Positions 1 through 64,000 of a stretch of DNA of 64,000 bases are shown here, piece by piece. Numbering within the stretch: position 1 is the stretch's first letter; each line of letters begins with the position of its first letter. Location of the stretch: positions 1-64,000 of the forward strand of contig NZ_VTRS01000006.1 of NCBI RefSeq assembly GCF_008641065.1, written 5' to 3'. The translations under genes and the position numbers were made by a program. Under the pieces are notes generated by a model. The model saw nothing but the letters and a program-made list of their open reading frames with translations, was not told where the DNA came from and ran no database searches. Source of the DNA: Rhabdaerophilum calidifontis. Its GTDB lineage: Bacteria > Pseudomonadota > Alphaproteobacteria > Rhizobiales > Beijerinckiaceae.

Positions 1-2
1 CC

Positions 3-884
3 GATTGGTCCGCGATCCGGCGCGACGGCGCTGCGCGCGCCGTGGCGGCGGTCGAAGCGGCAGCAGCGCGGGCGCGGGCGCGCTGGGCCGGCTGGCGGCG
101 CCTCGATGCGGCGCTCGCGGCGGCCGGTGCGGCGGAGGTGACGATCCCTGTCTGGATCCGCGACGATGATGCGGTCGCCGCGACCCCGGAGCTGGAGCGC
201 TTCCTCGCTTTGCTCGATCGCTGGGCGCTGCCTGTGGCTCTGGCGACGATCCCGCAGGGGCTGACCGCCTCGCTCGTCGCGCGGGTCCGCGCGCGGCCGG
301 GCACCGACCTGCTGGTCCATGGCCTCGCGCATCTCAACCACGCGCCGGCAGGCGCGAAGAAGGCCGAGTTCGGCGCGCATCGGCCGCTCTCCGTGATGCT
401 GCCCGAACTGGCAGATGCGCTGGCCCGCGTGCGGAGGCTCGCTGGCGCGCGTGCCCTGCCGGTGCTGGTGCCGCCCTGGAACCGGATCGCGCCCGATCTT
501 GTCGCCCGGCTGCCGGAACTTGGCTTCTCGGGGATATCGACCTTCGCCGAGCCGAAGCCGGGCGATACGCCCGCCGGCCTTGTCCGTCGCAACGCCGAGT
601 GGGATCCGATCGCCTGGCGTGCCGGCGGCGGGCTCGGCGACGAGGCGGTGCTTCTCGATGCGCTCGCGGCGCGGATCGAAGCCCGGACCGGTGCCGAATG
701 CGCGGATCCGGCGCGCATGGCGGGGGAGACCGGGGATGGAGAAGCCGCGCCGCTCGGCCTTCTCACGCATCACCTTGTCCATGACGGCTGGATCGAGCGG
801 TTCCTCGGTGCGGTGCTGGCGCGGCTCGCCGCCGCGCCCGCCATCCGGTTCGTGGCGGCGCGGAACCTCTTCCCGGCTCAGTGA
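3..884 (+). CDS. Polysaccharide deacetylase-like protein, 5' end probably outside the window
   Basis: The protein looks like a divergent carbohydrate-esterase-4 / polysaccharide deacetylase (NodB-like) fold. The segment VTIPVWIRDDDAVAATPELE resembles the first metal-binding strand (the DDD cluster). LLVHGLAHLNHAP resembles the H-x3-H metal motif, and LPVLVPPWNRIAPD resembles the later P-P-W-N-R motif of this group. Such proteins remove acetyl groups from cell-surface sugars, but the substrate is unknown. The frame is open to the left edge; the first in-frame start visible is GTG at 42, with no Shine-Dalgarno site, so the true start is probably upstream. The gene ends tail to tail with the permease gene and overlaps it by 7 bp. 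The family call is by motif only. Confidence 0.65.
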   Translation, partial: DWSAIRRDGAARAVAAVEAAAARARARWAGWRRLDAALAAAGAAEVTIPVWIRDDDAVAATPELERFLALLDRWALPVALATIPQGLTASLVARVRARPGTDLLVHGLAHLNHAPAGAKKAEFGAHRPLSVMLPELADALARVRRLAGARALPVLVPPWNRIAPDLVARLPELGFSGISTFAEPKPGDTPAGLVRRNAEWDPIAWRAGGGLGDEAVLLDALAARIEARTGAECADPARMAGETGDGEAAPLGLLTHHLVHDGWIERFLGAVLARLAAAPAIRFVAARNLFPAQ

Positions 885-2077
885 TAGGGGTCGGCCGCGT
901 CCCGCAGCCCGTCGCCGAGGAAGTTGAAGGCGAGGATCACGAGGATCACCGGCACCACGGGCAGGATGAGCCAGGGATAGAGCGCCACGACATTGATGTT
1001 CTGCGCCTCGTTCAGCATCACGCCCCAGGAGGTGATCGGCGGCCGGAGCCCGAGGCCGAGGAAGGAGAGGGCGGTCTCGCCGAGGATCATCGAGGGGATG
1101 GTGATCGTCGCCGAGGCGATGAGATGGCTCATGAAGCCCGGCACGAGGTGCCGGAACACGATCCGCCCCGTGCCCGCGCCCATCAATTGCGCGGCGACGA
1201 CGTAATCCTCCTCGCGCAGCGAGAGCAGCTTCGAGCGCACCGAGCGCGCGAGCCCGGTCCAGTCCATCAGCCCGAGAATGAGGGTGATCGCGAAATAGAC
1301 CAGCAGCGGGCTCCAATGCGGCGGCATGATCGAGGCGAGCGCGAGCCAGATCGGGATATGCGGCAGCGATTGCACGATCTCGATCGCGCGCTGGACGAGA
1401 AGGTCGAACAGGCCGCCATAATAGCCGGCGAGCCCGCCGATCACGATGCCAAGCGTGAAGCTGACGAGAATGCCGATCAGGCCGATCGTCAGCGAGATCC
1501 GCGCGCCGATCAGGATGCGCGAGAGGACGTCGCGCCCGAGCCGGTCGGTGCCGAGCAGGAACAGCGTGCCGCCTTCGCCGGGGCAGACAAGATGGATATC
1601 GGCCTTGACAAGCCCCCAGAAGCGGTAGGAATCGCCGCGGCACAGGAAGCGCAGCGGCACCGGCCGGCTGGTATCCTCGGCATAGAGGCGGCGCATCGTC
1701 TCCATGTCGAGCCGGTATTGCGTCGCGTAGGTGAAGGGCCCGAGGAACCGTCCCTCGTGGAAGAGATGCACCGCCTGGGGCGGGCGGTAGATGAAGCCGG
1801 TATGCCGCTGCTCGTAATTATAGGGCGCGAGGAATTCGGCGATCAGGATCATCGCGTAGAGCGCGGCGAGAAGCAGGCCCGAGACCAGCGCCAGCCGGTG
1901 GCGGCGGAATTTCCACCACATCAGCGTGAGCTGGTCGGCGAGATAGACCTTCTTCTGCGTCTCGGTCAGCGCCTCCTCGATGTGCGGATTGAACGGCGCG
2001 GTCGCGGCGACATGGACGAGCCGACCGCCGGGCGGCGGCAGCGGCAGGGCGCCGGAGGCGGGGTGCGGATCGGTCAT
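878..2077 (-). CDS. Peptide-type ABC transporter permease, DppC/OppC class
   Basis: Second inner-membrane permease of a peptide/nickel-type (family 5) ABC importer. The 399-residue protein has an N-terminal helix near residues 62-85, then a large periplasmic insert of about 100 residues. The BPD_transp_1 core follows with about five more helices and the EAA-type loop VVAAQLMGAGTGRIVFRHLV, which contacts the ATPase. The N-terminal insert is longer than in E. coli DppC and is typical of Yej-like or oligosaccharide-type systems. It starts with ATGA on the stop of the DppB-type permease, so translation is coupled. It is the last gene of the operon. Solute is not deducible: peptides, opines or oligosaccharides are possible. 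Confidence 0.9.
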   Translation of the reverse strand: MTDPHPASGALPLPPPGGRLVHVAATAPFNPHIEEALTETQKKVYLADQLTLMWWKFRRHRLALVSGLLLAALYAMILIAEFLAPYNYEQRHTGFIYRPPQAVHLFHEGRFLGPFTYATQYRLDMETMRRLYAEDTSRPVPLRFLCRGDSYRFWGLVKADIHLVCPGEGGTLFLLGTDRLGRDVLSRILIGARISLTIGLIGILVSFTLGIVIGGLAGYYGGLFDLLVQRAIEIVQSLPHIPIWLALASIMPPHWSPLLVYFAITLILGLMDWTGLARSVRSKLLSLREEDYVVAAQLMGAGTGRIVFRHLVPGFMSHLIASATITIPSMILGETALSFLGLGLRPPITSWGVMLNEAQNINVVALYPWLILPVVPVILVILAFNFLGDGLRDAADPYH

Positions 2078-3072
2078 TTCGTGGCCTGCCCCTGGAGGCG
2101 GATGCGCGGATCGAGCAGCGTCAGCGCGACATCGGAGATCAGCACGCCGATCACGGTCAGCAGCGCGAGGAACATCAGGAACGAGCCGGCGAGGAACATG
2201 TCCTGGCTCTGGAGCGCGCGGATCAGCAGCGGCCCGGTGGTCTGGAGCGAGAGCACGACGGCGGTGAGTTCCGCTCCGGAGACGATGGTCGGCAGGATGT
2301 CGCCGATATGCGAGACGAAGAAGTTGAGCGACATCCGGAACGGATATTTCATCAGCACCCGCCGCGGCGGCAGCCCCTTCGCCTTGGCGGTGACGACATA
2401 TTGCTTGCGCAATTCATCGAGCAGGTTCGCGCGGATCTTGCGGATCATCGCCCCGGTGCCGCCGGCGCCGATGATCAGAACCGGGATCCAGAGATGCGCG
2501 AGGATGGACTTGAACTTCTCCCAGCTCATCGGCTGGTTGAAATATTGCGGCTCCATCAGCCCGCCGATCGAGATCCCGAACCAGACATTGGCGAAATACA
2601 TCGTCACCAGCGCCAGCAGGAAATGCGGGATGGCGATGCCGAGCAGGCCGAGGAAGGAGAGACCGTAATCGCCCCAGCTGTATTGATGGGTCGCGGAATA
2701 GATGCCGATCGGGAACGCGATCACCCAGGTGAGGATGATCGTGCAGAACGAGACCAGCACGGTCAGCCCCAGCCGCTCGCCTACCACGTCGCGCACCGGC
2801 AGGTCGTATTCGAAGGAATAGCCGAAATCGCCCTTGAAGAACCCGGTGATCCAGCGGAAATACTGCACATGGACCGGCTGATCGAGCCCGTATTCCGTGC
2901 GCAGGAATTCGACGCGGCCGAGATCGGCCTTCTCGCCCTGCGCCTGCATCTCGGCGACATAGGTCTCGAAATAATCGCTCGGCGGCAGCTTCATCACGGT
3001 GAAGATCAGCACGCTGGTCACGAACAGGGTCGGGATCATGATCAGCACGCGGCGGAACAGATAGCGCAGCAT
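2074..3072 (-). CDS. Peptide-type ABC transporter permease, DppB/OppB class
   Basis: First permease of the family-5 importer, 332 residues. It begins with the typical MLRYLFRRVLIMIPTLF helix. It has the periplasmic region of this class (GLDQPVHVQYFRWITGFFKG) and the coupling loop VVTAKAKGLPPRRVLMKYPF. About six membrane segments are visible. I start it at the ATG at 3072, five bases after the stop of the binding-protein gene, although the frame stays open further upstream. The start there matches the family N-terminus exactly. It overlaps the next permease gene by four bases (ATGA). Confidence 0.92.
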   Translation of the reverse strand: MLRYLFRRVLIMIPTLFVTSVLIFTVMKLPPSDYFETYVAEMQAQGEKADLGRVEFLRTEYGLDQPVHVQYFRWITGFFKGDFGYSFEYDLPVRDVVGERLGLTVLVSFCTIILTWVIAFPIGIYSATHQYSWGDYGLSFLGLLGIAIPHFLLALVTMYFANVWFGISIGGLMEPQYFNQPMSWEKFKSILAHLWIPVLIIGAGGTGAMIRKIRANLLDELRKQYVVTAKAKGLPPRRVLMKYPFRMSLNFFVSHIGDILPTIVSGAELTAVVLSLQTTGPLLIRALQSQDMFLAGSFLMFLALLTVIGVLISDVALTLLDPRIRLQGQATK

Positions 3073-3077
3073 GGCGT

Positions 3078-5000
3078 TCAGCCGCCTCCCTCGGCGTAGA
3101 AGAAGGTGTCGGGCAGGTAGGCTCCGAGATAGGCGCGGGGCTCGAAGGCGAAGATCGCGGTCTCGGGCACGTTGCGCAGCCGGTTCGAGACCACGACCGG
3201 CTGGCGGGTGCGGTTGACGATGCCGATCGTGAACACTTCCTCGGCGTTGATGGCGAGCATCTCGCGCCAGATCGCCGCCCGCTCCTCGCGGGTGCGCGAG
3301 ACGCGCCATGCGGCATGCAGCTGATGCAGCCGCCACGCGGCCGGCAGGTCGGGCTTCTCGCCCTCCTTGCCGCCGGAAACCGCCCAGAGGCCCCAGAGCG
3401 GCCATTCCGCCTGGGTGAAATTGGTCGGCGCGAGGTCTTCCGGCTCGTTGTCGGGGCCGGGAATCGCGTTATCCATGCCGTGCCAGACCGACATCACGCA
3501 TTGCCCGGCAAGGATGCGGCGCCGGAACACGTCGCGCTGCGATGAGCGGATGAAGAGGCGGATGCCGAGCGCCGCCCAATCCTCCGCGACAAGCTGGAGA
3601 ACATCGGTTTCCTCGGTGCTTTCGCCGGAGGAATCGACGGTCAGCAGCGCCGGCCTGCCGTCCGGCAGCAGGCGGGTTCCGGTCAGGTCGCGCCTGGCGA
3701 GGCCGGCCGCGTCGAGCAGGCGATTCGCCTCGGCCGGGTCGTGGCGGGCATAGGCCTGTTCATGGGCGGGATCGTAGAACGGACTTTCCGGGAGCACCGC
3801 GTTCGCCGCCTCCCGGCCGAGCCCGAAGAAGATCGCCTCGTTGATATCCTTGCGGTTGATGCCGAGCGACAGGGCCCGCCGCACCCGGACATCGCGGAAC
3901 AGCGCCCGCCAGACCGGATCCGCGGCGTTGAGATTGGGCTTCAGCGCCACCTGCGCGCCGTTGCCCTGCTCCCAGAGCAGCACCCGGTATCCCTGGCGTT
4001 TCGCGGCCTCCTTGAGGAAGGTGTAATTGTCGAAGCGCAGGTAGCGCGCCTGGAGATCCGCCTCGCCTGCGCCCACCTTGGCGGGGATGAGGTTGCTCGC
4101 GGTGATCGCCATCTCGACCCGGTCGAGATAGGGCAATTGTCGCCCCTGCTCGTCAACCCGGTGGAAATAGGGGTTGCGCTCGAAGACGAAGCGCTCCGCC
4201 GGCGGATGCGTGCGATTGACCCAGGGGTCGAGTGTCGGCAGCTCGGGATTCTCCGGCCGGTAGGAGCGCGACTTGCGCTCGTGCAGCGCGCCCCAATCGC
4301 GCACCTTGGCCGCCTTGATCTCGGCCGCGAGCGCCGCCGGCTCGGCATGGCGCGCGTGGAAGCGCTTCATGTAATGCGCCGGCATCGCGATCACCTGCGG
4401 CTGCGCGCTCGCCAGCGCCGGCAGGAACATCGGGTTCGGCGTCTTCCAGGCGTAGCGCACCGTCGTCGCGTCGAGGACCGCGAATTCGGGCGGTTCGCCG
4501 GCCACCAGCAGCGGCATCGGCGGCCCGGAGCGGTTGAGCCGCGCATTGGTCGCGACATCCTCCCACCAATAGCGGAAATCCTCGGCCGTGAACGGATGCC
4601 CGTCCGACCATTTGTGCCCCGTCCGCAGATGCAGCGTGAAGACCCGCCCGGCCTCGACCTCGACGCGCGCCAGGATGTCGGGGACGAGATCGCCCGCCAT
4701 GTCGAAGGTGACGAGGCGGGCATAGCCGTAGACGGTCATGAAGCGGATGTCGCGCTGGTCGCCCATCAGCATCCGCAGCGTGCCGCCATGCCGGCCCGGC
4801 ATCTTGCGCAAGGCAGCCAGCGGCATGATGCGCGGCTCGGCCGGCAGGCGCTCGGCGAGCGGGGGCAGCGTGCCCTCCTTCACCCGCGCCGCGAGGGCGG
4901 GGGCCTCGCGCGGCTCGGCCGCGCGCAGCGCCGTCGCGCGCCCGGCGAGGCAGAGGCCGGCGGCGCCGAGGCCGAACAGGCGGCGGGTGAGCCGGGTCAT
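3078..5000 (-). CDS. Extracellular solute-binding protein, family 5 (peptide/nickel type)
   Basis: Periplasmic binding protein of the importer, 640 residues, within the long-length class of SBP_bac_5 proteins. The N-terminus MTRLTRRLFGLGAAGLCLAG carries a twin-arginine-like motif (TRRLFGL) before a hydrophobic stretch and an Ala-rich cleavage region, so Tat export is possible. Family signs are WSDGHPFTAEDFRYWWEDV, the Y-F-H-R-V-D segment before PYLDRVEM, and VRRALSLGINRKDINEAIFF. It starts with ATG overlapping the ATPase stop (ATGA). Such long members bind oligopeptides or, in rhizobia, sugars such as alpha-galactosides; the sequence alone does not decide. Confidence 0.9.
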   Translation of the reverse strand: MTRLTRRLFGLGAAGLCLAGRATALRAAEPREAPALAARVKEGTLPPLAERLPAEPRIMPLAALRKMPGRHGGTLRMLMGDQRDIRFMTVYGYARLVTFDMAGDLVPDILARVEVEAGRVFTLHLRTGHKWSDGHPFTAEDFRYWWEDVATNARLNRSGPPMPLLVAGEPPEFAVLDATTVRYAWKTPNPMFLPALASAQPQVIAMPAHYMKRFHARHAEPAALAAEIKAAKVRDWGALHERKSRSYRPENPELPTLDPWVNRTHPPAERFVFERNPYFHRVDEQGRQLPYLDRVEMAITASNLIPAKVGAGEADLQARYLRFDNYTFLKEAAKRQGYRVLLWEQGNGAQVALKPNLNAADPVWRALFRDVRVRRALSLGINRKDINEAIFFGLGREAANAVLPESPFYDPAHEQAYARHDPAEANRLLDAAGLARRDLTGTRLLPDGRPALLTVDSSGESTEETDVLQLVAEDWAALGIRLFIRSSQRDVFRRRILAGQCVMSVWHGMDNAIPGPDNEPEDLAPTNFTQAEWPLWGLWAVSGGKEGEKPDLPAAWRLHQLHAAWRVSRTREERAAIWREMLAINAEEVFTIGIVNRTRQPVVVSNRLRNVPETAIFAFEPRAYLGAYLPDTFFYAEGGG

Positions 5001-6871
5001 GCCGCCTGCTCCCCGATGATCGGTCCGCAGGCGAGCACCCTGTGACCGGGCGCGATCTCCTGGAAGGTCAGGCTCTCGCCGGGCCGTGCCGCGAAGGGCG
5101 CACCCCAGCTCGCGGGATCGGAGGCGTTTCCGAGCGCGAGCCGCGCGAAATCGAGCGGCCGGGCGAGATCGGCATGCGGAACCGCCGCCAGCAGCCGGCG
5201 GGTATAGGGATGGACGGGATTGGCGAAGATCTGGTCGCGCCCGGCGAGTTCGACGATCCGCCCGCGCGCCATCACCGCGATGCGGTCGGCCATGTAATGC
5301 ACCACCGCGAGATTGTGCGAGACGAAGAGATAGGTCAGCCCCAGCTCGGCCTGGAGATCCTTCAGCAGGTTGAGGATCTGCGCCTGCACCGAGACATCGA
5401 GCGCCGAGACCGGCTCGTCGCAGATGATTATGTCCGGCCGCAGCGCCAGCGCCCGCGCGATGCCGATCCGCTGCCGCTGCCCGCCCGAGAAGGAATGCGG
5501 ATAGCGGTTGAGAAAGCGCGGATCGAGCCCCACGCGCAACATCAATTCGCCCGCCAGCGCCTTCTGCGCCGCCACGTCGCGCCGCCCCTCGATGATCATC
5601 GGTTCGCGGATGATGTCGAGCACGCTCATGCGCGGCGAGAGCGAGGCGACGGGATCCTGGAAGATCATCTGGATGCGCGGGCGCAGGGCCCGCAGCGCAG
5701 CGGCATCGAGCGCGAGCACATCCACCGGCCCCTCGGGGGCGTGATAGACGATGCGCCCCGCATCCGCCCGCCGCGCCCGCATGATCAGGTTGCCGACGGT
5801 GGTCTTGCCCGAGCCGCTCTCGCCGACAATGCCGAGGCATTCCCCGCGCATCACCTCGAAGCTGACTTCATCCACCGCGCGGATCGCCTCGCCGGTCCCC
5901 GTGCCGAACAGCCCGCGCGAGCGCGCGCCATAGGCCTTGCAGAGGCCGGAGACGGTGAGGATCGGCCCGGCTTCCGGCCGGGCTTCCGGCGCGCGCGGCG
6001 GCGCGGCGACGTCGCGGAGCGAGACGAGACGCTCACCCGGCTTCATGTCGAAACGCGGCGTCGCCTTGAGCAGCGCCCGCAGATAGGGGTGGCGCGGCGC
6101 GCCGAAAATGTCGCCGACCTCGCCCATCTCGACGATTTCGCCGCGATAGATGACCACCACCTCGTCGGCGAGATTGGCGACGACGCCGAGATCATGGGTG
6201 ATGATCAGCGTCGCCATGCCGATCTCGGCCTGGAGATCCTTCATCAGCTTCAGCACCTGGGCCTGGATGGTGACATCGAGCGCCGAGGTCGGCTCGTCGG
6301 CGATCAGCAGCGCCGGCCGGCAGATCAGCGCCATCGCGAGCATCGCGCGCTGGCGCAGGCCGCCCGAGAGTTCGAACGGATAGCGCTCGAAGGCGCCGGC
6401 GGGATCGCGGAAGCCGACGGCGGCGAACATCCGCTCGGTCTCCTGCCGCGCCGCCTTGCCGCGCAGGCCGTGATGCAGCGTCAGCGCCTCGGAGACCTGG
6501 TCGCCGATCGTGTGCACCGGGGAGAGCGAGGACATCGGCTCCTGGAAGATCATGCCGATCCGCCCGCCGCGCAGCTTCCGGAAGGCGCTGCCATCGCGAT
6601 CGAGCGGCGCGAGATCGACCGGCCCGCCCGCCGCCTTCGGATCATCGAACAGGATGCGCCCGCCGAGGATCACGCCCTGTTTTGGCAACAGCCCCATCAC
6701 CGATTGCGATATGACGGTTTTGCCGGAACCGCTCTCGCCCACAAGCGCCACCGTCCGGCCGGGGGGGACGCGCAAAGACACGCCCTTGACGACCTCGTTG
6801 ATCTCGCCATGCAGCTCGAAGCCGATGCGCAGATCCTCGATCCGGAGCAGATCCGTTCCGGCTTCACGCAC
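4997..6871 (-). CDS. Fused double ATPase of a peptide-type ABC transporter (DppD-DppF fusion)
   Basis: Cytoplasmic energy-coupling subunit with two complete nucleotide-binding domains in one chain of 624 residues. Both halves have Walker A GESGSGKT, a signature (LSGGLRQR and FSGGQRQR) and Walker B (LLIADEPT and IIICDEPV). Each half also carries the oligopeptide C-terminal extension (HPYLRALLKATP; HPYTRRLLAAVP). I choose the GTG at 6871: GGGAGG lies nine bases upstream and it overlaps the cyclase stop by only 8 bp. An ATG at 6895 is the alternative but has no such site. A single fused ATPase with one binding protein and two permeases makes a complete importer. Confidence 0.9.
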   Translation of the reverse strand: MREAGTDLLRIEDLRIGFELHGEINEVVKGVSLRVPPGRTVALVGESGSGKTVISQSVMGLLPKQGVILGGRILFDDPKAAGGPVDLAPLDRDGSAFRKLRGGRIGMIFQEPMSSLSPVHTIGDQVSEALTLHHGLRGKAARQETERMFAAVGFRDPAGAFERYPFELSGGLRQRAMLAMALICRPALLIADEPTSALDVTIQAQVLKLMKDLQAEIGMATLIITHDLGVVANLADEVVVIYRGEIVEMGEVGDIFGAPRHPYLRALLKATPRFDMKPGERLVSLRDVAAPPRAPEARPEAGPILTVSGLCKAYGARSRGLFGTGTGEAIRAVDEVSFEVMRGECLGIVGESGSGKTTVGNLIMRARRADAGRIVYHAPEGPVDVLALDAAALRALRPRIQMIFQDPVASLSPRMSVLDIIREPMIIEGRRDVAAQKALAGELMLRVGLDPRFLNRYPHSFSGGQRQRIGIARALALRPDIIICDEPVSALDVSVQAQILNLLKDLQAELGLTYLFVSHNLAVVHYMADRIAVMARGRIVELAGRDQIFANPVHPYTRRLLAAVPHADLARPLDFARLALGNASDPASWGAPFAARPGESLTFQEIAPGHRVLACGPIIGEQAA

Positions 6872-8618
6872 GCTCGGTTTCCTCCCGGTCGCCATGCGCG
6901 TCCTGCTCCTCCTGCTCGCCGCCGCGCAGCACGCGCCAATCGTCGACCGCATGGGCGCGCAATACGTCATCCATGTTTTCGATCTCGATCTCATGAACCG
7001 CGAGCCGCGCGGTATCGATGCGGGCGAGGCGAAGCGTCGCGGCCGAGATCAGGCAATCGGTCAGCAGCCGCTTGGTCGCGTCCTGGAGCCGCGCGGCGAT
7101 CGAGACCGTGGGTCCGAAGGCCATTAATCCCGAGTCGCGCTCTGTCGACCCGATCCGCGCCAGGGTCGTGGTGCCGCTATGGATACCGATGCCGGCCCGG
7201 ATGGGGATCGGCAGCGCGCCACCCATGTCGCGGTTGAGGATCTTGAGCACCCGGCCCATGTCGCGCGCGGCCGCGATCGCCTGGCGGGCCGCGGCGCGCG
7301 GATCCTCGGCGTTCTCGAACACGGCGATCAGCCCGTCGCCGTAGAAGGTGGAGACATGGCCGCCATGGTTCTTCACCGCTTGGCGCATCTCGTTGCCGAA
7401 CCGGTTGACCAGCGCCACGAGTTCGTAGGGCAGGTTGCTCTGGGCGAGCACGTTGAACCCGCGCAGGTCGAGCGAGAGGATCGAGGCGACCCGTTCGGCG
7501 GCCCAGCGTTCGGCGTCGCGCCGGCTCTCGGGATCCTGCGCCGCGCCGATCACCGGCAGCAGGATGCGGACGGTGACGTCGCTGGTCGGGCGCAGCTGGC
7601 AGGCGAGGCGTACATCGGCATGCGAGCCGACGCGGTCGAGCACCTGCCGTTCCGCCTCGGAGGGCGGCGGCAATGCCTCCGGATCCGAAAGGATCTGGAC
7701 GCGGCAGGTCGAGCAGCGCCCTCGTCCCCGGCAGAGCGAGGGGTGCGGGATGCCATGGACCCGGCTCGTTTCCAGCACCGACATGCCCCTCGGGGCCCGC
7801 ACCGGCCCGCGGCCGCGATAGGTGATGGTGATCTTGTCGCCGATCTTCTGCCGCAACAGGCTGAGATACAGCGCGGCGAGAAGCAGGGCGGCGATCCCGC
7901 CGAGGCCGATCTGCGCCTTGCGGCGGATTTCCGCGACGCGCTCCGTCTGCTCGGCGGTCATCGTCGGCGGGGATTGCGGCGGCCGCAGCGCGGTCTCGCG
8001 CCCGGAGGCGATGAAGCCGGCGATGGCAAGGGTCGGCACGACGATCGCGAGCACCGCGCCTGCGGTCCTGATCCGGGCGAACCAAGGCCGATGTCGGAAG
8101 GCCAGCACGATCCCGATCACGCCGTGGAACCAGCTGACGAGCACCAGCGTGCTCTGCCAGAGGAACGAGCCGGGCCAGAGCGCGCGCAGCACGTTGTCGT
8201 AGAAGCTGTTGCCGTCGAACCAGGTGCCGGCCACCCGCGTGGCGATGATGTGCTGGAGCAGCAGCACCGGGATCAGCAGCCCGAGCGCGATCTGCGTCAT
8301 CTCGTCGCGGGTCATGCGCAGGGTTCTGCGCGTCACGATCCGGAACAGCGCCAGGCCGATATGCACCGCGAAGCTGCCGTAGAGCAGCGTCAACCCGATC
8401 GGGTTGTGCCAGATCTCCCAGCGCAGGGTCTGGATCGCGTCGAGAACCTCGATCCCGAACAGGCCCGCGGCGTGGTTGAGGAGATGCATCGTCAGGAAGG
8501 TGAACAGCACCAGCCCCGATCCGAGCCTCAGCAGGCGCGACCAGACGATCGTGCGCCAGCCGGGGCGGCGGGGGGCGGCAAGGTCGATATCGTCCGTCGC
8601 GCTGTCGATCTGGGTCAT
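6864..8618 (-). CDS. Membrane heme-b/ferredoxin-coupled class III nucleotide cyclase
   Basis: A 584-residue protein with three parts. Residues about 28-256 form some six membrane helices. The first has the SdhC-like pattern TMHLLNHAAGLF (His45, His49), and His86, His123 and His165 lie in later helices, so heme b binding is plausible. Residues 262-355 are a plant-type [2Fe-2S] ferredoxin domain with Cys296-x5-Cys302-x2-Cys305 and Cys340. Residues 376-555 are a class III adenylate/guanylate cyclase domain. Metal-binding Asp384 (SLDLRGF) and Asp428 (FYGDGL) and Arg510 are kept. The two positions that usually choose the base are Thr424 (for Lys) and Met499 (for Asp), and the transition-state Asn is Ser506. 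It follows the cyclic-nucleotide-binding gene by 16 bp. I infer redox control of a second messenger; the product nucleotide is unknown. Confidence 0.85.
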   Translation of the reverse strand: MTQIDSATDDIDLAAPRRPGWRTIVWSRLLRLGSGLVLFTFLTMHLLNHAAGLFGIEVLDAIQTLRWEIWHNPIGLTLLYGSFAVHIGLALFRIVTRRTLRMTRDEMTQIALGLLIPVLLLQHIIATRVAGTWFDGNSFYDNVLRALWPGSFLWQSTLVLVSWFHGVIGIVLAFRHRPWFARIRTAGAVLAIVVPTLAIAGFIASGRETALRPPQSPPTMTAEQTERVAEIRRKAQIGLGGIAALLLAALYLSLLRQKIGDKITITYRGRGPVRAPRGMSVLETSRVHGIPHPSLCRGRGRCSTCRVQILSDPEALPPPSEAERQVLDRVGSHADVRLACQLRPTSDVTVRILLPVIGAAQDPESRRDAERWAAERVASILSLDLRGFNVLAQSNLPYELVALVNRFGNEMRQAVKNHGGHVSTFYGDGLIAVFENAEDPRAAARQAIAAARDMGRVLKILNRDMGGALPIPIRAGIGIHSGTTTLARIGSTERDSGLMAFGPTVSIAARLQDATKRLLTDCLISAATLRLARIDTARLAVHEIEIENMDDVLRAHAVDDWRVLRGGEQEEQDAHGDREETERA

Positions 8619-8634
8619 GCCGGGAGTTCCGCAA

Positions 8635-9057
8635 TCAGGCGGGTTCGGTGGCGTGGGCCGGGGTCATGGTCAGCAGCGTATCCGCGAGCCGCGCGAGATC
8701 GGTCATGATCGCGAGCGAGATCGCGCTGCAATGCTGCGTCAGCGCGAGGAAGGAGTCGCGGTCCACCCGCAGCGCCTCGATGGCGGTTCGGGCGCGGATG
8801 GTGCGCGCGCGCGGCCGGCGCAGCAGGGTGCCGATCACGCCGATGATATGCGGCAGGGGATAGCCGTCATCAGTCTCGGCCTCGCCGGAGAGAATGAACA
8901 GCACCTCGTTCGAGCTTTCGCCCGCGGCATAGATCGTTGCGCCCGCGGGGATGGAGACCCGGTCCGCCGAGACTGCGATCAGCCGGAGCTTCGCCGGTTC
9001 GACCCCCTGGAAGACCGGGGATTGCTGGAGGAGGGCGATCTCCTGATCGATGGCCAT
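8635..9057 (-). CDS. Single-domain cyclic-nucleotide-binding protein
   Basis: A 140-residue stand-alone cNMP-binding (CAP/Crp effector) domain. The beta-roll pattern is clear (PVFQGVEPAKLRLIA, IPAGATIYAAGE, EVLFILSGEAE), followed by a phosphate-binding-cassette-like stretch IIGVIGTLLRRPRARTIRAR. No helix-turn-helix or membrane segment follows, so it probably acts by protein-protein contact. The expected Gly-Glu of the phosphate cassette is not conserved, so ligand binding needs proof. AGAGGA lies before the ATG. It sits between the pseudo-ABC gene (31 bp gap) and the cyclase gene (16 bp gap), which suggests it reads the cyclase product. Confidence 0.82.
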   Translation of the reverse strand: MAIDQEIALLQQSPVFQGVEPAKLRLIAVSADRVSIPAGATIYAAGESSNEVLFILSGEAETDDGYPLPHIIGVIGTLLRRPRARTIRARTAIEALRVDRDSFLALTQHCSAISLAIMTDLARLADTLLTMTPAHATEPA

Positions 9058-9088
9058 GATGATCCTCTGCTTGCTGCTGCGGGTGTGC

Positions 9089-11764
9089 TCAGGCGGCGCG
9101 CGACGATGCCGGATCGTCGCGCCCCCGGTCGGAGGCCAGGCGCGTGCCCTGGAAGGTCAGGATCCGGTCGAAGCCCGAAGCGGCGGCCTCGTCCGGCAGG
9201 GTAACAAGAAGGCTGCGGCCCATGAAGGCCTCGCGCAGCCCGGCGATGATCCGGGCCTGGTCGGCGGCGGAAAAGGCCGCGAGTGCGTTGTCAAGGATGA
9301 GCGTGTCCGGCCGCACGAGCACTGCGCGGGCAAGCGCGATCAGCGCGCGCTGCTCGGGCGTCAGCAGCCGGCCGCCGGGGCCTGTCTCCTGCGCGAGTCC
9401 CTGCTCGATCACGAAGGTTTCGAGGTCATGCGCCTTGAGCGCTTCGAGCAGAACCGCCTCGACCTTGCCGCGCACGCCCTGCATCCCGTAGCCGATCCGC
9501 CCGAAGAGCAGGTTGTCGCGGATCGGCGCGGAATGCATCACCTGCCCAAAATCGTAGAATTCGATCTCGCTTGCCGCCCGCGCCGCGATGTAGAGCCGGA
9601 AGCTGGTGCGCGCCCGCAGGATGCGTGCGGCGAGCAGGTCGTCGATGAGATTGAGCCGGTGGCGCGGCTCGATATAGGCGAGCGCGTAGCCGAGCAGCTT
9701 GTCGCGCACCCGGCCGGACATGCGGCCGCCCCGGCCGCGCCGCGCAGCGCGCAGCAATTCCGCCAAGGCCTCGCGGTCGCTCGTATCGACGAAGGAATAG
9801 CGGTCCGCGAGCGGGCTGCCCGGCGGCAATTCCGCCGTGATGTCGAGAACGGTCTCGACGATGCGCAGGCCGATCCGTGTCAGCGGCTCGATCAGCGCCT
9901 CGGCCTCGAGCAGGCCACGGGCGAAGGGATCGCGCGCGAAATGGGCAAGGTCGAAGCGCCCGCCGGTCGCACGGCCGAACATCAGGTTTTCGCCGATCGT
10001 CGCGAGCGAGTTGTAGCGGCGATGATCGAACGGCTCGACGGCCCCCATCAGCCCGCGCGCCGAGAGCAGGTCGCGGATGGTGGCGCGGGCCTGCACGATG
10101 CGCGCCTCGATCTCGGCATCGACATAGGGGCCGACCCGGCCCGACAGCCCAGCCTGGAACACGCTGTCATAGCCATGCACACTCCGCAAGGCGGCGATGA
10201 TCGCGGCGTTGAGCCCGGCCGGGCCATCGACGCCGAGCAGGGCGTAATCGATCCAGTCGCTCTCGCCGGAAACCGGGGGATTCCCGGTCATCTCGGCTTC
10301 CGCGCGCTGGCGCGGCCCGTCCCGGTCGGCATCGTCGGCACCGAAGGGCGGCGGGGCTCTCAGCCGCGCGACCAGCGTGATATTCTCGCGGATCGTGCCG
10401 GACATGACATGCGGATCGGCGCCGACATAGAGCAGCGCCCGGCTCGCCGCCTTGTCGCCGAGCCTGCCGATCGGCCGTCCGCCGATCGTGACATCGCCGG
10501 AGAAATCGCTGATCTGCCGTCCGAGAACCTTCGGCAGGATGTCGCGCGCGCTGCCTTGCGGGCCGACCAGCGCCACATGCGCCGGCCGGCGGATCACGAG
10601 CGAGAGCGCATCGAGCTGGATGATGCCGCGCGCATTGCTGACCCTCAGCGCCGCGGTCTGGATCGGGGCTTCGGGCGGGACGGGCGCGTCGTCGGCGATT
10701 TCCGGCAGCAATTCGCGCGAGAAGGCGCCAACCACCTGCTCGAACTTCACCAGCACGTCGGCGCGCTGCTGGTCCCAGTCGATCAGCTCCTTCACCGGCC
10801 CCGGCAGGTCGCGATAGGCGGCGATCACAGCGACGAGCTGGCCGATATCGAGCCGGCCCTTGAGTGCGAGATAGCCGCCGAGCGTGTAGAAGATGAAGGG
10901 CGTTGCCTGTGCGAGCAGGTTGTTGAGGAACTTGACGGAGAATTTCCGCCGGAAGAGCCGCATGCGGATATCGAAGAGATGGGCGAGCCGCGTGCCGATT
11001 TCCGCGCCGAAATGCGGCACCAGCGCGTGGCCGTGCAGCAGCGGCGCGGCATCGACCATCTCGCTCACCCGGCCGGCGAATTTTCGCGACGCCACCTGCC
11101 GCTTGCGGCCAAGCCGCAATTGCTCCTTGCGCAGCCGCGGGATGATGATGCCCTGCACCGCGATCACCAATCCGGCGAGAACGCCCATCAGGATGTTCTG
11201 GGTCATGATGAACAGCAGCGCCGTCAGCGCCTGTGCGCCGAGAAAGGCCGGGGTGATGAAGGCCTCGCCGAAGAACCCGCCGATCGGCTCCACCTCATCC
11301 TTGACCATGCTGGCGATCTCGGCGGATTTCGTCGCGCGGATCGATTCCGGCCGGAAGCGCATCACCAGCGTGAACAATTCGAAGCGCAGCCGCCGCAGCA
11401 TCCGTTCCCCGAGGATGCCCTTGCGCAGGTTGATCACGTATTTGAACGCGCCGTTGACCAGCGTCAGCCCGAGAAACAGGAAGCTCAGCGCCAGGAGATA
11501 GGGGAGCTGCGCGAGCAGGATGCCCTCTGTGAGCGTGATGCCGCCGCCGCCGAGGAGATCCGGCAGGCCGAGCGTCACCTCGAACAGCCGCGCCTCGACC
11601 GCCCCGTCACGGAAGGCACGGCCCTGGATCGCGTCGTTGACGATCCGTTTCGGGATATCGAGCGACACCCAGTAGAACGGCAGGGAGGCGAGCACGAGAA
11701 ACAGCACCACGAGCTGTTCGCGCCGGCTGTGCCGCCAGACATATGCGAAGAACCCGCTCTGCAA
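9089..11764 (-). CDS. ABC-exporter-like protein with a degenerate, expanded nucleotide-binding domain
   Basis: An 891-residue protein. Residues about 15-320 form a type-I ABC exporter membrane domain (helices near 18-33, 84-110, 168-205, 285-302). The C-terminal domain is homologous to an ABC ATPase but broken at all catalytic sites. Walker A is GPQGSARD (residues 401-408, no Gly-Lys-Ser/Thr). The signature is LLTPEQR (about 800-806), Walker B is TLILDN (821-826, Asn for the catalytic Glu) and the H-loop His is absent (LLVTLPDE). The post-Q-loop motif occurs three times: IRENI (458), IGENLMFG (590) and IRDNLLFG (748). The start is TTG at 11764 with GGGAGG eight bases upstream. It is first in the operon with the cNMP protein and the cyclase. 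It may be a non-hydrolysing receptor or scaffold rather than a pump. Confidence 0.8.
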   Translation of the reverse strand: MQSGFFAYVWRHSRREQLVVLFLVLASLPFYWVSLDIPKRIVNDAIQGRAFRDGAVEARLFEVTLGLPDLLGGGGITLTEGILLAQLPYLLALSFLFLGLTLVNGAFKYVINLRKGILGERMLRRLRFELFTLVMRFRPESIRATKSAEIASMVKDEVEPIGGFFGEAFITPAFLGAQALTALLFIMTQNILMGVLAGLVIAVQGIIIPRLRKEQLRLGRKRQVASRKFAGRVSEMVDAAPLLHGHALVPHFGAEIGTRLAHLFDIRMRLFRRKFSVKFLNNLLAQATPFIFYTLGGYLALKGRLDIGQLVAVIAAYRDLPGPVKELIDWDQQRADVLVKFEQVVGAFSRELLPEIADDAPVPPEAPIQTAALRVSNARGIIQLDALSLVIRRPAHVALVGPQGSARDILPKVLGRQISDFSGDVTIGGRPIGRLGDKAASRALLYVGADPHVMSGTIRENITLVARLRAPPPFGADDADRDGPRQRAEAEMTGNPPVSGESDWIDYALLGVDGPAGLNAAIIAALRSVHGYDSVFQAGLSGRVGPYVDAEIEARIVQARATIRDLLSARGLMGAVEPFDHRRYNSLATIGENLMFGRATGGRFDLAHFARDPFARGLLEAEALIEPLTRIGLRIVETVLDITAELPPGSPLADRYSFVDTSDREALAELLRAARRGRGGRMSGRVRDKLLGYALAYIEPRHRLNLIDDLLAARILRARTSFRLYIAARAASEIEFYDFGQVMHSAPIRDNLLFGRIGYGMQGVRGKVEAVLLEALKAHDLETFVIEQGLAQETGPGGRLLTPEQRALIALARAVLVRPDTLILDNALAAFSAADQARIIAGLREAFMGRSLLVTLPDEAAASGFDRILTFQGTRLASDRGRDDPASSRAA

Positions 11765-11974
11765 GGCGCCTGCCTCCCGAACCTCTCGCTGCGGACCTTA
11801 CGGAGCGGGGGGGTGAAGTCAAACGCGCCCCGCTCACCATCCATCACAACCCCGTGGCGGGGCGAGCGGATGCGGGCGCCGGCTCAATCCGGCAGAGGGC
11901 CACGCCCATCCAAGGCGCTCCGTGGCTCGCTTGCGTAATGGTCGTGATGGCGGGGTGCCTTCGGCGATCCGTCC

Positions 11975-12412
11975 TCAGGGATCGTCGAGCGCCTGCGCGG
12001 CCGACTCCTTGGCCTTGCCGAGCAAGGCCATCAGCCTGTCGATCTCGAACGGGTTGAGATCGGCGAAGATGTCGACGATCCACCCCTCATATGCCATGGC
12101 CATGGCGCGGAAATGCCGCCGTCCCTCGGGGGTCAGCCGCACGAGCACGGTCCGGCGATCCGCCGGCGCGGGAGTCCGCGCCACGAGCCCCTGTGCGACC
12201 AGCGCGTCGACGATGGTGGTGACATTGCCGTTGGTGACCATCATGCGGCGCGAGAGTTCGCCGAGGCTTATCCCCTCCGCCATGCGGTCGAGCTGCGCCA
12301 TCAGGTCGAAGCGTGGCAGCGTGATACCGAATTGCGCGCGCAGCCGCCTGCGGATGCCGGCCTCGATCAGGTTCGCGCAGGTCAGAAGTCGCAGCCAGAG
12401 CCGCACTTCCAT
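11975..12412 (-). CDS. MarR-family transcriptional regulator
   Basis: Winged-helix DNA-binding regulator, 145 residues from ATG 12412. The helix-turn-helix region is ISLGELSRRMMVTNGNVTTIVDALVAQGLV and the wing is ARTPAPADRRTVLVRLTPEG, the usual D-R-R signature. Upstream of this ATG the frame continues with family-like sequence (ILDLEAKAAEHPADHR) and contains only one plausible start, an ATT at 12460 preceded by GGGAGG at five bases. The ATG itself has no spaced ribosome site. A box shared with the importer promoter lies at 12583-12602, so autoregulation and control of the Liv-type importer are likely. The effector is unknown. Confidence 0.88.
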   Translation of the reverse strand: MEVRLWLRLLTCANLIEAGIRRRLRAQFGITLPRFDLMAQLDRMAEGISLGELSRRMMVTNGNVTTIVDALVAQGLVARTPAPADRRTVLVRLTPEGRRHFRAMAMAYEGWIVDIFADLNPFEIDRLMALLGKAKESAAQALDDP

Positions 12413-12582
12413 CCTGTGATCGGCCGGGTGTTCCGCCGCCTTGGCCTCGAGATCGAGAATGGTCGCCTCCCGCGCATCAGATCCCGCCTTCCGCGATCGC
12501 CGGCATGGTTGCGCGCATGGATGCCGCGTCCCGGCCTGGCATGGGCACGCGCATCAGGGGCGGGCACGGCTTCCGCATCGAT

Positions 12583-12602
12583 TTGTTTTAGATTTGAAAT
12601 AT
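12583..12602. promoter_or_regulatory. Putative MarR operator, copy 1
   Basis: TTGTTTTAGATTTGAAATAT lies about 125 bp before the possible ATT start of the MarR gene and matches 17 of 20 bases of the box at 17455-17474. The 277-bp gap between livF and the marR gene holds no gene that I can see, only this site in a locally AT-rich patch. Confidence 0.6.
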
Positions 12603-12689
12603 CCATGTCGCAAGCTGGCACATGATCGTGCCGACACGTATTTCAGATCCAGGATGGTTGTCTTGGGAGGGCGCATCAGGCATCGCGCC

Positions 12690-13409
12690 TCAGACATGCA
12701 GATAGCGGTCCTTGACGCCCGGATCGGCGGCAAGGCCCGCGCTGTCCCCGCTCCAGACGACGCGGCCCTTCTCGATCACGACATGGCGATCGGCGAATTT
12801 CGCGAGCTGGTCGACATTCTTGTCGATGACGAGGATGGATTCGCCCTCCGCCTTGAGGTTCCGCAGGCAGGTCCAGATCTCCTGCCGGATCAGCGGCGCG
12901 AGCCCTTCGGTCGCCTCGTCGAGGATCACGAGCTTCGGATTGGTCATCAGCGCCCGGCCGATCGCGAGCATCTGCTGCTCGCCGCCGGAAAGCTGGCTGC
13001 CGAGATTGCCCCGCCGCTCGGCAAGGCGGGGGAACAGGGCGTAGACGCGCGCCAGCGTCCAGCGCGGCGGGCCGAACCGTGCCGCCGCCGTGGCGACGAG
13101 GTTTTCCTCCACGCTGAGCGTCGGGAAGATCTGCCGCCCCTCCGGCACGAGGCCGATGCCCCGCCGCGCGATGGCGTGCGGCGGGCTTCCGGCGAGTTCC
13201 CTGCCCTCGAAGCGGATCGAGCCACCCTGTGGCGGCAGCAGCCCCATGATGGCGCGGATGGTCGTCGTCTTGCCCATGCCGTTGCGGCCGAGCAGCGTCA
13301 CCACCTCGCCGGCGCCGACCGAGAAGCCGATCCCGAACAGAACCTGGCTCTGGCCGTAGGCAGCGCGCAGATTCTCCACCGCGAGCATCGCCGGCGATCC
13401 GGCGGTCAT
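12690..13409 (-). CDS. Branched-chain-amino-acid-type ABC transporter ATPase, LivF class
   Basis: ATP-binding subunit of 239 residues with Walker A GRNGMGKT, signature QLSGGEQQML and Walker B LVILDEATEGLAP, which is the LivF-specific form. GIGLVPEGRQIFPTLSVEENL is the diagnostic Q-loop region of LivF. It begins with ATG overlapping the LivG stop (ATGA) and is the last gene of the five-gene importer operon. It should work with LivG as a heterodimer on the LivH/LivM membrane pair. Systems of this class carry branched-chain amino acids, urea, amides or aromatic acids. Confidence 0.93.
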   Translation of the reverse strand: MTAGSPAMLAVENLRAAYGQSQVLFGIGFSVGAGEVVTLLGRNGMGKTTTIRAIMGLLPPQGGSIRFEGRELAGSPPHAIARRGIGLVPEGRQIFPTLSVEENLVATAAARFGPPRWTLARVYALFPRLAERRGNLGSQLSGGEQQMLAIGRALMTNPKLVILDEATEGLAPLIRQEIWTCLRNLKAEGESILVIDKNVDQLAKFADRHVVIEKGRVVWSGDSAGLAADPGVKDRYLHV

Positions 13410-14161
13410 GCCGCCTCCTCCTCGCCGAGATAGGCGGCGCGCACTGCCGGGTTGGCGCGGATTTCCGCCGGCGCGCCGGTCGCGATCACCCGGCCGGAGA
13501 CGAGCACGCTGATGCGGTCGGCGAGCGAGAAGACCGCGTCCATGTCGTGCTCGACGAGCAGGATCGTGTAGCGGCCCCTGAGCCGGCGCAGCAGTGCCAC
13601 GATCGCCTGCCCTTCCTCGTGGCCCATTCCGGCGAGCGGCTCGTCGAGCAGCAGGATCCTCGGCCGGGTGGCGAGCGAGATCGCAAGTTCGAGCTGGCGC
13701 TTCTCGCCATGCGAGAGCAAGCCCGCCGGCAGGTCCGCGCGTGCACCGAGGCCGACAATGTCGAGCATCGCCCGGGCCTCGGCGTTGAGCGCCGGCTCGT
13801 CCGCCGCCGTGCCGAGGAAGCGGAAGCTGCTTCCTGCACGCGCCTGCACCGCGAGCGCGACATTCTCGAGCACCGGGAAGCCGGGCAGGATCGAGGTGAT
13901 CTGGAACGAGCGCGCCAGGCCGCGCCGCGTCCTCGCGGCGAGCGACAGCGCCGTGATATCGGCGCCGTCGAGCAGAACCCGGCCGGAATCGCTCGGCGTG
14001 AGGCCGGAGATCTGGTGGATCAGCGTCGTCTTGCCGGCGCCGTTGGGGCCGATCACGGCATGGAGTTCGTCACGGCGGATCGCGAGCGAGACGTCCTCCG
14101 TCACGACAAGGCCGCCATAGGCCTTGCGCAGGCGATCGAGGATGAGGATGTCCTCAGCCAT
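13406..14161 (-). CDS. Branched-chain-amino-acid-type ABC transporter ATPase, LivG class
   Basis: ATP-binding subunit, 251 residues from the ATG at 14161, which has GGGAGG five bases upstream; the frame is open further but the extra residues are not family-like. Walker A is GPNGAGKTT, the signature is LSHGEKRQLELA (the LivG form) and Walker B is ILLLDEPLAGMG. TRRGLARSFQITSILPGFPVLENV is the LivG Q-loop region. It overlaps the LivM gene by 8 bp and LivF by 4 bp, so the four cytoplasmic and membrane genes are translationally coupled. Confidence 0.93.
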   Translation of the reverse strand: MAEDILILDRLRKAYGGLVVTEDVSLAIRRDELHAVIGPNGAGKTTLIHQISGLTPSDSGRVLLDGADITALSLAARTRRGLARSFQITSILPGFPVLENVALAVQARAGSSFRFLGTAADEPALNAEARAMLDIVGLGARADLPAGLLSHGEKRQLELAISLATRPRILLLDEPLAGMGHEEGQAIVALLRRLRGRYTILLVEHDMDAVFSLADRISVLVSGRVIATGAPAEIRANPAVRAAYLGEEEAA

Positions 14162-15131
14162 GCCGCCCTCCCGTGATCCGCGTGATCGCCCCGACGAGGC
14201 CGCCGCGCGCATGGAGCACGACCAGGATCAGCAGCGGTCCGAAGATCATCTTCCAGTGCTCAGTGATGCCGGCGAGCCATTCCTCGATCAGCAGATAGGC
14301 GAGCGCGCCGATCAGCGGGCCGATGAGCGTTCCCATTCCGCCGAGCACCACCATCACGATCAGTTCGCCCGAGCGTTGCCAGGCCATGTAGGCGGGCGAG
14401 ATGAAATTCGTCTGGTTGGCGATCAGCACCCCGGAAAGCCCGCAGATTGCCCCGGAAATCACGTAGGCCGTGAGCTGGTAGCGAAAGGGCTCGAAGCCGA
14501 TCGCCTGCATCCGCACCGGGTTCTCGCGCGTGCCGCGCAGCACGCGGCCGAAGCGCGCGGCGACGAGCGCACGGCAGGCGAGGAGCGTCGCCGCCAGCAC
14601 CGCAAGCACGAGATAGTAGAAGATCGTCGCGTTCCCCAGCCATTCGGCGCCGAGAACGGTCGAGCGTCGCGCGATCGTCAGCCCGTCATCGCCGCCATAG
14701 GCCGCGAGCGAAACCGCGAGGAAGAACGCCATCTGCCCGAAGGCGAGGGTGATCATGATGAAATGGACGCCCTTCGTCCGGAGCGAGACGGCGCCGGTCA
14801 GCGCCGCGAATCCGGCCGAGACGAGGATCGCGACGCCCGCCTGCGCCAGCAGATCCTCGATGCCATGCGTCGCGAGGATGCCGACGGCATAGGCGCCGAT
14901 CCCCATGAAGGCGGCATGCCCGAACGAGACCATCGCGCCATAGCCGAGGATCAGGTCGAGCGAGATCGCGGCGACGGCGAAGATCATCACGCGCGTCACC
15001 AGCAGCAGCACGTAGCTGTCCGCACCGAGCGCGCCGAGCAGCGGCAGTGTCGCGAGCCCTGCAAGGATCAGCCCGGCGAGACGCGGCCGCCGATCGCGCA
15101 GCGGGCCGGCGGTGGGGTGCGCGCCGCTCAT
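14154..15131 (-). CDS. Branched-chain-amino-acid-type ABC transporter permease, LivM class
   Basis: Inner-membrane permease, 325 residues, starting at the ATG at 15131 that overlaps the LivH stop (ATGA). About nine to ten helices are visible. The LivM hallmarks are LILGYGAMVSFGHAAFMGIGAYAVG and the loop RGTRENPVRMQAIGFEPFRYQL. GELIVMVVLGGMGTLIGPLIGA is the conserved C-terminal signature. It should form the translocation pore with LivH. The substrate cannot be told from it. Confidence 0.92.
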   Translation of the reverse strand: MSGAHPTAGPLRDRRPRLAGLILAGLATLPLLGALGADSYVLLLVTRVMIFAVAAISLDLILGYGAMVSFGHAAFMGIGAYAVGILATHGIEDLLAQAGVAILVSAGFAALTGAVSLRTKGVHFIMITLAFGQMAFFLAVSLAAYGGDDGLTIARRSTVLGAEWLGNATIFYYLVLAVLAATLLACRALVAARFGRVLRGTRENPVRMQAIGFEPFRYQLTAYVISGAICGLSGVLIANQTNFISPAYMAWQRSGELIVMVVLGGMGTLIGPLIGALAYLLIEEWLAGITEHWKMIFGPLLILVVLHARGGLVGAITRITGGRHG

Positions 15132-16048
15132 CGCCGCACCGGGAAGAGCCCCGCCGGCCGGACGAACAGCACGGCAGCCATCAGGATATAGATCAGCATC
15201 GGCGCCAGCGCCTGCCCGGCCTGGCTGGCGGCGGAAGCGTCGAGGAACAGCCGCAGCACCAGCGGGCCGAAGGCGCGGCCGAGCGTGTCGACCAGCCCGA
15301 CGAGCAACGCGGCGATGAAGGCGCCGCGGATCGATCCGATGCCGCCGATGACGATGACGACGAAGGTCAGGATCAGCAGGTTGTCGCCCATGCCGGGCTC
15401 GACCGAGACGAGCGGCGCCACCATCGCGCCGGCGAAGCCCGCGAGCATGGCGCCGAACCCGAAAACCAGCATGAAGAGCCGGCCGATATCGACGCCGAGC
15501 GCCGAGACCATCGGCGCATTGGCGGCGCCGGCGCGCACCAGCATGCCGATCCGCGTCCGGCTCACGAGCAGGGAGAGCAGGAGCGCCACCGCGATGCCGG
15601 CGCCGATCACCGCAAGGCGGTAGATTGGGTAGCGCAGCCCTTCCATCAGCTGGATCGAGCCCGAGAGCAGCGTCGGCACCGGCACCGAAAGCGGTGCCGC
15701 GCCCCAGACGAATTTCACGGCCTGGTTGAGGAACAGGATGATTCCGAAGGTCGCGAGCACCTGGTCGAGATGGTCGCGCGCGTAGAGATGGCGGAAGACG
15801 AGCCATTCGAGCGCGAGGCCGAGCGTCAGCGCCGCGGGCAGCGCGAGCCCGAGCCCGAGGAAGAAATTGTCGGTGAGCGCGGTGAACATCGCCGCCAGAT
15901 AGGCGCCGATCATGAACTGGACGCCATGGGCGAGGTTGATGAAGTCCATCACCCCGAAGACCAGTGTCAGCCCGGCGGCGACGAGGAAGAGCAGCACGCC
16001 GAGCTGAAGGCCGTTCAGCGTCTGGACAGAGAGCAAGGTCGCCGACAC
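15128..16048 (-). CDS. Branched-chain-amino-acid-type ABC transporter permease, LivH class
   Basis: Inner-membrane permease. I start it at the GTG at 16048 (306 residues), preceded by a G-rich GGGGG site; a longer open frame adds 28 residues without helix or family likeness. LivH marks are LVFGVMDFINLAHGVQFMIGAY near the N-terminus, RTRIGMLVRAGAANAPMVSALG and VVIVIGGIGSIRGAFIAALLVG. Typical members have Arg-Ala-x-x-x-Asn in the middle loop, as here. It lies 62 bp downstream of the binding-protein gene and overlaps livM. Confidence 0.9.
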   Translation of the reverse strand: MSATLLSVQTLNGLQLGVLLFLVAAGLTLVFGVMDFINLAHGVQFMIGAYLAAMFTALTDNFFLGLGLALPAALTLGLALEWLVFRHLYARDHLDQVLATFGIILFLNQAVKFVWGAAPLSVPVPTLLSGSIQLMEGLRYPIYRLAVIGAGIAVALLLSLLVSRTRIGMLVRAGAANAPMVSALGVDIGRLFMLVFGFGAMLAGFAGAMVAPLVSVEPGMGDNLLILTFVVIVIGGIGSIRGAFIAALLVGLVDTLGRAFGPLVLRLFLDASAASQAGQALAPMLIYILMAAVLFVRPAGLFPVRR

Positions 16049-16110
16049 GGCAGGCCCCCGATCAGGAAGAGGAGGGGCGCCTGCTCCGGCCAGGCGCCCG
16101 GCATGCCGGA

Positions 16111-17313
16111 TCAGTTCGCCCGCATCTGGCAATCCTTGGCATAGGCATCGACGTAATCGTCGAACACCTTCTGCCGCAGGGAAGTCGCGTATTTGCCGTC
16201 CGGTCGCCGCACCACCTGCACGACATAGAAATCCTGCACGGGGTAATGGTTGGCCCCCATCCTGAAATCGCCGCGCAGCGACGTGAAATCCGCCTTGCGC
16301 AGCCCGGCTCGCAGCGCATTGCGATCCGAGACCTTGCCGCCGGCGGTGCGGATGGCGGCGTCGATCAGCAGCGCGGCATCGTAGCCATGCATTGCATAGC
16401 TGCCCGGAACCGTGCCGAAGGCCGCCTCATAGGCCGTCACGAAGGCCTCCGATTGCGCATTCTTCATGTCCGGTGCCCAGTTCGAGCCGCCGAAGAAGCC
16501 GAGCGCGGCCTCCTTCTGCGCAGGAAGGGTCGATTCGTCGACCGTGAAGGCCGAAAGGAACGGGATCGTGCTGGCGAGCCCGGCCTGATGGTATTGCCGC
16601 ACCAGATTCACGCCCAGCCCGCCCGGCATGAAGGTGAAGAAGGCGTCCGGCTTCGCGGCGGCGATCTTCGCGAGTTCGCCGGAGAAATCGGCGGTGTTGA
16701 GCGGGACATATTCCTCGCCAACGATCTCGCCCTTGAAATGGCGCTTGAAGCCGGCGAGCGAATCCTTGCCGGCCTGGTAGTTCGGGGCGAGCAGGAAAAC
16801 CTTCTTGAAGCCCTTGTCCTGCGCGTATTTGCCCATCACCTCGTGGTTCTGATCGTTCTGGTAGGAGGCAACGAAGAAGTTCGGGTGGCATTGCCGGCCG
16901 GCGAAATTCGAGGTGCCGGCATTGGGCGAGATCAGGAAGGCGCCGGCATCCGTCACCGGCTTGTGGATCGCGATCAGGATGTTCGAGAAGATCGGCCCGA
17001 CGACGAAATCCACCTTGTCGCGTTCGACAAGGCCGCGCGCCCGCGTCACCGCCACATCCGGCTTCAGTTCGTCGTCCACCACGACGATGTCCGCCTCGAG
17101 GCCGCCGAGCTTGCCGCCCAGCGTCTTGACCGCGAGCAGGAACGCATCGCGCGATTGCTGTCCGAGCGTCGCCGCCGGGCCCGAGAGCGTGGTCAGGAGG
17201 CCGATCCTCACCTTCTCCTGCGCGGCCGCGCCCGCCGGCAGCGCGGCAAGGACGACGGCGGCGAGAAACCCGCCCCGAATGCCGCGCGTGAACCCCTTGT
17301 CCCAAATCTTCAT
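16111..17313 (-). CDS. Periplasmic substrate-binding protein, Liv/aromatic-acid type (Peripla_BP_6)
   Basis: First gene of the importer operon, 400 residues from the ATG at 17313, which has GGAGGA before it. There is a Sec signal peptide (helix GGFLAAVVLAALPAGAAAQ, cleavage after AAA or AQ). The mature protein begins EKVRIGLLTTLSGPAATLGQ, the type-I fold signature of leucine/amide-binding proteins. FVVGPIFSNILIAIHKPVTDAG and LISPNAGTSNFAG are the ligand-loop regions. Relatives in rhodopseudomonads and bradyrhizobia often bind aromatic acids, so with a MarR regulator nearby an aromatic ligand is a reasonable guess, not a demonstration. Confidence 0.88.
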   Translation of the reverse strand: MKIWDKGFTRGIRGGFLAAVVLAALPAGAAAQEKVRIGLLTTLSGPAATLGQQSRDAFLLAVKTLGGKLGGLEADIVVVDDELKPDVAVTRARGLVERDKVDFVVGPIFSNILIAIHKPVTDAGAFLISPNAGTSNFAGRQCHPNFFVASYQNDQNHEVMGKYAQDKGFKKVFLLAPNYQAGKDSLAGFKRHFKGEIVGEEYVPLNTADFSGELAKIAAAKPDAFFTFMPGGLGVNLVRQYHQAGLASTIPFLSAFTVDESTLPAQKEAALGFFGGSNWAPDMKNAQSEAFVTAYEAAFGTVPGSYAMHGYDAALLIDAAIRTAGGKVSDRNALRAGLRKADFTSLRGDFRMGANHYPVQDFYVVQVVRRPDGKYATSLRQKVFDDYVDAYAKDCQMRAN

Positions 17314-17454
17314 GCTTCCTCCTCTGGCGGTGCCGGGCGGCACCTCGCTGACGCGAACCGACCTACCTTAGCCCTGCCTCGCTATCGCTGTCTTGTCCGT
17401 TCTTCGGCATCGACGCCGGCCGCGCGGGCAGTGGGAACGCATGATCCCGCCCAA

Positions 17455-17474
17455 ATATTTTAAATTTGAAATAT
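17455..17474. promoter_or_regulatory. Putative MarR operator, copy 2
   Basis: ATATTTTAAATTTGAAATAT is a 20-bp dyad with 9 of 10 arm positions paired, in the 198-bp gap before the importer operon. It is AT-only apart from one G in a region of about 65 % GC. A close copy lies before the marR-type gene at 12583-12602. The distance to the binding-protein start (about 140 bp) fits a promoter position. Confidence 0.65.
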
Positions 17475-17511
17475 ACCTGTCAAGCGGCTGGTCGCTTTGC
17501 CGGGCGGACCG

Positions 17512-18438
17512 TCAGAAGCTGCGCGTCGGCCGCTCCATCACGCGCTTGCCGAGCAGGCTTGCGGCAAGGTCGGTCATCAGCAAAGCGGTGCGGCCGCGCT
17601 CGTCCAGGAACGGGTTGAGTTCCGCGAGGTCGAGGCTCGTGACCAGCCCGCTGTCATGCAGCAATTCCATGGCGAGATGCGCCTCGCGGAAGGTCGCGCC
17701 GCCGGGCACGGTGGTGCCGACGCCGGGCGCGATGCCGGGATCGAGGAAATCGACATCGAGGCTCACATGCAGCATCCCGCCCGCCGCCGCGACTCGAGCG
17801 AGAAAATCGCGGAGCGGCGCGCCGATCCCGCTCTCGTCGATCGCCCGCATGTCGTGAATCGTGAAGCCCGCGCGCCGCAGCGCCTCGTTCTCCGCCGGAT
17901 CGACGCTGCGCAAGCCCATCATGCAGACATGCGCGGGGTCGACCGGAACGGGCAGCGGCGGGAAATAGCCGGCGAAGCCAGGCGCGCCGGTGGCATAACC
18001 GACGGGCACGCCGTGAAGATTGCCGCTCTGCGTGGTTTCGAGCGTGTGGATGTCGCTATGGGCATCGAGCCAGAGCACGAAGAACGGGCGCCCATTGGCC
18101 GCCGCGCGCTGCGCCATGCCGCTCAGCGTGCCGGCGGCAAGCGAATGATCGCCGCCGAGGAAGATCGGCATCGCCTCGGCGCTCGCGGCGAAGGCGGCGG
18201 CGGCGATCGTCTCCGTCCAGGCCGCGATGCGTCCGAGATGGCGGATCGCGGGGTTGGGATGCTGCACCGGGTGATCCGGCCCCGGCGCGAGATTGCCGCA
18301 ATCGGTCACGTCATGCCCGAGCGCGACGAGCGCCTCGCGCAGGCCGGCGGCGCGATAGGCGCTCGGCCCCATCTCGCAGCCGAGCCGCCCCGCCCCCTCC
18401 TCGACCGGAACGCCGATCAGCCTGATCTGCCGCGCCAT
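17512..18438 (-). CDS. rocF: Arginase
   Basis: Binuclear manganese hydrolase that converts arginine to ornithine and urea, 308 residues. All metal-binding motifs are present: FLGGDHSL, LWLDAHSDIHT and SLDVDFLDPGIAPG. The SGNLHGVPVG loop binds the substrate alpha-amino group in true arginases (as opposed to agmatinases), and the N-terminus MARQIRLIGVPVEEGAGRLG is arginase-like. It follows leuD by 96 bp on the same strand. The 73 bp downstream of its stop toward the importer operon hold the putative MarR box. Confidence 0.92.
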   Translation of the reverse strand: MARQIRLIGVPVEEGAGRLGCEMGPSAYRAAGLREALVALGHDVTDCGNLAPGPDHPVQHPNPAIRHLGRIAAWTETIAAAAFAASAEAMPIFLGGDHSLAAGTLSGMAQRAAANGRPFFVLWLDAHSDIHTLETTQSGNLHGVPVGYATGAPGFAGYFPPLPVPVDPAHVCMMGLRSVDPAENEALRRAGFTIHDMRAIDESGIGAPLRDFLARVAAAGGMLHVSLDVDFLDPGIAPGVGTTVPGGATFREAHLAMELLHDSGLVTSLDLAELNPFLDERGRTALLMTDLAASLLGKRVMERPTRSF

Positions 18439-18534
18439 GCCGCCCTCCCGTATCGTCTGGCCCGCGGGCCACGCCCTCTTGAAGCGGATTCCCGAGCGGT
18501 TGGAAACGGGGCACCGGGTCTTGAGCCGGGGCTC

Positions 18535-19149
18535 TCAATCCTGCGCCGGCAGCGCGTAAGGATGCGCGGCGAGGCGCCGGGCGCGGAAGGCGGCGATCTC
18601 CGCCGCGTGCCGGCGCGTCAGGTCGAGATCGTCCCAGCCGTTGAGAAGCTGGAGTCGGCGTACGGGATCGAGGGTGAAGCCGATGTCGCTCCCGGCGCCG
18701 CCGATCTTCATCGTGACGAGATCGACGGCGAGGCGCGGCGCGGCCATCCGCTCCAGCGCCGCGATCAGCGTCTCGGCCGCCTCCTCCGTCACCTGCGCCG
18801 GCAGCAGGCCGTTCTTCACCGCGTTCGAGGCGAAGATATCGCCGAAGCTCGGCGCGATCACGCAGCGGATCCCGAAATCCCACAGCGCGTAGATCGCGGC
18901 CTCGCGCGACGAGCCGGTGCCGAAATTCCGCCGCGCGACGAGGATGCGCGCCCCGGCATGGCGCGGCGTGTCGAGCAGGAAGCCCCGTGTTGCGCCAGCA
19001 TCGTCGTAGCGCAGGTCGTGGAGAAGGAAGCTGCCATAGCCGGCGGCGCGCGGCCGGCTCATGAACCGGGCGGGGATGAGCTGGTCCGTGTCGACATTGG
19101 CGAGACCGAGCGGACAGGCCACGGCATCGAGCCGGGTGAAGGGCTCCAT
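18535..19149 (-). CDS. leuD: 3-isopropylmalate dehydratase small subunit
   Basis: Swivel subunit of the LeuCD isomerase of leucine synthesis, 204 residues. Family signs are LANVDTDQLIPARFM near the N-terminus, NFGTGSSREAAIYAL, which helps form the active site, and CVIAPSFGDIFASNAVKNGLLP. The start at 19149 is one base after the leuC stop and is preceded by GGAGG inside leuC, so expression is coupled. Since the LeuC partner is divergent from the common type, a related hydro-lyase role is possible. Confidence 0.88.
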   Translation of the reverse strand: MEPFTRLDAVACPLGLANVDTDQLIPARFMSRPRAAGYGSFLLHDLRYDDAGATRGFLLDTPRHAGARILVARRNFGTGSSREAAIYALWDFGIRCVIAPSFGDIFASNAVKNGLLPAQVTEEAAETLIAALERMAAPRLAVDLVTMKIGGAGSDIGFTLDPVRRLQLLNGWDDLDLTRRHAAEIAAFRARRLAAHPYALPAQD

Positions 19150-19150
19150 C

Positions 19151-20554
19151 TCACGCCTCCCCCAGCGCGCGGACATCGGTGAGACGCCCCGTCACGGCCG
19201 CCGCCGCGACCATGGCCGGGGACATGATATGCGTGCGGGCATCCTTGCCCTGGCGGCCGCGAAAATTGCGGTTGGTGGTCGAGGCGCAGCGTTCGCCGGC
19301 GCCGACCGTGTCACCGTTCATCCCCACGCACATCGAGCAGCCGGATTCGCCCCAGACGAAGCCGGCTTCGATGAAGACGCGGTCGAGCCCTTCGGCTTCC
19401 GCCTGCCGCCGCACCAGCGACGAGCCGGGCGAGACGAGCCCCGGCACCCGCGCGCGCCGCCCCCGGAGCACGGCGGCCGCGGCGCGCAGATCCTCGATCC
19501 GCGCATTGGTGCAGGAACCGATGAAGGCGCGGTCGATCCGGATATCCTCGAGCCGCTGCCCCGGTGCGAGGCCCATATAGGTGAGCGCGGCGCGCAGGTA
19601 ATCCGCACGGGCGGCGCTCCCGGCCGCCGCCGGATCGGGCACCGCGGCATCGATCGGCAGCGCGTCCTCGGGACTGACGCCCCAGGTGACGGTCGGCGCG
19701 ATCGCGGCGGCGTCGATCGTCACCTCGCGGTCGAAGGCGGCGTCCGGGTCGCTCGCGAGTCCGCGCCATTCGGCGATCGCCGCCTCCAGCGCCGCGCCCT
19801 CGGGCGCAAAGGGCCGGCCGCGCAGATAGGCGAAGGTGGTCTCGTCGGGCGCGACGAGGGCGAGGCGCGCGCCGGCCTCAATGCCCATGTTGCACAATGT
19901 CAGCCGGCTTTCCATCGACAGCGCCGCGATCGCCGCGCCGGCATATTCGAGCGCATGCCCGCGTGCGCCGTCGGCGCCGATGGTGCGGATGAGATGGAGG
20001 GCGAGGTCCTTCGCCGCGACATGCGGGCCGGGGCGCCCGTCGAACCACGCCCGCATCCGCTTCGGCTTGCGCTGCCAGAGCGTCTGCGTCATCAGCACAT
20101 GTGCGACCTCCGAGGCGCCGATCCCGAAGGCGAAGGCGCCGAACGCGCCATGGGTCGAGGTGTGGCTGTCGCCGCAGACGATGGTCAGCCCCGGCAGGGT
20201 GAGCCCCTGCTCGGGCCCCACGACATGGACGATGCCCTGCGCGGGATCGTCGAGCCCGAACAGCCGGAAGCCGTGCCGCCCGGCATTGTCGGCCAGACGC
20301 GAGACCATCCCCGCGATTTCCGGGTCCGGGATATGCGGCCGGCCGCGCGTCGGCACGTAATGATCGGCGATGCCGAAGGTGAGGCCCGGCTCGGCGAGCG
20401 GCAGCCCCCTGCCGTCGAGCGCGCGGAAGGCGTGATGGGAGCCCTCATGGACGAAATGCCGGTCGATCCAGAGCAGCGCCTCGCCATCCTCGCGGGTGAC
20501 GATCACATGCGCGTCCCAGAGCTTGTCGAACAGGGTTCTCGGTTTCGCTGTCAT
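19151..20554 (-). CDS. leuC: 3-isopropylmalate dehydratase-type large subunit
   Basis: Aconitase-superfamily subunit, 467 residues, carrying the [4Fe-4S] ligands in IGSCTNARIEDL and SGCSMCVGMNGD. The N-terminus MTAKPRTLFDKLWDAHVI, the segment IVCGDSHTSTHGAFGAFAFGIG and HVLMTQTLWQRKPKRM are LeuC-like. The usual HEVTSPQAFEGL is replaced by HEGSHHAFRALDG, so it may be a second LeuC paralogue with another 2-hydroxy-acid substrate. I start at the ATG at 20554; longer readings have no family likeness. It is followed directly by leuD. Confidence 0.85.
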   Translation of the reverse strand: MTAKPRTLFDKLWDAHVIVTREDGEALLWIDRHFVHEGSHHAFRALDGRGLPLAEPGLTFGIADHYVPTRGRPHIPDPEIAGMVSRLADNAGRHGFRLFGLDDPAQGIVHVVGPEQGLTLPGLTIVCGDSHTSTHGAFGAFAFGIGASEVAHVLMTQTLWQRKPKRMRAWFDGRPGPHVAAKDLALHLIRTIGADGARGHALEYAGAAIAALSMESRLTLCNMGIEAGARLALVAPDETTFAYLRGRPFAPEGAALEAAIAEWRGLASDPDAAFDREVTIDAAAIAPTVTWGVSPEDALPIDAAVPDPAAAGSAARADYLRAALTYMGLAPGQRLEDIRIDRAFIGSCTNARIEDLRAAAAVLRGRRARVPGLVSPGSSLVRRQAEAEGLDRVFIEAGFVWGESGCSMCVGMNGDTVGAGERCASTTNRNFRGRQGKDARTHIMSPAMVAAAAVTGRLTDVRALGEA

Positions 20555-20633
20555 GATCCGCCGCGGTGGCCCGCAATGATGCGCATCGTCCACCGGGACG
20601 ATAGGGCGGTGTGGGCGATCGCGCCAGCCCCGC

Positions 20634-21086
20634 TCAGGCGTCCTTGGCGCCGAGCAGGCGGGCGATGCGCCGCAGCGCAAGTTCGTAGCCCTGGGTTCCG
20701 GCGCCGGCGATCACGGCATCGGCGCGGTGGGAGACATAGGAATGATGGCGGAACGCCTCACGCTTGTGGATCTGCGAGACATGCACCTCAACGACCCGGC
20801 CCTCGAAGGCGTTGAGCGCGTCGAGGAGCGAGACCGAGGTATGGGTCAGCCCGCCGGGATTGATCACGATGCCCCGCGCGGTCTCGCGTGCCTCGTGGAT
20901 CCAGTCGATCAGCTCGTATTCGCGGTTCGATTGATGGAAGCGCAGGTCGAGCCCCAAGGCGGTCGCCAGCGCGCGGCAGCTGGCCTCGACATCGGCCATG
21001 GTCTCGCGGCCGTAGATTTCGGGCTGGCGCTTGCCGAGCAGATTGAGGTTCGGGCCGTTGAGAATAAGGACGAGCGGCGCGGACAT
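20634..21086 (-). CDS. aroQ: 3-dehydroquinate dehydratase, type II
   Basis: Shikimate-pathway enzyme that removes water from 3-dehydroquinate, 150 residues, the usual dodecamer-forming type II length. The motifs are [18 protein letters not shown] (catalytic Tyr24 on the lid), [51 protein letters not shown] (catalytic His) and [11 protein letters not shown]. It is first in a likely aroQ-leuC-leuD-rocF gene row. The 249 bp upstream to the tRNA gene hold no other gene I can see. Confidence 0.96.
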
Positions 21087-21335
21087 CGGGGACCTTGGGG
21101 GAGATGGCGGGCTTCGGTTCTGGTCTTGTCAGGGCGGTTCTTGTCAGGGGCTGCCGGACACCGGATTGGCCGAGGCCCGGATGCTGGCGCAGGGACTAGC
21201 GCAGAGCGGGCAGGTTTCGCGTCAGTACGGAACCATGTTTCGCATGCCCGCTGCCGCCGCGCAATCCTGCGGCGGGTGCCCGGCGCCACATGCAGCCCGC
21301 GAAGAGACCAGTTCAACGTTCTGCGGAGAAGGATT

Positions 21336-21411
<76 letters not shown>

Positions 21412-21546
21412 ACTTCGGCCGGAGCCGAGAACTCCGCCGCCGGTCGCTGGTGACCGGAGGCGCGGTTAATGTCACAAGAGAAACCGGTCCGCAAGAGGAA
21501 AGCGCCGGCATGGTCACACCGGCGGCTGCGAGCGCCGGCGCATGGG

Positions 21547-21924
21547 TCAGCCCTCTTCGTCTTCCTCGATCTCGCCGTCGATCAGGCCGGCGACATCGCC
21601 GTCATCCTCGTCCTCCTCGGCAGCGAGGAAGGTGTCGTCCTCGTCATCCGCGATATCGATGTCGTCCGCGCCGGCGACAACCTTGGTTTCATCGGCCTGG
21701 TCGGCTTCTTCGAGCGGGACGATGTCGGCGCCGACGGCCTCGTCGATCTCGGTCTCGTCCTCGTCCGCCTCGACTGGCTTCGCCGCCTTGAGCAGCGGAT
21801 CGAAATAGCTGCGCGGATAGCTCTGCCCCGTATAGGGCGAAACGATCGGGTCGCGGCCCAGATCGTAGAATTTCTTGCCGGTAACCGGGCAGATGCGCTT
21901 CGTGCCGAGATCTGGCTTGGCCAA
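21547..21924 (-). CDS. TIGR02300 family protein (FYDLN acid domain)
   Basis: A 125-residue protein conserved in alphaproteobacteria next to aroA, function unknown. The N-terminal third is the conserved part: [20 protein letters not shown], then [23 protein letters not shown]. The C-terminal two thirds is very acidic (runs of Asp/Glu such as [19 protein letters not shown]) and probably disordered. The single [11 protein letters not shown] knuckle resembles half of a zinc ribbon, but no second Cys pair is present. It is transcribed away from aroA across a 188-bp gap. Confidence 0.92.
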
Positions 21925-22112
21925 TGTCGCGTTCCTGTCGAGATGGGCACCGGCGGCTCGGCTCGGCGCAAAGTTCCACTTGCAAACTCGGGGTGAAGCC
22001 CGTTAGTGGCCCGGCATACCCTTTGTCAATGCTCGTCGGGGCCGAGCAGCAAAACTCCCCGGTTCCCGGCGGCGCTTCTCCGGCGAGAGCCGCGCCGCGA
22101 GGATGGTTCGAG

Positions 22113-23498
22113 ATGACCCACGCAGCAGAACCCCGCCCCTCCGCGGCGCCTTCCGCGCAGCATGCTTCCACGCCGCCCCGGCCGCTGCGCGCCGGGCGTG
22201 CTGCGGCGCTTTCCGGCACGATCATCGTTCCGGGGGATAAGTCCATTTCGCATCGCGCGCTGATCTTCGGGCTGCTCAGCGTCGGTGAGACGCGGGTCTC
22301 GGGGCTGCTCGAGGGCGAGGACGTGCTGCGCACCGCCGCGGCCGCCCGCGCGCTCGGCGCCACGGTCGATCATCTCGCCCCCGGCGAATGGCGCGTGCGC
22401 GGGCTCGGCATCGGCACCTTGCTCGAACCGGAGGCCCCGCTCGATTTCGGCAATGCCGGCACCGGCTCGCGGCTGATGATGGGCGTGATCGGCGGCCACC
22501 CGATCACCGCGCGGTTTGATGGCGATGCCTCGCTGCGCAAGCGGCCGATGGGCCGCATTCTCGATCCGCTGCGGCGCATGGGCGTCGAGGTGCTCGACGT
22601 TGCGGCCGGCGAGCGCATGCCGCTCACGATCCGCGGCGCGCGCGATTGCATCCCGATCACCTACGAGACGCCGGTCGCCTCCGCGCAGATCAAGTCCGCC
22701 GTTCTGTTCTGCGGCCTCAACGCGCCGGGCGAGACCGTGGTGATCGAGCGCGAGGCGAGCCGCGACCATACCGAGAAGATGCTCGCCTTCTTCGGCGCCG
22801 AGGTGCGGAGCGAGCCCTTCGGCGCGCATGGCCGGCGCGTCGTGCTCAAGGGGCGGCCGGAACTCGTGCCGCAACCGATCCGCGTCCCGGCCGATCCATC
22901 CTCGGCCGCCTTCCCGATCGTCGCGGCGCTGATCGTGCCGGGCTCCGAGATCGTGGTGCGCGCGGTGATGATGAACCCGCTGCGCACGGGGCTGATCACC
23001 ACGCTGCGCGAGATGGGCGGCGATATCGTCGAACTCGACCGGCGCGAGGAAGGCGGGGAGATCGTCGCCGATCTGCGGGTGCGCCATTCCGATCTCAGGG
23101 GCGTCGATGTTCCCGCCGAGCGCGCGCCCTCGATGATCGACGAATATCCGATCCTCGCCGTCGCGGCCGCCTTCGCCGCGGGCGAGACGCGGATGAACGG
23201 GCTCCAGGAGCTGCGTGTCAAGGAATCCGATCGTCTCCAGGCGGTTGCCGACGGGCTCGCGGCCAACGGGATCGCGCATCGCATCGAGGGCGACGATCTT
23301 GTCGTCGGCGGGCTTGCCGGCGCGCGCCGGGGCGGCGGCCTGGTGCGCACGCATATGGACCACCGCATCGCGATGAGCTTCCTGGTGATGGGGCTCGCCG
23401 CCGATGCCCCGGTTGCGGTCGACGATACCGCCTTCATCGCCACGAGCTTCCCGGATTTCCTGCCGCTGATGACGCGGCTCGGCGGAAATTTCGCGTGA
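22113..23498 (+). CDS. aroA: 3-phosphoshikimate 1-carboxyvinyltransferase (EPSP synthase)
   Basis: Sixth enzyme of the shikimate pathway, joining shikimate-3-phosphate and PEP, 461 residues. The motifs are [20 protein letters not shown] (Lys/Ser/Arg of the S3P site), [19 protein letters not shown] (PEP loop), [13 protein letters not shown] and [16 protein letters not shown]. The [10 protein letters not shown] loop has Ala after Gly-Asn and Gly-Thr-Gly, a class II-like reading seen in rhizobial and Agrobacterium enzymes. The ATG at 22113 gives an N-terminal tail of about 35 residues before [12 protein letters not shown]. It overlaps cmk by GTGA. Confidence 0.96.
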
Positions 23499-24139
23499 GC
23501 CGCGCGCTCGTCATCGCGGTCGACGGTCCCGCGGCTTCGGGCAAGGGCACGCTGGCGACGCGGCTCGGCGCGCATTTCGGCCTGCCGGTGCTCGATACCG
23601 GCCTGCTCTACCGGGCCGTCGGCCAGCGGCTGCGCGATGCGGGGCGCGACCTGGACGATGCCGGTCATGCCGCCGCCGCCGCGCGCGGCTTCGAGGCAGG
23701 CTGGCTCGACGATCCCCGTCTGCGGGAGCGGGCGGCCGGCGAGGCCGCGAGCCGGGTCGCCCGCTTCGGCCCGGTGCGCGAGGCCCTGCGCAGCTTCCAG
23801 CAGGATTTCGCGCGCCAGCCCGGCGGCGCGGTGCTCGACGGCCGCGATATCGGCACGGTAATCGCGCCTTTCGCGCCGGCGAAGCTGTGGATCGACGCCG
23901 ATGTCGCGATCCGCGCCGGCCGTCGCTATCGCGAGCTTACCGCGCGCGGCGAGCCGGTCTCCGAGGCCGGCATCCTCGCCGATCTCATGGCGCGCGACGC
24001 GCGCGACGCCCCCAATATGGCGATTGCGGCGGATGCCGTCCGCATCGATACCAGCGCCATGGATGTCGAGGCCGCCTTCGCGGCCGCCCTGCGCGCGGTG
24101 CTTGCCGCCTGCCCGGAGGCCGCTAACCTGCGCGGCTGA
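23495..24139 (+). CDS. cmk: Cytidylate kinase
   Basis: Phosphorylates CMP and dCMP with ATP, 214 residues. The P-loop is [13 protein letters not shown], the CMP-binding part is [11 protein letters not shown], and [15 protein letters not shown] is the conserved acceptor-site motif. [19 protein letters not shown] is the lid-region arginine motif. Translation starts at GTG, which overlaps the aroA stop (GTGA), a coupled arrangement usual in this cluster. In most relatives rpsA follows directly; here three other genes intervene. Confidence 0.95.
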
Positions 24140-24161
24140 AGCGCCGCGCCGGGAGGGCCGC

Positions 24162-24854
24162 ATGACGACACGGGATTTCGAACCGGTTCCGCTGCCCGAT
24201 TACGTGGAATATCCGCCGGCGGAGATGCTCGAACGCGCGGAGGCCTTCCGCGCGATGATCGCCCGCCGGCATAGCGTGCGTGCATTCGCGCCGCGCCCCG
24301 TGCCGCGCGCGCTGATCGAGACCTGCCTGCGCGCCGCCGGCACCGCGCCCAACGGCGCCAACCACCAGCCCTGGCATTTCGCCGCCATCAGCGACCCCGC
24401 GCTGAAATCGCGTATCCGTGCCGCGGCCGAGGCGGAGGAACGCGCCTTCTACGCCGGCAAGGCCGGCGAGGATTGGCTCGCGGCGCTGAAGCCGCTCGGC
24501 ACCGATCCATCCAAGCCTTTCCTTGAAACCGCGCCCTGGCTGATCGCGATCTTCGGCGCCCGCGCCTCGGTGAGCGCCGATGGTGTGCTGCGCAAGAATT
24601 ATTACGTGCCGGAATCGGTGTCGATCGCCGCCGGATTCCTGATCGCCGCCCTGCATCAGGCCGGGCTCGCGACGCTGACCCATACGCCGAGCCCGATGGG
24701 CTTTCTCAACACCCTGTGCGGCCGGCCCGCGAGCGAGAAGCCCTATCTTCTGCTCGTCACCGGCTATCCCGCGCCGGATGCCACAATTCCCCGTCACGCC
24801 CTGGAGAAGAAGCCGCTCGCCGAGATCGCCAGCTTTCTGGAAGCCCCGGAGTGA
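24162..24854 (+). CDS. Nitroreductase-family flavoprotein
   Basis: FMN-dependent oxidoreductase of the nitroreductase superfamily, 230 residues. The N-terminal flavin contact is [19 protein letters not shown], then [19 protein letters not shown] is the second FMN motif. The segment [31 protein letters not shown] is the subclass with BluB- or iodotyrosine deiodinase-like order. GGGAGG stands five bases before the ATG. It begins 22 bp after cmk and may be read from the same promoter. The substrate (quinone, nitro or halogenated aromatic) cannot be told. Confidence 0.88.
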
Positions 24855-24863
24855 AGTTGACGT

Positions 24864-24899
24864 TTCTCATTTATGAGAATATCTCTCAAGTATGAGAGA
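24864..24899. promoter_or_regulatory. Two operator-like inverted repeats over the XRE gene start
   Basis: Dyad 1 (24864-24879) is TTCTCAT-TT-ATGAGAA with perfect 7-bp arms. Dyad 2 (24882-24899) is TCTCTCA-AGTA-TGAGAGA with perfect 7-bp arms. Their centres are 19 bp apart, about two helical turns, and both share TCTCA/TGAGA. Dyad 2 contains the ATG at 24892 of the regulator gene. This is the layout of an autorepressor binding two dimers. Confidence 0.7.
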
Positions 24900-25458
24900 A
24901 GACGAACAGGCCCTTCTACAGGAGCGGATCGCCGGGCGGCTTGGCGTCCTCCGGGCGGAGCGCGGCTGGTCGCTGGATGAGCTTGCGGCGCGTTCGGGCG
25001 TCAGCCGCGCAAGCCTGGCGCGGCTCGAGAAGGGCGAGACCAGCCCCACCACCCAGGTGCTGGCCCGCATCGCGGCGGCCTATGGGCTGACGCTGACCCG
25101 CATCATCCATCTCGCGGAAGCACAATTCGCGCCGCTGGTGACGCGCGCGGAGCAGCCGGTCTATGTCGATGCCGCGCTTGGCTTCCACCGCCGGTCGATC
25201 TCCCCGCCGGCGCCGGAATTGCGCGCCGAGATGCTCGAATGCCGGATCGAGCCGGGGCGCGAGATCACCTATGACCGGGCCCCGCGCGCCGATCTCGAAC
25301 ATCACCTGTTCCTGCTCGCCGGCGCGCTCGAGATGCAGGTCGACGGCGTGTCCCATTGCCTGGCGGCGGGCGATTGCCTGCGCTTCCGCCTCGCGGGCGC
25401 GAGCCGGTTCCGCACCCCGCCGGAGAGCGGCGCGCATTATATCCTTGTCCTGGTGTGA
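24892..25458 (+). CDS. XRE-family regulator with C-terminal cupin domain
   Basis: DNA-binding regulator of 188 residues. Residues about 12-66 are a Cro/C1-type helix-turn-helix (LGVLRAERGWSLDELAARSG, then VSRASLARLEKGETSPTTQVLARIAAAYGL). Residues about 105-188 are a small beta-barrel cupin, the sensor domain of this widespread group. No Shine-Dalgarno site precedes the ATG, which lies inside an operator-like dyad, so leaderless or repressor-gated translation is possible. A GNAT acetyltransferase follows after 11 bp, a pairing often seen for this regulator type. Confidence 0.9.
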   Translation: MREDEQALLQERIAGRLGVLRAERGWSLDELAARSGVSRASLARLEKGETSPTTQVLARIAAAYGLTLTRIIHLAEAQFAPLVTRAEQPVYVDAALGFHRRSISPPAPELRAEMLECRIEPGREITYDRAPRADLEHHLFLLAGALEMQVDGVSHCLAAGDCLRFRLAGASRFRTPPESGAHYILVLV

Positions 25459-25469
25459 GGCCGATCCGG

Positions 25470-25940
25470 ATGTCCGCTTCCTTCAAGATCAAGCCCGGCG
25501 ATTTCGCCGATCCGCGCGTCGTCGCGCTCCTCGAGCGCCATTACACGGAGAACCGCGCCGTGACGCCGGCCGGCTCGGCGCATGTGCTCGATCTCGCGGC
25601 GATGCAGGCGCCCGAACTCGCCTTCTTCACGCTCTGGGAAGGCGAGGCCCTGCTCGGCATGGGGGCGTTGAAGCGCCTTGCCGACGCAGCAGGGGAGATC
25701 AAGTCGATGCGTACCGTCGATGCCGCCCGGCGCCGTGGCGTCGCGAGCGCCATGCTCCGCCATCTCATCGCCGAGGCGCGGGCGGCCGGGCTGGCGCGGC
25801 TCTATCTCGAGACCGGATCCTTCGAGTATTTCAAACCCGCACGCGCGCTCTATGCCCGGCATGGTTTCGTCGAATGCGCCCCGTTCGAGGGCTATCGCGC
25901 CGACCACAACTCCACCTTCATGATGCTGGATCTGCCATGA
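25470..25940 (+). CDS. GNAT-family N-acetyltransferase
   Basis: Acetyl-CoA-dependent N-acetyltransferase, 156 residues. The acetyl-CoA-binding motif A is MRTVDAARRRGVASAMLRHLIAEARAAG (R-R-G-V-A form of Q/R-x-x-G-x-A). LYLETGSFEYFKPARALYARHGFVEC is the usual C-terminal segment. I prefer the ATG at 25470 (GAGG upstream); a GTG at 25455 overlapping the previous stop is the alternative. The end was altered by a 17-bp tandem duplication: the protein stops after MMLDLP, while the unduplicated frame would read MMLDLRGA. It is probably co-transcribed with the XRE gene. Confidence 0.9.
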   Translation: MSASFKIKPGDFADPRVVALLERHYTENRAVTPAGSAHVLDLAAMQAPELAFFTLWEGEALLGMGALKRLADAAGEIKSMRTVDAARRRGVASAMLRHLIAEARAAGLARLYLETGSFEYFKPARALYARHGFVECAPFEGYRADHNSTFMMLDLP

Positions 25941-25952
25941 TGCTGGATCTGC
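25919..25952 (+). repeat. Perfect 17-bp tandem duplication at the GNAT 3' end
   Basis: CATGATGCTGGATCTGC occurs twice with no gap (25919-25935 and 25936-25952). Seventeen is not a multiple of three, so the duplication shifts the frame. It puts the present stop at 25938-25940 in place of a stop at 25961-25963. Confidence 0.95.
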
Positions 25953-26005
25953 GGGGCGCGTGAGGCTGCCCCAACGCCCGGAATGACGCGGGAGATGCCG
26001 AGATG

Positions 26006-26025
26006 CCGGGCGGAACCCGGTTTTT
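26006..26025 (+). terminator. Rho-independent terminator after the GNAT gene
   Basis: CCGGG-CGGAA-CCCGG followed by TTTTT. An alternative larger pairing CCGGGC/GCCCGG (26006-26011 with 26026-26031) is followed by TTTT. It lies 66 bp after the GNAT stop, within the 324-bp gap before rpsA. Confidence 0.75.
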
Positions 26026-26037
26026 GCCCGGTTTTGC

Positions 26038-26066
26038 TTGCCGCTTCCCGTGTTTTTTGCTAGGCG
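26038..26066 (+). promoter_or_regulatory. Possible rpsA promoter
   Basis: TTGCCG and TAGGCG stand 17 bp apart just downstream of the terminator. This is a fair -35 but a weak -10, and it leaves a leader of about 190 nt before rpsA, which could serve S1 autoregulation. The rest of the 324-bp gap (25941-26264) shows no gene. Confidence 0.35.
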
Positions 26067-26264
26067 CCAGCACAATCCGCGTGCCTCCGGCCTTTCCGGC
26101 GGGTGTCGCGGGGAGACGAACGTTCCGATGCGCCGGTTTGACCGCGCTGGCAGCCCGCAGGGGCCGCATCTCCCGGAAACTGGGGGATGGCCGGCGACTC
26201 GGAGCGACCCCAACCATGAATGCCGGCGCCAATGCCCTGGAAACGGGGCGCTTTCGGAGTTTTG

Positions 26265-27956
26265 ATGACCCCCAACTTCAACCCCAGCCGTGAGGATTTC
26301 GCGGCGCTTCTCGAAGAATCCTTCCTCCAGGCGGATACCGCCGAGGGCTCGGTGATCGCCGGCAAGGTCGTCGCGATCGAGAAGGATGTCGCCGTCATCG
26401 ATATCGGCCTCAAGACGGAAGGCCGCGTCGCGCTCAAGGAATTCGCCGGTCCGAACAAGGATCAGGTGCTCAAGGTCGGCGATGTCGTCGAGGTTTATCT
26501 CGAGCGCGTCGAGAACGCGATGGGCGAGGCGGTGATCAGCCGCGACAAGGCGCGGCGCGAGGAGAGCTGGGTCAAGCTTGAGAAGGCCTTCGAGAACAAG
26601 GAGAAGGTCTCGGGCACCATCTTCAACCAGGTCAAGGGCGGCTACACCGTCGATCTCGACGGCGCGGTCGCCTTCCTGCCGCGCTCGCAGGTCGATATCC
26701 GTCCGATCCGCGACATCGGCCCGCTGATGGGCGTTCCGCAGCCCTTCGAGATCCTGAAAATGGATCGCCGCCGCGGCAACATCGTCGTCTCGCGCCGCAC
26801 GGTGCTCGAGGAGACCCGCGCCGGCCAGCGCCAGGAACTGGTCTCGAATCTCGAGGAAGGTCAGATCATCGACGGCGTGGTCAAGAACATCACCGATTAC
26901 GGTGCGTTCGTCGATCTCGGCGGCATCGACGGCCTGCTGCACGTGACCGACATCGCCTGGCGCCGCGTCAACCACCCGACCGAGGTGCTGACCGTCGGCC
27001 AGACCGTGAAGGTCAAGATCATCAAGATCAACCAGGAAACCCACCGAATCTCGCTCGGCATGAAGCAGCTCCAGGGCAATCCCTGGGAGGGCATCGAGGC
27101 GAAATATCCGGTCGAGGGCAAGTTCACCGGCCGCGTCACCAACATCACCGATTACGGCGCCTTCGTGGAGCTGGAACCGGGGATCGAGGGCCTGATCCAC
27201 GTCTCCGAGATGAGCTGGACCAAGAAGAACGTCCATCCCGGCAAGATCCTCTCGACCAGCCAGGAGGTCGAGGTGCAGGTGCTCGAAGTCGATCCGGTCA
27301 AGCGCCGCATCTCGCTCGGGCTCAAGCAGACGCTCGCCAATCCGTGGGAGAGCTTCGTCGAGCGGCATCCGATCGGCTCGGTCGTCGAGGGCGAGGTCAA
27401 GAACAAGACCGAATTCGGCCTCTTCGTCGGGCTCGAGGGCGATGTCGACGGCATGGTCCATCTCTCGGATCTCGACTGGAACCGCCCCGGTGAGCAGGTC
27501 ATCGACGAATTCAAGAAGGGCGATGTCGTCCGCGCCGTGGTGCTCGATGTCGATGTCGAGAAGGAGCGTATCTCGCTCGGAATCAAGCAGGTCGCGGGCG
27601 ATCCCTTCGCCGATGCCGGCGATGCGATCCGCAAGGGCGGCGTCGTCACCTGCGAGGTGCTCGAGGTGAAGGATGGCGGCCTCGAGGTGAAGATCGTCGG
27701 TTCGGATCTCACCACCTTCATCAAGCGCTCCGAACTCGCGCGCGACCGCATGGATCAGCGGCCGGACCGTTTCGCCGCCGGCGAGAAGTTCGACGCCCGC
27801 GTGATCCTGTTCGACAAGAAGGCCCGCAAGGTCCAGGTCTCGATCAAGGCGCTGGAAATGGCGGAGGAGAAGGAGGCCATGGCGCAATATGGCTCGGCCG
27901 ATTCCGGCGCGACATTGGGCGACATTCTCGGCGCGGCGCTCAAGAAGAGCAAGTAA
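26265..27956 (+). CDS. rpsA: 30S ribosomal protein S1
   Basis: RNA-binding ribosomal protein that captures mRNA for initiation, 563 residues with six S1 (OB-fold) repeats, the usual proteobacterial number. The repeats include GKVVAIEKDVAVIDIGLKTE, VVKNITDYGAFVDLGGIDGL, VTNITDYGAFVELEPGIEGL and VKNKTEFGLFVGLEGDVDGM. Domains 3 and 4 are the most alike, as usual. The start at ATG 26265 has GGAG five bases upstream and gives the family N-terminus NPSREDFAALLEESF. Confidence 0.98.
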   Translation: MTPNFNPSREDFAALLEESFLQADTAEGSVIAGKVVAIEKDVAVIDIGLKTEGRVALKEFAGPNKDQVLKVGDVVEVYLERVENAMGEAVISRDKARREESWVKLEKAFENKEKVSGTIFNQVKGGYTVDLDGAVAFLPRSQVDIRPIRDIGPLMGVPQPFEILKMDRRRGNIVVSRRTVLEETRAGQRQELVSNLEEGQIIDGVVKNITDYGAFVDLGGIDGLLHVTDIAWRRVNHPTEVLTVGQTVKVKIIKINQETHRISLGMKQLQGNPWEGIEAKYPVEGKFTGRVTNITDYGAFVELEPGIEGLIHVSEMSWTKKNVHPGKILSTSQEVEVQVLEVDPVKRRISLGLKQTLANPWESFVERHPIGSVVEGEVKNKTEFGLFVGLEGDVDGMVHLSDLDWNRPGEQVIDEFKKGDVVRAVVLDVDVEKERISLGIKQVAGDPFADAGDAIRKGGVVTCEVLEVKDGGLEVKIVGSDLTTFIKRSELARDRMDQRPDRFAAGEKFDARVILFDKKARKVQVSIKALEMAEEKEAMAQYGSADSGATLGDILGAALKKSK

Positions 27957-27995
27957 ATCGTCCTAGATCGGGGATGTCAAAAGTTAAGAACGGAA

Positions 27996-28018
27996 GGGCG
28001 CCGCAAGGCGCCCTTTTT
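27996..28018 (+). terminator. Rho-independent terminator after rpsA
   Basis: Perfect 7-bp stem GGGCGCC/GGCGCCC with a GCAA tetraloop followed by five T residues, 39 bp after the rpsA stop. Confidence 0.95.
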
Positions 28019-28065
28019 CTTTCAAGAGGCGGCTAAACTGAAATACATTTCGACGGCTAATATAT

Positions 28066-28077
28066 ATTGAATTCAAT
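28066..28077. promoter_or_regulatory. AT-rich palindrome before the chemoreceptor gene
   Basis: ATTGAATTCAAT is a perfect 12-bp palindrome in an unusually AT-rich 110-bp patch between the rpsA terminator and the chemoreceptor start. It may be an operator or simply part of an AT-rich promoter; no clear -35/-10 pair stands out. Confidence 0.35.
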
Positions 28078-28183
28078 TATCGAGTTCTGGTCTTAACCTG
28101 ATGTTAGACTCGCAAATTCATGTATCTGCGTGGGGTTCGGGACGATATCCGCACACACAACTGAATTGCTCAGAACGAGTCGC

Positions 28184-30169
28184 ATGCGCAAGAATGTGTC
28201 CCTCAGGAATATCTCGCGGCTGGTCCTGGCCGGCATGGTCGCCGTCAGTCTGGCGGTATCGCTCGGCATCGCCCTGCTGACGGACCGCATGGTCGCTTCC
28301 GTCGAGACGATCGGCCCGGCGCTGGCGCGGCTCGAGGCGGCGACCGCCTATGCCGACGAACTGAGCCTGGCCCTGGGCGGGATCGACCGCGCGCGGCTCG
28401 ATTCCGGCATGGCGGCGCGGTCGGATTTCGCCGGTGCGCTCGATGGCCCGTTCGGGCGGCTGAACCGGGCCGGCGAGGCGTTCGGCGCCCTGCATCCCGA
28501 GTTCGGCGCCGTCTTCCCCGCCCAGGTCGCGAGCCTGCGCGTGGCCGGCGAGAAGACGCTCGTGGCGAACTGGCGCATTCTTGAGGCGCAGGAATTGCTG
28601 CTGCCGGCGATCGTCGATTTCAATCAGATGGCCACGCAGCTTTCGGCGCGCGTCCAGGCGCTTCCCGAGGAGGCGCTGCGCGCCCTGACGGAACCGTTCG
28701 AGGAACAGGCGCGGCAGATCATCCGGCTCAGCGCCGATGGCGCCCAGAGCCGCGACCCGGCGAAGCTCGATGCCGCGCTGGTCGCGCTCTCCGCCTTCGC
28801 CGATCGCGCCGAGGCGATGGAGGCAGCGATCCGCGCCGCCGGGCATTCGACGCGGGCGATGTTCCGCGGCAGCGACGGGCCGCGTGCCCGTCTCTACGAG
28901 ATCACGATGCAATATCGCGCTTCGGCCGAGGCGATCCGCGTGGCCGACGAGGCCCTGCGCGCGGCCGCGACCGAGGCGAATCGCGAGGCGGCAGCGCAGC
29001 GTGTCGCGGCGCGCGCGGATGTCGATGCCGCCCGCGCGCTCGCGGCGGTCAATGCCCGCTGGATCATGGTCGGGCTGGGGGTCGGCCTCGTGTTCACGCT
29101 CTGCGTGCTCCTCGGGGTGGCGCGCGCCATCGCCCGTGGCTTCGTGCGGCCGATCTCGGCGCTGTCGGAGGCGATGCGGGCGATGGCGGAGGGCGAACTC
29201 GACGTTGTCGTCGAGGACCGCTCGCGCCTCGATGTCGTGCATGCCATCGCCACCAGCGTCGAGACCTTCCGCGCCTCCCTGCGTCGGCGCGCCGAACTCG
29301 AGGCCGCCCGCGCCCGCGAGGCCGCCGAGAATGCCGAGCGGCGCCGGATCCTGGAGGCGTCGATCGCCGAGTTCGAGCGCTTGTCGCGCGACGGGCTCGC
29401 CGGCACGCTCGAGGCGATCGGGGCGATCGAGACCCGCGCCGACGATCTTGCCCGCGTCTCGGAGGAGATCGCCGGCCGCACCGAGGAGGCGAGCGGCCGC
29501 ACGGCGCGGATCGATGAGGGGCTGTCCGCGGTCGTCGTCGCCAGCGCGCATCTCACGCGGGATGCCTCCGAGATCGCCCGTGCCGGCGAACAGACCGAGC
29601 GGATCACCCGTGTCGCCGCCGACCGCGTGGCCTCGGCGCGCGCGGCGGTGGATCGGCTCGCAGCCGCGGCGACCTCGATCATGGGCGTTGTCGATCTGAT
29701 CCAGTCGATTGCTGCCCAGACCAATCTCCTGGCCCTCAACGCCACGATCGAGGCGGCGCGGGCCGGTTCTGCGGGCCGGGGCTTCGCGGTCGTGGCCGCG
29801 GAGGTCAAGTCGCTGTCCGGGCAGACCGCGCGCGCGACCGAGACCATCGCCAGCGAGATTGCCGCAGTGCGTCAGCAGGTCGATGGCTGCGTCGCCGCCA
29901 TCGACACGGTCGGCGAGGCGGTGCGCGATGTCAGCGCCCGCAACGCCGAGATCGCGACCGTCGTCCGCAATCAGAGCGAGGAGACGGCGCGCATCGAGGG
30001 CCGGCTCGAGCAGGCCGCGCAGGATACCGGGCAGGTGGCGCGCGAGATCGAAAGCCTCGCGGCTGCCGTCGCGCGGGCGACCGAATCCGCGCGCGAGGTC
30101 ACGGGCAGCGCTCGGTTGGTGGCGCAGCGCGCGCAGGTGCTGCTGGAGGCGGCGCGAAGCGCGGCCTGA
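28184..30169 (+). CDS. Methyl-accepting chemotaxis protein
   Basis: Membrane chemoreceptor of 661 residues. The first helix is near residues 10-33 ([23 protein letters not shown]). A mainly helical periplasmic sensor reaches about residue 285, and the second helix is [26 protein letters not shown] domain follows ([20 protein letters not shown]). The signalling tip is [36 protein letters not shown] with the conserved E-A-A-R-A-G. I start at ATG 28184 just before the first helix rather than the GTG at 28130. No CheA or CheW genes lie nearby, so it is an orphan receptor. The ligand is unknown. Confidence 0.93.
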
Positions 30170-30228
30170 GGCGGGAGAAACGCCGGCGCCGGGCTGACGC
30201 GGCACCGGCTTCGGCCTATAACCGCCCC

Positions 30229-33204
30229 ATGAGCACCCGGTCCGTCAGCAGAACCCTCCCGCCCCGCAAGCCCGGCCCCGGCGATCACGTCATGCTGATC
30301 GACGGGTCCTCCTTCGTGTTCCGCGCCTATTTTCAGTCGATCCGGCAGGATTCACGCTACAATTACCGGTCGGACCGCCTGCCCACCGGCGCGGTGCGCA
30401 TCTTCGCGACCAAGCTCATCCAATTCATCCGCGAGGGCGTGCGCGGCCGGACGGCGTCGCATCTCGCGATGATCTTCGACAAGAGCGAGAATTCCTTCCG
30501 CAAGGCGCTCTACCCCGAATACAAGGCCAACCGTTCCGAGCCGCCGGAGGATCTCGTCCCGCAATTCCCGCTGATGCGCGCGGCGGTGCGCGCCTTCGGC
30601 TATGTGCCGATCGAGCAGGACACCTACGAGGCGGACGACCTGATCGCCACCTATGCGAAGGAGGCGGTCGAGGCGGGCGCGGAGGTCACCATCGTTTCGG
30701 CGGACAAGGACCTGATGCAGCTCATCGGTCCTGGCATCGTGATGTATGACCCCGCCTCCGGCGAGCGCGAGGAGCGCCTGATCGGCGAGGCCGAAGTCCG
30801 GGATTATTTCGGCGTCCCGCCGGAGAAGGTCGTCGATGTCCAGGCGCTCGCCGGCGATTCGACCGACAATATCCCCGGCGCGCCGGGGATCGGGGTCAAG
30901 ACTGCCGCCCAGCTTATCGCGGAATACGGCGATCTCGAAACGCTGCTCGCCCGCGCCGCCGAGATCCGGCAGCCGAAGCGGCGCGAGACGCTGACGGACC
31001 CCGCCGTTGTGGAGAAGGTGCGCCTGTCGCGCAGGCTCGTCACGCTCGTCCGCGACGTGCCGATCGCGACGCCGCTCGAAGACCTTGTCGCGCATCCGCC
31101 CGACGCGGCGCGGGCGGTGGCCTTTCTCAAGGCGATGGAATTCAAGACGCTCACCAACCGCGTGGCGGAGCTTTACGGCGTCGATGCCGAGCAGATCGAG
31201 CCCGATCCCGTCCACGCGAAGGGCGGTGGCGGCCCGGCCGCGGCGCCGCCGCCGGCCGCGGAACCGGGCGCGGTGCAGCCGGAGCCCGTGCCGGCGGGCG
31301 GAACCGGACCGGCGGCGCTCGCCGCCGGCCGGCTCGCGGCGCTGCGCGCGATGCCGGTGCGGTTCGAGGCCTACGAGACGATCCGCGATCCCGCGACGCT
31401 CGAGGCCTGGATCGCGGCGGCGCGCGAGCACGGGATCGTCGCCTTCGACACCGAGACCAATTCGCTCGATGCGATGCAGGCGGACCTCGTCGGCTTCTCG
31501 CTGGCGCTGGAACCGGGCCGCGCCGCCTATGTGCCGCTCCAGCACCGGAGCGGCGAGGGGCTGTTCGATGCCGGGCTTTTGCCGGACCAGATCCCGATCG
31601 ACGCGGCACTCGCGGCGCTCAGGCCGCTGCTGGAGGATGGTTCGGTTCTCAAGATCGGGCAGAACCTGAAATACGACCTGATCGTCATGCGCCGGCACGG
31701 CATCGACATCGCGCCGATCGACGATACGATGCTGATCTCCTACGTGCTCGATGCCGGCCGCAACGGCCATGGCATGGACGAACTCTCCGCGCTCCACCTC
31801 CATCACCGCCCGATCCCGTTCTCGGAGGTCGCCGGCAAGGGCAAGGCCCAGGTGACCTTCGATTTCGTGAGCCTCGACAAGGCCGCCGCCTACGCCGCCG
31901 AGGATGCCGATATCACGCTCCGGCTGTGGCTGGCGCTGAAGCCGCGCCTCGTCGCCGAGGGTATGGTGGAGGTCTATGAGGGGCTCGAACGCGGCATGGT
32001 CGATTGCCTGGCGCGCATGGAGGCACGCGGCATCGCGATCGACCGCCAGATTCTCTCCCGGCTCTCGGGAGAATTCGCCCAAGGCATGGCACGGCTCGAG
32101 GCGGATATCCACGCCCTGGCCGGCGAGAGCTTCAATCTCGGCTCGCCGAAACAGCTCGGCGACATCCTGTTCGGCAAGATGGGGCTGCCGGGCGCCAAGA
32201 AGACCGCGACCGGCGCCTGGTCGACCGGCGCCGATGTGCTGGAGGATCTCGCGGCCGAGGGTTACGAACTTCCCGCCCGCCTGCTCGAATGGCGGCAGAT
32301 GCAGAAGCTCAAATCCACCTATACCGACGCGTTGCCCGGCTATGTGAACCCGAAGACCGGGCGCGTCCACACCTCCTTCGCGCTGGCCGCCACCACCACG
32401 GGGCGGCTCTCCTCCTCCGAGCCCAATCTCCAGAACATTCCGGTGCGCAACGAGATGGGGCGCAAGATCCGCACGGCCTTCGTGGCGGAGCCCGGCAAGG
32501 TGCTGATCTCGGCGGATTATTCGCAGATCGAGTTGCGCATCCTCGCCCATATCGCCGAGATCCCGCAGCTCCGGCAGGCGTTTGCGGATGGGGTGGACAT
32601 CCATGCCATGACCGCGAGCGAGATGTTCAACGTGCCGCTCGCGGAAATGACGAGCGAGATCCGCCGGCGCGCCAAGGCGATCAATTTCGGCATCATCTAC
32701 GGCATCTCGGCCTTCGGCCTCGCGAACCAGCTCTCCATTCCGCGCGAGGAGGCCGGCGCCTATATCCGGAAGTATTTCGAGCGCTTCCCCGGCATCCGCG
32801 ATTACATGGAGGCGATGAAGGCCCGGGTGCGGGCAGAGGGCCATGTCGAGACGATCTTCGGCCGCAAGTGCCATTATCCGCAGATCGATTCGAAGAACCC
32901 GGCCGAGCGCGCCTTCATGGAGCGCGCCGCCATCAACGCGCCGATCCAGGGCTCGGCGGCGGACATCATCCGCCGGGCGATGATGCGGATGGACGCCGCG
33001 CTCGCCGCTGCGGGCCTGTCATCGGTGGGAATGCTGCTCCAGGTCCATGACGAACTCGTCTTCGAAGCGCCCGAGGGCGAGGCGGAGGCGGCGATCCCGG
33101 TCATCGCGCGGGTGATGGAGGCGGCGCCGCTTCCCTTCGTCCAGCTCAGGGTGCCGCTGAAGGTGGACGCGCGCGCGGCGAAGAACTGGGACGAGGCGCA
33201 TTAA
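30229..33204 (+). CDS. polA: DNA polymerase I
   Basis: Repair and Okazaki-fragment polymerase, 991 residues. Residues 1-310 are the 5'-3' exonuclease (LIDGSSFVFRAYF, VSADKDLMQLI, QALAGDSTDNIPGAPGIGVKTAAQL). A Pro/Ala-rich linker lies near 325-365. Residues about 385-590 are the 3'-5' proofreading domain with an intact AFDTETNSLD. The polymerase domain has motif A ADYSQIELRILAHI (about 762), motif B RRAKAINFGIIYGI (about 813) and motif C LLQVHDELVFEAP (about 938). All catalytic residues are present. It is a single-gene unit. Confidence 0.98.
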   Translation: MSTRSVSRTLPPRKPGPGDHVMLIDGSSFVFRAYFQSIRQDSRYNYRSDRLPTGAVRIFATKLIQFIREGVRGRTASHLAMIFDKSENSFRKALYPEYKANRSEPPEDLVPQFPLMRAAVRAFGYVPIEQDTYEADDLIATYAKEAVEAGAEVTIVSADKDLMQLIGPGIVMYDPASGEREERLIGEAEVRDYFGVPPEKVVDVQALAGDSTDNIPGAPGIGVKTAAQLIAEYGDLETLLARAAEIRQPKRRETLTDPAVVEKVRLSRRLVTLVRDVPIATPLEDLVAHPPDAARAVAFLKAMEFKTLTNRVAELYGVDAEQIEPDPVHAKGGGGPAAAPPPAAEPGAVQPEPVPAGGTGPAALAAGRLAALRAMPVRFEAYETIRDPATLEAWIAAAREHGIVAFDTETNSLDAMQADLVGFSLALEPGRAAYVPLQHRSGEGLFDAGLLPDQIPIDAALAALRPLLEDGSVLKIGQNLKYDLIVMRRHGIDIAPIDDTMLISYVLDAGRNGHGMDELSALHLHHRPIPFSEVAGKGKAQVTFDFVSLDKAAAYAAEDADITLRLWLALKPRLVAEGMVEVYEGLERGMVDCLARMEARGIAIDRQILSRLSGEFAQGMARLEADIHALAGESFNLGSPKQLGDILFGKMGLPGAKKTATGAWSTGADVLEDLAAEGYELPARLLEWRQMQKLKSTYTDALPGYVNPKTGRVHTSFALAATTTGRLSSSEPNLQNIPVRNEMGRKIRTAFVAEPGKVLISADYSQIELRILAHIAEIPQLRQAFADGVDIHAMTASEMFNVPLAEMTSEIRRRAKAINFGIIYGISAFGLANQLSIPREEAGAYIRKYFERFPGIRDYMEAMKARVRAEGHVETIFGRKCHYPQIDSKNPAERAFMERAAINAPIQGSAADIIRRAMMRMDAALAAAGLSSVGMLLQVHDELVFEAPEGEAEAAIPVIARVMEAAPLPFVQLRVPLKVDARAAKNWDEAH

Positions 33205-33274
33205 GACATTTCCGGTCGGGCGATGCCGCTCATGGGCGGGCAAGCCGTCGAGACGGGAGGCGGGCGCCGGCGCC

Positions 33275-34054
33275 TCACCCGCATGCCGGCCGGAAATCCG
33301 TGACCCTTGGCGCGCCGTGCCGGTCGGCGATCAGCGCCGAGCCCTGGGGCAGGGCATGCCACGCCCCGCTTCGGTCATCCCAGGGTTCGGAGACGACATG
33401 CAGCCCGTCCGGTTCGTGGCGCCAGTAGAGCGTCGGCGCGTGGTCGTCGCAGGCCCAGCGGAAGGCCCAGAGCGTATGGCCGTTGGTGAAGGCGGCGGCG
33501 AAGCGGAGCGGGGCATCGAGCGCCGCCGCTTGCGTGATGCCTCGCACCGCGCTCAAAACCTCGGCGAAGGCGCGCAAGGCATCGTTCGCGGCGCCGCGTG
33601 CGACGGCGGCGAGGAAGATCGCCTCGGAATCGGTCGTGCCGTGGCGGTGGGCATAATGGCTGTCCGGGATCAGCGCCTCTACCTGCCGGCGCACGGCATG
33701 GTAGCCGCCGATCTGGCCGTTATGCATGAAGAGGCTGGTGCCATGGCAGAACGGGTGGCAGTTCGGGCGGCTGGTCGCCGTCCCGGTCGCCGCGCGCACA
33801 TGCGCGAAGAACAGCGGCGAACGCACCTGCGCGCAGATCGACAGCAGGTTCTCGTCGGACCAGGCCGGGCGCAGGTCGCGATAGATGCCGGGCTCGGGCC
33901 GTTCGCCATACCAGCCGAGGCCGAACCCGTCGCCATTCGTCGTCGTCTTGGCCTCATGCGCCTGCATCGATTGGTGGATCAGCGAATGGCAGGGCTTGGA
34001 GACGACGCTCTCCATCAGCACGGGCTGGCCCTGATAGGCGAGGAAGCGGCACAT
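33275..34054 (-). CDS. Class II glutamine amidotransferase
   Basis: Ntn-type glutamine amidohydrolase domain, 259 residues, with the nucleophile Cys at position 2 (MCRFLAYQGQPVLMESVVSK). Further marks are TTTNGDGFGLGWYG, FAHVRAATGTATSRPNCHPF and FMHNGQIGGYHAVRR, the usual glutamine-site loops. It is the stand-alone family that includes EgtC and YafJ. No ergothioneine genes are adjacent, so the partner reaction is unknown. It is divergent from the antiporter gene across a 205-bp region. Confidence 0.9.
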   Translation of the reverse strand: MCRFLAYQGQPVLMESVVSKPCHSLIHQSMQAHEAKTTTNGDGFGLGWYGERPEPGIYRDLRPAWSDENLLSICAQVRSPLFFAHVRAATGTATSRPNCHPFCHGTSLFMHNGQIGGYHAVRRQVEALIPDSHYAHRHGTTDSEAIFLAAVARGAANDALRAFAEVLSAVRGITQAAALDAPLRFAAAFTNGHTLWAFRWACDDHAPTLYWRHEPDGLHVVSEPWDDRSGAWHALPQGSALIADRHGAPRVTDFRPACG

Positions 34055-34083
34055 GGCATCCTTATCGTCAACGACGTCTGCTC

Positions 34084-34104
34084 TCTCCCGGCTGTGACGG
34101 GAGA
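34084..34104. promoter_or_regulatory. Inverted repeat in the divergent amidotransferase/antiporter region
   Basis: TCTCCCG-GCTGTGA-CGGGAGA, perfect 7-bp arms with a 7-bp centre. A second, weaker dyad TGTGCC-n11-GGCACA lies at 34208-34230. Either could be an operator; function is not shown. Confidence 0.35.
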
Positions 34105-34259
34105 ATTGTCCAATATTCATTCTGGACGCGGAAACTGAACCGGTTGTGAAGAGACGCCGCCGTTCTTTCCACATGCGAAGCCTGCCGCCTTCGCCGAAGA
34201 CAATTGATGTGCCGCCATGCGAATGGCACAACAACTGCCATGTGATCTTCGCGGGGGAA

Positions 34260-35669
34260 ATGATGCTGCGCGCGCTTTGTCTGGGTCTCGCCCTGTTCCT
34301 GTCTGGCCCGGCTTCCGCCGCCGAGGGACTGGACGGCAAGGGCCTCTCCTTCTTCTGGGCGCTTCCCTTCATCGGCCTGCTGCTCTGCATCGCCACCGGC
34401 CCTGTGCTGTTCCACCGGCTCTGGGAGCACAATTACGGCAAGATCGCCGCGCTCTGGGCGGCGCTGACGGTGCTGCCGCTTATCGCCTTCAAGGGGGCCG
34501 GCGTGGCCTTCGAGGCCGTTCTGCACACGATGCTGCTCGAATATATGAGCTTCATCATCCTGCTCTTCGCGCTGTTCACGGTGGCGGGCGGCATCCTCAT
34601 CACCGGCAATCTGCGCGGCACGCCGGCGGTGAACACAGGTCTTCTGGCCATTGGCACCGTGCTCGCGAGCATCGTCGGCACCACCGGCGCCTCGATGATC
34701 CTGATCCGGCCGCTCATCCGCGCCAATGACGACCGGCGCACCAATGTGCATGTCGTGATCTTCTTCATCTTCCTCGTTTCGAATATCGGCGGCTCGCTCA
34801 CCCCGCTCGGCGATCCGCCGCTCTTCCTCGGCTTCCTGCGCGGGGTGGACTTCTTCTGGACGACGACGCATCTCTTCACCGAGACATTGCTCGTGGCCGG
34901 GTTTCTGCTCGTGCTGTTCTATGCCTGGGACACGGTGATCCACCGCCGGGAGGATTCGCTCCCGCATCCGAAGGACCCGACGCCGGATCGTGCGATCAAG
35001 ATCTTCGGCAAGGCGAACTTCCTGCTGCTCGGCGCCATCATCGCCGCGATTCTCGTCTCGGCCTCGTGGAAGCCGGGCATCCGGATCGCCTTCCCCGGCG
35101 GCGAGATCGAGCTTCAGAACCTGCTGCGCGATATCGTTCTGGTGGTCATCGCGCTCATCTCGCTGAAGATCACGCCCGGCCCGGTGCGCGCCGGCAACGA
35201 GTTCGGCTGGGGGCCGATCCTCGAGGTGGCGAAGCTCTTCGCTGGGATCTTCATCTGCATGATCCCCGTTCTCGCGATGCTGAAGGCCGGCAAGGCCGGG
35301 GCCTTCGGGCCGCTGGTCGCGCTGGTCTCGAACCCGGACGGCAGCCCGAACAACATCGCCTATTTCTGGCTGACGGGAATCCTGTCGTCCTTCCTCGACA
35401 ATGCGCCGACCTATCTCGTCTTCTTCGAGCTGGCGGGGGGCGACCCGAAGACGCTGATGGGGCCCATGGCGCTGACCCTCGCCGCCATCTCCTCCGGCGC
35501 GGTGTTCATGGGCGCGAATTCCTATATCGGCAACGCACCGAACTTCATGGTCTATGCCATCGCCAAGGACATGAAGGTGAAGATGCCCTCGTTCTTCGGG
35601 TTCATCCTGTGGTCGGGCGGCATCCTGGTCCCGGTCTTCATTCTCGTGACGCTGGTCTTCTTCCGATGA
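34260..35669 (+). CDS. Sodium/proton antiporter-like ion transporter (NhaD/CitMHS type)
   Basis: Multi-helix inner-membrane protein of the ion transporter superfamily, 469 residues, with about eleven to twelve helices after a signal-like first helix (MLRALCLGLALFLSGPASA). Family hallmarks are GTTGASMILIRPLIRAN, SNIGGSLTPLGDPPLFLGFLRG and SSFLDNAPTYLVFFELAGG, the re-entrant substrate loops, plus GAVFMGANSYIGNAPNFMVYAIA. Members are annotated both as Na+/H+ antiporters and as citrate carriers. I choose the first of two adjacent ATGs. A KefB-like transporter follows after 30 bp, so the two may form an ion-homeostasis operon. Confidence 0.88.
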   Translation: MMLRALCLGLALFLSGPASAAEGLDGKGLSFFWALPFIGLLLCIATGPVLFHRLWEHNYGKIAALWAALTVLPLIAFKGAGVAFEAVLHTMLLEYMSFIILLFALFTVAGGILITGNLRGTPAVNTGLLAIGTVLASIVGTTGASMILIRPLIRANDDRRTNVHVVIFFIFLVSNIGGSLTPLGDPPLFLGFLRGVDFFWTTTHLFTETLLVAGFLLVLFYAWDTVIHRREDSLPHPKDPTPDRAIKIFGKANFLLLGAIIAAILVSASWKPGIRIAFPGGEIELQNLLRDIVLVVIALISLKITPGPVRAGNEFGWGPILEVAKLFAGIFICMIPVLAMLKAGKAGAFGPLVALVSNPDGSPNNIAYFWLTGILSSFLDNAPTYLVFFELAGGDPKTLMGPMALTLAAISSGAVFMGANSYIGNAPNFMVYAIAKDMKVKMPSFFGFILWSGGILVPVFILVTLVFFR

Positions 35670-35699
35670 AGCCGTGTCTGATGTGATCGGGGGCGCGGC

Positions 35700-37505
35700 A
35701 TGGAGCATGGCCCGGGCCTCGGCCCCTTCCGCGACCTGATCATCTTCCTGGTGATTGCCGGGGTTATCGTCCCGGTCTTCCACCGCCTGCGCGTGAGCCC
35801 CGTCATCGGTTTCCTGCTTGGCGGCGTTTTCCTGGGCCCGCACGGGCTTGCGAGCCTGGCATCGCACTGGCCCTGGCTCGGTGCGCTCACTTTCGCGCAT
35901 ATCCGCGATTTCGCGCCGCTCGCCGAGCTTGGCGTCGTGGTGCTGCTGTTCACGATCGGGCTCGAACTTTCCTTCGAGCGGCTGATCCGGCTGCGCCGCT
36001 ACGTGTTCGGGCTCGGCTCTGCGCAACTCGTCGCCTCGGCGCTGGCGATCGGCGTCGGGGCCTGGCTGTTCGGCGTCTCGCGCGAGGCGTCGATCATCCT
36101 CGGGCTTGCGCTCGCCCTGTCCTCCACCGCGATCGTGCTGCCGGTCCTGGCCGCCGGGCGGCGGATCGCGCGGGTTTCCGGCCGCATGGCGTTCGCGGTC
36201 CTGATCCTGCAGGATCTGGCGGTTGCGCCCATCCTCATTGCGGTCGCGGCGCTGGCGGGGCTCGGCGGCGCGGCGGGGCAGGGGTTCCTCGTGGCGTTCC
36301 TGTGGGGCATCCTCGCCATTGCAGGGCTGGTTCTGGTTGGTCGGCTGGCGCTGCGGCCGCTGATGCGGCTGGTGGCGCTTTCGGGCAGCCAGGAATTGTT
36401 TCTCGCCGCCTGCCTGCTGGTGGCGCTCGGCGCCGCGCTGCTGGCGGCGGCGGCCGGGCAATCCATGGCGCTCGGCGCCTTCCTCGCCGGGCTTCTGCTG
36501 GCGGAGACCGAGTTCCGCCACGAGATCGAGGTCACGATCGAGCCGTTCAAGGGGCTGCTGCTCGGCCTGTTCTTCCTCACGGCTGGCGCGCAGCTTGATG
36601 TCGCGCTGCTGCTTGCGAACCCTGCCGTGGCCCTCGGTGTGACTCTGGCGCTGATCGTTGTGAAGGCCGCGCTGCTCTGGGGGCTGCTCGCGGCATTCGG
36701 CATTGCTTCCGCCGCCCGTGCCGAGATCGCGCTGGTGCTTGCGCCGGCCGGAGAATTCGCCTTCGTGATTCTCGGGGCCGGCATGGCGAGCGGTGTCGTG
36801 CCGCGCGAGACCGGCGCGCTGGCCGCGATCGCGGTGCTTCTGTCGATGTTCTTGATTCCGGGCCTGCACGCGCTCGGGTTGCGGCTCGGCGCTGCGCGGC
36901 TGCGCGCCGGCGTGGCGGCGGCACCGGCGGTGTTGCCGGAACCGGGTGCGGCGCCGGTGATCGTGGTCGGCTATGGCCGGGTCGGGCAGCTGGTCGCCGA
37001 CATGCTGGAACGGCACCGGGTGGCGGTGGTTGCGGTCGATTCCGACCCTGAACTGGTGGCGCGGTTGCGGGCGCGCGGGCTGAGCATCCATTTCGGCGAC
37101 GGCTCGCGCCCGGAGCTGTTACGCCGGCTCGGGGTGGGCGAGGCGCGGGCGCTGGTCGCGACCTCGGGGGATCCGGATTCGGTCGACCGCCTGGTGCGCG
37201 CCGCCCGCGCCGAACGGTCCGATCTCGTCATCATCGCCCGCTCGCGCGATCCGGAGCACGCGATGCAGCTCTACCGGCTCGGCGCCTCCGATGTCGTGCC
37301 GGAGACGATGGAGGCGAGCCTCCAGCTCGCCGAGGCGGTTCTGGTCGATATCGGCGTGCCGATGGGGCTTGTCATCGCCTCGGTGCACGAGAAGCGCGAC
37401 GAGTTCCGCGCCAATCTGCGCGAGGGGGTGGGGGTGGTGCGACCGAAGCGCACCCCCCGCCGCCCGGCGCCCCGGCGCGACAGCGCCGAGCCGGCCGAGG
37501 AATGA
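35700..37505 (+). CDS. Monovalent cation:proton antiporter-2 family protein, KefB-like with RCK domain
   Basis: CPA2 transporter of 601 residues. Residues 1-400 are some twelve helices with the Na_H_Exchanger signatures VSPVIGFLLGGVFLGPHGL, FTIGLELSFERL, LGLALALSSTAIVLPVL and FAVLILQDLAVAPILI (the Gln-Asp motif). Residues about 418-540 are a TrkA-N/RCK_N Rossmann domain (IVVGYGRVGQLVADMLE, VAVDSDPELVARLRARG). It resembles glutathione-gated KefB/KefC, but without KefF/KefG the gating is uncertain. It converges on the second chemoreceptor gene with six bases between stops. Confidence 0.92.
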   Translation: MEHGPGLGPFRDLIIFLVIAGVIVPVFHRLRVSPVIGFLLGGVFLGPHGLASLASHWPWLGALTFAHIRDFAPLAELGVVVLLFTIGLELSFERLIRLRRYVFGLGSAQLVASALAIGVGAWLFGVSREASIILGLALALSSTAIVLPVLAAGRRIARVSGRMAFAVLILQDLAVAPILIAVAALAGLGGAAGQGFLVAFLWGILAIAGLVLVGRLALRPLMRLVALSGSQELFLAACLLVALGAALLAAAAGQSMALGAFLAGLLLAETEFRHEIEVTIEPFKGLLLGLFFLTAGAQLDVALLLANPAVALGVTLALIVVKAALLWGLLAAFGIASAARAEIALVLAPAGEFAFVILGAGMASGVVPRETGALAAIAVLLSMFLIPGLHALGLRLGAARLRAGVAAAPAVLPEPGAAPVIVVGYGRVGQLVADMLERHRVAVVAVDSDPELVARLRARGLSIHFGDGSRPELLRRLGVGEARALVATSGDPDSVDRLVRAARAERSDLVIIARSRDPEHAMQLYRLGASDVVPETMEASLQLAEAVLVDIGVPMGLVIASVHEKRDEFRANLREGVGVVRPKRTPRRPAPRRDSAEPAEE

Positions 37506-37511
37506 CCGCGA

Positions 37512-39752
37512 TCAGGCCGCGAGCTGGGCCAGGAAGGCGCTGACCTCGCCCTTGAGCGTCTCGACCTCGCCGAGCAGCCCATCCGCCTGTTCGAGCATGG
37601 CGGCGGCGGCGTCTCCGGTCAGGCGTGTTGTGGTGGACACCTCGGTGATCGCCGTCGCGACTTCGGCGGTGCCGGCGGCGGTCAGCTGCGTATTCCGCGC
37701 GATCTCTCCCGTGACTGCGCGCTGCTGCTCCATGGCGGCGGCGATCCCGTTCGTCGCCGCGGCGATGCGGGCGATGGTCTCAGCAACCGTGTCGATGGCG
37801 GAGACGGCGATCTGGGTCGTGCCCTGGATCTCGTTGATCTGCGCGACCACTTCCTCGGCGGCGCGCGCGGTCTGGCTCGCGAGCGTTTTGACCTCGTTCG
37901 CGACGACCGCGAAGCCCTTGCCCGCCTCGCCGGCGCGGGCGGCCTCGATCGTGGCATTGAGCGCGAGCAGGTTGGTCTGGCTCGCGATCGAGCCGATCAC
38001 CTGGACGATGGTGCCGATCCGCTCGGAATTGCTTGCGAGCTGGCCGATCACTCCGACGACACGCTGCGATTCCTGCGTCGCCGTCGCGCTGGTCGCCGCC
38101 GATTCGTCGATCCGGTGGCGGATTTCCTCGATCGAAGTCAGCATCTCTTCCGCGGCGGCGGCGACGGACGTGACCGAGGTGGCGCTTTCCTCGGAGGTGC
38201 GCGCCACGGCCTCGGCCTGCCCCTGGGCTGCGGCGGCGCTGTCGCGCATCATTGCGGCGCGGGCGCGCAGATCCGACGAGGCCCGCTCGACCCCGGCCGC
38301 CACCGCCATCACCGCCGCCTCGAAGCGGTTGGCGAGCGCCAGGCGATCCGAGACGTTCTCCCAGGCGACCATGGCACCGAGGGCTGCGCCGTCCGGGGCA
38401 TGGATTTCGGCAAGCGTGAGCATGAAGGCGGTATCGCCGATGTGGATGGGGCGGCGTAGCCCGTCTGCGGGCAGGGTGTCCAGCACCGCCCGATCGATGC
38501 CGGCCGCCGCGAGCACATCCGTCGCGGCGCGCCCGGCCAGCGCATCGGCCGCGGCGGGCAGGGCATTCTCGACCGGCCGCAGCGCCGCGACCAGCGCGGG
38601 ATTGAGATAGCCGATCGTCCAGCCGGCGGCCCGGTCCAGGATCATGACCCCGGTCGGCATTCCGGCGACGGTCTGGCGCAGGCGGAAGGAATCGACAACC
38701 TCGCCCTGAAGTTGGCCGAAGGCGCGCGCCATGTCGCCGATCTCGTCGCCGCGTTGCGCATAGGCGGCGAGCGAGACTTCGCGCCCCGCCGCAAGCCCGT
38801 CGAGCGCCTGCGCGGTGCGCAGGATCGGCCGCGCGAACAGCGCGCCGAGCGCGAAGCCCATAAGCGCGATGACCGGCAGGGCCAGCAGGCCGTAGCGCAG
38901 CATGGAGGTAGAAAATTCGGCCACGCGCGCGGCATAGGGTGCGCCATCGACCAGCACCGCCACGACCAGCCCCTCGCCGGCCGCCGAGGGGAAATGCCGC
39001 AATTGCGCGGCATAGGACGCCTCGCCGATCCGCAGCGCGCCATCCGCCTGCATGCCGTTGACCGCGCGGGCATAGAAATCCGGGTCAATCGTCAGATCCT
39101 TGGCGGCGTCGAGCGTCGCACTGGTCAGTTTGCCCTTGTAGAACATCAGGATTTCGGCGCCGGTCTTGGCCTTGATCTCGGCGCCGGTCGCCGCGCTGGC
39201 GCGCGCGCCGATTCCCAGCGTGCCGATCACGCCGCGGCCCGTCGCCACGGGAACCACCGCGCCGAGCGCAGCCTGGCCGGTCGTCGGGGATATTTCGAGC
39301 CCGGACCAGGCCTTGCCGTTCACGGCGCTTCCGACACCCTTGACCTTGCTCTTGTCGTCGCCCTTCACCTTCGGATTGTGCCCGCGCGCCAGGATGATGC
39401 CGGCGGCGTTGGAGATTTCCAGGGTCGAGATCGCGGCGTCGGCCTTGCGCAGGCTTTCGAACGCCATCTGCGTCGCGTTGATGCGCTCGTTGTCATCGCC
39501 GCGCTCGACGATGCGGGCGAATTCGGGATCCCGCGCGATGAGCCCGGCATAGACGAGGATGCGATCGCGGATCGTGTCGAACGCCTGCGCCGCCTGCGCG
39601 CCGGCCGCCTGTGTCGCCACCAGCTGTTCCGCGCGGATCGTCTGCTCGACGACGATTTTCGAGAGGGTAGCGGCGCCGGCGAACCCGGCCGCGAAAATGA
39701 GGGTCGCCGCGGCTGCATACTGCACCCGCAGGCTTCTGAAACGAAAGATCAC
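37512..39752 (-). CDS. Methyl-accepting chemotaxis protein with double-Cache sensor and PAS domain
   Basis: Chemoreceptor of 746 residues. An N-terminal helix is followed by a periplasmic double-Cache sensor (about residues 30-285; [41 protein letters not shown]). Helix 2 is near 290-312, then HAMP, then a PAS-like segment ([20 protein letters not shown]) near 365-480. The signalling tip is [38 protein letters not shown] use the GTG at 39752, which has GGGAG eight bases upstream, over the TTG at 39767. The PAS insert between HAMP and the signalling domain suggests a second, cytoplasmic input. Confidence 0.9.
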
Positions 39753-39915
39753 GAATGCATCTCCCAACAGGCAAACGCGGCATTCCTTGCACGCTCAAGG
39801 AGAAATTCTCTGCCGCGAATATGAAGGATTGCCTAAACTTGAAGCAATTCCCGTCATGAACCGGTGATGCCGGCGCCATTCCGCAGGAGGGTGCGGATTG
39901 CCGCGCAAGCTTCAA

Positions 39916-41253
39916 TCAGGGCATGCGCAGTCCCGCCGGCGCGGCGCCGCCCAGCGCCCAATCCACCAGCTCGATCGTGTGGATTACCGGCACCGCTTCG
40001 CCGCGCTCGGAAAGGCCGAGCCCGATCTGGCTGATGCAGCCGAGATTGCCGGTCGCGACCGCGTCCGGGCGCGTCCGGACGATGTTCCCGGCCTTGCGCT
40101 GGCGCAGGCGGCCGGAAATCTCCGGCTGGAGCATGTTGTAGGTGCCGGCCGAGCCGCAGCAGATATGCCCCTCCGGCACGTCCTTCACCCGGAAGCCGAG
40201 CGCGCGGAGGATGGCCTTGGGCGGCTCGGTGATCTTCTGCCCGTGCTGCATCGAGCAGGCGGAATGATAGGCGATGGTCAGCCCGGTCTCGCGGGCAGGC
40301 GCGAGATCGAGCGTCGCGAGATATTCGGTGATGTCCTTGGCCAGCGCCGAAACCCGCGCCGCCTTGGCGGCGTAGGCCGGATCATTGCGGAACATGAAGC
40401 CGTAATCCTTGATCGTGGTGCCGCAGCCGGAGGCCGTGATCAGGATGGCGTCGAGGCTGGCGCCCTCGCGCTCGGCGGCCTCGATCTCCGCCATCCAGGC
40501 GTCGATCAGCCGCGCCGCCTGACGGTGGCTTGTCTCCTCGTGGCCCATATGGTGCACCAGCGCGCCGCAGCAGCCCGCGCCCTCCGGCAGCACGACCTCG
40601 ATTCCGAGCCGGTTGAGCACGCGGATCGTCGCCTCGTTGATCTGCGGCGCCAGAACGGGCTGGGCGCAGCCCGAGAGCAGCGCCACTCGCGCCCGGCGCG
40701 GGCCCCGGGCCGGGAAGCGCCCCGGCCCCTCCATCGCCGAGCGGGTGGGGATTCTGGCCGGCGCCAGCGCCAGCATCGCGCCGAGCTGGGCGCCGATCAC
40801 CGGCAGCCTTTCCACCACGCCGCGGAAGGGCCGCGCCAGAACGCTGGCGAAGATCGCGAGCCGGAAGCGGTTGGGATAAGGCAGGAGATTGGCGAGCAGG
40901 CCGCGCATCAGCCGCTGGTGCCAGGGGCGGCGGTAGCTGCGTTCGATATGGGCGCGGGCATGGTCGACAAGATGCATGTAATGCACGCCGGAGGGGCATG
41001 TCGTCATGCAGGAGAGGCAGGAGAGGCAGCGGTCGATATGCTGCACGACCTCGGCATTGGCCGGCTCGCCCGCCTCGAACATCTTCTTGATCAGGTAGAT
41101 GCGCCCGCGCGGGCTGTCGAGCTCGTCACCGAGTTCGAGATAGGTCGGGCAGGTGGCGGTGCAGAAGCCGCAATGCACGCAGGTGCGCAGGATCTTCTCC
41201 GAGGCGGCCATGGCCGGATCGGCGAGCGCGGCGAGGGAAAAACTGGTCTGCAT
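39916..41253 (-). CDS. glcF: Glycolate oxidase iron-sulfur subunit
   Basis: Electron-transfer subunit of the membrane-associated GlcDEF glycolate oxidase, 445 residues. Two [4Fe-4S] motifs, CVHCGFCTATCP and CLSCLSCMTTCP, are followed by two CCG (heterodisulfide-reductase-like) domains with GAGCCGALVHHMG and GHICCGSAGTYNMLQPE. It starts six bases after the glcE stop and is the last gene of glcDEF. Glycolate made by Rubisco oxygenase or DNA repair is oxidised to glyoxylate. Confidence 0.96.
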   Translation of the reverse strand: MQTSFSLAALADPAMAASEKILRTCVHCGFCTATCPTYLELGDELDSPRGRIYLIKKMFEAGEPANAEVVQHIDRCLSCLSCMTTCPSGVHYMHLVDHARAHIERSYRRPWHQRLMRGLLANLLPYPNRFRLAIFASVLARPFRGVVERLPVIGAQLGAMLALAPARIPTRSAMEGPGRFPARGPRRARVALLSGCAQPVLAPQINEATIRVLNRLGIEVVLPEGAGCCGALVHHMGHEETSHRQAARLIDAWMAEIEAAEREGASLDAILITASGCGTTIKDYGFMFRNDPAYAAKAARVSALAKDITEYLATLDLAPARETGLTIAYHSACSMQHGQKITEPPKAILRALGFRVKDVPEGHICCGSAGTYNMLQPEISGRLRQRKAGNIVRTRPDAVATGNLGCISQIGLGLSERGEAVPVIHTIELVDWALGGAAPAGLRMP

Positions 41254-41259
41254 CGAATC

Positions 41260-42453
41260 TCACGCCCCCGCATGCATCAGGCCGGGATTGAGGAGCCCGG
41301 CCGGGTCGACGGCCGCCCGGATCCGGGCCGTGATCGCGGCGACCGGCGCCGGTCCCGGCTCGAACACGGACACCGCGGCGCGCACCGGTTCCGGCGCGCG
41401 GATCAGCGTTGCATGGCCGTGCGCGGCCCTCGCGGCGGCGCGGATCACGCCCGCACCTGCATCCCCATCCGCCGCCGTCGCGAGCCAGACAAGCCCGCCG
41501 CCCCAATCGTAATAGGCCCGCGCATCCCGCCTTGCGCGGATGGCGGCCACCGCCGCCGCCGCCTCGGAGGGTTTCAGCGAAAGCCGCCACAGCGCCGCCT
41601 CGCGCGGCTCCGCGAGGGGCAGGCCATCGCGGATCGCGGCCCAGAGCGCCCGGCCGGCCGCGTTGTCGAGCCGTTCGAGCCGGCCATGGGGCGCAAGCAG
41701 CCGGGCAAGCTCGCCCGCGCGATAATCGACCGAGAAGCCGAATCCCTCGATCCGCAGCAATGTCCGCGCCGTCTCTCCCGCAAGCCCCGCCGCCAGATGC
41801 GCCGCCCCGGTGATCTCGAAGGGCGAAGCGAGGGCGGCGCTCATCGCGGCCTGCGCCGCCGGATCGTCGAGCCCGTCAAGCGCCAGCGTCGCGATCGTTT
41901 CCGGCTTCGGCACCACCTTGAACGTGACCTCGGTGAGAATGCCGAGCGTGCCCCAGGCTCCGGCCTGGAGCTTCACCAGATCGAGCCCGGTGACATTCTT
42001 CATCACCCGCCCGCCGGATTTGACGATCTCGCCGCGCCCGTTGACGAAGCGGAGGCCGATCAGGCTGTCGCGCGCCGCGCCGCCCCAGATCCGGCGCGGG
42101 CCGGAAATGTTGCCGGCCGCGATGGCGCCGATGCTGGGCGTGCCCTGCGAGCCGAACAGCGCGCGGAAATCCGCCGGCTCGAAGGCCAGCATCTGCCCCT
42201 TGGCGTCGAGCGCCGCCTCGATCGCGGCGAGCGGCGTTCCTGCCTTCGCTGCGATGACCATCTCCGCCGGCTCGTGAAGGGTGATGCCGGCGAGGCGATC
42301 GAGGATGAGGCGCCGCGCCGCCTGGACCGGCCGGCCGAGCGCGGCGCGGGTGCCGCCGCCGATGATCCGCAGCGGTTCTCCGGCCTCGAATGCCACGCGC
42401 ACGGCCGCGGCGACGGCCTCCTCGCTCTCGGGATGCGTGTCCGTGGCCATCAT
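41260..42453 (-). CDS. glcE: Glycolate oxidase FAD-binding subunit
   Basis: Second flavin-binding (FAD_binding_4) subunit, 397 residues, shorter than GlcD as usual. Motifs are EPLRIIGGGTRAALGRPV, GTPSIGAIAAGNISGPRRIWGGAARDSLIG and GRVMKNVTGLDLVKLQAGAWGTLGILTEV. It begins with ATG overlapping the glcD stop (ATGATG), so it is coupled to glcD. The C-terminus ends in AAVDPAGLLNPGLMHAG, the typical tail of the family. Confidence 0.95.
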   Translation of the reverse strand: MMATDTHPESEEAVAAAVRVAFEAGEPLRIIGGGTRAALGRPVQAARRLILDRLAGITLHEPAEMVIAAKAGTPLAAIEAALDAKGQMLAFEPADFRALFGSQGTPSIGAIAAGNISGPRRIWGGAARDSLIGLRFVNGRGEIVKSGGRVMKNVTGLDLVKLQAGAWGTLGILTEVTFKVVPKPETIATLALDGLDDPAAQAAMSAALASPFEITGAAHLAAGLAGETARTLLRIEGFGFSVDYRAGELARLLAPHGRLERLDNAAGRALWAAIRDGLPLAEPREAALWRLSLKPSEAAAAVAAIRARRDARAYYDWGGGLVWLATAADGDAGAGVIRAAARAAHGHATLIRAPEPVRAAVSVFEPGPAPVAAITARIRAAVDPAGLLNPGLMHAGA

Positions 42454-43883
42454 GCCGCCCTGCGATCGAGCGGGAAGACCTTGGCCGGGTTCATGAGCCA
42501 GCCGGGATCGAAAGCGGCGCGGATCCGCTGCTGCTGGGCGAGATCGATGTCGGTGAACTGGCGCCGCATCAGGTCGCGCTTCTCGATCCCGACGCCGTGC
42601 TCGCCGGTGAGGCAGCCGCCGACCTCGACGCAGAGGGTGAGGATCTCGTTGCCGGCCTCCTCGGCCTTCCGCGCCTCGTCGGGATCGTTGATGTTGTAGA
42701 GGATCAGCGGATGCAGATTGCCGTCGCCCGCATGGAAGACATTGGCGACGCGCAGGCCCTTCGCCTTCACGATCTCGTCGATCCGGCGCAGCACCAGCGG
42801 CAATTGCCCGGTGGGGATCGTGCCATCCATGCAGATATAATCGGCGATGCGGCCGGTGGCGCCGAAGGCGCTCTTCCGCCCCTTCCAGATCGCCGCGGTC
42901 TCCATCGCCGATTTCGATTCCTTGACGACCTTCACGCCATGGGCCCTGGCGATCGTGACGATGCGCGCGAGCGTCGCCTCCATCTCGGATTCCGACCCCT
43001 CGACCTCGATGATCAAGAGCGCCTCGACATCGAGCGGGTAGCCGGCCTTCGCGAAAGCCTCGCAGATCTCGATGGCCGGCTTGTCCATGAATTCCATCGC
43101 CACCGGCACGATGCCGGCGGCGATGATCGCCGCCACCGCCGCGCCGGCCTGTTCGCTGGTCTCGAACCCGAACAGCACGGGCCGCGCGCCCTCGGCGGCG
43201 CGCAGGATGCGGATCGTCGCCTCGGTGATGATGCCGAGCTGCCCTTCCGAGCCGCAGACGAGGCCGAGCAGGTCGTAGCCCGGCGCGTCGAGCGCCGGTC
43301 CGCCGATCTCGATCACGCTTCCGTCGATCGTCACCAAGGTCACGCCGAGGATGTTGTTGGTGGTGACGCCGTATTTCAGGCAATGCGCGCCGCCGGAATT
43401 CATCGCAATATTGCCGGCAATGGTGCAGGCGAGCTGGCTTGACGGGTCCGGCGCATAGAAGAACCCTTCCGCCGAGACCGCATTCGTCACCGCGAGATTG
43501 GTGACGCCCGCCTCGACGCGCACGAGGCGGTTGGCGTAGTCGATCTCCAGGATGCGGTTCATCTTCGAGACGCCGATCACCACCGCGTCCTCCTGGGGGA
43601 TCGCGCCGCCGCAGAGCGAGGTGCCGGCGCCGCGCGGCACCACCGGCACGCCTTCGGCATGGCAATAGGCGAGAACCGCCGCCACTTCCGCCGTGGTCCG
43701 GGGCAGCACCACCGCCAGCGGCATGCGCCGATAGGCTGTGAAGGCATCGGTCTCGAAGGCGCGGCGCTCGTCGTCGCTGGTGATCAGGCATTCCGGCGCC
43801 ACCAGCCGCGCCAGCCCGGCAAGGATCAGGTCTCGGCGGCCGAGGATGCCGGCATCGGGTGCCGGGAAGGCGATCGCGGTCAT
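42450..43883 (-). CDS. glcD: Glycolate oxidase subunit GlcD
   Basis: Catalytic FAD-linked 2-hydroxy-acid oxidase subunit, 477 residues. FAD_binding_4 motifs are PVVPRGAGTSLCGGAIPQED and CTIAGNIAMNSGGAHCLKYGVTTNNILG; the FAD-oxidase C-terminal domain has HAGDGNLHPLILY and GGCLTGEHGVGIEKRDLM. The start is ATG 43883, giving the usual N-terminus; longer readings are not family-like. It is first in glcDEF and divergent from a LysR-type gene across 139 bp, which may control it. Confidence 0.96.
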   Translation of the reverse strand: MTAIAFPAPDAGILGRRDLILAGLARLVAPECLITSDDERRAFETDAFTAYRRMPLAVVLPRTTAEVAAVLAYCHAEGVPVVPRGAGTSLCGGAIPQEDAVVIGVSKMNRILEIDYANRLVRVEAGVTNLAVTNAVSAEGFFYAPDPSSQLACTIAGNIAMNSGGAHCLKYGVTTNNILGVTLVTIDGSVIEIGGPALDAPGYDLLGLVCGSEGQLGIITEATIRILRAAEGARPVLFGFETSEQAGAAVAAIIAAGIVPVAMEFMDKPAIEICEAFAKAGYPLDVEALLIIEVEGSESEMEATLARIVTIARAHGVKVVKESKSAMETAAIWKGRKSAFGATGRIADYICMDGTIPTGQLPLVLRRIDEIVKAKGLRVANVFHAGDGNLHPLILYNINDPDEARKAEEAGNEILTLCVEVGGCLTGEHGVGIEKRDLMRRQFTDIDLAQQQRIRAAFDPGWLMNPAKVFPLDRRAA

Positions 43884-43927
43884 GGCAGGCGTTTCCCGTG
43901 ACGTTTTTGTCTGCTTGCGTCTCTTAT

Positions 43928-43997
43928 GCCAAATCGCGCGCGCTTTGACGATTGATCCACCGCAGCGGTTCTTGCATGGCATCTGTTCCGATTTGGA
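43928..43997. promoter_or_regulatory. Divergent glcD / LysR control region with a split inverted repeat
   Basis: GCCAAATCG (43928-43936) and CGATTTGGA (43989-43997) form an 8-of-9 inverted repeat across 52 bp in the 139-bp divergent gap. Spaced dyads of this kind are compatible with a LysR tetramer bending DNA; the assignment is tentative. Confidence 0.35.
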
Positions 43998-44022
43998 ATG
44001 GATATGCTAGCATTCGTGCTTG

Positions 44023-44937
44023 ATGGACAGGTTCGGCGATCTCGACGTCTTCGCGCGTGTGGCCGGAACCGGCTCGATGTCGCGCGCGGCGCGCGAACTC
44101 GGCCTCTCGCCGCCGGTGATCTCGAAGCGGATCAAGCGGCTTGAGGAGCGTCTCGGCACCCGGCTGCTCCAGCGCACGACGCGCCAGATCGCATTGACGG
44201 AGGCCGGGCGCGGCTTCCATGAGCGCGTGCTGGCGATCCTGGCCTCGGTCGAGGAGGCGGAGGATTGGGTTTCCCAGCGCGCGGCCCTGCCGCGCGGGCC
44301 GTTGCGTGTTTCGGCACCGACGACCTTCGGCCGGCTGCATGTCGCGCCGCATCTCGTGCGCTTTCTGGAACGCTACCCCGAGATCGCGCTCGATCTCTCG
44401 CTCTCGGACGATTTCGTCGATGTGATCGGCGGCGAATTCGATGTCGCGATCCGTATCGCGGATCTCGCCGATACGAGCCTCGTCGCGCGCCGGCTCGCGC
44501 CGAATCATCGCGTGCTCTGCGCTGCGCCGGCCTATCTCGCGCGCAACCCGGCGCCGGCGACGATCGCCGATCTCGCCCGGCACCGGCTGCTGGTTCACAA
44601 CGCCGATCACTGGCGCCTCGAAGGGCCCGAGGGGCCGCTTGCGGTGCCGGTCCGCAGCGTCATCGCCACCAATTCCAGCGAAGTGATCCGCGAGGCGGTG
44701 ATCGCCGGGCTCGGCATCGCATTGCGCTCGACCTGGGATGTCGGGCCGGAACTGCGCTCGGGCGCGCTCACCGTCGTGCTGCCGCGCTATCGCGCCCCGC
44801 GCCGCGTCGCGATCCATGCGGTCTATCCCTCGCGTCGCCACCTGCCGCAGCGCACGCGGGTGTTCATCGATTTCCTGACAGAGCTTTACAGCCCCGTGCC
44901 GAGCTGGGACCGGGGGCTCGCGCTGCCCGCGGGCTGA
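44023..44937 (+). CDS. LysR-family transcriptional regulator
   Basis: DNA-binding regulator of 304 residues. The winged helix-turn-helix is at the N-terminus (FARVAGTGSMSRAARELGLSPPVISKRIKRLEERLG), followed by a LysR_substrate domain from about residue 88 (RGPLRVSAPTTFGRLHVAPHL). It resembles the CrgA/DsdC-like subgroup. The ATG at 44023 directly follows a possible TTG at 44020. Its position head to head with glcD makes it the likely regulator of glycolate oxidation, with the inducer unknown. Confidence 0.9.
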   Translation: MDRFGDLDVFARVAGTGSMSRAARELGLSPPVISKRIKRLEERLGTRLLQRTTRQIALTEAGRGFHERVLAILASVEEAEDWVSQRAALPRGPLRVSAPTTFGRLHVAPHLVRFLERYPEIALDLSLSDDFVDVIGGEFDVAIRIADLADTSLVARRLAPNHRVLCAAPAYLARNPAPATIADLARHRLLVHNADHWRLEGPEGPLAVPVRSVIATNSSEVIREAVIAGLGIALRSTWDVGPELRSGALTVVLPRYRAPRRVAIHAVYPSRRHLPQRTRVFIDFLTELYSPVPSWDRGLALPAG

Positions 44938-45025
44938 GGCCGCAAGCCGGCTCTGCGACATCGGCGTTCTTGCGCGCGGACACTGATTCCGTTAGAGGCT
45001 GGAATTGTTCAAGAAAGGGAACGCA

Positions 45026-45409
45026 ATGCTTCGCTTTTCGATTGCTGCCGCCACGATCGCCCTCGCCGCCGCCGCCCAGGCACAGGATGCCGAAGCCGGC
45101 AAAGCGGTATTCGGCCAGTGCCGCGCCTGCCATCAGGTCGGCGAGACGGCGAAGAACGGCGTCGGCCCGCTCCTGAACGGGATCATCGGCCGCAAGGCCG
45201 GCACGGTCGAGGGCTACAATTATTCCGAGGCCAACAAGAATTCCGGCAAGACCTGGGATGAGGCAACCTTCCTCGCCTATATCAAGGATCCGCGCGGCTT
45301 CATGCCCGGCAACAAGATGGCCTATGCCGGCCTGAAAGACGAGAAGCGTGCCGCCGACCTTCTCGCCTATCTCAAGACCTTCGGGCCGGATGGCAAGCCG
45401 AAGCAGTGA
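45026..45409 (+). CDS. Cytochrome c2-type class I cytochrome c
   Basis: Small periplasmic electron carrier of 127 residues. A Sec signal (LRFSIAAATIALAAAAQAQ) is followed by the mature protein DAEAGKAVFGQCRACHQVGE. Heme attachment is Cys32-x2-Cys35-His36 and the sixth ligand is Met98 in PGNKMAYAG. AAAGGGA lies five bases upstream of the ATG. Likely roles are electron transfer from bc1 to cytochrome oxidase or a reaction centre. It has its own transcription unit, just downstream of the LysR gene. Confidence 0.94.
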   Translation: MLRFSIAAATIALAAAAQAQDAEAGKAVFGQCRACHQVGETAKNGVGPLLNGIIGRKAGTVEGYNYSEANKNSGKTWDEATFLAYIKDPRGFMPGNKMAYAGLKDEKRAADLLAYLKTFGPDGKPKQ

Positions 45410-45574
45410 TCCGGCGCGCTTCGGACATTCCCGGCGGGGGCTCCTGACGCAGGAGACCCCGCTCCCTGCCTCTGATCTGCAAGATGGCCCGTGCGGGGCA
45501 GGGCAACCGCCCTTGACGTCGCCTCGGCACACGCGCTTCATGCCCGATGCGAAAGATCGGGCGGGAGAACGGCC

Positions 45575-46105
45575 ATGGACATGAGCGACAGCCGGCGGAT
45601 CGAGGCGCCGCGCGAAGTGGTCTGGGCGGCGCTCAACGATCCCGATGTGCTGAAACAGGCGATTCCCGGCTGCGACGAGATCGAGCGGCTGAGCGAAAAC
45701 GAACTTCAGGCGAAGGTCACGCTGAAGATCGGGCCCGTGAAGGCCGCGTTCACCGGCAGGGTGACGCTTTCGAACATCGATCCGCCGAACGGCTACACGA
45801 TCACCGGCGAGGGGCAGGGCGGCGTCGCCGGCCATGCGCGAGGCGGCGCCGATGTGCGCCTCGAACCCGATGGCGAGGCGACGATCCTCCATTACACCGC
45901 CAGGGCCGAGGTCGGCGGCAAGATCGCCCAGCTCGGCGCGCGGCTGATCGATTCGACCGCCAGGAAGCTCGCCGGGGATTTCTTCCAGGCCTTCGGTGAG
46001 ATCCTCGTTCCGCCGGACGTTGCCGGCGAGGCGGAGGCTGGCGGGCAGGAGACCGGCGGCGAGGACAAGCCGCGCGGCAAATGGTGGAAATTCGGCAAGG
46101 CCTAG
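45575..46105 (+). CDS. CoxG-family SRPBCC protein
   Basis: CoxG (carbon monoxide dehydrogenase subunit G) family, a START/SRPBCC-fold protein of 176 residues. Motifs are EAPREVVWAALNDPDVLKQAIPGCDEIE, LKIGPVKAAFTGRV, and GGKIAQLGARLIDSTARKLAGDFFQAF. Family members help membrane attachment of molybdenum hydroxylases, but no coxMSL-like genes are in the window. A C-terminal KPRGKWWKFGKA tail could touch membranes. The start has GGGAG seven bases upstream. Function beyond the family is unknown. Confidence 0.9.
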   Translation: MDMSDSRRIEAPREVVWAALNDPDVLKQAIPGCDEIERLSENELQAKVTLKIGPVKAAFTGRVTLSNIDPPNGYTITGEGQGGVAGHARGGADVRLEPDGEATILHYTARAEVGGKIAQLGARLIDSTARKLAGDFFQAFGEILVPPDVAGEAEAGGQETGGEDKPRGKWWKFGKA

Positions 46106-46108
46106 CGG

Positions 46109-46693
46109 TTACACGGCCAGAACCAGATCGAGCCGCGCATCCCACGGCGCGCATGGAACTGCCGCCACCTGCTGCTCGCGATAGGCGATCCCTACCCGCC
46201 GCGCCGCCGGCTGCGCCGCGAAGAGCCGGTCATAATGGCCGCGGCCATAGCCGAGCCGCCCGCCGCCGGAATCGAAGGCGAGAAGCGGCGTCAGGAACAG
46301 GTCCGGCGCGGCGATCGGCCAATGCGGCGCCGGCTCCGGGATGCCGAAGGCGCCGGCAATCGGCGGCTCTGCCGCCGGCCATTCGTGAAAGACGAGCCCG
46401 TCCGGCGTCACCCGCGGCAGGGCGCGGCGGAATCCGGCCTTAGCGAGGCGTTCCAGCAGCGGCAGGGGATCGAGTTCGGAGCGGATCGGGTGGTAGCCGG
46501 CCACCATCCCGCCCGGCCCCGGCAGCAGGGCCTGGAAGGCAGGATCGTCGAGGCGGTCGGCGAGCAGGTCCGCGCGTCCGGCCCGGATCGGGGCGGGGAG
46601 CGCGTCGCGCAGCGCGGCCATGCGCCGGCGCAGCGCGGTTTTCTCACCGGCGAGCCGGGCTTCCTCGGCGGAGGGTGGCGCGGGCCGGCTCAT
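46109..46693 (-). CDS. 5-formyltetrahydrofolate cyclo-ligase
   Basis: Converts 5-formyl-THF to 5,10-methenyl-THF with ATP, 194 residues. Motifs are EKTALRRRMAALRDAL at the N-terminus, AGYHPIRSELDPLPLLERL, and LGYGRGHYDRLFA, the nucleotide-binding signature of the family. It is tail to tail with the CoxG gene (three bases between) and head to head with the Hsp20 gene across 139 bp. The 6S RNA often found near this gene in other proteobacteria does not fit in that short gap. Confidence 0.94.
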   Translation of the reverse strand: MSRPAPPSAEEARLAGEKTALRRRMAALRDALPAPIRAGRADLLADRLDDPAFQALLPGPGGMVAGYHPIRSELDPLPLLERLAKAGFRRALPRVTPDGLVFHEWPAAEPPIAGAFGIPEPAPHWPIAAPDLFLTPLLAFDSGGGRLGYGRGHYDRLFAAQPAARRVGIAYREQQVAAVPCAPWDARLDLVLAV

Positions 46694-46740
46694 CGCCGCC
46701 CCCGCGCGGCCGGCGCGGCGTGGACAACGGGTCCCCGCCC

Positions 46741-46770
46741 CTTGTGCGCCTGCGGCGCGGCGCCCATATT
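46741..46770 (+). promoter_or_regulatory. Heat-shock (RpoH, sigma-32) promoter of the Hsp20 gene
   Basis: CTTG (46741-46744) and CCCATATT (46763-46770) are separated by 18 bp, a close match to alphaproteobacterial sigma-32 promoters (CTTG-n17/18-CCCATAT). It would start transcription near 46777, at the first leader hairpin. Confidence 0.7.
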
Positions 46771-46776
46771 TTCATC

Positions 46777-46823
46777 GTCACGCCGCTGCGGGTGACAGGA
46801 CAAGGCCGCTTCTTCCGGAGGGC
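46777..46823 (+). promoter_or_regulatory. ROSE-like RNA thermometer in the Hsp20 leader
   Basis: Hairpin 1 (46777-46796) is GTCAC-G-CCG-CTG-CGG-GTGAC with one bulged G. Hairpin 2 (46805-46823) is GCC-G-CTTC-TTCC-GGAG-GGC: it pairs the Shine-Dalgarno GGAGGG against CTTC/GCC with one bulged G, as in rhizobial ROSE elements. The start codon is ten bases on. Melting at heat-shock temperature would free the site. Confidence 0.6.
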
Positions 46824-46832
46824 TCGAACGAT

Positions 46833-47261
46833 ATGTCGCGCGTACCATCGCTTTCCTCGCCGTTCCTGCTTGGCTTCGACGATATCGAGCGCGCGCTCGA
46901 CCGCGTCGCCAAGGCCGCATCGGACGGCTATCCCCCTTACAATATCGAGCGTCTCCCGCGCGATGAAAACCGCCCCGAGCGGCTGCGCATCACGCTGGCC
47001 GTCGCCGGCTTTGTCCGCGACGAGCTCGAAATCACGCTGGAGGAGAGCCAGCTCGTGATCCGCGGCCGGCAGCAGGACGACAAGACGCGCCAGTTCCTGC
47101 ATCGCGGCATCGCCGCGCGGCAATTCCAGCGCGCTTTCCTCCTTGCTGACGGCATGGAGGTGCTCGGCGCCGAGTTGCAGAACGGCCTGCTCTCCGTCGA
47201 TCTCGCCCGGCCCGAGCCGGAGCGGATCATCCGCAGGATCGACATCCTGGCGCGGGATTGA
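46833..47261 (+). CDS. Small heat-shock protein, Hsp20 family
   Basis: ATP-independent holdase of 142 residues. The alpha-crystallin domain covers about residues 33-128 (YPPYNIERLPRDENRPERLR at its start, ITLAVAGFVRDELEITLEESQLVIRG, and RQFQRAFLLADGMEVLGAELQNGLLSVDLARP). The N-terminus LSSPFLLGFDDIERALDRVAK matches rhizobial class A HspA/IbpA proteins. The gene has a sigma-32-like promoter and a ROSE-like leader, and a DUF1150 gene follows, a pairing common in this group. Confidence 0.95.
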   Translation: MSRVPSLSSPFLLGFDDIERALDRVAKAASDGYPPYNIERLPRDENRPERLRITLAVAGFVRDELEITLEESQLVIRGRQQDDKTRQFLHRGIAARQFQRAFLLADGMEVLGAELQNGLLSVDLARPEPERIIRRIDILARD

Positions 47262-47310
47262 CCCCTTCCGGTTTCCGCCGCGTTCCCGCCGCCCGGCCGG
47301 TCCGGTTTGT

Positions 47311-47414
47311 GCTTCGCGTCACCGCAGGGTGATGCGAAGCCGGCAAGACTCTTCGCGCGCTCGAGAAACGCGGAACGTCTGTAACGCAAGACTTCGTCAA
47401 CGCCTTGAGGCGTT
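47311..47414 (+). other. Two stable hairpins between hsp20 and the DUF1150 gene
   Basis: A 13-bp stem (47311-47340: GCTTCGCGTCACC, loop GCAG, GGTGATGCGAAGC, with one G-T wobble) has no T-run after it. A second hairpin AACGCC-TTGA-GGCGTT (47399-47414) ends 23 bases before the DUF1150 ATG. They may act in termination, mRNA stability or translation control. Confidence 0.55.
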
Positions 47415-47437
47415 TCATGGGAATATTGGAGGCTGAC

Positions 47438-47758
47438 ATGGCCGACGTGAAAAGGACGACCCAGACCCGGACAGGCACAACGCCCGCACAGGCGGCGCTG
47501 GTTGCCAAGCCGCAGGACCGGGTCCTGAGCCCGGCTGCCGAACTGGCCGCGATGGGCGGCGGCGAGGTGGCCTATATCCGGGCCTTCCGCGCTTCCGAAC
47601 TGCGCCATCTCTTCCCGCAGAGCGCCCAATTGCACCCCTCCGTCCGGCTCTACGCGCTGTTCGGCGCCGATGGCGCGCCGCTGATGCTGGCCGACAGCCG
47701 CGACGCGGTCATTGCCGGCGCCTGGCAGCACGAACTCGCCATCGCCGTGCTGCATTGA
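47438..47758 (+). CDS. DUF1150 family protein
   Basis: Protein of 106 residues, conserved in alphaproteobacteria downstream of hsp20. The conserved part is EVAYIRAFRASELRHLFPQ followed by LYALFGADGAPLMLADSRDAVIAGAWQHELAIAVLH. The start is ATG 47438, five bases after GGAGG; the first 35 residues are poorly conserved and polar. Function is unknown; co-location with hsp20 suggests a stress role. It ends four bases before the convergent hydrolase stop. Confidence 0.93.
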   Translation: MADVKRTTQTRTGTTPAQAALVAKPQDRVLSPAAELAAMGGGEVAYIRAFRASELRHLFPQSAQLHPSVRLYALFGADGAPLMLADSRDAVIAGAWQHELAIAVLH

Positions 47759-47762
47759 GGGA

Positions 47763-48557
47763 TCAGAGCGCGGCGACCTCCCGCGCGAGCCCGAGCGTGA
47801 TGCGGACCAAGGCGGCGATATCCGCCTCGCGCGACAGGCGGTGATCCCCGTCCGGGATCACGCTCATCCGGATATCCTCGGCCGGAAGCCGCGCGACGAA
47901 AGCCTCGACATGCGCGAGCGGAACATCCGGATCCTGTCCGCCCTGGAGGATATGCACCGGCACCCCGAGCCGGACCTCGCGTGTCATCAGCCGGTGGCGG
48001 CGCCCGTCCTCGATCAGCCGCATCGTGATCGGGTAGGGCTCCGGCGAATAGGCGGAGGGCCGATACCAGACGCCCTTCGCCGTGATCTCGGCGCGGATCT
48101 CCGGCGGGAACGCCTCCCACATCAGCATCTCGGTGAAATCGACCGCCGGGGCGATCAGCACCAGTCCGCCGGGCGGGTTCCCCTCCTTGGCCAGGATTTC
48201 CGTGGCGCGCAGCGCGAGCCAGCCGCCCATCGAGGAACCGACGAGGATCGGCCGGCGGCCGCCGAAGCCGCGGATCATGCGCAGCGCGTCGTCGAGCCAG
48301 AGCGAGAGCGTCGCGGCGAGGAAATCGCCCGTGCTCGCGCCATGGGCGGTATAGTCGAAGCGCAGGCTGGCGCGCCCCTCGGCCGCCGCCGCCGCGCCCA
48401 GCGCCAGGGCCTTCGTCGAGGTCATGTCGGAGCGGAAACCGCCCATCCACAGGATCGCCGGCGCATGGCCGGGCTGATGGTGATAGGCGAGGCGGCGGGC
48501 GGGAAAACCGTTCTCCCCATCTGCCGCAACCGTGAGGAATTGCGCCGCCTCCTGCAT
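47763..48557 (-). CDS. Alpha/beta hydrolase (ABHD10-like)
   Basis: Serine hydrolase of 264 residues. The nucleophile elbow is GSSMGG (Ser109), the acid is likely Asp209 in GGQDPDVP, and the base is His239 in GDHRLS. ILWMGGFRSDMTSTKA forms the oxyanion-side loop and FDYTAHGASTGDF the second. It resembles the ABHD10 / palmitoyl-protein thioesterase-like family often found near infC in rhizobia. The start at 48557 (MQEAAQFLTV) fits the family; the longer frame upstream lies over the divergent glycosyltransferase gene. The substrate is unknown. Confidence 0.88.
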   Translation of the reverse strand: MQEAAQFLTVAADGENGFPARRLAYHHQPGHAPAILWMGGFRSDMTSTKALALGAAAAAEGRASLRFDYTAHGASTGDFLAATLSLWLDDALRMIRGFGGRRPILVGSSMGGWLALRATEILAKEGNPPGGLVLIAPAVDFTEMLMWEAFPPEIRAEITAKGVWYRPSAYSPEPYPITMRLIEDGRRHRLMTREVRLGVPVHILQGGQDPDVPLAHVEAFVARLPAEDIRMSVIPDGDHRLSREADIAALVRITLGLAREVAAL

Positions 48558-48636
48558 CTCTCTATGTCTCCGCCTCGGGAATATCCGGTTCGCGGATCCT
48601 CCTCTCACAGGCGCCCCGCCGATTGAAAGAGCCGCG

Positions 48637-49839
48637 ATGGTTTTTTCCTCCACGACGCCGAAGCCCCTGCGCGGCCGGACGATCCTCCAGATCATCCCCG
48701 ATCTCAACGCCGGCGGCGCCGAGCGCACCACGATCGACATCGCCGAGGGGCTGAACCAGGCGGGCGCCCGCGCGCTGGTCGCCACCGAAGGCGGGCGGCT
48801 GATCGGCGAACTCCAGACCAAGGGTGGCATCTGGGTGCCATTCCCCGCCGGAACCAAGAACCCGGCGGCGATGGCGATGAATGTGGGCCGGCTCGCCCGG
48901 CTCATCCGCGCCGAGCGGGTGGATCTCGTCCATGCCCGCTCCCGCGCGCCGGCCTGGGTCGCCTATGCGGCGGCGCGCGCCACCGGCGCCGGCTTCGTCA
49001 CGACCTATCACGGCACCTATTCCGGCCGCTCTGCGCCGAAGATCCTATACAACTCGATCATGGCGCGCGGCGATGTCGTGATCGCCAATTCGCTCTTCAC
49101 CGCCGAACTGATCCAGAAGACGCACCGGATCGAGCCGCAGCGCCTGCGCGTCATCCATCGCGGCACCGATCTGAATGTCTTCGCGCCCGAGCGCGTCGGG
49201 CCGGACAGGGTGGAGAAGATCCGCCGCGCCTGGCTCGTCTCGCCGGACGAACGGATCGTGCTGCTCGCGGCGCGGCTTACGGCCTGGAAGGGCCAGAAGC
49301 TCCTGATCCAGGCGGCGGAGATGCTGCGCGCCCGTGATTATCACGATGTCGTCTTCGTGCTCGCGGGCGACCCGCAGGGACGCGACGGCTATGTCGCCGA
49401 ACTCGACCGCATGATCGCCGACGCCAATCTCGGCGGCGTGGTGCGTCGCGTCGGCCATGTCACGGACATGCCGGCGGCGCTGCTTGCCTCGGCGATCGTC
49501 GCCGTGCCCTCCACCGAGCCGGAAGCCTTCGGCCGGGTTGCGGTCGAGGCGCAGGCGATGGGCGTGCCGGTGGTGGTTTCCAATCTCGGCGCCGTGCCGG
49601 AAACGGTGCTGGCGCCGCCGCAGGTGCGCCCCGAGGCGCGGACCGGCTGGCGGATCGAACCCGGAAACGCCTTCGCGCTCGCCGAAGCCCTCGCCGCGGC
49701 TTTGGATCTGCGCGCCTCGGCCCGCGAGGCGATGGCGGCGCGCGCGCGCCACCATGTCGAGGGCCGCTTCTCGCTCGAAACCATGGTTTCCGAGACGCTC
49801 GACTGCTATACGGCCCTGCTCGAGGGCCGCGTCGGATAA
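48637..49839 (+). CDS. Glycosyltransferase family 4 protein
   Basis: GT-B-fold retaining sugar transferase of 400 residues. The N-terminal domain begins RTILQIIPDLNAGGAERTTI, the acceptor loop of GT4 enzymes. The donor-site motif EPEAFGRVAVEAQAMGVPVV contains the two glutamates of E-x7-E. ARLTAWKGQKLLIQAAEML is the usual start of the C-terminal Rossmann domain. It is likely involved in surface glycan or lipid synthesis. It is divergent from the hydrolase across 79 bp and lies 108 bp before infC. Confidence 0.93.
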   Translation: MVFSSTTPKPLRGRTILQIIPDLNAGGAERTTIDIAEGLNQAGARALVATEGGRLIGELQTKGGIWVPFPAGTKNPAAMAMNVGRLARLIRAERVDLVHARSRAPAWVAYAAARATGAGFVTTYHGTYSGRSAPKILYNSIMARGDVVIANSLFTAELIQKTHRIEPQRLRVIHRGTDLNVFAPERVGPDRVEKIRRAWLVSPDERIVLLAARLTAWKGQKLLIQAAEMLRARDYHDVVFVLAGDPQGRDGYVAELDRMIADANLGGVVRRVGHVTDMPAALLASAIVAVPSTEPEAFGRVAVEAQAMGVPVVVSNLGAVPETVLAPPQVRPEARTGWRIEPGNAFALAEALAAALDLRASAREAMAARARHHVEGRFSLETMVSETLDCYTALLEGRVG

Positions 49840-49947
49840 TGGCGCCCGCGCCGCCTTGCCGTTGACTTTGACAGCGATTATGCAGATTTTCGTCCGCCCG
49901 GCGCGTCGCCGCGCGGGCCCCCTTGCCACAGCGACAGGAGAACGACC

Positions 49948-50487
49948 ATTCGCAGGCCCATGAGAAACGCTCCCCTTCCGGTGAAGGAGGGGCCGCGCGT
50001 CAACCGCGATATCCGCATCCGTGAGGTCCAGGTCATCGACGCCGACGGCTCGAACAAGGGGATCCTGTCCACGTTCGATGCCATCAAGCTCGCGGAGGAT
50101 CAGGGGCTCGATCTGGTCGAGGTTTCGCCGAACGCGAACCCGCCCGTCTGCAAGGTGATGGATTACGGCCGCTTCCGCTTCCTCGAGCAGAAGAAGGCGG
50201 CCGAGGCCCGCAAGAAGCAGAAGACCATCGAGATCAAGGAGATCAAGCTCCGCCCGGCCATCGACGACCACGATTACGGCGTCAAGATGAAGGCGATGAA
50301 GGGCTTCTTCGAGGAAGGCAACAAGGTCAAGATCACGCTGCGCTTCCGCGGCCGCGAGATGGCGCACCAGGATATCGGCATGAAGGTGCTCGACCGGGTG
50401 AAGCAGGATGTCGCCGAGATCGCCAAGGTCGAGAACGAGCCGAGCTTCGAGGGTCGCCAGGTGGTGATGGTGCTCGCGCCGAAATGA
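49948..50487 (+). CDS. infC: Translation initiation factor IF-3
   Basis: Binds the 30S subunit and checks the start codon, 179 residues. I start it at ATT 49948: AGGAG lies seven bases upstream and the N-terminus becomes (M)[20 protein letters not shown], as in relatives. The next ATG (49960) has no spaced ribosome site. Motifs are [42 protein letters not shown] and [15 protein letters not shown]. An ATT start is the known device by which IF-3 lowers its own synthesis. A TTGACT at 49862 may be part of the promoter. Confidence 0.96.
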
Positions 50488-50500
50488 GGCGCGCATCGGG

Positions 50501-50824
50501 GTGAAACTGCTCGCCATCTATCTCGGTGCGGCTTTTGCGGAGATCGCGGGCTGTTACCTCTTCTGGGCGTGGCTGCGCCTTGGCAGGCCGGCCATCCTCG
50601 CGGTTCCCGGCCTGTTCCTGCTGGCGCTTTTTGCCGCCTTGCTCACCCTCGTGCCCGCCTCGGCGGCCGGACGTGTCTTTGCCGCCTATGGCGGGGTTTA
50701 TATCGTGGCTTCCCTCGTCTGGATGATCGGTATCGAACGGGTGCCGCCCGACCGTTGGGATCTCATCGGAACGAGCCTCTGTCTGCTTGGGGCGGGCCTC
50801 ATCCTCCTCGGCCACCGTGCTTGA
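50501..50824 (+). CDS. YnfA / UPF0060 family small membrane protein
   Basis: Inner-membrane protein of 107 residues with four helices, of the small-multidrug-resistance-like fold. Family marks are the N-terminal [20 protein letters not shown], a long second helix, [30 protein letters not shown] and [18 protein letters not shown]. The start is GTG 50501. It sits between infC and rpmI, which are adjacent in most relatives, and its stop overlaps the rpmI promoter. Transport function is only predicted. Confidence 0.9.
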
Positions 50825-50849
50825 TTTCCCGCCCGCTTTCCCCTATATG
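50821..50849 (+). promoter_or_regulatory. Sigma-70 promoter of rpmI-rplT
   Basis: TTGATT (50821-50826) and TATATG (50844-50849) at 17-bp spacing, the best housekeeping promoter match I see in the window. The -35 overlaps the stop codon of the ynfA-like gene. Confidence 0.65.
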
Positions 50850-50862
50850 CGCGCCTTTCGTT

Positions 50863-50902
50863 GAACCGCCCGGCCGGTAAGGGCTGCCGTGGCGGTTCTT
50901 TC
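50863..50902 (+). other. Leader hairpin before rpmI, possible ribosomal-protein attenuator
   Basis: GAACCGCC (50863-50870) pairs with GGCGGTTC (50891-50898), followed by TTTC. It lies at the start of the rpmI-rplT leader, about 70 nt before the rpmI start. The position fits L20-type feedback control, but no L20-site consensus was tested. Confidence 0.45.
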
Positions 50903-50974
50903 GCGTCCGGAATCCGTTGAGGATTTCATCGGCGCTTGCGGCCTTTCGGGGTCGCTCTTCCTGTGGAGAAGCAA

Positions 50975-51175
50975 ATGCCCAAGCTGAAGACCAAATCGGG
51001 CGCGAAGAAGCGCTTCAAGATCACCGGAACGGGCAAGGTGAAGTTCGCCCAATCCGGCAAGCGCCACGGCATGATCAAGCGCACCAACAAGCAGATCCGC
51101 GATCATCGCGGCATGAAGGTGCTGTTCAAGACCGACGGCGACAACATCAAGAAATACTGGCTCCCGAACGGCTGA
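50975..51175 (+). CDS. rpmI: 50S ribosomal protein L35
   Basis: Basic ribosomal protein of 66 residues: [20 protein letters not shown] at the N-terminus, then [22 protein letters not shown] and the C-terminal IKKYWLPNG. Length and sequence are normal for alphaproteobacteria. The rplT gene follows after 47 bp. Confidence 0.98.
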
Positions 51176-51222
51176 TTACCTCGGGCCAATTCGAAACGAT
51201 CAGCAATTCAAGGAGTTAAGAA

Positions 51223-51588
51223 ATGTCTCGTGTCAAAAGGGGCGTGACCAGCCACGCCAAGCACAAGAAGGTCTACAAGGCCGCCAAGGGCTTCTATGGT
51301 CGCCGCAAGAACACCATCCGCACCGCCAAGGCCGCCGTCGACCGCGCGATGCAATACGCCACGCGCGACCGGCGCGTGAAGAAGCGCACCTTCCGCGCGC
51401 TCTGGATCCAGCGCATCAACGCGGCGGTGCGGGAATACGGGCTCACCTATTCCCGCTTCATCGACGGGCTCGCCCGCGCCAACATCTCGATCGACCGCAA
51501 GGTGCTCTCCGATCTCGCGATCCGCGAGCCGGATTCCTTCAAGGCGATCGTCGAGCAGGCGAAGGGCGCGCTGCCGGCCGGCGCCTGA
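51223..51588 (+). CDS. rplT: 50S ribosomal protein L20
   Basis: rRNA-binding assembly protein of 121 residues, usually also the repressor of its own operon. Motifs are [45 protein letters not shown], and [24 protein letters not shown]. The strong ribosome site AAGGAG is eight to nine bases upstream. Confidence 0.98.
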
Positions 51589-51601
51589 CCATCGCATCAC
51601 G

Positions 51602-51631
51602 GGCAAATCCGCCGGAAGCGGCGGGTTTGCC
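51602..51631 (+). terminator. Strong hairpin after rplT, possible terminator
   Basis: A 12-bp stem, GGCAAATCCGCC with GGCGGGTTTGCC (one G-U pair), loop GGAAGC, 13 bp after the rplT stop. Only ATTCTCC follows, so U-run-driven release is doubtful; it could instead be a partial terminator or attenuator before pheS. Confidence 0.5.
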
Positions 51632-51718
51632 ATTCTCCGCCAGCTCCGCCGCGCGGCGGAACTTGACGCCCGCCGGGCCGGCGTGACAAGCGGGGTTCCG
51701 CCTGAACCGGAACCCGCC

Positions 51719-52801
51719 ATGACCGATCCTGCCGCTCTCGAATCCTCCCTCCTCGCCGATATCGCCGCCGCTACCTCCGAGGAGGCGCTCGAAGCCGTCC
51801 GTGTCGCCGCGCTCGGCAAGAAGGGCTCGCTCTCGGCCCTGCTGGCGACATTGGGCACCATGGCGCCGGAGGAGCGCAAGAGCTTCGGCGCGGCGGTCAA
51901 TGCGGTGAAGGACCGCGTCGCCGAGGCGCTCAGCGCCCGCAAGGCCGTGCTCAAGGATGCCGCGCTCGACGCCCGCCTCGCGACCGAGCGGCTCGATGTC
52001 ACGTTGCCGGCGCGCGAGAGCGGCATCGAGGCCGGGCGCATCCACCCGATCAGCCAGGTGATGGACGAACTGACCGCGATCTTCGCCGATCTCGGCTTCG
52101 CCGTGGCCGAGGGGCCGGATATCGAGAGCGACGATCTCAATTTCACCCGGCTCAACTTCCCGCCCCATCACCCGGCGCGGGAGATGCACGACACCTTCTT
52201 TTTCGCGCCGGATGCGAAGGGCGAGCGGAAATTGCTGCGCACGCATACCTCGCCGGTGCAGGTGCGGACCATGCTGAGCCAGAAGCCGCCGATCCGCGTC
52301 ATCTGCCCCGGCCGCACCTATCGCTGCGATTCGGACCAGACGCACACGCCGATGTTCCATCAGGTCGAGGGGCTGGTGATCGACCGTTCCGCCAATCTCG
52401 GCCAGCTCAAATGGGTGCTGAAGGAATTCTGCAGGGCCTTCTTCGAGGTCGCGGATGTCCGGATGCGTTTCCGCCCCTCCTTCTTCCCCTTCACGGAACC
52501 CTCGATGGAGGTGGACATCCAGTGTTCGCGCCGGGGCGGCGAGATCCGCTTCGGCGAGGGCGAGGATTGGCTCGAAATCCTCGGCTGCGGCATGGTGCAT
52601 CCGAATGTGCTGAGGAATTGCGGCCTCAACCCGGACGAGGTGCAGGGTTATGCCTGGGGCATGGGCATCGACCGCATCGCCATGCTGAAATACGGCATGC
52701 CGGACCTGCGCCCCTTCTTCGAGGCCGACATCCGCTGGCTGAAGCATTACGGCTTCCGGCCGCTCGACCTGCCGAGCCTGGCGGGCGGGCTGAGCGCATA
52801 A
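51719..52801 (+). CDS. pheS: Phenylalanine-tRNA ligase alpha subunit
   Basis: Catalytic class II synthetase subunit, 360 residues. Residues 1-85 are the coiled-coil tRNA arm. Motif 2 lies in [25 protein letters not shown], and [19 protein letters not shown] plus [12 protein letters not shown]-like [18 protein letters not shown] is motif 3. It works as an alpha2-beta2 enzyme with PheT, whose gene follows after 10 bp. The start at ATG 51719 fits the family. Confidence 0.98.
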
Positions 52802-52811
52802 GGGGGCAAAC

Positions 52812-55235
52812 ATGAAATTCACCCTCTCCTGGCTCAAGGATCATCTTGAAACCGATGCCTCGCTCGCCGAGATCGTCGAGGCGTTGACGCGCATCGGCCT
52901 CGAGGTCGAGCATGTCGAGGATCCCGGCGCGAAGCTTTCGGCCTTCACGGTTTGCTATGTGGTCTCGGCCGAGCAGCACCCGAATGCCGACCGGCTGCGC
53001 GTCTGCATGGTCGAGACCGGCCTCGGCGGCGAACCGGTGCAGGTGGTCTGCGGCGCGCCCAATGCCCGCAAGGGCATGAAGAGCGTGTTCTCCCCGCCCG
53101 GCACCTATATTCCGGGCAAGGACATCACCCTCGGCAAGGGCGTGATCCGGGGCGTCGAATCGAACGGCATGCTCTGCTCGGGCCGCGAATTGCTCGTGAA
53201 CGAGGATCATGACGGCATCCTCGATCTGCCGGCGGATGCGCCGATCGGCATGCCTTACGCCGAATGGGCCGGCCTTGCCGATCCCGTCATCGAGATCAAC
53301 CTGACGCCGAACCGGCCGGATGCGGCCGGCATCCACGGCATCGCGCGCGATCTCGCGGCGGCCGGCCTCGGCAAGCTCAAGGATCGCGGCATCGCGCCGG
53401 TGAAAGGCAGCGCCGCCTGCACCGTGCCGGTCACGCTTGCCTTCGAGGGCGATGACCGGGCGCTCTGCCCGGCCTTCGCGCTGCGCCTCGTCGAGGGGGT
53501 GAGGAACGGCCCCTCGCCGGAATGGATGCAGAAGCGCCTGCGCGCCATCGGGCTGCGCCCGATCAACGCGCTGGTCGATATCACGAACTACGTCACCTTC
53601 GATCGCGGCCGGCCGCTGCACGTGTTCGATGCCGCGAAGGTGAAGGGCGCGCTCACCGTGCGCCGCGCATGGCCGGGCGAGAGCCTCGTCGCGCTCGACG
53701 GCCGCACCTACGCGCTCGATCCGTCCATGGTCGTGATCGCGGACGAGAACGGCCCGGAATCGCTCGCCGGCATCATGGGCGGCGAGCATTCCGGCTGCGA
53801 CGAATCGACGACGGATGTGCTGATCGAATCGGCCTTGTGGGACCCGACCAACATCGCCCAGACCGGGCGTCGGCTCGGCATCGTCACGGATGCGCGCTAC
53901 CGTTTCGAGCGCGGGGTCGATCCCGCCTTCACCCTGCCGGGAATCGAACTGGCGACGCGGCTCGTGACGGAGCTGTGCGGCGGCACGCCGAGCCAGGTGA
54001 CGCTGGCCGGCGCAGTTCCGGAGCGCGAGCGGATCATCGATTTCCCGGTCGCGGAAGTGAAGCGGCTGACGGGGCTCGACCTGCCCTTCTCCGAGATGAA
54101 GGCCATCCTCTCCGCGCTGGGCTTCTGGGTCTCCGGCATCGCGCCGCATGTGAAGGTGGCGGTGCCCTCCTGGCGGCCGGACATCGAGGGCAAGGCCGAT
54201 CTCGTCGAGGAGATCGTCCGCATCCACGGCATCGACGCGGTGCCGCTGGTGCCGATCGCGCGGGTCGATCAGGTGCATCGGCGGGTGCTCACCCCGCTTC
54301 AGCTGCGCGTCCGGCAGGCGCGGCGCGCGCTCGCCGCCCGCGGGCTTGTCGAGGCGGTCACCTGGTCCTTCATCGCGAAGGGCGCCGCGACCCTGTTCGG
54401 CGGCGGCCAGCCGGCGCTGGCGCTCGCCAACCCGATCGCAGCGGATCTCTCGGACATGCGCCCGAGCCTGATGCCGGGGCTTGTCCTTGCTTCGCAGCGC
54501 AACGCTGACCGCGGCTACCCGGATCACGCCCTGTTCGAGGTCGGGCAGGTCTTTCTCGGTGATGGCGAGGACGAGCAGCGCTTCGCGGCCGCAGGGCTCC
54601 GGCGCGGGCTGGCCTCGGGGCTCGGAACCGGCCGGCACTGGTCCGGCACGGCCGAGGCATCGATCCATGATGCGAAGGTCGATCTCCTGGCCGCGCTCGC
54701 GGCGATGAATGTGCCGACCGGCGGGCTTCAGATCGTCAATGTCGACCTGCCGCCCTTCCTCCATCCCGGCCGCTCGGCGATCCTGCGCTTCGGTCCGAAG
54801 GAGGTGGTCGGCTGGTTCGGCGAATTGCATCCGCGCGCGGTCGAGGCGCTCGGGGCGGAGGGACGGCTCGTCGCCTTCGAACTCGTGCTCGACGTGCTGC
54901 CGCAGCCCAAGCGCAAGCCGACCCGGGCGCGGGCGCGGCTCGATCTCGCCGACCTTCAGCCCGTCAGCCGTGATTTCGCCTTTCTTGTCGACGAGACGGT
55001 GGAGGCGGAAGCGATCCTTCGGATCGCGCGTGGACTTGACCGGGCGCTCATCGCGGATGTCTCGGTTTTCGACCGCTATGCCGGCAAGGGCGTCGAGCCC
55101 GGCAAGGTCTCGATCGGTCTTGCCGTGACGCTCCAGCCACGCGACAAGACCTTGACCGATGCCGAGATCGACGCACTCTCGGCAAGGCTTGTCGCCGAGA
55201 TCGCGGCGAAGACAGGGGCTGTCCTGCGCGCCTGA
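52812..55235 (+). CDS. pheT: Phenylalanine-tRNA ligase beta subunit
   Basis: Editing and tRNA-binding subunit, 807 residues. The N-terminus [20 protein letters not shown] is followed by a tRNA-bind (OB) domain near 40-150, the B3/B4 editing domain (near 210-385; [20 protein letters not shown]), B5 (near 405-475), a pseudo-catalytic domain, and the C-terminal ferredoxin-like anticodon-binding domain ([20 protein letters not shown]). Length is typical. It overlaps nothing and is the end of the translation cluster. Confidence 0.97.
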
Positions 55236-55264
55236 GTGCCCGGCACAGCAAGGATGGAACGGGA

Positions 55265-55606
55265 ATGCGCTTGCGGGCCGCTGCCCTTCTGCTTGGCCTC
55301 TGGGCCGTGATGCCGTCGCATGCGGCGATCGCGGCTGGCTGCGAGCAGATCACCAATGCCTTCGCCTACAATGAATGCCTCGCACGGCAGGGGCCGCAAC
55401 GCGGCCAGCGCGCGGCGACCGCTGCCGGAGACCCGGAGGCGACCGTCCGCGGCCGCGCGCGGGGGCGCGCCGGCGGGCTCGAGCCCCTCGGGGGCGGCCA
55501 TGGCGTGACGATCCAGCGCCGCGGCGGCAACCGCGTCTCCGCAACGATCGACCCCTGGTCCTCGGTGCGCCAGACGGATTCCTCGCTCCGGCGCCGGCGC
55601 CGCTGA
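55265..55606 (+). CDS. Small secreted basic protein, function unknown
   Basis: I do not recognise this protein of 113 residues. It has a clear Sec signal (LRAAALLLGLWAVMPSHAAIA, cleavage near AIAAG). A Cys pair follows in GCEQITNAFAYNECLARQGP, which could form one disulfide. The rest is Arg/Gly-rich and low in complexity, ending in SSLRRRRR. It starts 29 bp after pheT in the same direction and may be read from the same mRNA. It converges on the ThiF-type gene with three bases between. Base use fits its neighbours. Confidence 0.7.
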   Translation: MRLRAAALLLGLWAVMPSHAAIAAGCEQITNAFAYNECLARQGPQRGQRAATAAGDPEATVRGRARGRAGGLEPLGGGHGVTIQRRGGNRVSATIDPWSSVRQTDSSLRRRRR

Positions 55607-55609
55607 GCC

Positions 55610-56362
55610 TCAATCGAGCCGCGAATAGCCGAGCGTCTCGAAGCGCATGTCGAGCGCGTCGATCATCAGCAGCCGCCCGATCAGCGGCGTGCCGAACGGT
55701 GTGATCTGGCGGATCACCTCGATCGCCTGGAGCGAGCCGACGAGGCCGCAGAGCGCGCCGAGCACCCCGGCCTCGGCGCAGGTCGGAATGGCGCCGGGGG
55801 GCGGCTTGTCCGGGTAGAGATCGCGGTAGCGCGGGTTGAGCCCCCCCTCCTGCGCCGCCTCCCACGGGCGCAGAACCGTCACCGCGCCGTGGAACTCGTT
55901 GACGGCGGCAGTGACGAGCGGCTTCCGCGCCGCCTCGCACGCCTCGGCGAGGGTGTAGCGAGTATCGAAATTGTCCGAGCCATCGGCGATCACGTCGTAA
56001 TCCGCGACGAGGCCCGCCGCGTTGGCGGCATCGAGCCGCACCGGATGGGGCGCGATCCGGATGCCGGGATCGAGCGCGCGGATCGCGTCGCCGGCGCTGT
56101 CGGTCTTGGCGCGGCCGAGATCGGCCAGGCGATGGATCACCTGCCGCTGGAGATTGGAGAGCGACACCCGATCGTCGTCGACGATGCCGAGCGTGCCGAT
56201 CCCCGCGGCAGCGAGATAGAGCAGCAGCGGCGAGCCGAGCCCGCCCGCGCCGACGACGAGCACCTTTGCGGCCCGCAGTCGCTGCTGGCCAGGCCCGCCG
56301 ACATGCCTGAGCACGATATGGCGGGCGAAGCGGGAAAGGTCGTCGTTGCTCAGCATGCGCAT
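55610..56362 (-). CDS. HesA/MoeB/ThiF family adenylyltransferase
   Basis: E1-like enzyme of 250 residues that adenylates the C-terminus of a ubiquitin-like sulfur carrier (MoaD or ThiS type). The nucleotide fold is KVLVVGAGGLGSPLLLYLAAAGIG, DDDRVSLSNLQRQVIHRLADLG is the conserved Arg/Gln loop, and ADGSDNFDTRYTLAEAC is the Asp motif. PTCAEAGVLGALCGLVGSLQAIEVI holds the usual Cys, but there is no pair of CxxC zinc motifs. I start at ATG 56362; ATG 56356 and TTG 56398 are alternatives. No rhodanese domain follows. Confidence 0.88.
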   Translation of the reverse strand: MRMLSNDDLSRFARHIVLRHVGGPGQQRLRAAKVLVVGAGGLGSPLLLYLAAAGIGTLGIVDDDRVSLSNLQRQVIHRLADLGRAKTDSAGDAIRALDPGIRIAPHPVRLDAANAAGLVADYDVIADGSDNFDTRYTLAEACEAARKPLVTAAVNEFHGAVTVLRPWEAAQEGGLNPRYRDLYPDKPPPGAIPTCAEAGVLGALCGLVGSLQAIEVIRQITPFGTPLIGRLLMIDALDMRFETLGYSRLD

Positions 56363-56464
56363 CCCGGCCGGTTCGCCGGCTTGCGTCCGGCTCGGCAAGG
56401 TCTATAGAACGCCTCGGTTTTCTCGGCAAAGCGGCGCTTCCGCCGCCCCCCTCGGAACGGCTCC

Positions 56465-57694
56465 ATGGCACAAAGCGATATCAAGCGCGTCGTTCTCGCC
56501 TATTCGGGCGGGCTCGACACTTCCGTCATCCTCAAATGGCTCCAGACCACCTATGGCTGCGAAGTGGTGACCTTCACCGCCGATCTCGGCCAGGGCGAGG
56601 AGCTGGAGCCGGCACGCCGCAAGGCCGAGATGCTCGGCATCCGCCCCGAGCACATCTTCATGGATGACCTGCGCGAGGAATTCACCCGCGATTTCGTCTT
56701 CCCGATGTTCCGCATGAACGCGCTCTACGAGGGGCAATACCTGCTCGGCACCTCGATCGCGCGGCCGCTGATCGCCAAGCGGCAGATCGAGATCGCGAAG
56801 CTGGTCGGGGCGGACGCCGTCTCCCACGGCGCGACCGGCAAGGGCAATGATCAGGTCCGCTTCGAACTCACCTATTACGCGCTCAATCCCAATATCAAGA
56901 TCATCGCCCCCTGGCGCGAATGGGATCTCGCGAGCCGCACGAAGCTCATCGCCTTCGCAGAGGCGCATCAGATCCCGATCGCCAAGGACAAATACGGCGA
57001 GGCGCCGTTCTCTGTGGACGCCAACCTCCTCCATTCCTCCTCGGAGGGGAAGGTTCTGGAGGATCCGGCGGTCGAGGCGCCGGAGATGGTCTATATGCGC
57101 ACCATCGCCCCCGAGGCCGCGCCGGACAAGGCCACCATCATCGCCATCGATTTCGAGAAGGGCGATCCCGTGGCGATCGACGGCGTGGCGATGAGCCCCG
57201 CCACCCTGCTCACGCGGCTCAACGAACTCGGGCGCGCCAACGGCATCGGCCGGCTCGATCTCGTCGAGAACCGCTTCGTCGGCATGAAGTCGCGCGGCGT
57301 CTACGAAACGCCGGGCGGCACGATCCTGCACGTGGCGCATCGCGGCATCGAGTCGATCACGCTCGATCGCGAGGCGATGCATCTCAAGGAAAGCCTGATG
57401 CCGCGCTATGCGGAGCTGGTCTATTACGGGTTCTGGTTCACGCCCGAGCGCGAGATGATCCAGGCGCTCTGCGACAAGAGCCAGGAAATGGTCACCGGCC
57501 GCGTGCGGCTGAAGCTCTACAAGGGCAATGTCACTGTGATAGGCCGCGAAAGCCCGTTCTCGCTCTATGATCAGGACCTCGTTACCTTCGAGGAGGGTGC
57601 AGTCGCCTATGATCATCGTGATGCGCAGGGCTTCATCAAGCTCAACGCGCTCCGCCTGCGCACGCTCGCCATGCGCCGGGCCCGGATCGGCTGA
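56465..57694 (+). CDS. argG: Argininosuccinate synthase
   Basis: Joins citrulline and aspartate with ATP, the seventh step of arginine synthesis, 409 residues. The PP-loop is [40 protein letters not shown] is the diagnostic synthase motif, and [21 protein letters not shown] and [25 protein letters not shown] complete the family pattern. It is divergent from the ThiF-type gene across about 100 bp. The rocF arginase gene elsewhere in the window acts in the opposite direction. Confidence 0.97.
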
Positions 57695-57763
57695 GAGGGC
57701 GCGGCCGACATGCTCGTGCCGCAATCGGGCTTTTCCTGAGGCGCAACCGGGGGAAGGCATCGC

Positions 57764-59056
57764 ATGCGGCACCGCCTGAAGGTCATCGCTCTGGCGCTGG
57801 TGGCGGTCGCGACGCTCGCGGCGCTCGGCTATTGGCTCCTTGCGCCGCGCACCCTGCGCATCGCGGTCGGCCCCGTCGGCGGTGCCGATACCCGCGTCGT
57901 CGTCGCGTTCCTCCAGGCGCTCCAGCGCGAGCGCGCGGAGATCCGCCTCAAGCTGGTTCTGACCGAGGGTGCCGTCGCCAGCGCCCGCGCCTTCGCGGAG
58001 GGGCGAGCCGATCTCGCGATCGTCCGCTCCGATGCCGGCCTGCCGCCGGAGGGCGCGACGGTGGCCATCATTCGCCGCGATGCCGTGTATCTGATCACGC
58101 GGCCCGGCGCGGAGATCGCGCGGTTCAGCGATCTCCGCGGCAAGACGGTCGGATTGATCGAGGGGCGTCCCGCCAATGACGCGACCTTCGAGAAGGTGCT
58201 CGCACATTACGGGCTCGCGATCGACGACGCGGATCTCCTGCGCGGCAGCGCCGCCGAGCTCCAGCAGGCGGCACGCGAAGGCCGGCTCGATGCGATCTTC
58301 GTCGTCGCGCCGCCGGCGGACCGGGTGGGCCGGACCTTCTTCCAGAGCTTTCCGCCCGTCGAGGGGCAGGAGCCGGCGATCATCGCCGTGACGGAGGCCG
58401 ACGCGCTCGTCGAGGACAATCCCGGCCTCGACACGATCGAGATCGTCCGCGGGGCCTTCGGCGGCGAGCCGCCGCGCCCGGCCGAGACGCTGACGACGCT
58501 TGCCGTCAGCCATCGGCTGATCGCCCGCCGCCGGCTCGACGATGCGCTGATCGCCGATCTCACCCGCCTGCTCTCCCAGCTGCGGCTGGCGATCGTCGCC
58601 GAGGCGCCGGCCGCGAACCAGATCGAGCTGCCCTCGACCGAGGACCGCGCGGCGAAGCTGCCGATCCATCCCGGCACGATCGCCTATGCCGAGGGCGAGA
58701 CGCGCACCTTCTTCGAGCGCTACGGCGACTGGTTCTATCTCGGCGTGATGGGGTTCTCGCTGGTCGGCTCCGTGGTCGCGGCCTTCTGGTCGCGGCTCAC
58801 GGCGGCGCGGCCGCCCGTCAACCTGCGCAGCGATCTTTCCGACTTCGTGCGGCTGATCGAGCGGGTGCGGGCCGGGCCCGACGCGGAGGATCTGGCCGCA
58901 ATCGAACGCGAAAGCGAGCGGTTGCGTGCCGATTTCGCCACCGCCATGATCGCCAACGAGCCGGATGCCGACCAGATCGCGGCGATGCGCTTCCTGATCG
59001 ACGAACTGGAGGCGGCCCTGGCGCGACGGCGCGCGGGGCTCCTTCGCGCGGGCTGA
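57764..59056 (+). CDS. Orphan TAXI-family solute-binding protein with a C-terminal membrane helix
   Basis: A 430-residue protein. Residues 7-27 are an N-terminal helix ([20 protein letters not shown]), then a TAXI/NMT1-like binding fold ([54 protein letters not shown]). A second membrane helix lies at about 323-343 ([20 protein letters not shown]). The last 85 residues are charged and helical. Secreted binding subunits of TRAP transporters lack such a helix, and no TRAP permease gene is present, so it could be a membrane-anchored sensor or scavenger. It starts 69 bp after argG. Confidence 0.82.
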
Positions 59057-59163
59057 GCTTGCTCCGGCGGCGTAAAACGGTTATTGCGCCGCAACACCCG
59101 CTTTCGAGATGACACGGTCTGGCCGCGACCGAAGCCGCGCGCCACCACGAACCCGGATTTCCC

Positions 59164-60990
59164 ATGGCCCTTCGCAACATCGCCATCATCGCGCATGTCG
59201 ACCACGGCAAGACAACGCTGGTCGACAAGCTCCTCGCGCAATCCGGCGCCTTCCGGGACAACCAGCGCGTCGCCGAGCGCGTGATGGATTCGAACGATCT
59301 CGAAAAGGAGCGCGGCATCACCATCCTCGCCAAGGCGACCTCGGTCGTCTGGAAGGGCACGCGCATCAATATCGTCGATACGCCAGGCCACGCCGATTTC
59401 GGCGGCGAGGTCGAGCGCATCCTCTCGATGGTGGATTCGGCGATCGTGCTCGTCGACGCCGCCGAGGGGCCGATGCCGCAGACCAAGTTCGTCGTCGGCA
59501 AGGCGCTGAAGATCGGGCTCAAGCCGATCGTCGCGATCAACAAGGTCGACCGGCCCGACGCGCGGGTCACCGAGGTGGTCAACGAGGTCTTCGACCTGTT
59601 TGCCGCGCTCGACGCGACCGACGAGCAGCTCGATTTTCCGATCCTCTACGGGTCCGGCCGCAATGGCTGGATGAGCCTGAAGCCGGACGGCGACCAGAGC
59701 GAGGGCCTTGCGCCGCTGTTCGACCTCGTTCTGAGCCATGTCCCCGAGGCGAGCACCGAGGAAGGGCCTTTCCGCATGCTCGGCACGCTGCTCGAGGCGA
59801 ACCCGTTTCTCGGCCGCATCATCACCGGCAAGATCTCCTCCGGCTCGGTGAAGCCGAACCAGCAGATCAAGGTGCTCGACCGAAAGGGCAATGTCGTCGA
59901 GACCGGCCGCGTCTCGAAGATCCTCGCCTTCCGCGGGCTGGAGCGTCAGCCGATCGACGAGGGCGTTGCCGGCGACATCGTCTCCATCGCCGGGCTCGTC
60001 AAGGGCACGGTCGCGGACACGTTCTGCGATCCCGCCGTCACCGAGCCGATCCAGGCGCAGCCGATCGACCCGCCGACCGTGACGATGAGCTTCATCGTCA
60101 ATGACAGCCCGCTCGCCGGCACCGAGGGCGACAAGGTCACGAGCCGCATGATCCGCGACCGCCTGTTCAAGGAGGCCGAGGGCAACGTGACGCTGAAGAT
60201 CGAGGAGAGCCAGGACAAGGATTCGTTCTTCGTCTCCGGCCGCGGCGAATTGCAGCTCGCGATCCTGATCGAGACCATGCGCCGCGAGGGCTTCGAACTC
60301 GCCGTGTCGCGCCCCCGCGTCGTGTTCACCGAGGGCGAGAACGGCGAGATGCTGGAGCCGGTGGAAGAGGTCGTCATCGATGTCGACGAGGAATATTCCG
60401 GCACCGTCGTGCAGAAGATGAGCGAGCGCCGCGCCGAGATCATCGAGATGAAGCCCTCGGGCGGCAACCGCCAGCGCCTCGTCTTCCACGCGCCGACGCG
60501 CGGGCTGATCGGCTATCAATCCGAACTCCTCACCGATACGCGCGGCACCGCGATCATGAACCGGCTGTTCAAGGCCTATGAGCCATTCAAGGGCGAGATC
60601 GCCGGGCGTTCGAACGGCGTGCTCATCGCCAACGAGGCGGGGGAGGCGGTGGCCTATGCGCTCTGGAACCTCGAGGATCGCGGGCCGATGATCATCGAGC
60701 CGGGCTGGAAGGTCTATCAGGGCATGCTCGTGGGCATCCATTCCCGCGACAACGACCTTGAGGTCAATGTTCTCAAGGGCAAGAAGCTCACCAATATCCG
60801 CACCACCTCGAAGGACGAGGCCGTGCGCCTCACCCCGCCGATCCGCATGACGCTCGAACGCGCGCTGGCCTGGATCCAGGACGACGAACTCGTCGAGGTG
60901 ACGCCGAAATCGATCCGCCTGCGCAAGCGCTTCCTCGATCCGAACGACCGCAAGCGCGCCGAGAAGCAGAAGGAAGCGCTGAGCGCCTGA
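59164..60990 (+). CDS. typA: Ribosome-associated GTPase TypA/BipA
   Basis: Translational GTPase for ribosome assembly and stress, 608 residues. G1 is [10 protein letters not shown]2 [10 protein letters not shown]3 [14 protein letters not shown], and G4 NKVDRPDA. The EF-G-like domains III and V and the BipA-specific C-terminal domain follow ([20 protein letters not shown]-like [30 protein letters not shown]-like [14 protein letters not shown]). The start is the first ATG with the family N-terminus [10 protein letters not shown]. Length is normal. Confidence 0.97.
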
Positions 60991-61051
60991 GGCGGGACGA
61001 GGGCGGGCGACAAAGGTCGCCCCGGCATCGGAATCAGCCTATCTAGGCAAG

Positions 61052-62917
61052 ATGCCCATCCGCCGCCTTGACCCCGTGCTCATCGACCAGATCGCCGCCG
61101 GCGAGGTGATCGAGCGCCCGGCTGCCGCCGTGAAGGAACTGGTCGAAAACGCCATCGATGCCGGCGCGCGCCGCATCGATATCCGCGTCGAGCAGGGCGG
61201 GCGGCGGCTCATCCGCGTCAGCGATGACGGAATCGGCATGAGCGCGGCGGATCTCACGCTCGCCGTGGAGCGCCACGCGACCTCGAAGCTGCCCGATGGC
61301 CGGCTCGATGTCATCCGCACGCTCGGCTTCCGCGGCGAGGCGCTGCCCTCGATCGGTGCCGTGGCGAGGCTCACCATCACCTCGCGCCCGCGCTCAAACC
61401 CGAGCGGTCGAGCGCAGTCCGGAGCGCGGGAAGAACACCCGAGCGGTCGAGCGCTCTCCGGAGCGAGGGAAGATACCCACGCCCACATGATCCGCGTCGA
61501 TGCCGGGCGTGTCGCGCCGGTGCGGCCGGCGGCGCATGGGCCCGGTACGCGGATCGAGGTCGAGGATCTGTTCCACGCCACGCCGGCGCGGCTCAAATTC
61601 CTCAAGAGTGACCGCGCGGAGGCCCAGGCGGCGGCCTTGGTGGTGCGGCGGCTCGCCATGGCGCATCCGGGGATCGCGTTTACGCTGGCCGGCGATCATC
61701 TCGCCGGGTTCGAGCTTGCCGCCGAGAGCGGAGCGGAGGCCGTCGCGCGGCGTGTCGCCGCCCTTCTCGGCCGCGATTTCGGCGCCAATGCCGCGCCGGT
61801 GCTGGCCGAGCGACCCGGCTTGCGGCTCGAAGGGCTCGCCTCGGTGCCGACCTTCCACCGCGCGAGCGCGCTCGACCAATATCTGTTCGTCAATGGCCGC
61901 CCGGTGCGCGACAGGTTGCTGATCGGCGCCCTGCGCGCGGCCTATGCCGATACGATCACCGCCGGGCGCCACCCGGTCGTCGCGCTGTTCCTGACGCTCG
62001 ATCCGGCGGCCGTGGACGTGAATGTCCACCCTGCCAAGCTGGAGGTGCGCTTCCGTGACGGCGAGGCCGTGCGCGGGCTGATCGTCTCGGGCATCCGCGA
62101 TGCGCTCGCCGCAGCCGGGCACCGTACCTCGAGTCTCGGCGGCACGGCGATGCTGCGCCGCTTCGAAAGCCATGGCCTGCGCCATCTCGCCCCGCCGCCG
62201 GGAATGGCATCGCCCCCGGGCGGGCGGCCGCTGTCCTTCGTCTTTCCCGACGGGCTTCCGCCGGCGGCCGGCTCCCCCGGTCTCGCCGAGCCGCCGGTGC
62301 GGCCCGCTGCCGTGCCGCAGCCGGGCGAGGGGGCGGAATTTCCGCTCGGCCATGCGGTGGCGCAGCTTCACGCGACCTATATCGTCGCCCAGACCGCGCG
62401 CGGCATCGTGATCGTCGATCAGCACGCCGCGCATGAGCGGCTCGTCTACGAGCGGCTGAAGACGGCCCGCGCCGCCGGACCCGTGCCGCGCCAGCCCCTG
62501 CTCATTCCGGTGATCGTCGATCTCGGCGAGGCTGGCGCGGCGCGGCTCGCCGGGGCGGCGGAAGACCTGGCCGGGGCTGGGCTGGTGATCGAGCCCTTCG
62601 GCCCCGGCGCGATCGCGGTGCAGGAAGTGCCGGCGCCGCTCGCGGGGGCGGATATCCCGGCGCTGGTGCGCGATCTCGCCGACCAGATCGCGGAATGGGG
62701 CAGCGCCGAGGCGCTCGCGGCGCGGATCGACCACGTGCTCAAGACCTTCGCCTGCCACCATTCCGTGCGCGCCGGGCGCCTGCTCCGGCGCGAGGAGATG
62801 GACGCGCTGCTGCGCGAGATGGAGGCGACCCCCGGCTCCGGCCAGTGCAATCACGGCCGCCCGACCTATATCGAGATGGATCTCGGCGCGCTCGAGCGCC
62901 TGTTCGGGCGAAGCTAG
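61052..62917 (+). CDS. mutL: DNA mismatch repair protein MutL
   Basis: GHKL ATPase that links MutS recognition to strand nicking, 621 residues. N-terminal ATP motifs are KELVENAIDAGARRIDI, SDDGIGMSAADLTLAVERHATSKL and GFRGEALPSIGAV. The C-terminal domain holds DQHAAHERLVYE (near 455), the metal-binding endonuclease motif found where MutH is missing, plus ACHHSVRAGRLL and QCNHGRPTYIEM. An extra stretch of about 26 residues at 116-141, made of two copies of a 13-codon repeat, lies in the ATPase domain. The stop overlaps the rsmD stop. Confidence 0.96.
   Translation: MPIRRLDPVLIDQIAAGEVIERPAAAVKELVENAIDAGARRIDIRVEQGGRRLIRVSDDGIGMSAADLTLAVERHATSKLPDGRLDVIRTLGFRGEALPSIGAVARLTITSRPRSNPSGRAQSGAREEHPSGRALSGAREDTHAHMIRVDAGRVAPVRPAAHGPGTRIEVEDLFHATPARLKFLKSDRAEAQAAALVVRRLAMAHPGIAFTLAGDHLAGFELAAESGAEAVARRVAALLGRDFGANAAPVLAERPGLRLEGLASVPTFHRASALDQYLFVNGRPVRDRLLIGALRAAYADTITAGRHPVVALFLTLDPAAVDVNVHPAKLEVRFRDGEAVRGLIVSGIRDALAAAGHRTSSLGGTAMLRRFESHGLRHLAPPPGMASPPGGRPLSFVFPDGLPPAAGSPGLAEPPVRPAAVPQPGEGAEFPLGHAVAQLHATYIVAQTARGIVIVDQHAAHERLVYERLKTARAAGPVPRQPLLIPVIVDLGEAGAARLAGAAEDLAGAGLVIEPFGPGAIAVQEVPAPLAGADIPALVRDLADQIAEWGSAEALAARIDHVLKTFACHHSVRAGRLLRREEMDALLREMEATPGSGQCNHGRPTYIEMDLGALERLFGRS
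61398..61473 (+). repeat. Tandem 39-bp repeat inserted in frame in mutL
   Basis: Two 37-bp units (61398-61434 and 61437-61473) differ at three positions and repeat at a 39-bp period (13 codons). They encode NPSGRAQSGAREE and HPSGRALSGARED. The second unit carries the palindrome CTCCGGAG within CGCTCTCCGGAGCG. The MutL family has no such segment here. Confidence 0.9.
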
Positions 62918-63471
62918 CCAGGCATCCGTGCGAAGAGCAGCTGCGTGTCGCCGGCCCTGCGCCGGTCGATCTCGGCCAGCGGGGCGGGAAGGGCGATGTC
63001 GGTGCCCGCCCGTTCCTCTAGAACCGCGATCGCGCCGGGCGCGAGCCAGCCGCCCTGAAGTGCCGCGCGCAAAGCCGCCTCGCCAAGCCCCCGGCCATAG
63101 GGCGGATCGCAAAAGACCAGCGTGAACGGGGTGAACGGCGCGACATCGCCGAGCCGTGTCGCGTCCCGCCGCAGGATGCGCGTGACGCCGCCGAGGCCGA
63201 GCGCCTCGACATTCTCGCGCTGGAGGCCGCGCGCTTCGGCGCCGATATCGACCATCACCGCGAAGCCGGCGCCGCGCGACAGCGCCTCGCAGGACAGTGC
63301 CCCCGTGCCGGCGAAGAGATCGAGCACGCGCGCCCCCGCGAGCGCCTCCTCGAACCCGTGTTCGAGGATGTTGAACAGGCTCTCGCGCATCCGGTCGGTC
63401 GTTGGGCGGATCGCCATCGAGGCGGGGGCCCTGAGCACCCGCCCGCCGAGCCGGCCGCCGACGATCCGCAT
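62914..63471 (-). CDS. rsmD: 16S rRNA (guanine966-N2)-methyltransferase RsmD
   Basis: SAM-dependent rRNA methyltransferase of 185 residues. MRIVGGRLGGRVLRAPASMA and IRPTTDRMRESLFNILEH form the family N-terminus, VLDLFAGTGALSCEALSRGA is the SAM loop and VFCDPPYGRGLGE is the catalytic D-P-P-Y motif. It ends inside a CTAG shared with the mutL stop. It follows the rluB-type gene by three bases, a pairing usual in rhizobia. Confidence 0.95.
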   Translation of the reverse strand: MRIVGGRLGGRVLRAPASMAIRPTTDRMRESLFNILEHGFEEALAGARVLDLFAGTGALSCEALSRGAGFAVMVDIGAEARGLQRENVEALGLGGVTRILRRDATRLGDVAPFTPFTLVFCDPPYGRGLGEAALRAALQGGWLAPGAIAVLEERAGTDIALPAPLAEIDRRRAGDTQLLFARMPG

Positions 63472-63474
63472 CGC

Positions 63475-64000
63475 TCAGCCTCCGCCGCGCCCGCGCGGGG
63501 GCTTGCCGTGCGGAGGCTTGCCGCCCGGCCGGCCGGCGGGCGCGCCGCCGCGCCCCCCGCCCCGCGAAGGCTTGCCGCGTGAAGGTTTGCCGCCGCCCGG
63601 TGCGCCATCCCGCCGTCCGCCGCCGGCATGCGCGCCGCGGGAATCGCGCCCCCGGAAATCCTTGCCTCCGGCTCCCGGGGCGCCGGCTCGCTTGCCCTGC
63701 GGCTTGCCGCCGCCGGCGCCGCGTTCCCCGGCTGCGCGGGGCGGGCGTTCGCGGAAAGGCCGCTCGCCGGCCTGATCGTCCCGGCGCTCGCGGAAGGGGC
63801 GCGCGCCGGCTTCATTCTCCCCGCGCGGCCGGAACGGGCGCGCATCGCCCTCCTCGTGCCGCGGCCGGAACGGGCGCGCGTCCTCGCGCTGCCCGCCGCC
63901 CTCGCGGCGCGGCGGCCGGGGCCGGAACATGTTCTCGCCGCCCTCCTCCTCCCGGCGCGGGCGGGGAGAACGATCACGGAAGGGCTTGCCTCCGCCGGCG
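63475..64000 (-). CDS. rluB: C-terminal tail of a probable RsuA/RluB-family pseudouridine synthase, 5' part outside the window
   Basis: Only a disordered, Arg/Gly/Pro-rich C-terminal region is inside the window. It contains a repeated unit with core ARPFRPR / ARPFRER / ERPFRER near 63775-63895, and a GKPxRGKPxRGG tail. The frame is open to the right edge. The identification rests on the position directly upstream of rsmD on the same strand, where rhizobial genomes have rluB with a long basic tail of this kind; the catalytic domain itself cannot be seen. Confidence 0.6.
   Translation of the reverse strand, partial: AGGGKPFRDRSPRPRREEEGGENMFRPRPPRREGGGQREDARPFRPRHEEGDARPFRPRGENEAGARPFRERRDDQAGERPFRERPPRAAGERGAGGGKPQGKRAGAPGAGGKDFRGRDSRGAHAGGGRRDGAPGGGKPSRGKPSRGGGRGGAPAGRPGGKPPHGKPPRGRGGG

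Follow-up and report, generated by a model that had tools for sequence, protein, structure and literature searches.

The CyaC-type redox cyclase is a known kind of protein; what appears, from aligned sequences, to be new is the degenerate active site of those members that are encoded next to an ABC exporter-like gene. One such member is found in the window, the 64,000-nucleotide stretch of the Rhabdaerophilum calidifontis genome (3.09 Mb) that was analysed here (contig C16 of our set), where it forms a trio with a stand-alone cNMP-binding protein and an ABC exporter-like pseudo-ATPase. We tentatively read the trio as a redox-gated pseudocyclase complex that would signal by protein contact, a reading to which we give somewhat less than an even chance. 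Throughout, L numbers denote fetched loci and G numbers sampled genomes.

The three genes occupy 6864-11764 on the minus strand, separated by gaps of 31 bp (ABC to cNMP) and 16 bp (cNMP to cyclase), an arrangement proposed in a first-pass annotation and borne out by the ORFs. Its assignment of a ferredoxin and a class III cyclase domain, a cNMP-binding domain and an ABC-exporter fold was likewise upheld by Pfam matches above the curated cut-offs and by models. The ABC exporter-like pseudo-ATPase (9089..11764, 891 aa) has a TTG start with GGAGG upstream of it; the cNMP-binding (Crp-like) domain protein (8635..9057, 140 aa) was assigned from its ORF and Pfam (cNMP_binding, 7.6e-9, above the curated cut-off); and the CyaC-type membrane [2Fe-2S] class III cyclase-like protein (6864..8618, 584 aa) was assigned from its ORF, Pfam and a structure model. 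The 3' end of the cyclase gene is overlapped by the start, at 6871 or 6895, of an Opp/Dpp-type ABC ATPase gene (4997..6895, two ABC_tran stretches and oligo_HPY), and the same strand also carries the SBP_bac_5 solute-binding protein of an Opp-type importer (3078..4958, start approximate) and two Opp-type permeases, one with BPD_transp_1 (2074..3102, start approximate) and one with OppC_N and BPD_transp_1 by Pfam (878..2077). We infer that the seven genes probably form one operon. The genes upstream of the trio, at 12690-16100, presumably encode a branched-chain amino-acid type ABC importer, to judge by the look of their translations alone. Sequencing error or frameshift decay was ruled out for the trio because the ORFs are open, relatives align over nearly their full length and dN/dS is low.

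The ABC protein consists of an exporter transmembrane domain (about residues 1-340), the front half of an NBD (384-470), an insert of about 300 residues (471-775) and the back half of the NBD (776-880). The transmembrane domain and NBD lobes of the ABC exporter fold were found by Pfam (ABC_membrane, 3.1e-9, above the curated cut-off; ABC_tran matched over positions 1-80 of 137 only), in a single-chain structure model (pLDDT 86.2, pTM 0.80), by Foldseek, which matched the model to ABC exporters, TmrAB among others, and by sequence matches to ABC exporters that cover about 52-466 and 741-881. Walker A reads GPQGSARD (within VALVGPQGSARDIL, 10535..10576, minus strand, residues 397-410), Walker B reads ILDN, without the Glu, and the H-loop His is missing; the broken ATPase of the first-pass annotation is thus substantiated, and the protein lacks residues on which an ordinary ATPase depends. 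The degeneracy is not a peculiarity of the window genome, because Walker A is broken throughout the family, in 113/115 sequences, and an intact GxxGxGK[ST] was seen in 2/115; the set includes two near-identical pairs, L005/L031, the latter being the locus of Rhabdaerophilum sp. SD176, and L006/L036. The Walker B Glu is found in 18/115 and the H-loop His in 13/115, and all three ATPase motifs are intact in two sequences from one genus (L149 and L150). In the insert, two extra stretches on the minus strand (9968-10045, residues 574-599, and 9485-9568, residues 733-760) resemble in sequence the TIRENI motif that follows the Q-loop; the family consensus of the first is VEPFDPxRYN...ATxAENLLFG.

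Gene positions and fusions link the cNMP partner to the ABC protein. The ABC gene has a cNMP homologue at its 3' end in 109/113 ABC loci (107 from ORF-end positions, plus a fusion, L009, and a partial gene at a contig end, L153), or in 99/113 under a stricter rule on domain positions. Among these 113 loci, 80 are close kin, the best 80 of at least 564 confirmed loci and biased toward close kin, and 29 come from the class sample, as the 29 best-scoring of 97 other matching genomes. The cNMP gene is absent beside the ABC gene in four loci (L033, L138, L149 and L150), which include both loci with all ATPase motifs intact (Fisher p 0.0009, from two related sequences). L138 is partly like L149 and L150 in its ATPase motifs. 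The two genes are fused into one ORF in 12 cases from 9 genomes (L180-L190 and L196; 1008-1133 aa), found among 20 loci chosen largely because they have long open frames; 12/20 is hence not a rate. Three of the fusion copies are in a single genome (G174). In a phylum sample of 299 genomes the ABC family is almost restricted to Alphaproteobacteria, which account for 24 of the 25 matching genomes, the remaining one being a partial match; within the window's genus the gene is patchy, in 3/13 genomes, the window's own included. In a genome of the same family (G302; L179, 2434-5022) the C-terminal half of one protein fits the ABC family well and its transmembrane half hardly at all. The pseudo-ABC and cNMP pair is also present on pSymB of Sinorhizobium meliloti strain R14 (L197, 13980-17252), where it is annotated as an ABC transporter ATP-binding protein and a Crp/Fnr family regulator; Walker A of the pSymB ABC protein is broken too.

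The third protein carries a helical anchor, a [2Fe-2S] ferredoxin domain (residues 266-355) and a class III cyclase-like domain (375-540), with Fer2 at 1.1e-8 and Guanylate_cyc at 3e-8, both above the curated cut-offs. In its single-chain structure model (pLDDT 88.1, pTM 0.71) the cyclase domain compares with 1WC1 at a target TM of 0.84-0.86 and 28% identity. Five His of the anchor (45, 49, 86, 123 and 165) and four Cys of the ferredoxin domain (296, 302, 305 and 340) are conserved, all of them in 38/38 degenerate ABC-adjacent cyclases; in the stand-alone CyaC-type rows (n=29), H49 is found in 28/29 and the remaining four anchor His in 29/29. The redox ligand residues are, by this conservation, intact, and would be occupied by heme and a [2Fe-2S] centre. 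The SdhC-like His pairs of the first-pass annotation stand as far as the conserved anchor His are concerned, but similarity to SdhC by sequence was not detected: a profile of the anchor had no match at E<=1 among solved structures, and an SdhC Pfam family was found in none of 46 members. This counts against a redox-gated complex, and the SdhC-like label is based on how the His are arranged and on the published description of this cyclase cluster (PMC4821796).

We take the six catalytic positions to be those of Spirulina CyaC, D1017, K1057, D1061, T1139, N1146 and R1150, with the roles given to them here; they were transferred by alignment to 1WC0. At these positions the window cyclase reads DTDMSR (D384, T424, D428, M499, S506 and R510): both metal-binding Asp are present, the substrate-specifying Lys and Thr/Asp are replaced by T424 and M499, the transition-state Asn is replaced by S506, and the Arg is retained. 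A homodimer of the window protein, while keeping the cyclase fold, is therefore predicted to have no complete canonical active site. DKDTNR is found in 27/29 stand-alone CyaC-type cyclases (the best-scoring loci of 81 other genomes with a match), the other two deviating at the Lys only, but in just 4/42 readable ABC-adjacent cyclases, the other 38 being degenerate; of 45 ABC-adjacent rows, three that run off the end of their locus were set aside, namely L037 as well as L005 and L006, which repeat L031 and L036. Clustering at 70% identity leaves canonical sites in 3/19 adjacent versus 25/27 stand-alone clusters. Among the 38 degenerate cyclases the two metal Asp are kept in 38 and 37, and the Lys, Thr, Asn and Arg in 0, 1, 2 and 4. 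Between ten close pairs, dN/dS of the degenerate domain is 0.019-0.099, which argues that the domain is under selection. In a tree built by a quick method with the catalytic columns masked, one branch splits adjacent from stand-alone cyclases (SH-aLRT 99) and the 38 degenerate cyclases form one clade (support 98), ABC adjacency and degeneracy changing once each; the residue counts are therefore not independent and reflect one origin plus drift, and an independent-pairs test on the tree, with a single pair, was uninformative. A further ABC-adjacent degenerate cyclase (DSDTSR) is found in G062 (L177).

The cyclic-nucleotide pocket of the cNMP partner appears to have decayed in part alongside the degenerate cyclases. 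The window pocket, GV...RRPRART, has Val74 at the position of a Glu in most relatives and keeps R83. Neither this change nor the loss of three of the six catalytic residues in the cyclase had been noted in the first-pass annotation. Both the Glu and the Arg are kept in 4/4 loci with a canonical CyaC-type cyclase and in 65/67 loci without a CyaC-type gene in the stretch examined (29/67 with short flanks only; the other two loci have Asp/Arg), versus 11/37 loci with a degenerate cyclase (69/71 elsewhere), a comparison that omits L005, L006 and L037, whose cyclases are incomplete and none of which keeps both residues. L155, from genome G062, keeps both residues and was scored as cyclase-free owing to its short flank, the adjacent degenerate cyclase being that of L177; its reassignment gives 12/38 beside a degenerate cyclase and 64/66 cyclase-free loci (68/70 elsewhere in all). 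The contrast amounts to few events, because the loci are related, with 22 Bosea-type rows (DADI/DSDI) among them. In L033 the cyclase is degenerate and the cNMP gene was not found at the locus. The window genome has ten cNMP_binding domains, at least one of them with a canonical-looking cassette (L169).

On our tentative reading, and by analogy with S. meliloti CyaC, the quinone pool would set the redox state of the hemes and the [2Fe-2S] centre. The redox state would in turn change the conformation of the pseudocyclase. Instead of making cAMP, the pseudocyclase would relay this change by touching its two partners directly, the cNMP-like adaptor and, within the same membrane, the pseudo-ABC exporter, which would serve as a non-pumping scaffold or gate. 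As to the output there are leads only, namely glycan handling, from the glycan genes that are neighbours in relatives, and peptide import, from the Opp-type importer of the same putative operon in the window. Several observations sit uneasily with such a complex. The pocket is kept beside a degenerate cyclase in eight Ancylobacter loci and in L024, L035 and L038, which are the 11 loci counted above, and in G062. The fusions join the ABC and cNMP proteins only, the cyclase being joined to neither, and the contacts among the three are predicted ones. Moreover, the pair of metal Asp is not obviously needed by a purely structural domain, Arg510 is still present in the window cyclase, and there are noncanonical class III cyclases that retain activity.

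The selective retention of the metal Asp bears on the chief rival, a cyclase half-site, in which the degenerate domain would pair with a canonical cyclase protomer to form one redox-gated, cAMP-making site. The C1 domain of mammalian adenylyl cyclase has kept the metal-binding half of the site and lost the Lys/Thr/Asn/Arg half. The degenerate cyclases show the same pattern of kept and lost residues, and they largely retain GDG and GIGIHxG. The window genome also encodes two further class III domains, and in one of them (L001) the motifs for the metal Asp, the Lys, the Asn and the Arg are all intact. Nevertheless, no C2-like partner was identified; both of these further domains are on other contigs; a partner would also be required in Bosea and Ancylobacter; and the cNMP pockets have decayed too. 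We consider this rival unlikely.

How closely the three genes belong together was followed in a class sample of 289 genomes, in which the cyclase matched (E<=1e-20) in 82 and the ABC protein (E<=1e-40) in 98. The ABC and CyaC-type genes occur together in 76/82 cyclase genomes (Fisher p 7e-42, with kinship ignored), or 75/80 without G239 and G245, whose cyclase matches cover the cyclase domain or little more, and 45/50 cyclase families are ABC families too. In the 76 genomes with both, the genes lie within 3 kb in G000 and G062 only and on different contigs in 59, which, like the single origin of the degenerate cyclases, speaks against a redox-gated complex. A check of the neighbourhood across genomes, proposed by the first-pass annotation, gave a divided answer: the trio is adjacent in many Hyphomicrobiales, with a same-strand CyaC-type gene in 43/113 ABC loci (80/113 being close kin), but no CyaC-type gene was found within the 1.5-kb flanks of 29 class-sample ABC loci, G062 having one slightly further out. 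That the trio is an ancient unit of fixed composition was ruled out, the ABC-cNMP pair being widespread and the CyaC-type gene being the third member in one Hyphomicrobiales set. In L008, L043, L050, L060, L066 and L070 an MBL-fold-like ORF (a motif match; Pfam in L043 only) occupies the place of the cyclase.

Glycan genes (GT4, GT28-like, deacetylase and FkbM relatives) are near the ABC gene in 23/29 class-sample loci with 1.5-kb flanks, and in 64/80 close-kin loci (best 80 of at least 564) with flanks up to 8 kb, L050 and L099 among the 64 having served as the source of queries. In the same 80 loci, again the best 80 of at least 564, an Opp-type ATPase-like ORF cluster occurs in 64 and SBP_bac_5 relatives in 42. 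A Polysacc_lyase ORF cluster is present in 15/80 (best 80 of at least 564); in L030 such a gene (6853-7944, Pfam in L030) lies divergently upstream of the ABC gene, and none was seen directly upstream of the ABC gene of the window. The cyclase also matched 63 plasmid records, and in the two Rhizobium ones that were inspected it lies amid GT4, deacetylase and FkbM genes, the cyclase of one of them (L199) reading DKDTNR. On S. meliloti pSymB the cluster that includes the ABC-cNMP pair also encodes an Opp-type importer, GT4, FkbM and a class III cyclase that differs in architecture.

A fuller history can be drawn, which we regard as possible but doubtful. The ABC exporter would have given up ATP hydrolysis and gained a cNMP partner, and a quinone-sensing CyaC-type cyclase would have joined the operon later; in one Hyphomicrobiales lineage the cyclase and, in part, the pocket would then have decayed while the redox ligands were kept, leaving a messenger-less pathway in which the signal passes by contact alone.

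Many heterodimeric exporters have one site that is degenerate, and the genes may simply form a loose neighbourhood. The trio would then be co-transcribed with the Opp importer without forming a pathway, and the ABC protein would dimerise, as the degenerate partner, with an intact half-transporter encoded at an unlinked site. The resemblance of the ABC model to TmrAB, among others, would fit this view, as would the finding of glycan genes at 0/29 stand-alone CyaC-type loci (1.5-kb flanks). It is rather unlikely, however, given that ABC-cNMP fusions exist and that the ABC and CyaC-type genes co-occur as often as they do, kinship being ignored in that count.

The chain envisaged by the first-pass annotation, in which an active redox-regulated cyclase makes cAMP that is bound by the cNMP protein, which then acts on the ABC protein, is improbable for the window. 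Synthesis of the messenger is unlikely because the Lys, Thr and Asn of the active site are Thr, Met and Ser and the catalytic set is lost across the clade, and its binding is doubtful because the pocket Glu is Val. On paper, however, the chain may operate in relatives in which the canonical catalytic six and the pocket Glu and Arg are found together (L053, L059, L091 and L092), and class III cyclases of another architecture adjoin the ABC-cNMP genes in L190, L191 and the S. meliloti pSymB cluster (DRDSNR, DKDTNR and DSDSNR). Finally, an active cyclase of changed specificity, with cUMP, cCMP or a similar product, would suit the kept metal site, the changed substrate residues and Arg510 of the window protein, but is quite improbable because a new specificity that is conserved would not fit the variety of substitutions among relatives (at the Lys position T, A, Q, L, V, S, N or M), nor the loss of the transition-state Asn and Arg in most, these being kept in 2 and 4 of 38.

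Pseudoenzymes are familiar among kinases. If a redox-gated pseudocyclase complex is indeed what the trio forms, it would represent a cyclase-receptor-transporter chain that is losing its chemistry while its sensor is still constrained, that is, second-messenger signalling turning into direct allostery. The alphaproteobacterial pseudo-ABC/cNMP module is present in a model organism, on S. meliloti pSymB, and is hence testable there.

A literature search found no pseudo-ABC/cNMP or pseudocyclase system in Alphaproteobacteria, which is weak evidence because subscription papers were mostly outside its scope, and a viral fold search gave nothing informative. The nearest system is HetC of Nostoc PCC 7120, an ABC exporter whose cNMP-type domain is needed in vivo; as far as the accessible text of the report goes, and unlike the window proteins, HetC carries its cNMP domain, which bound ppGpp rather than cAMP, at the N-terminus, includes a peptidase domain, and depends on its ATPase catalytic residue (PMC10986499). 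The window ABC protein has the exporter fold in common with MsbA, Atm1, TmrAB and PCAT1, but is without the Walker A Lys-Ser/Thr, the catalytic Glu and the H-loop His, and its insert of about 300 residues separates the Q-loop region from the signature. Similarly, the window cyclase has the fold of Spirulina CyaC (1WC0/1WC1), the K, T and N of which are T, M and S in the window. For the cyclase part, the first-pass annotation was wrong to state that no characterised system is known, because S. meliloti CyaC has the same make-up, a 6TM diheme-B-type anchor, [2Fe-2S] and a class III cyclase, and is reported to bind two b-type hemes and to be regulated by redox state and quinone (Wissig et al., 2019, cited in PMC10463352). 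Its [2Fe-2S] is named in a figure legend of PMC10463352. Earlier, 30 class IIIb cyclases in which a ferredoxin links a 6TM anchor to the catalytic domain had been described as a cluster (Beltz et al., 2016; PMC4821796), with an SdhC-type anchor in which two hemes are predicted to be bound by four spaced intramembrane His; the domain order is that of the window cyclase, and the accessible part of that description mentions neither degenerate active sites nor ABC/cNMP neighbours. S. meliloti CyaC makes cAMP, and Clr and the TetR regulator CycR are reported to take part in its signalling (PMC10463352). In contrast, the window cyclase falls in the ABC-linked group of the tree, on which CyaC itself was not placed, and has a degenerate site.
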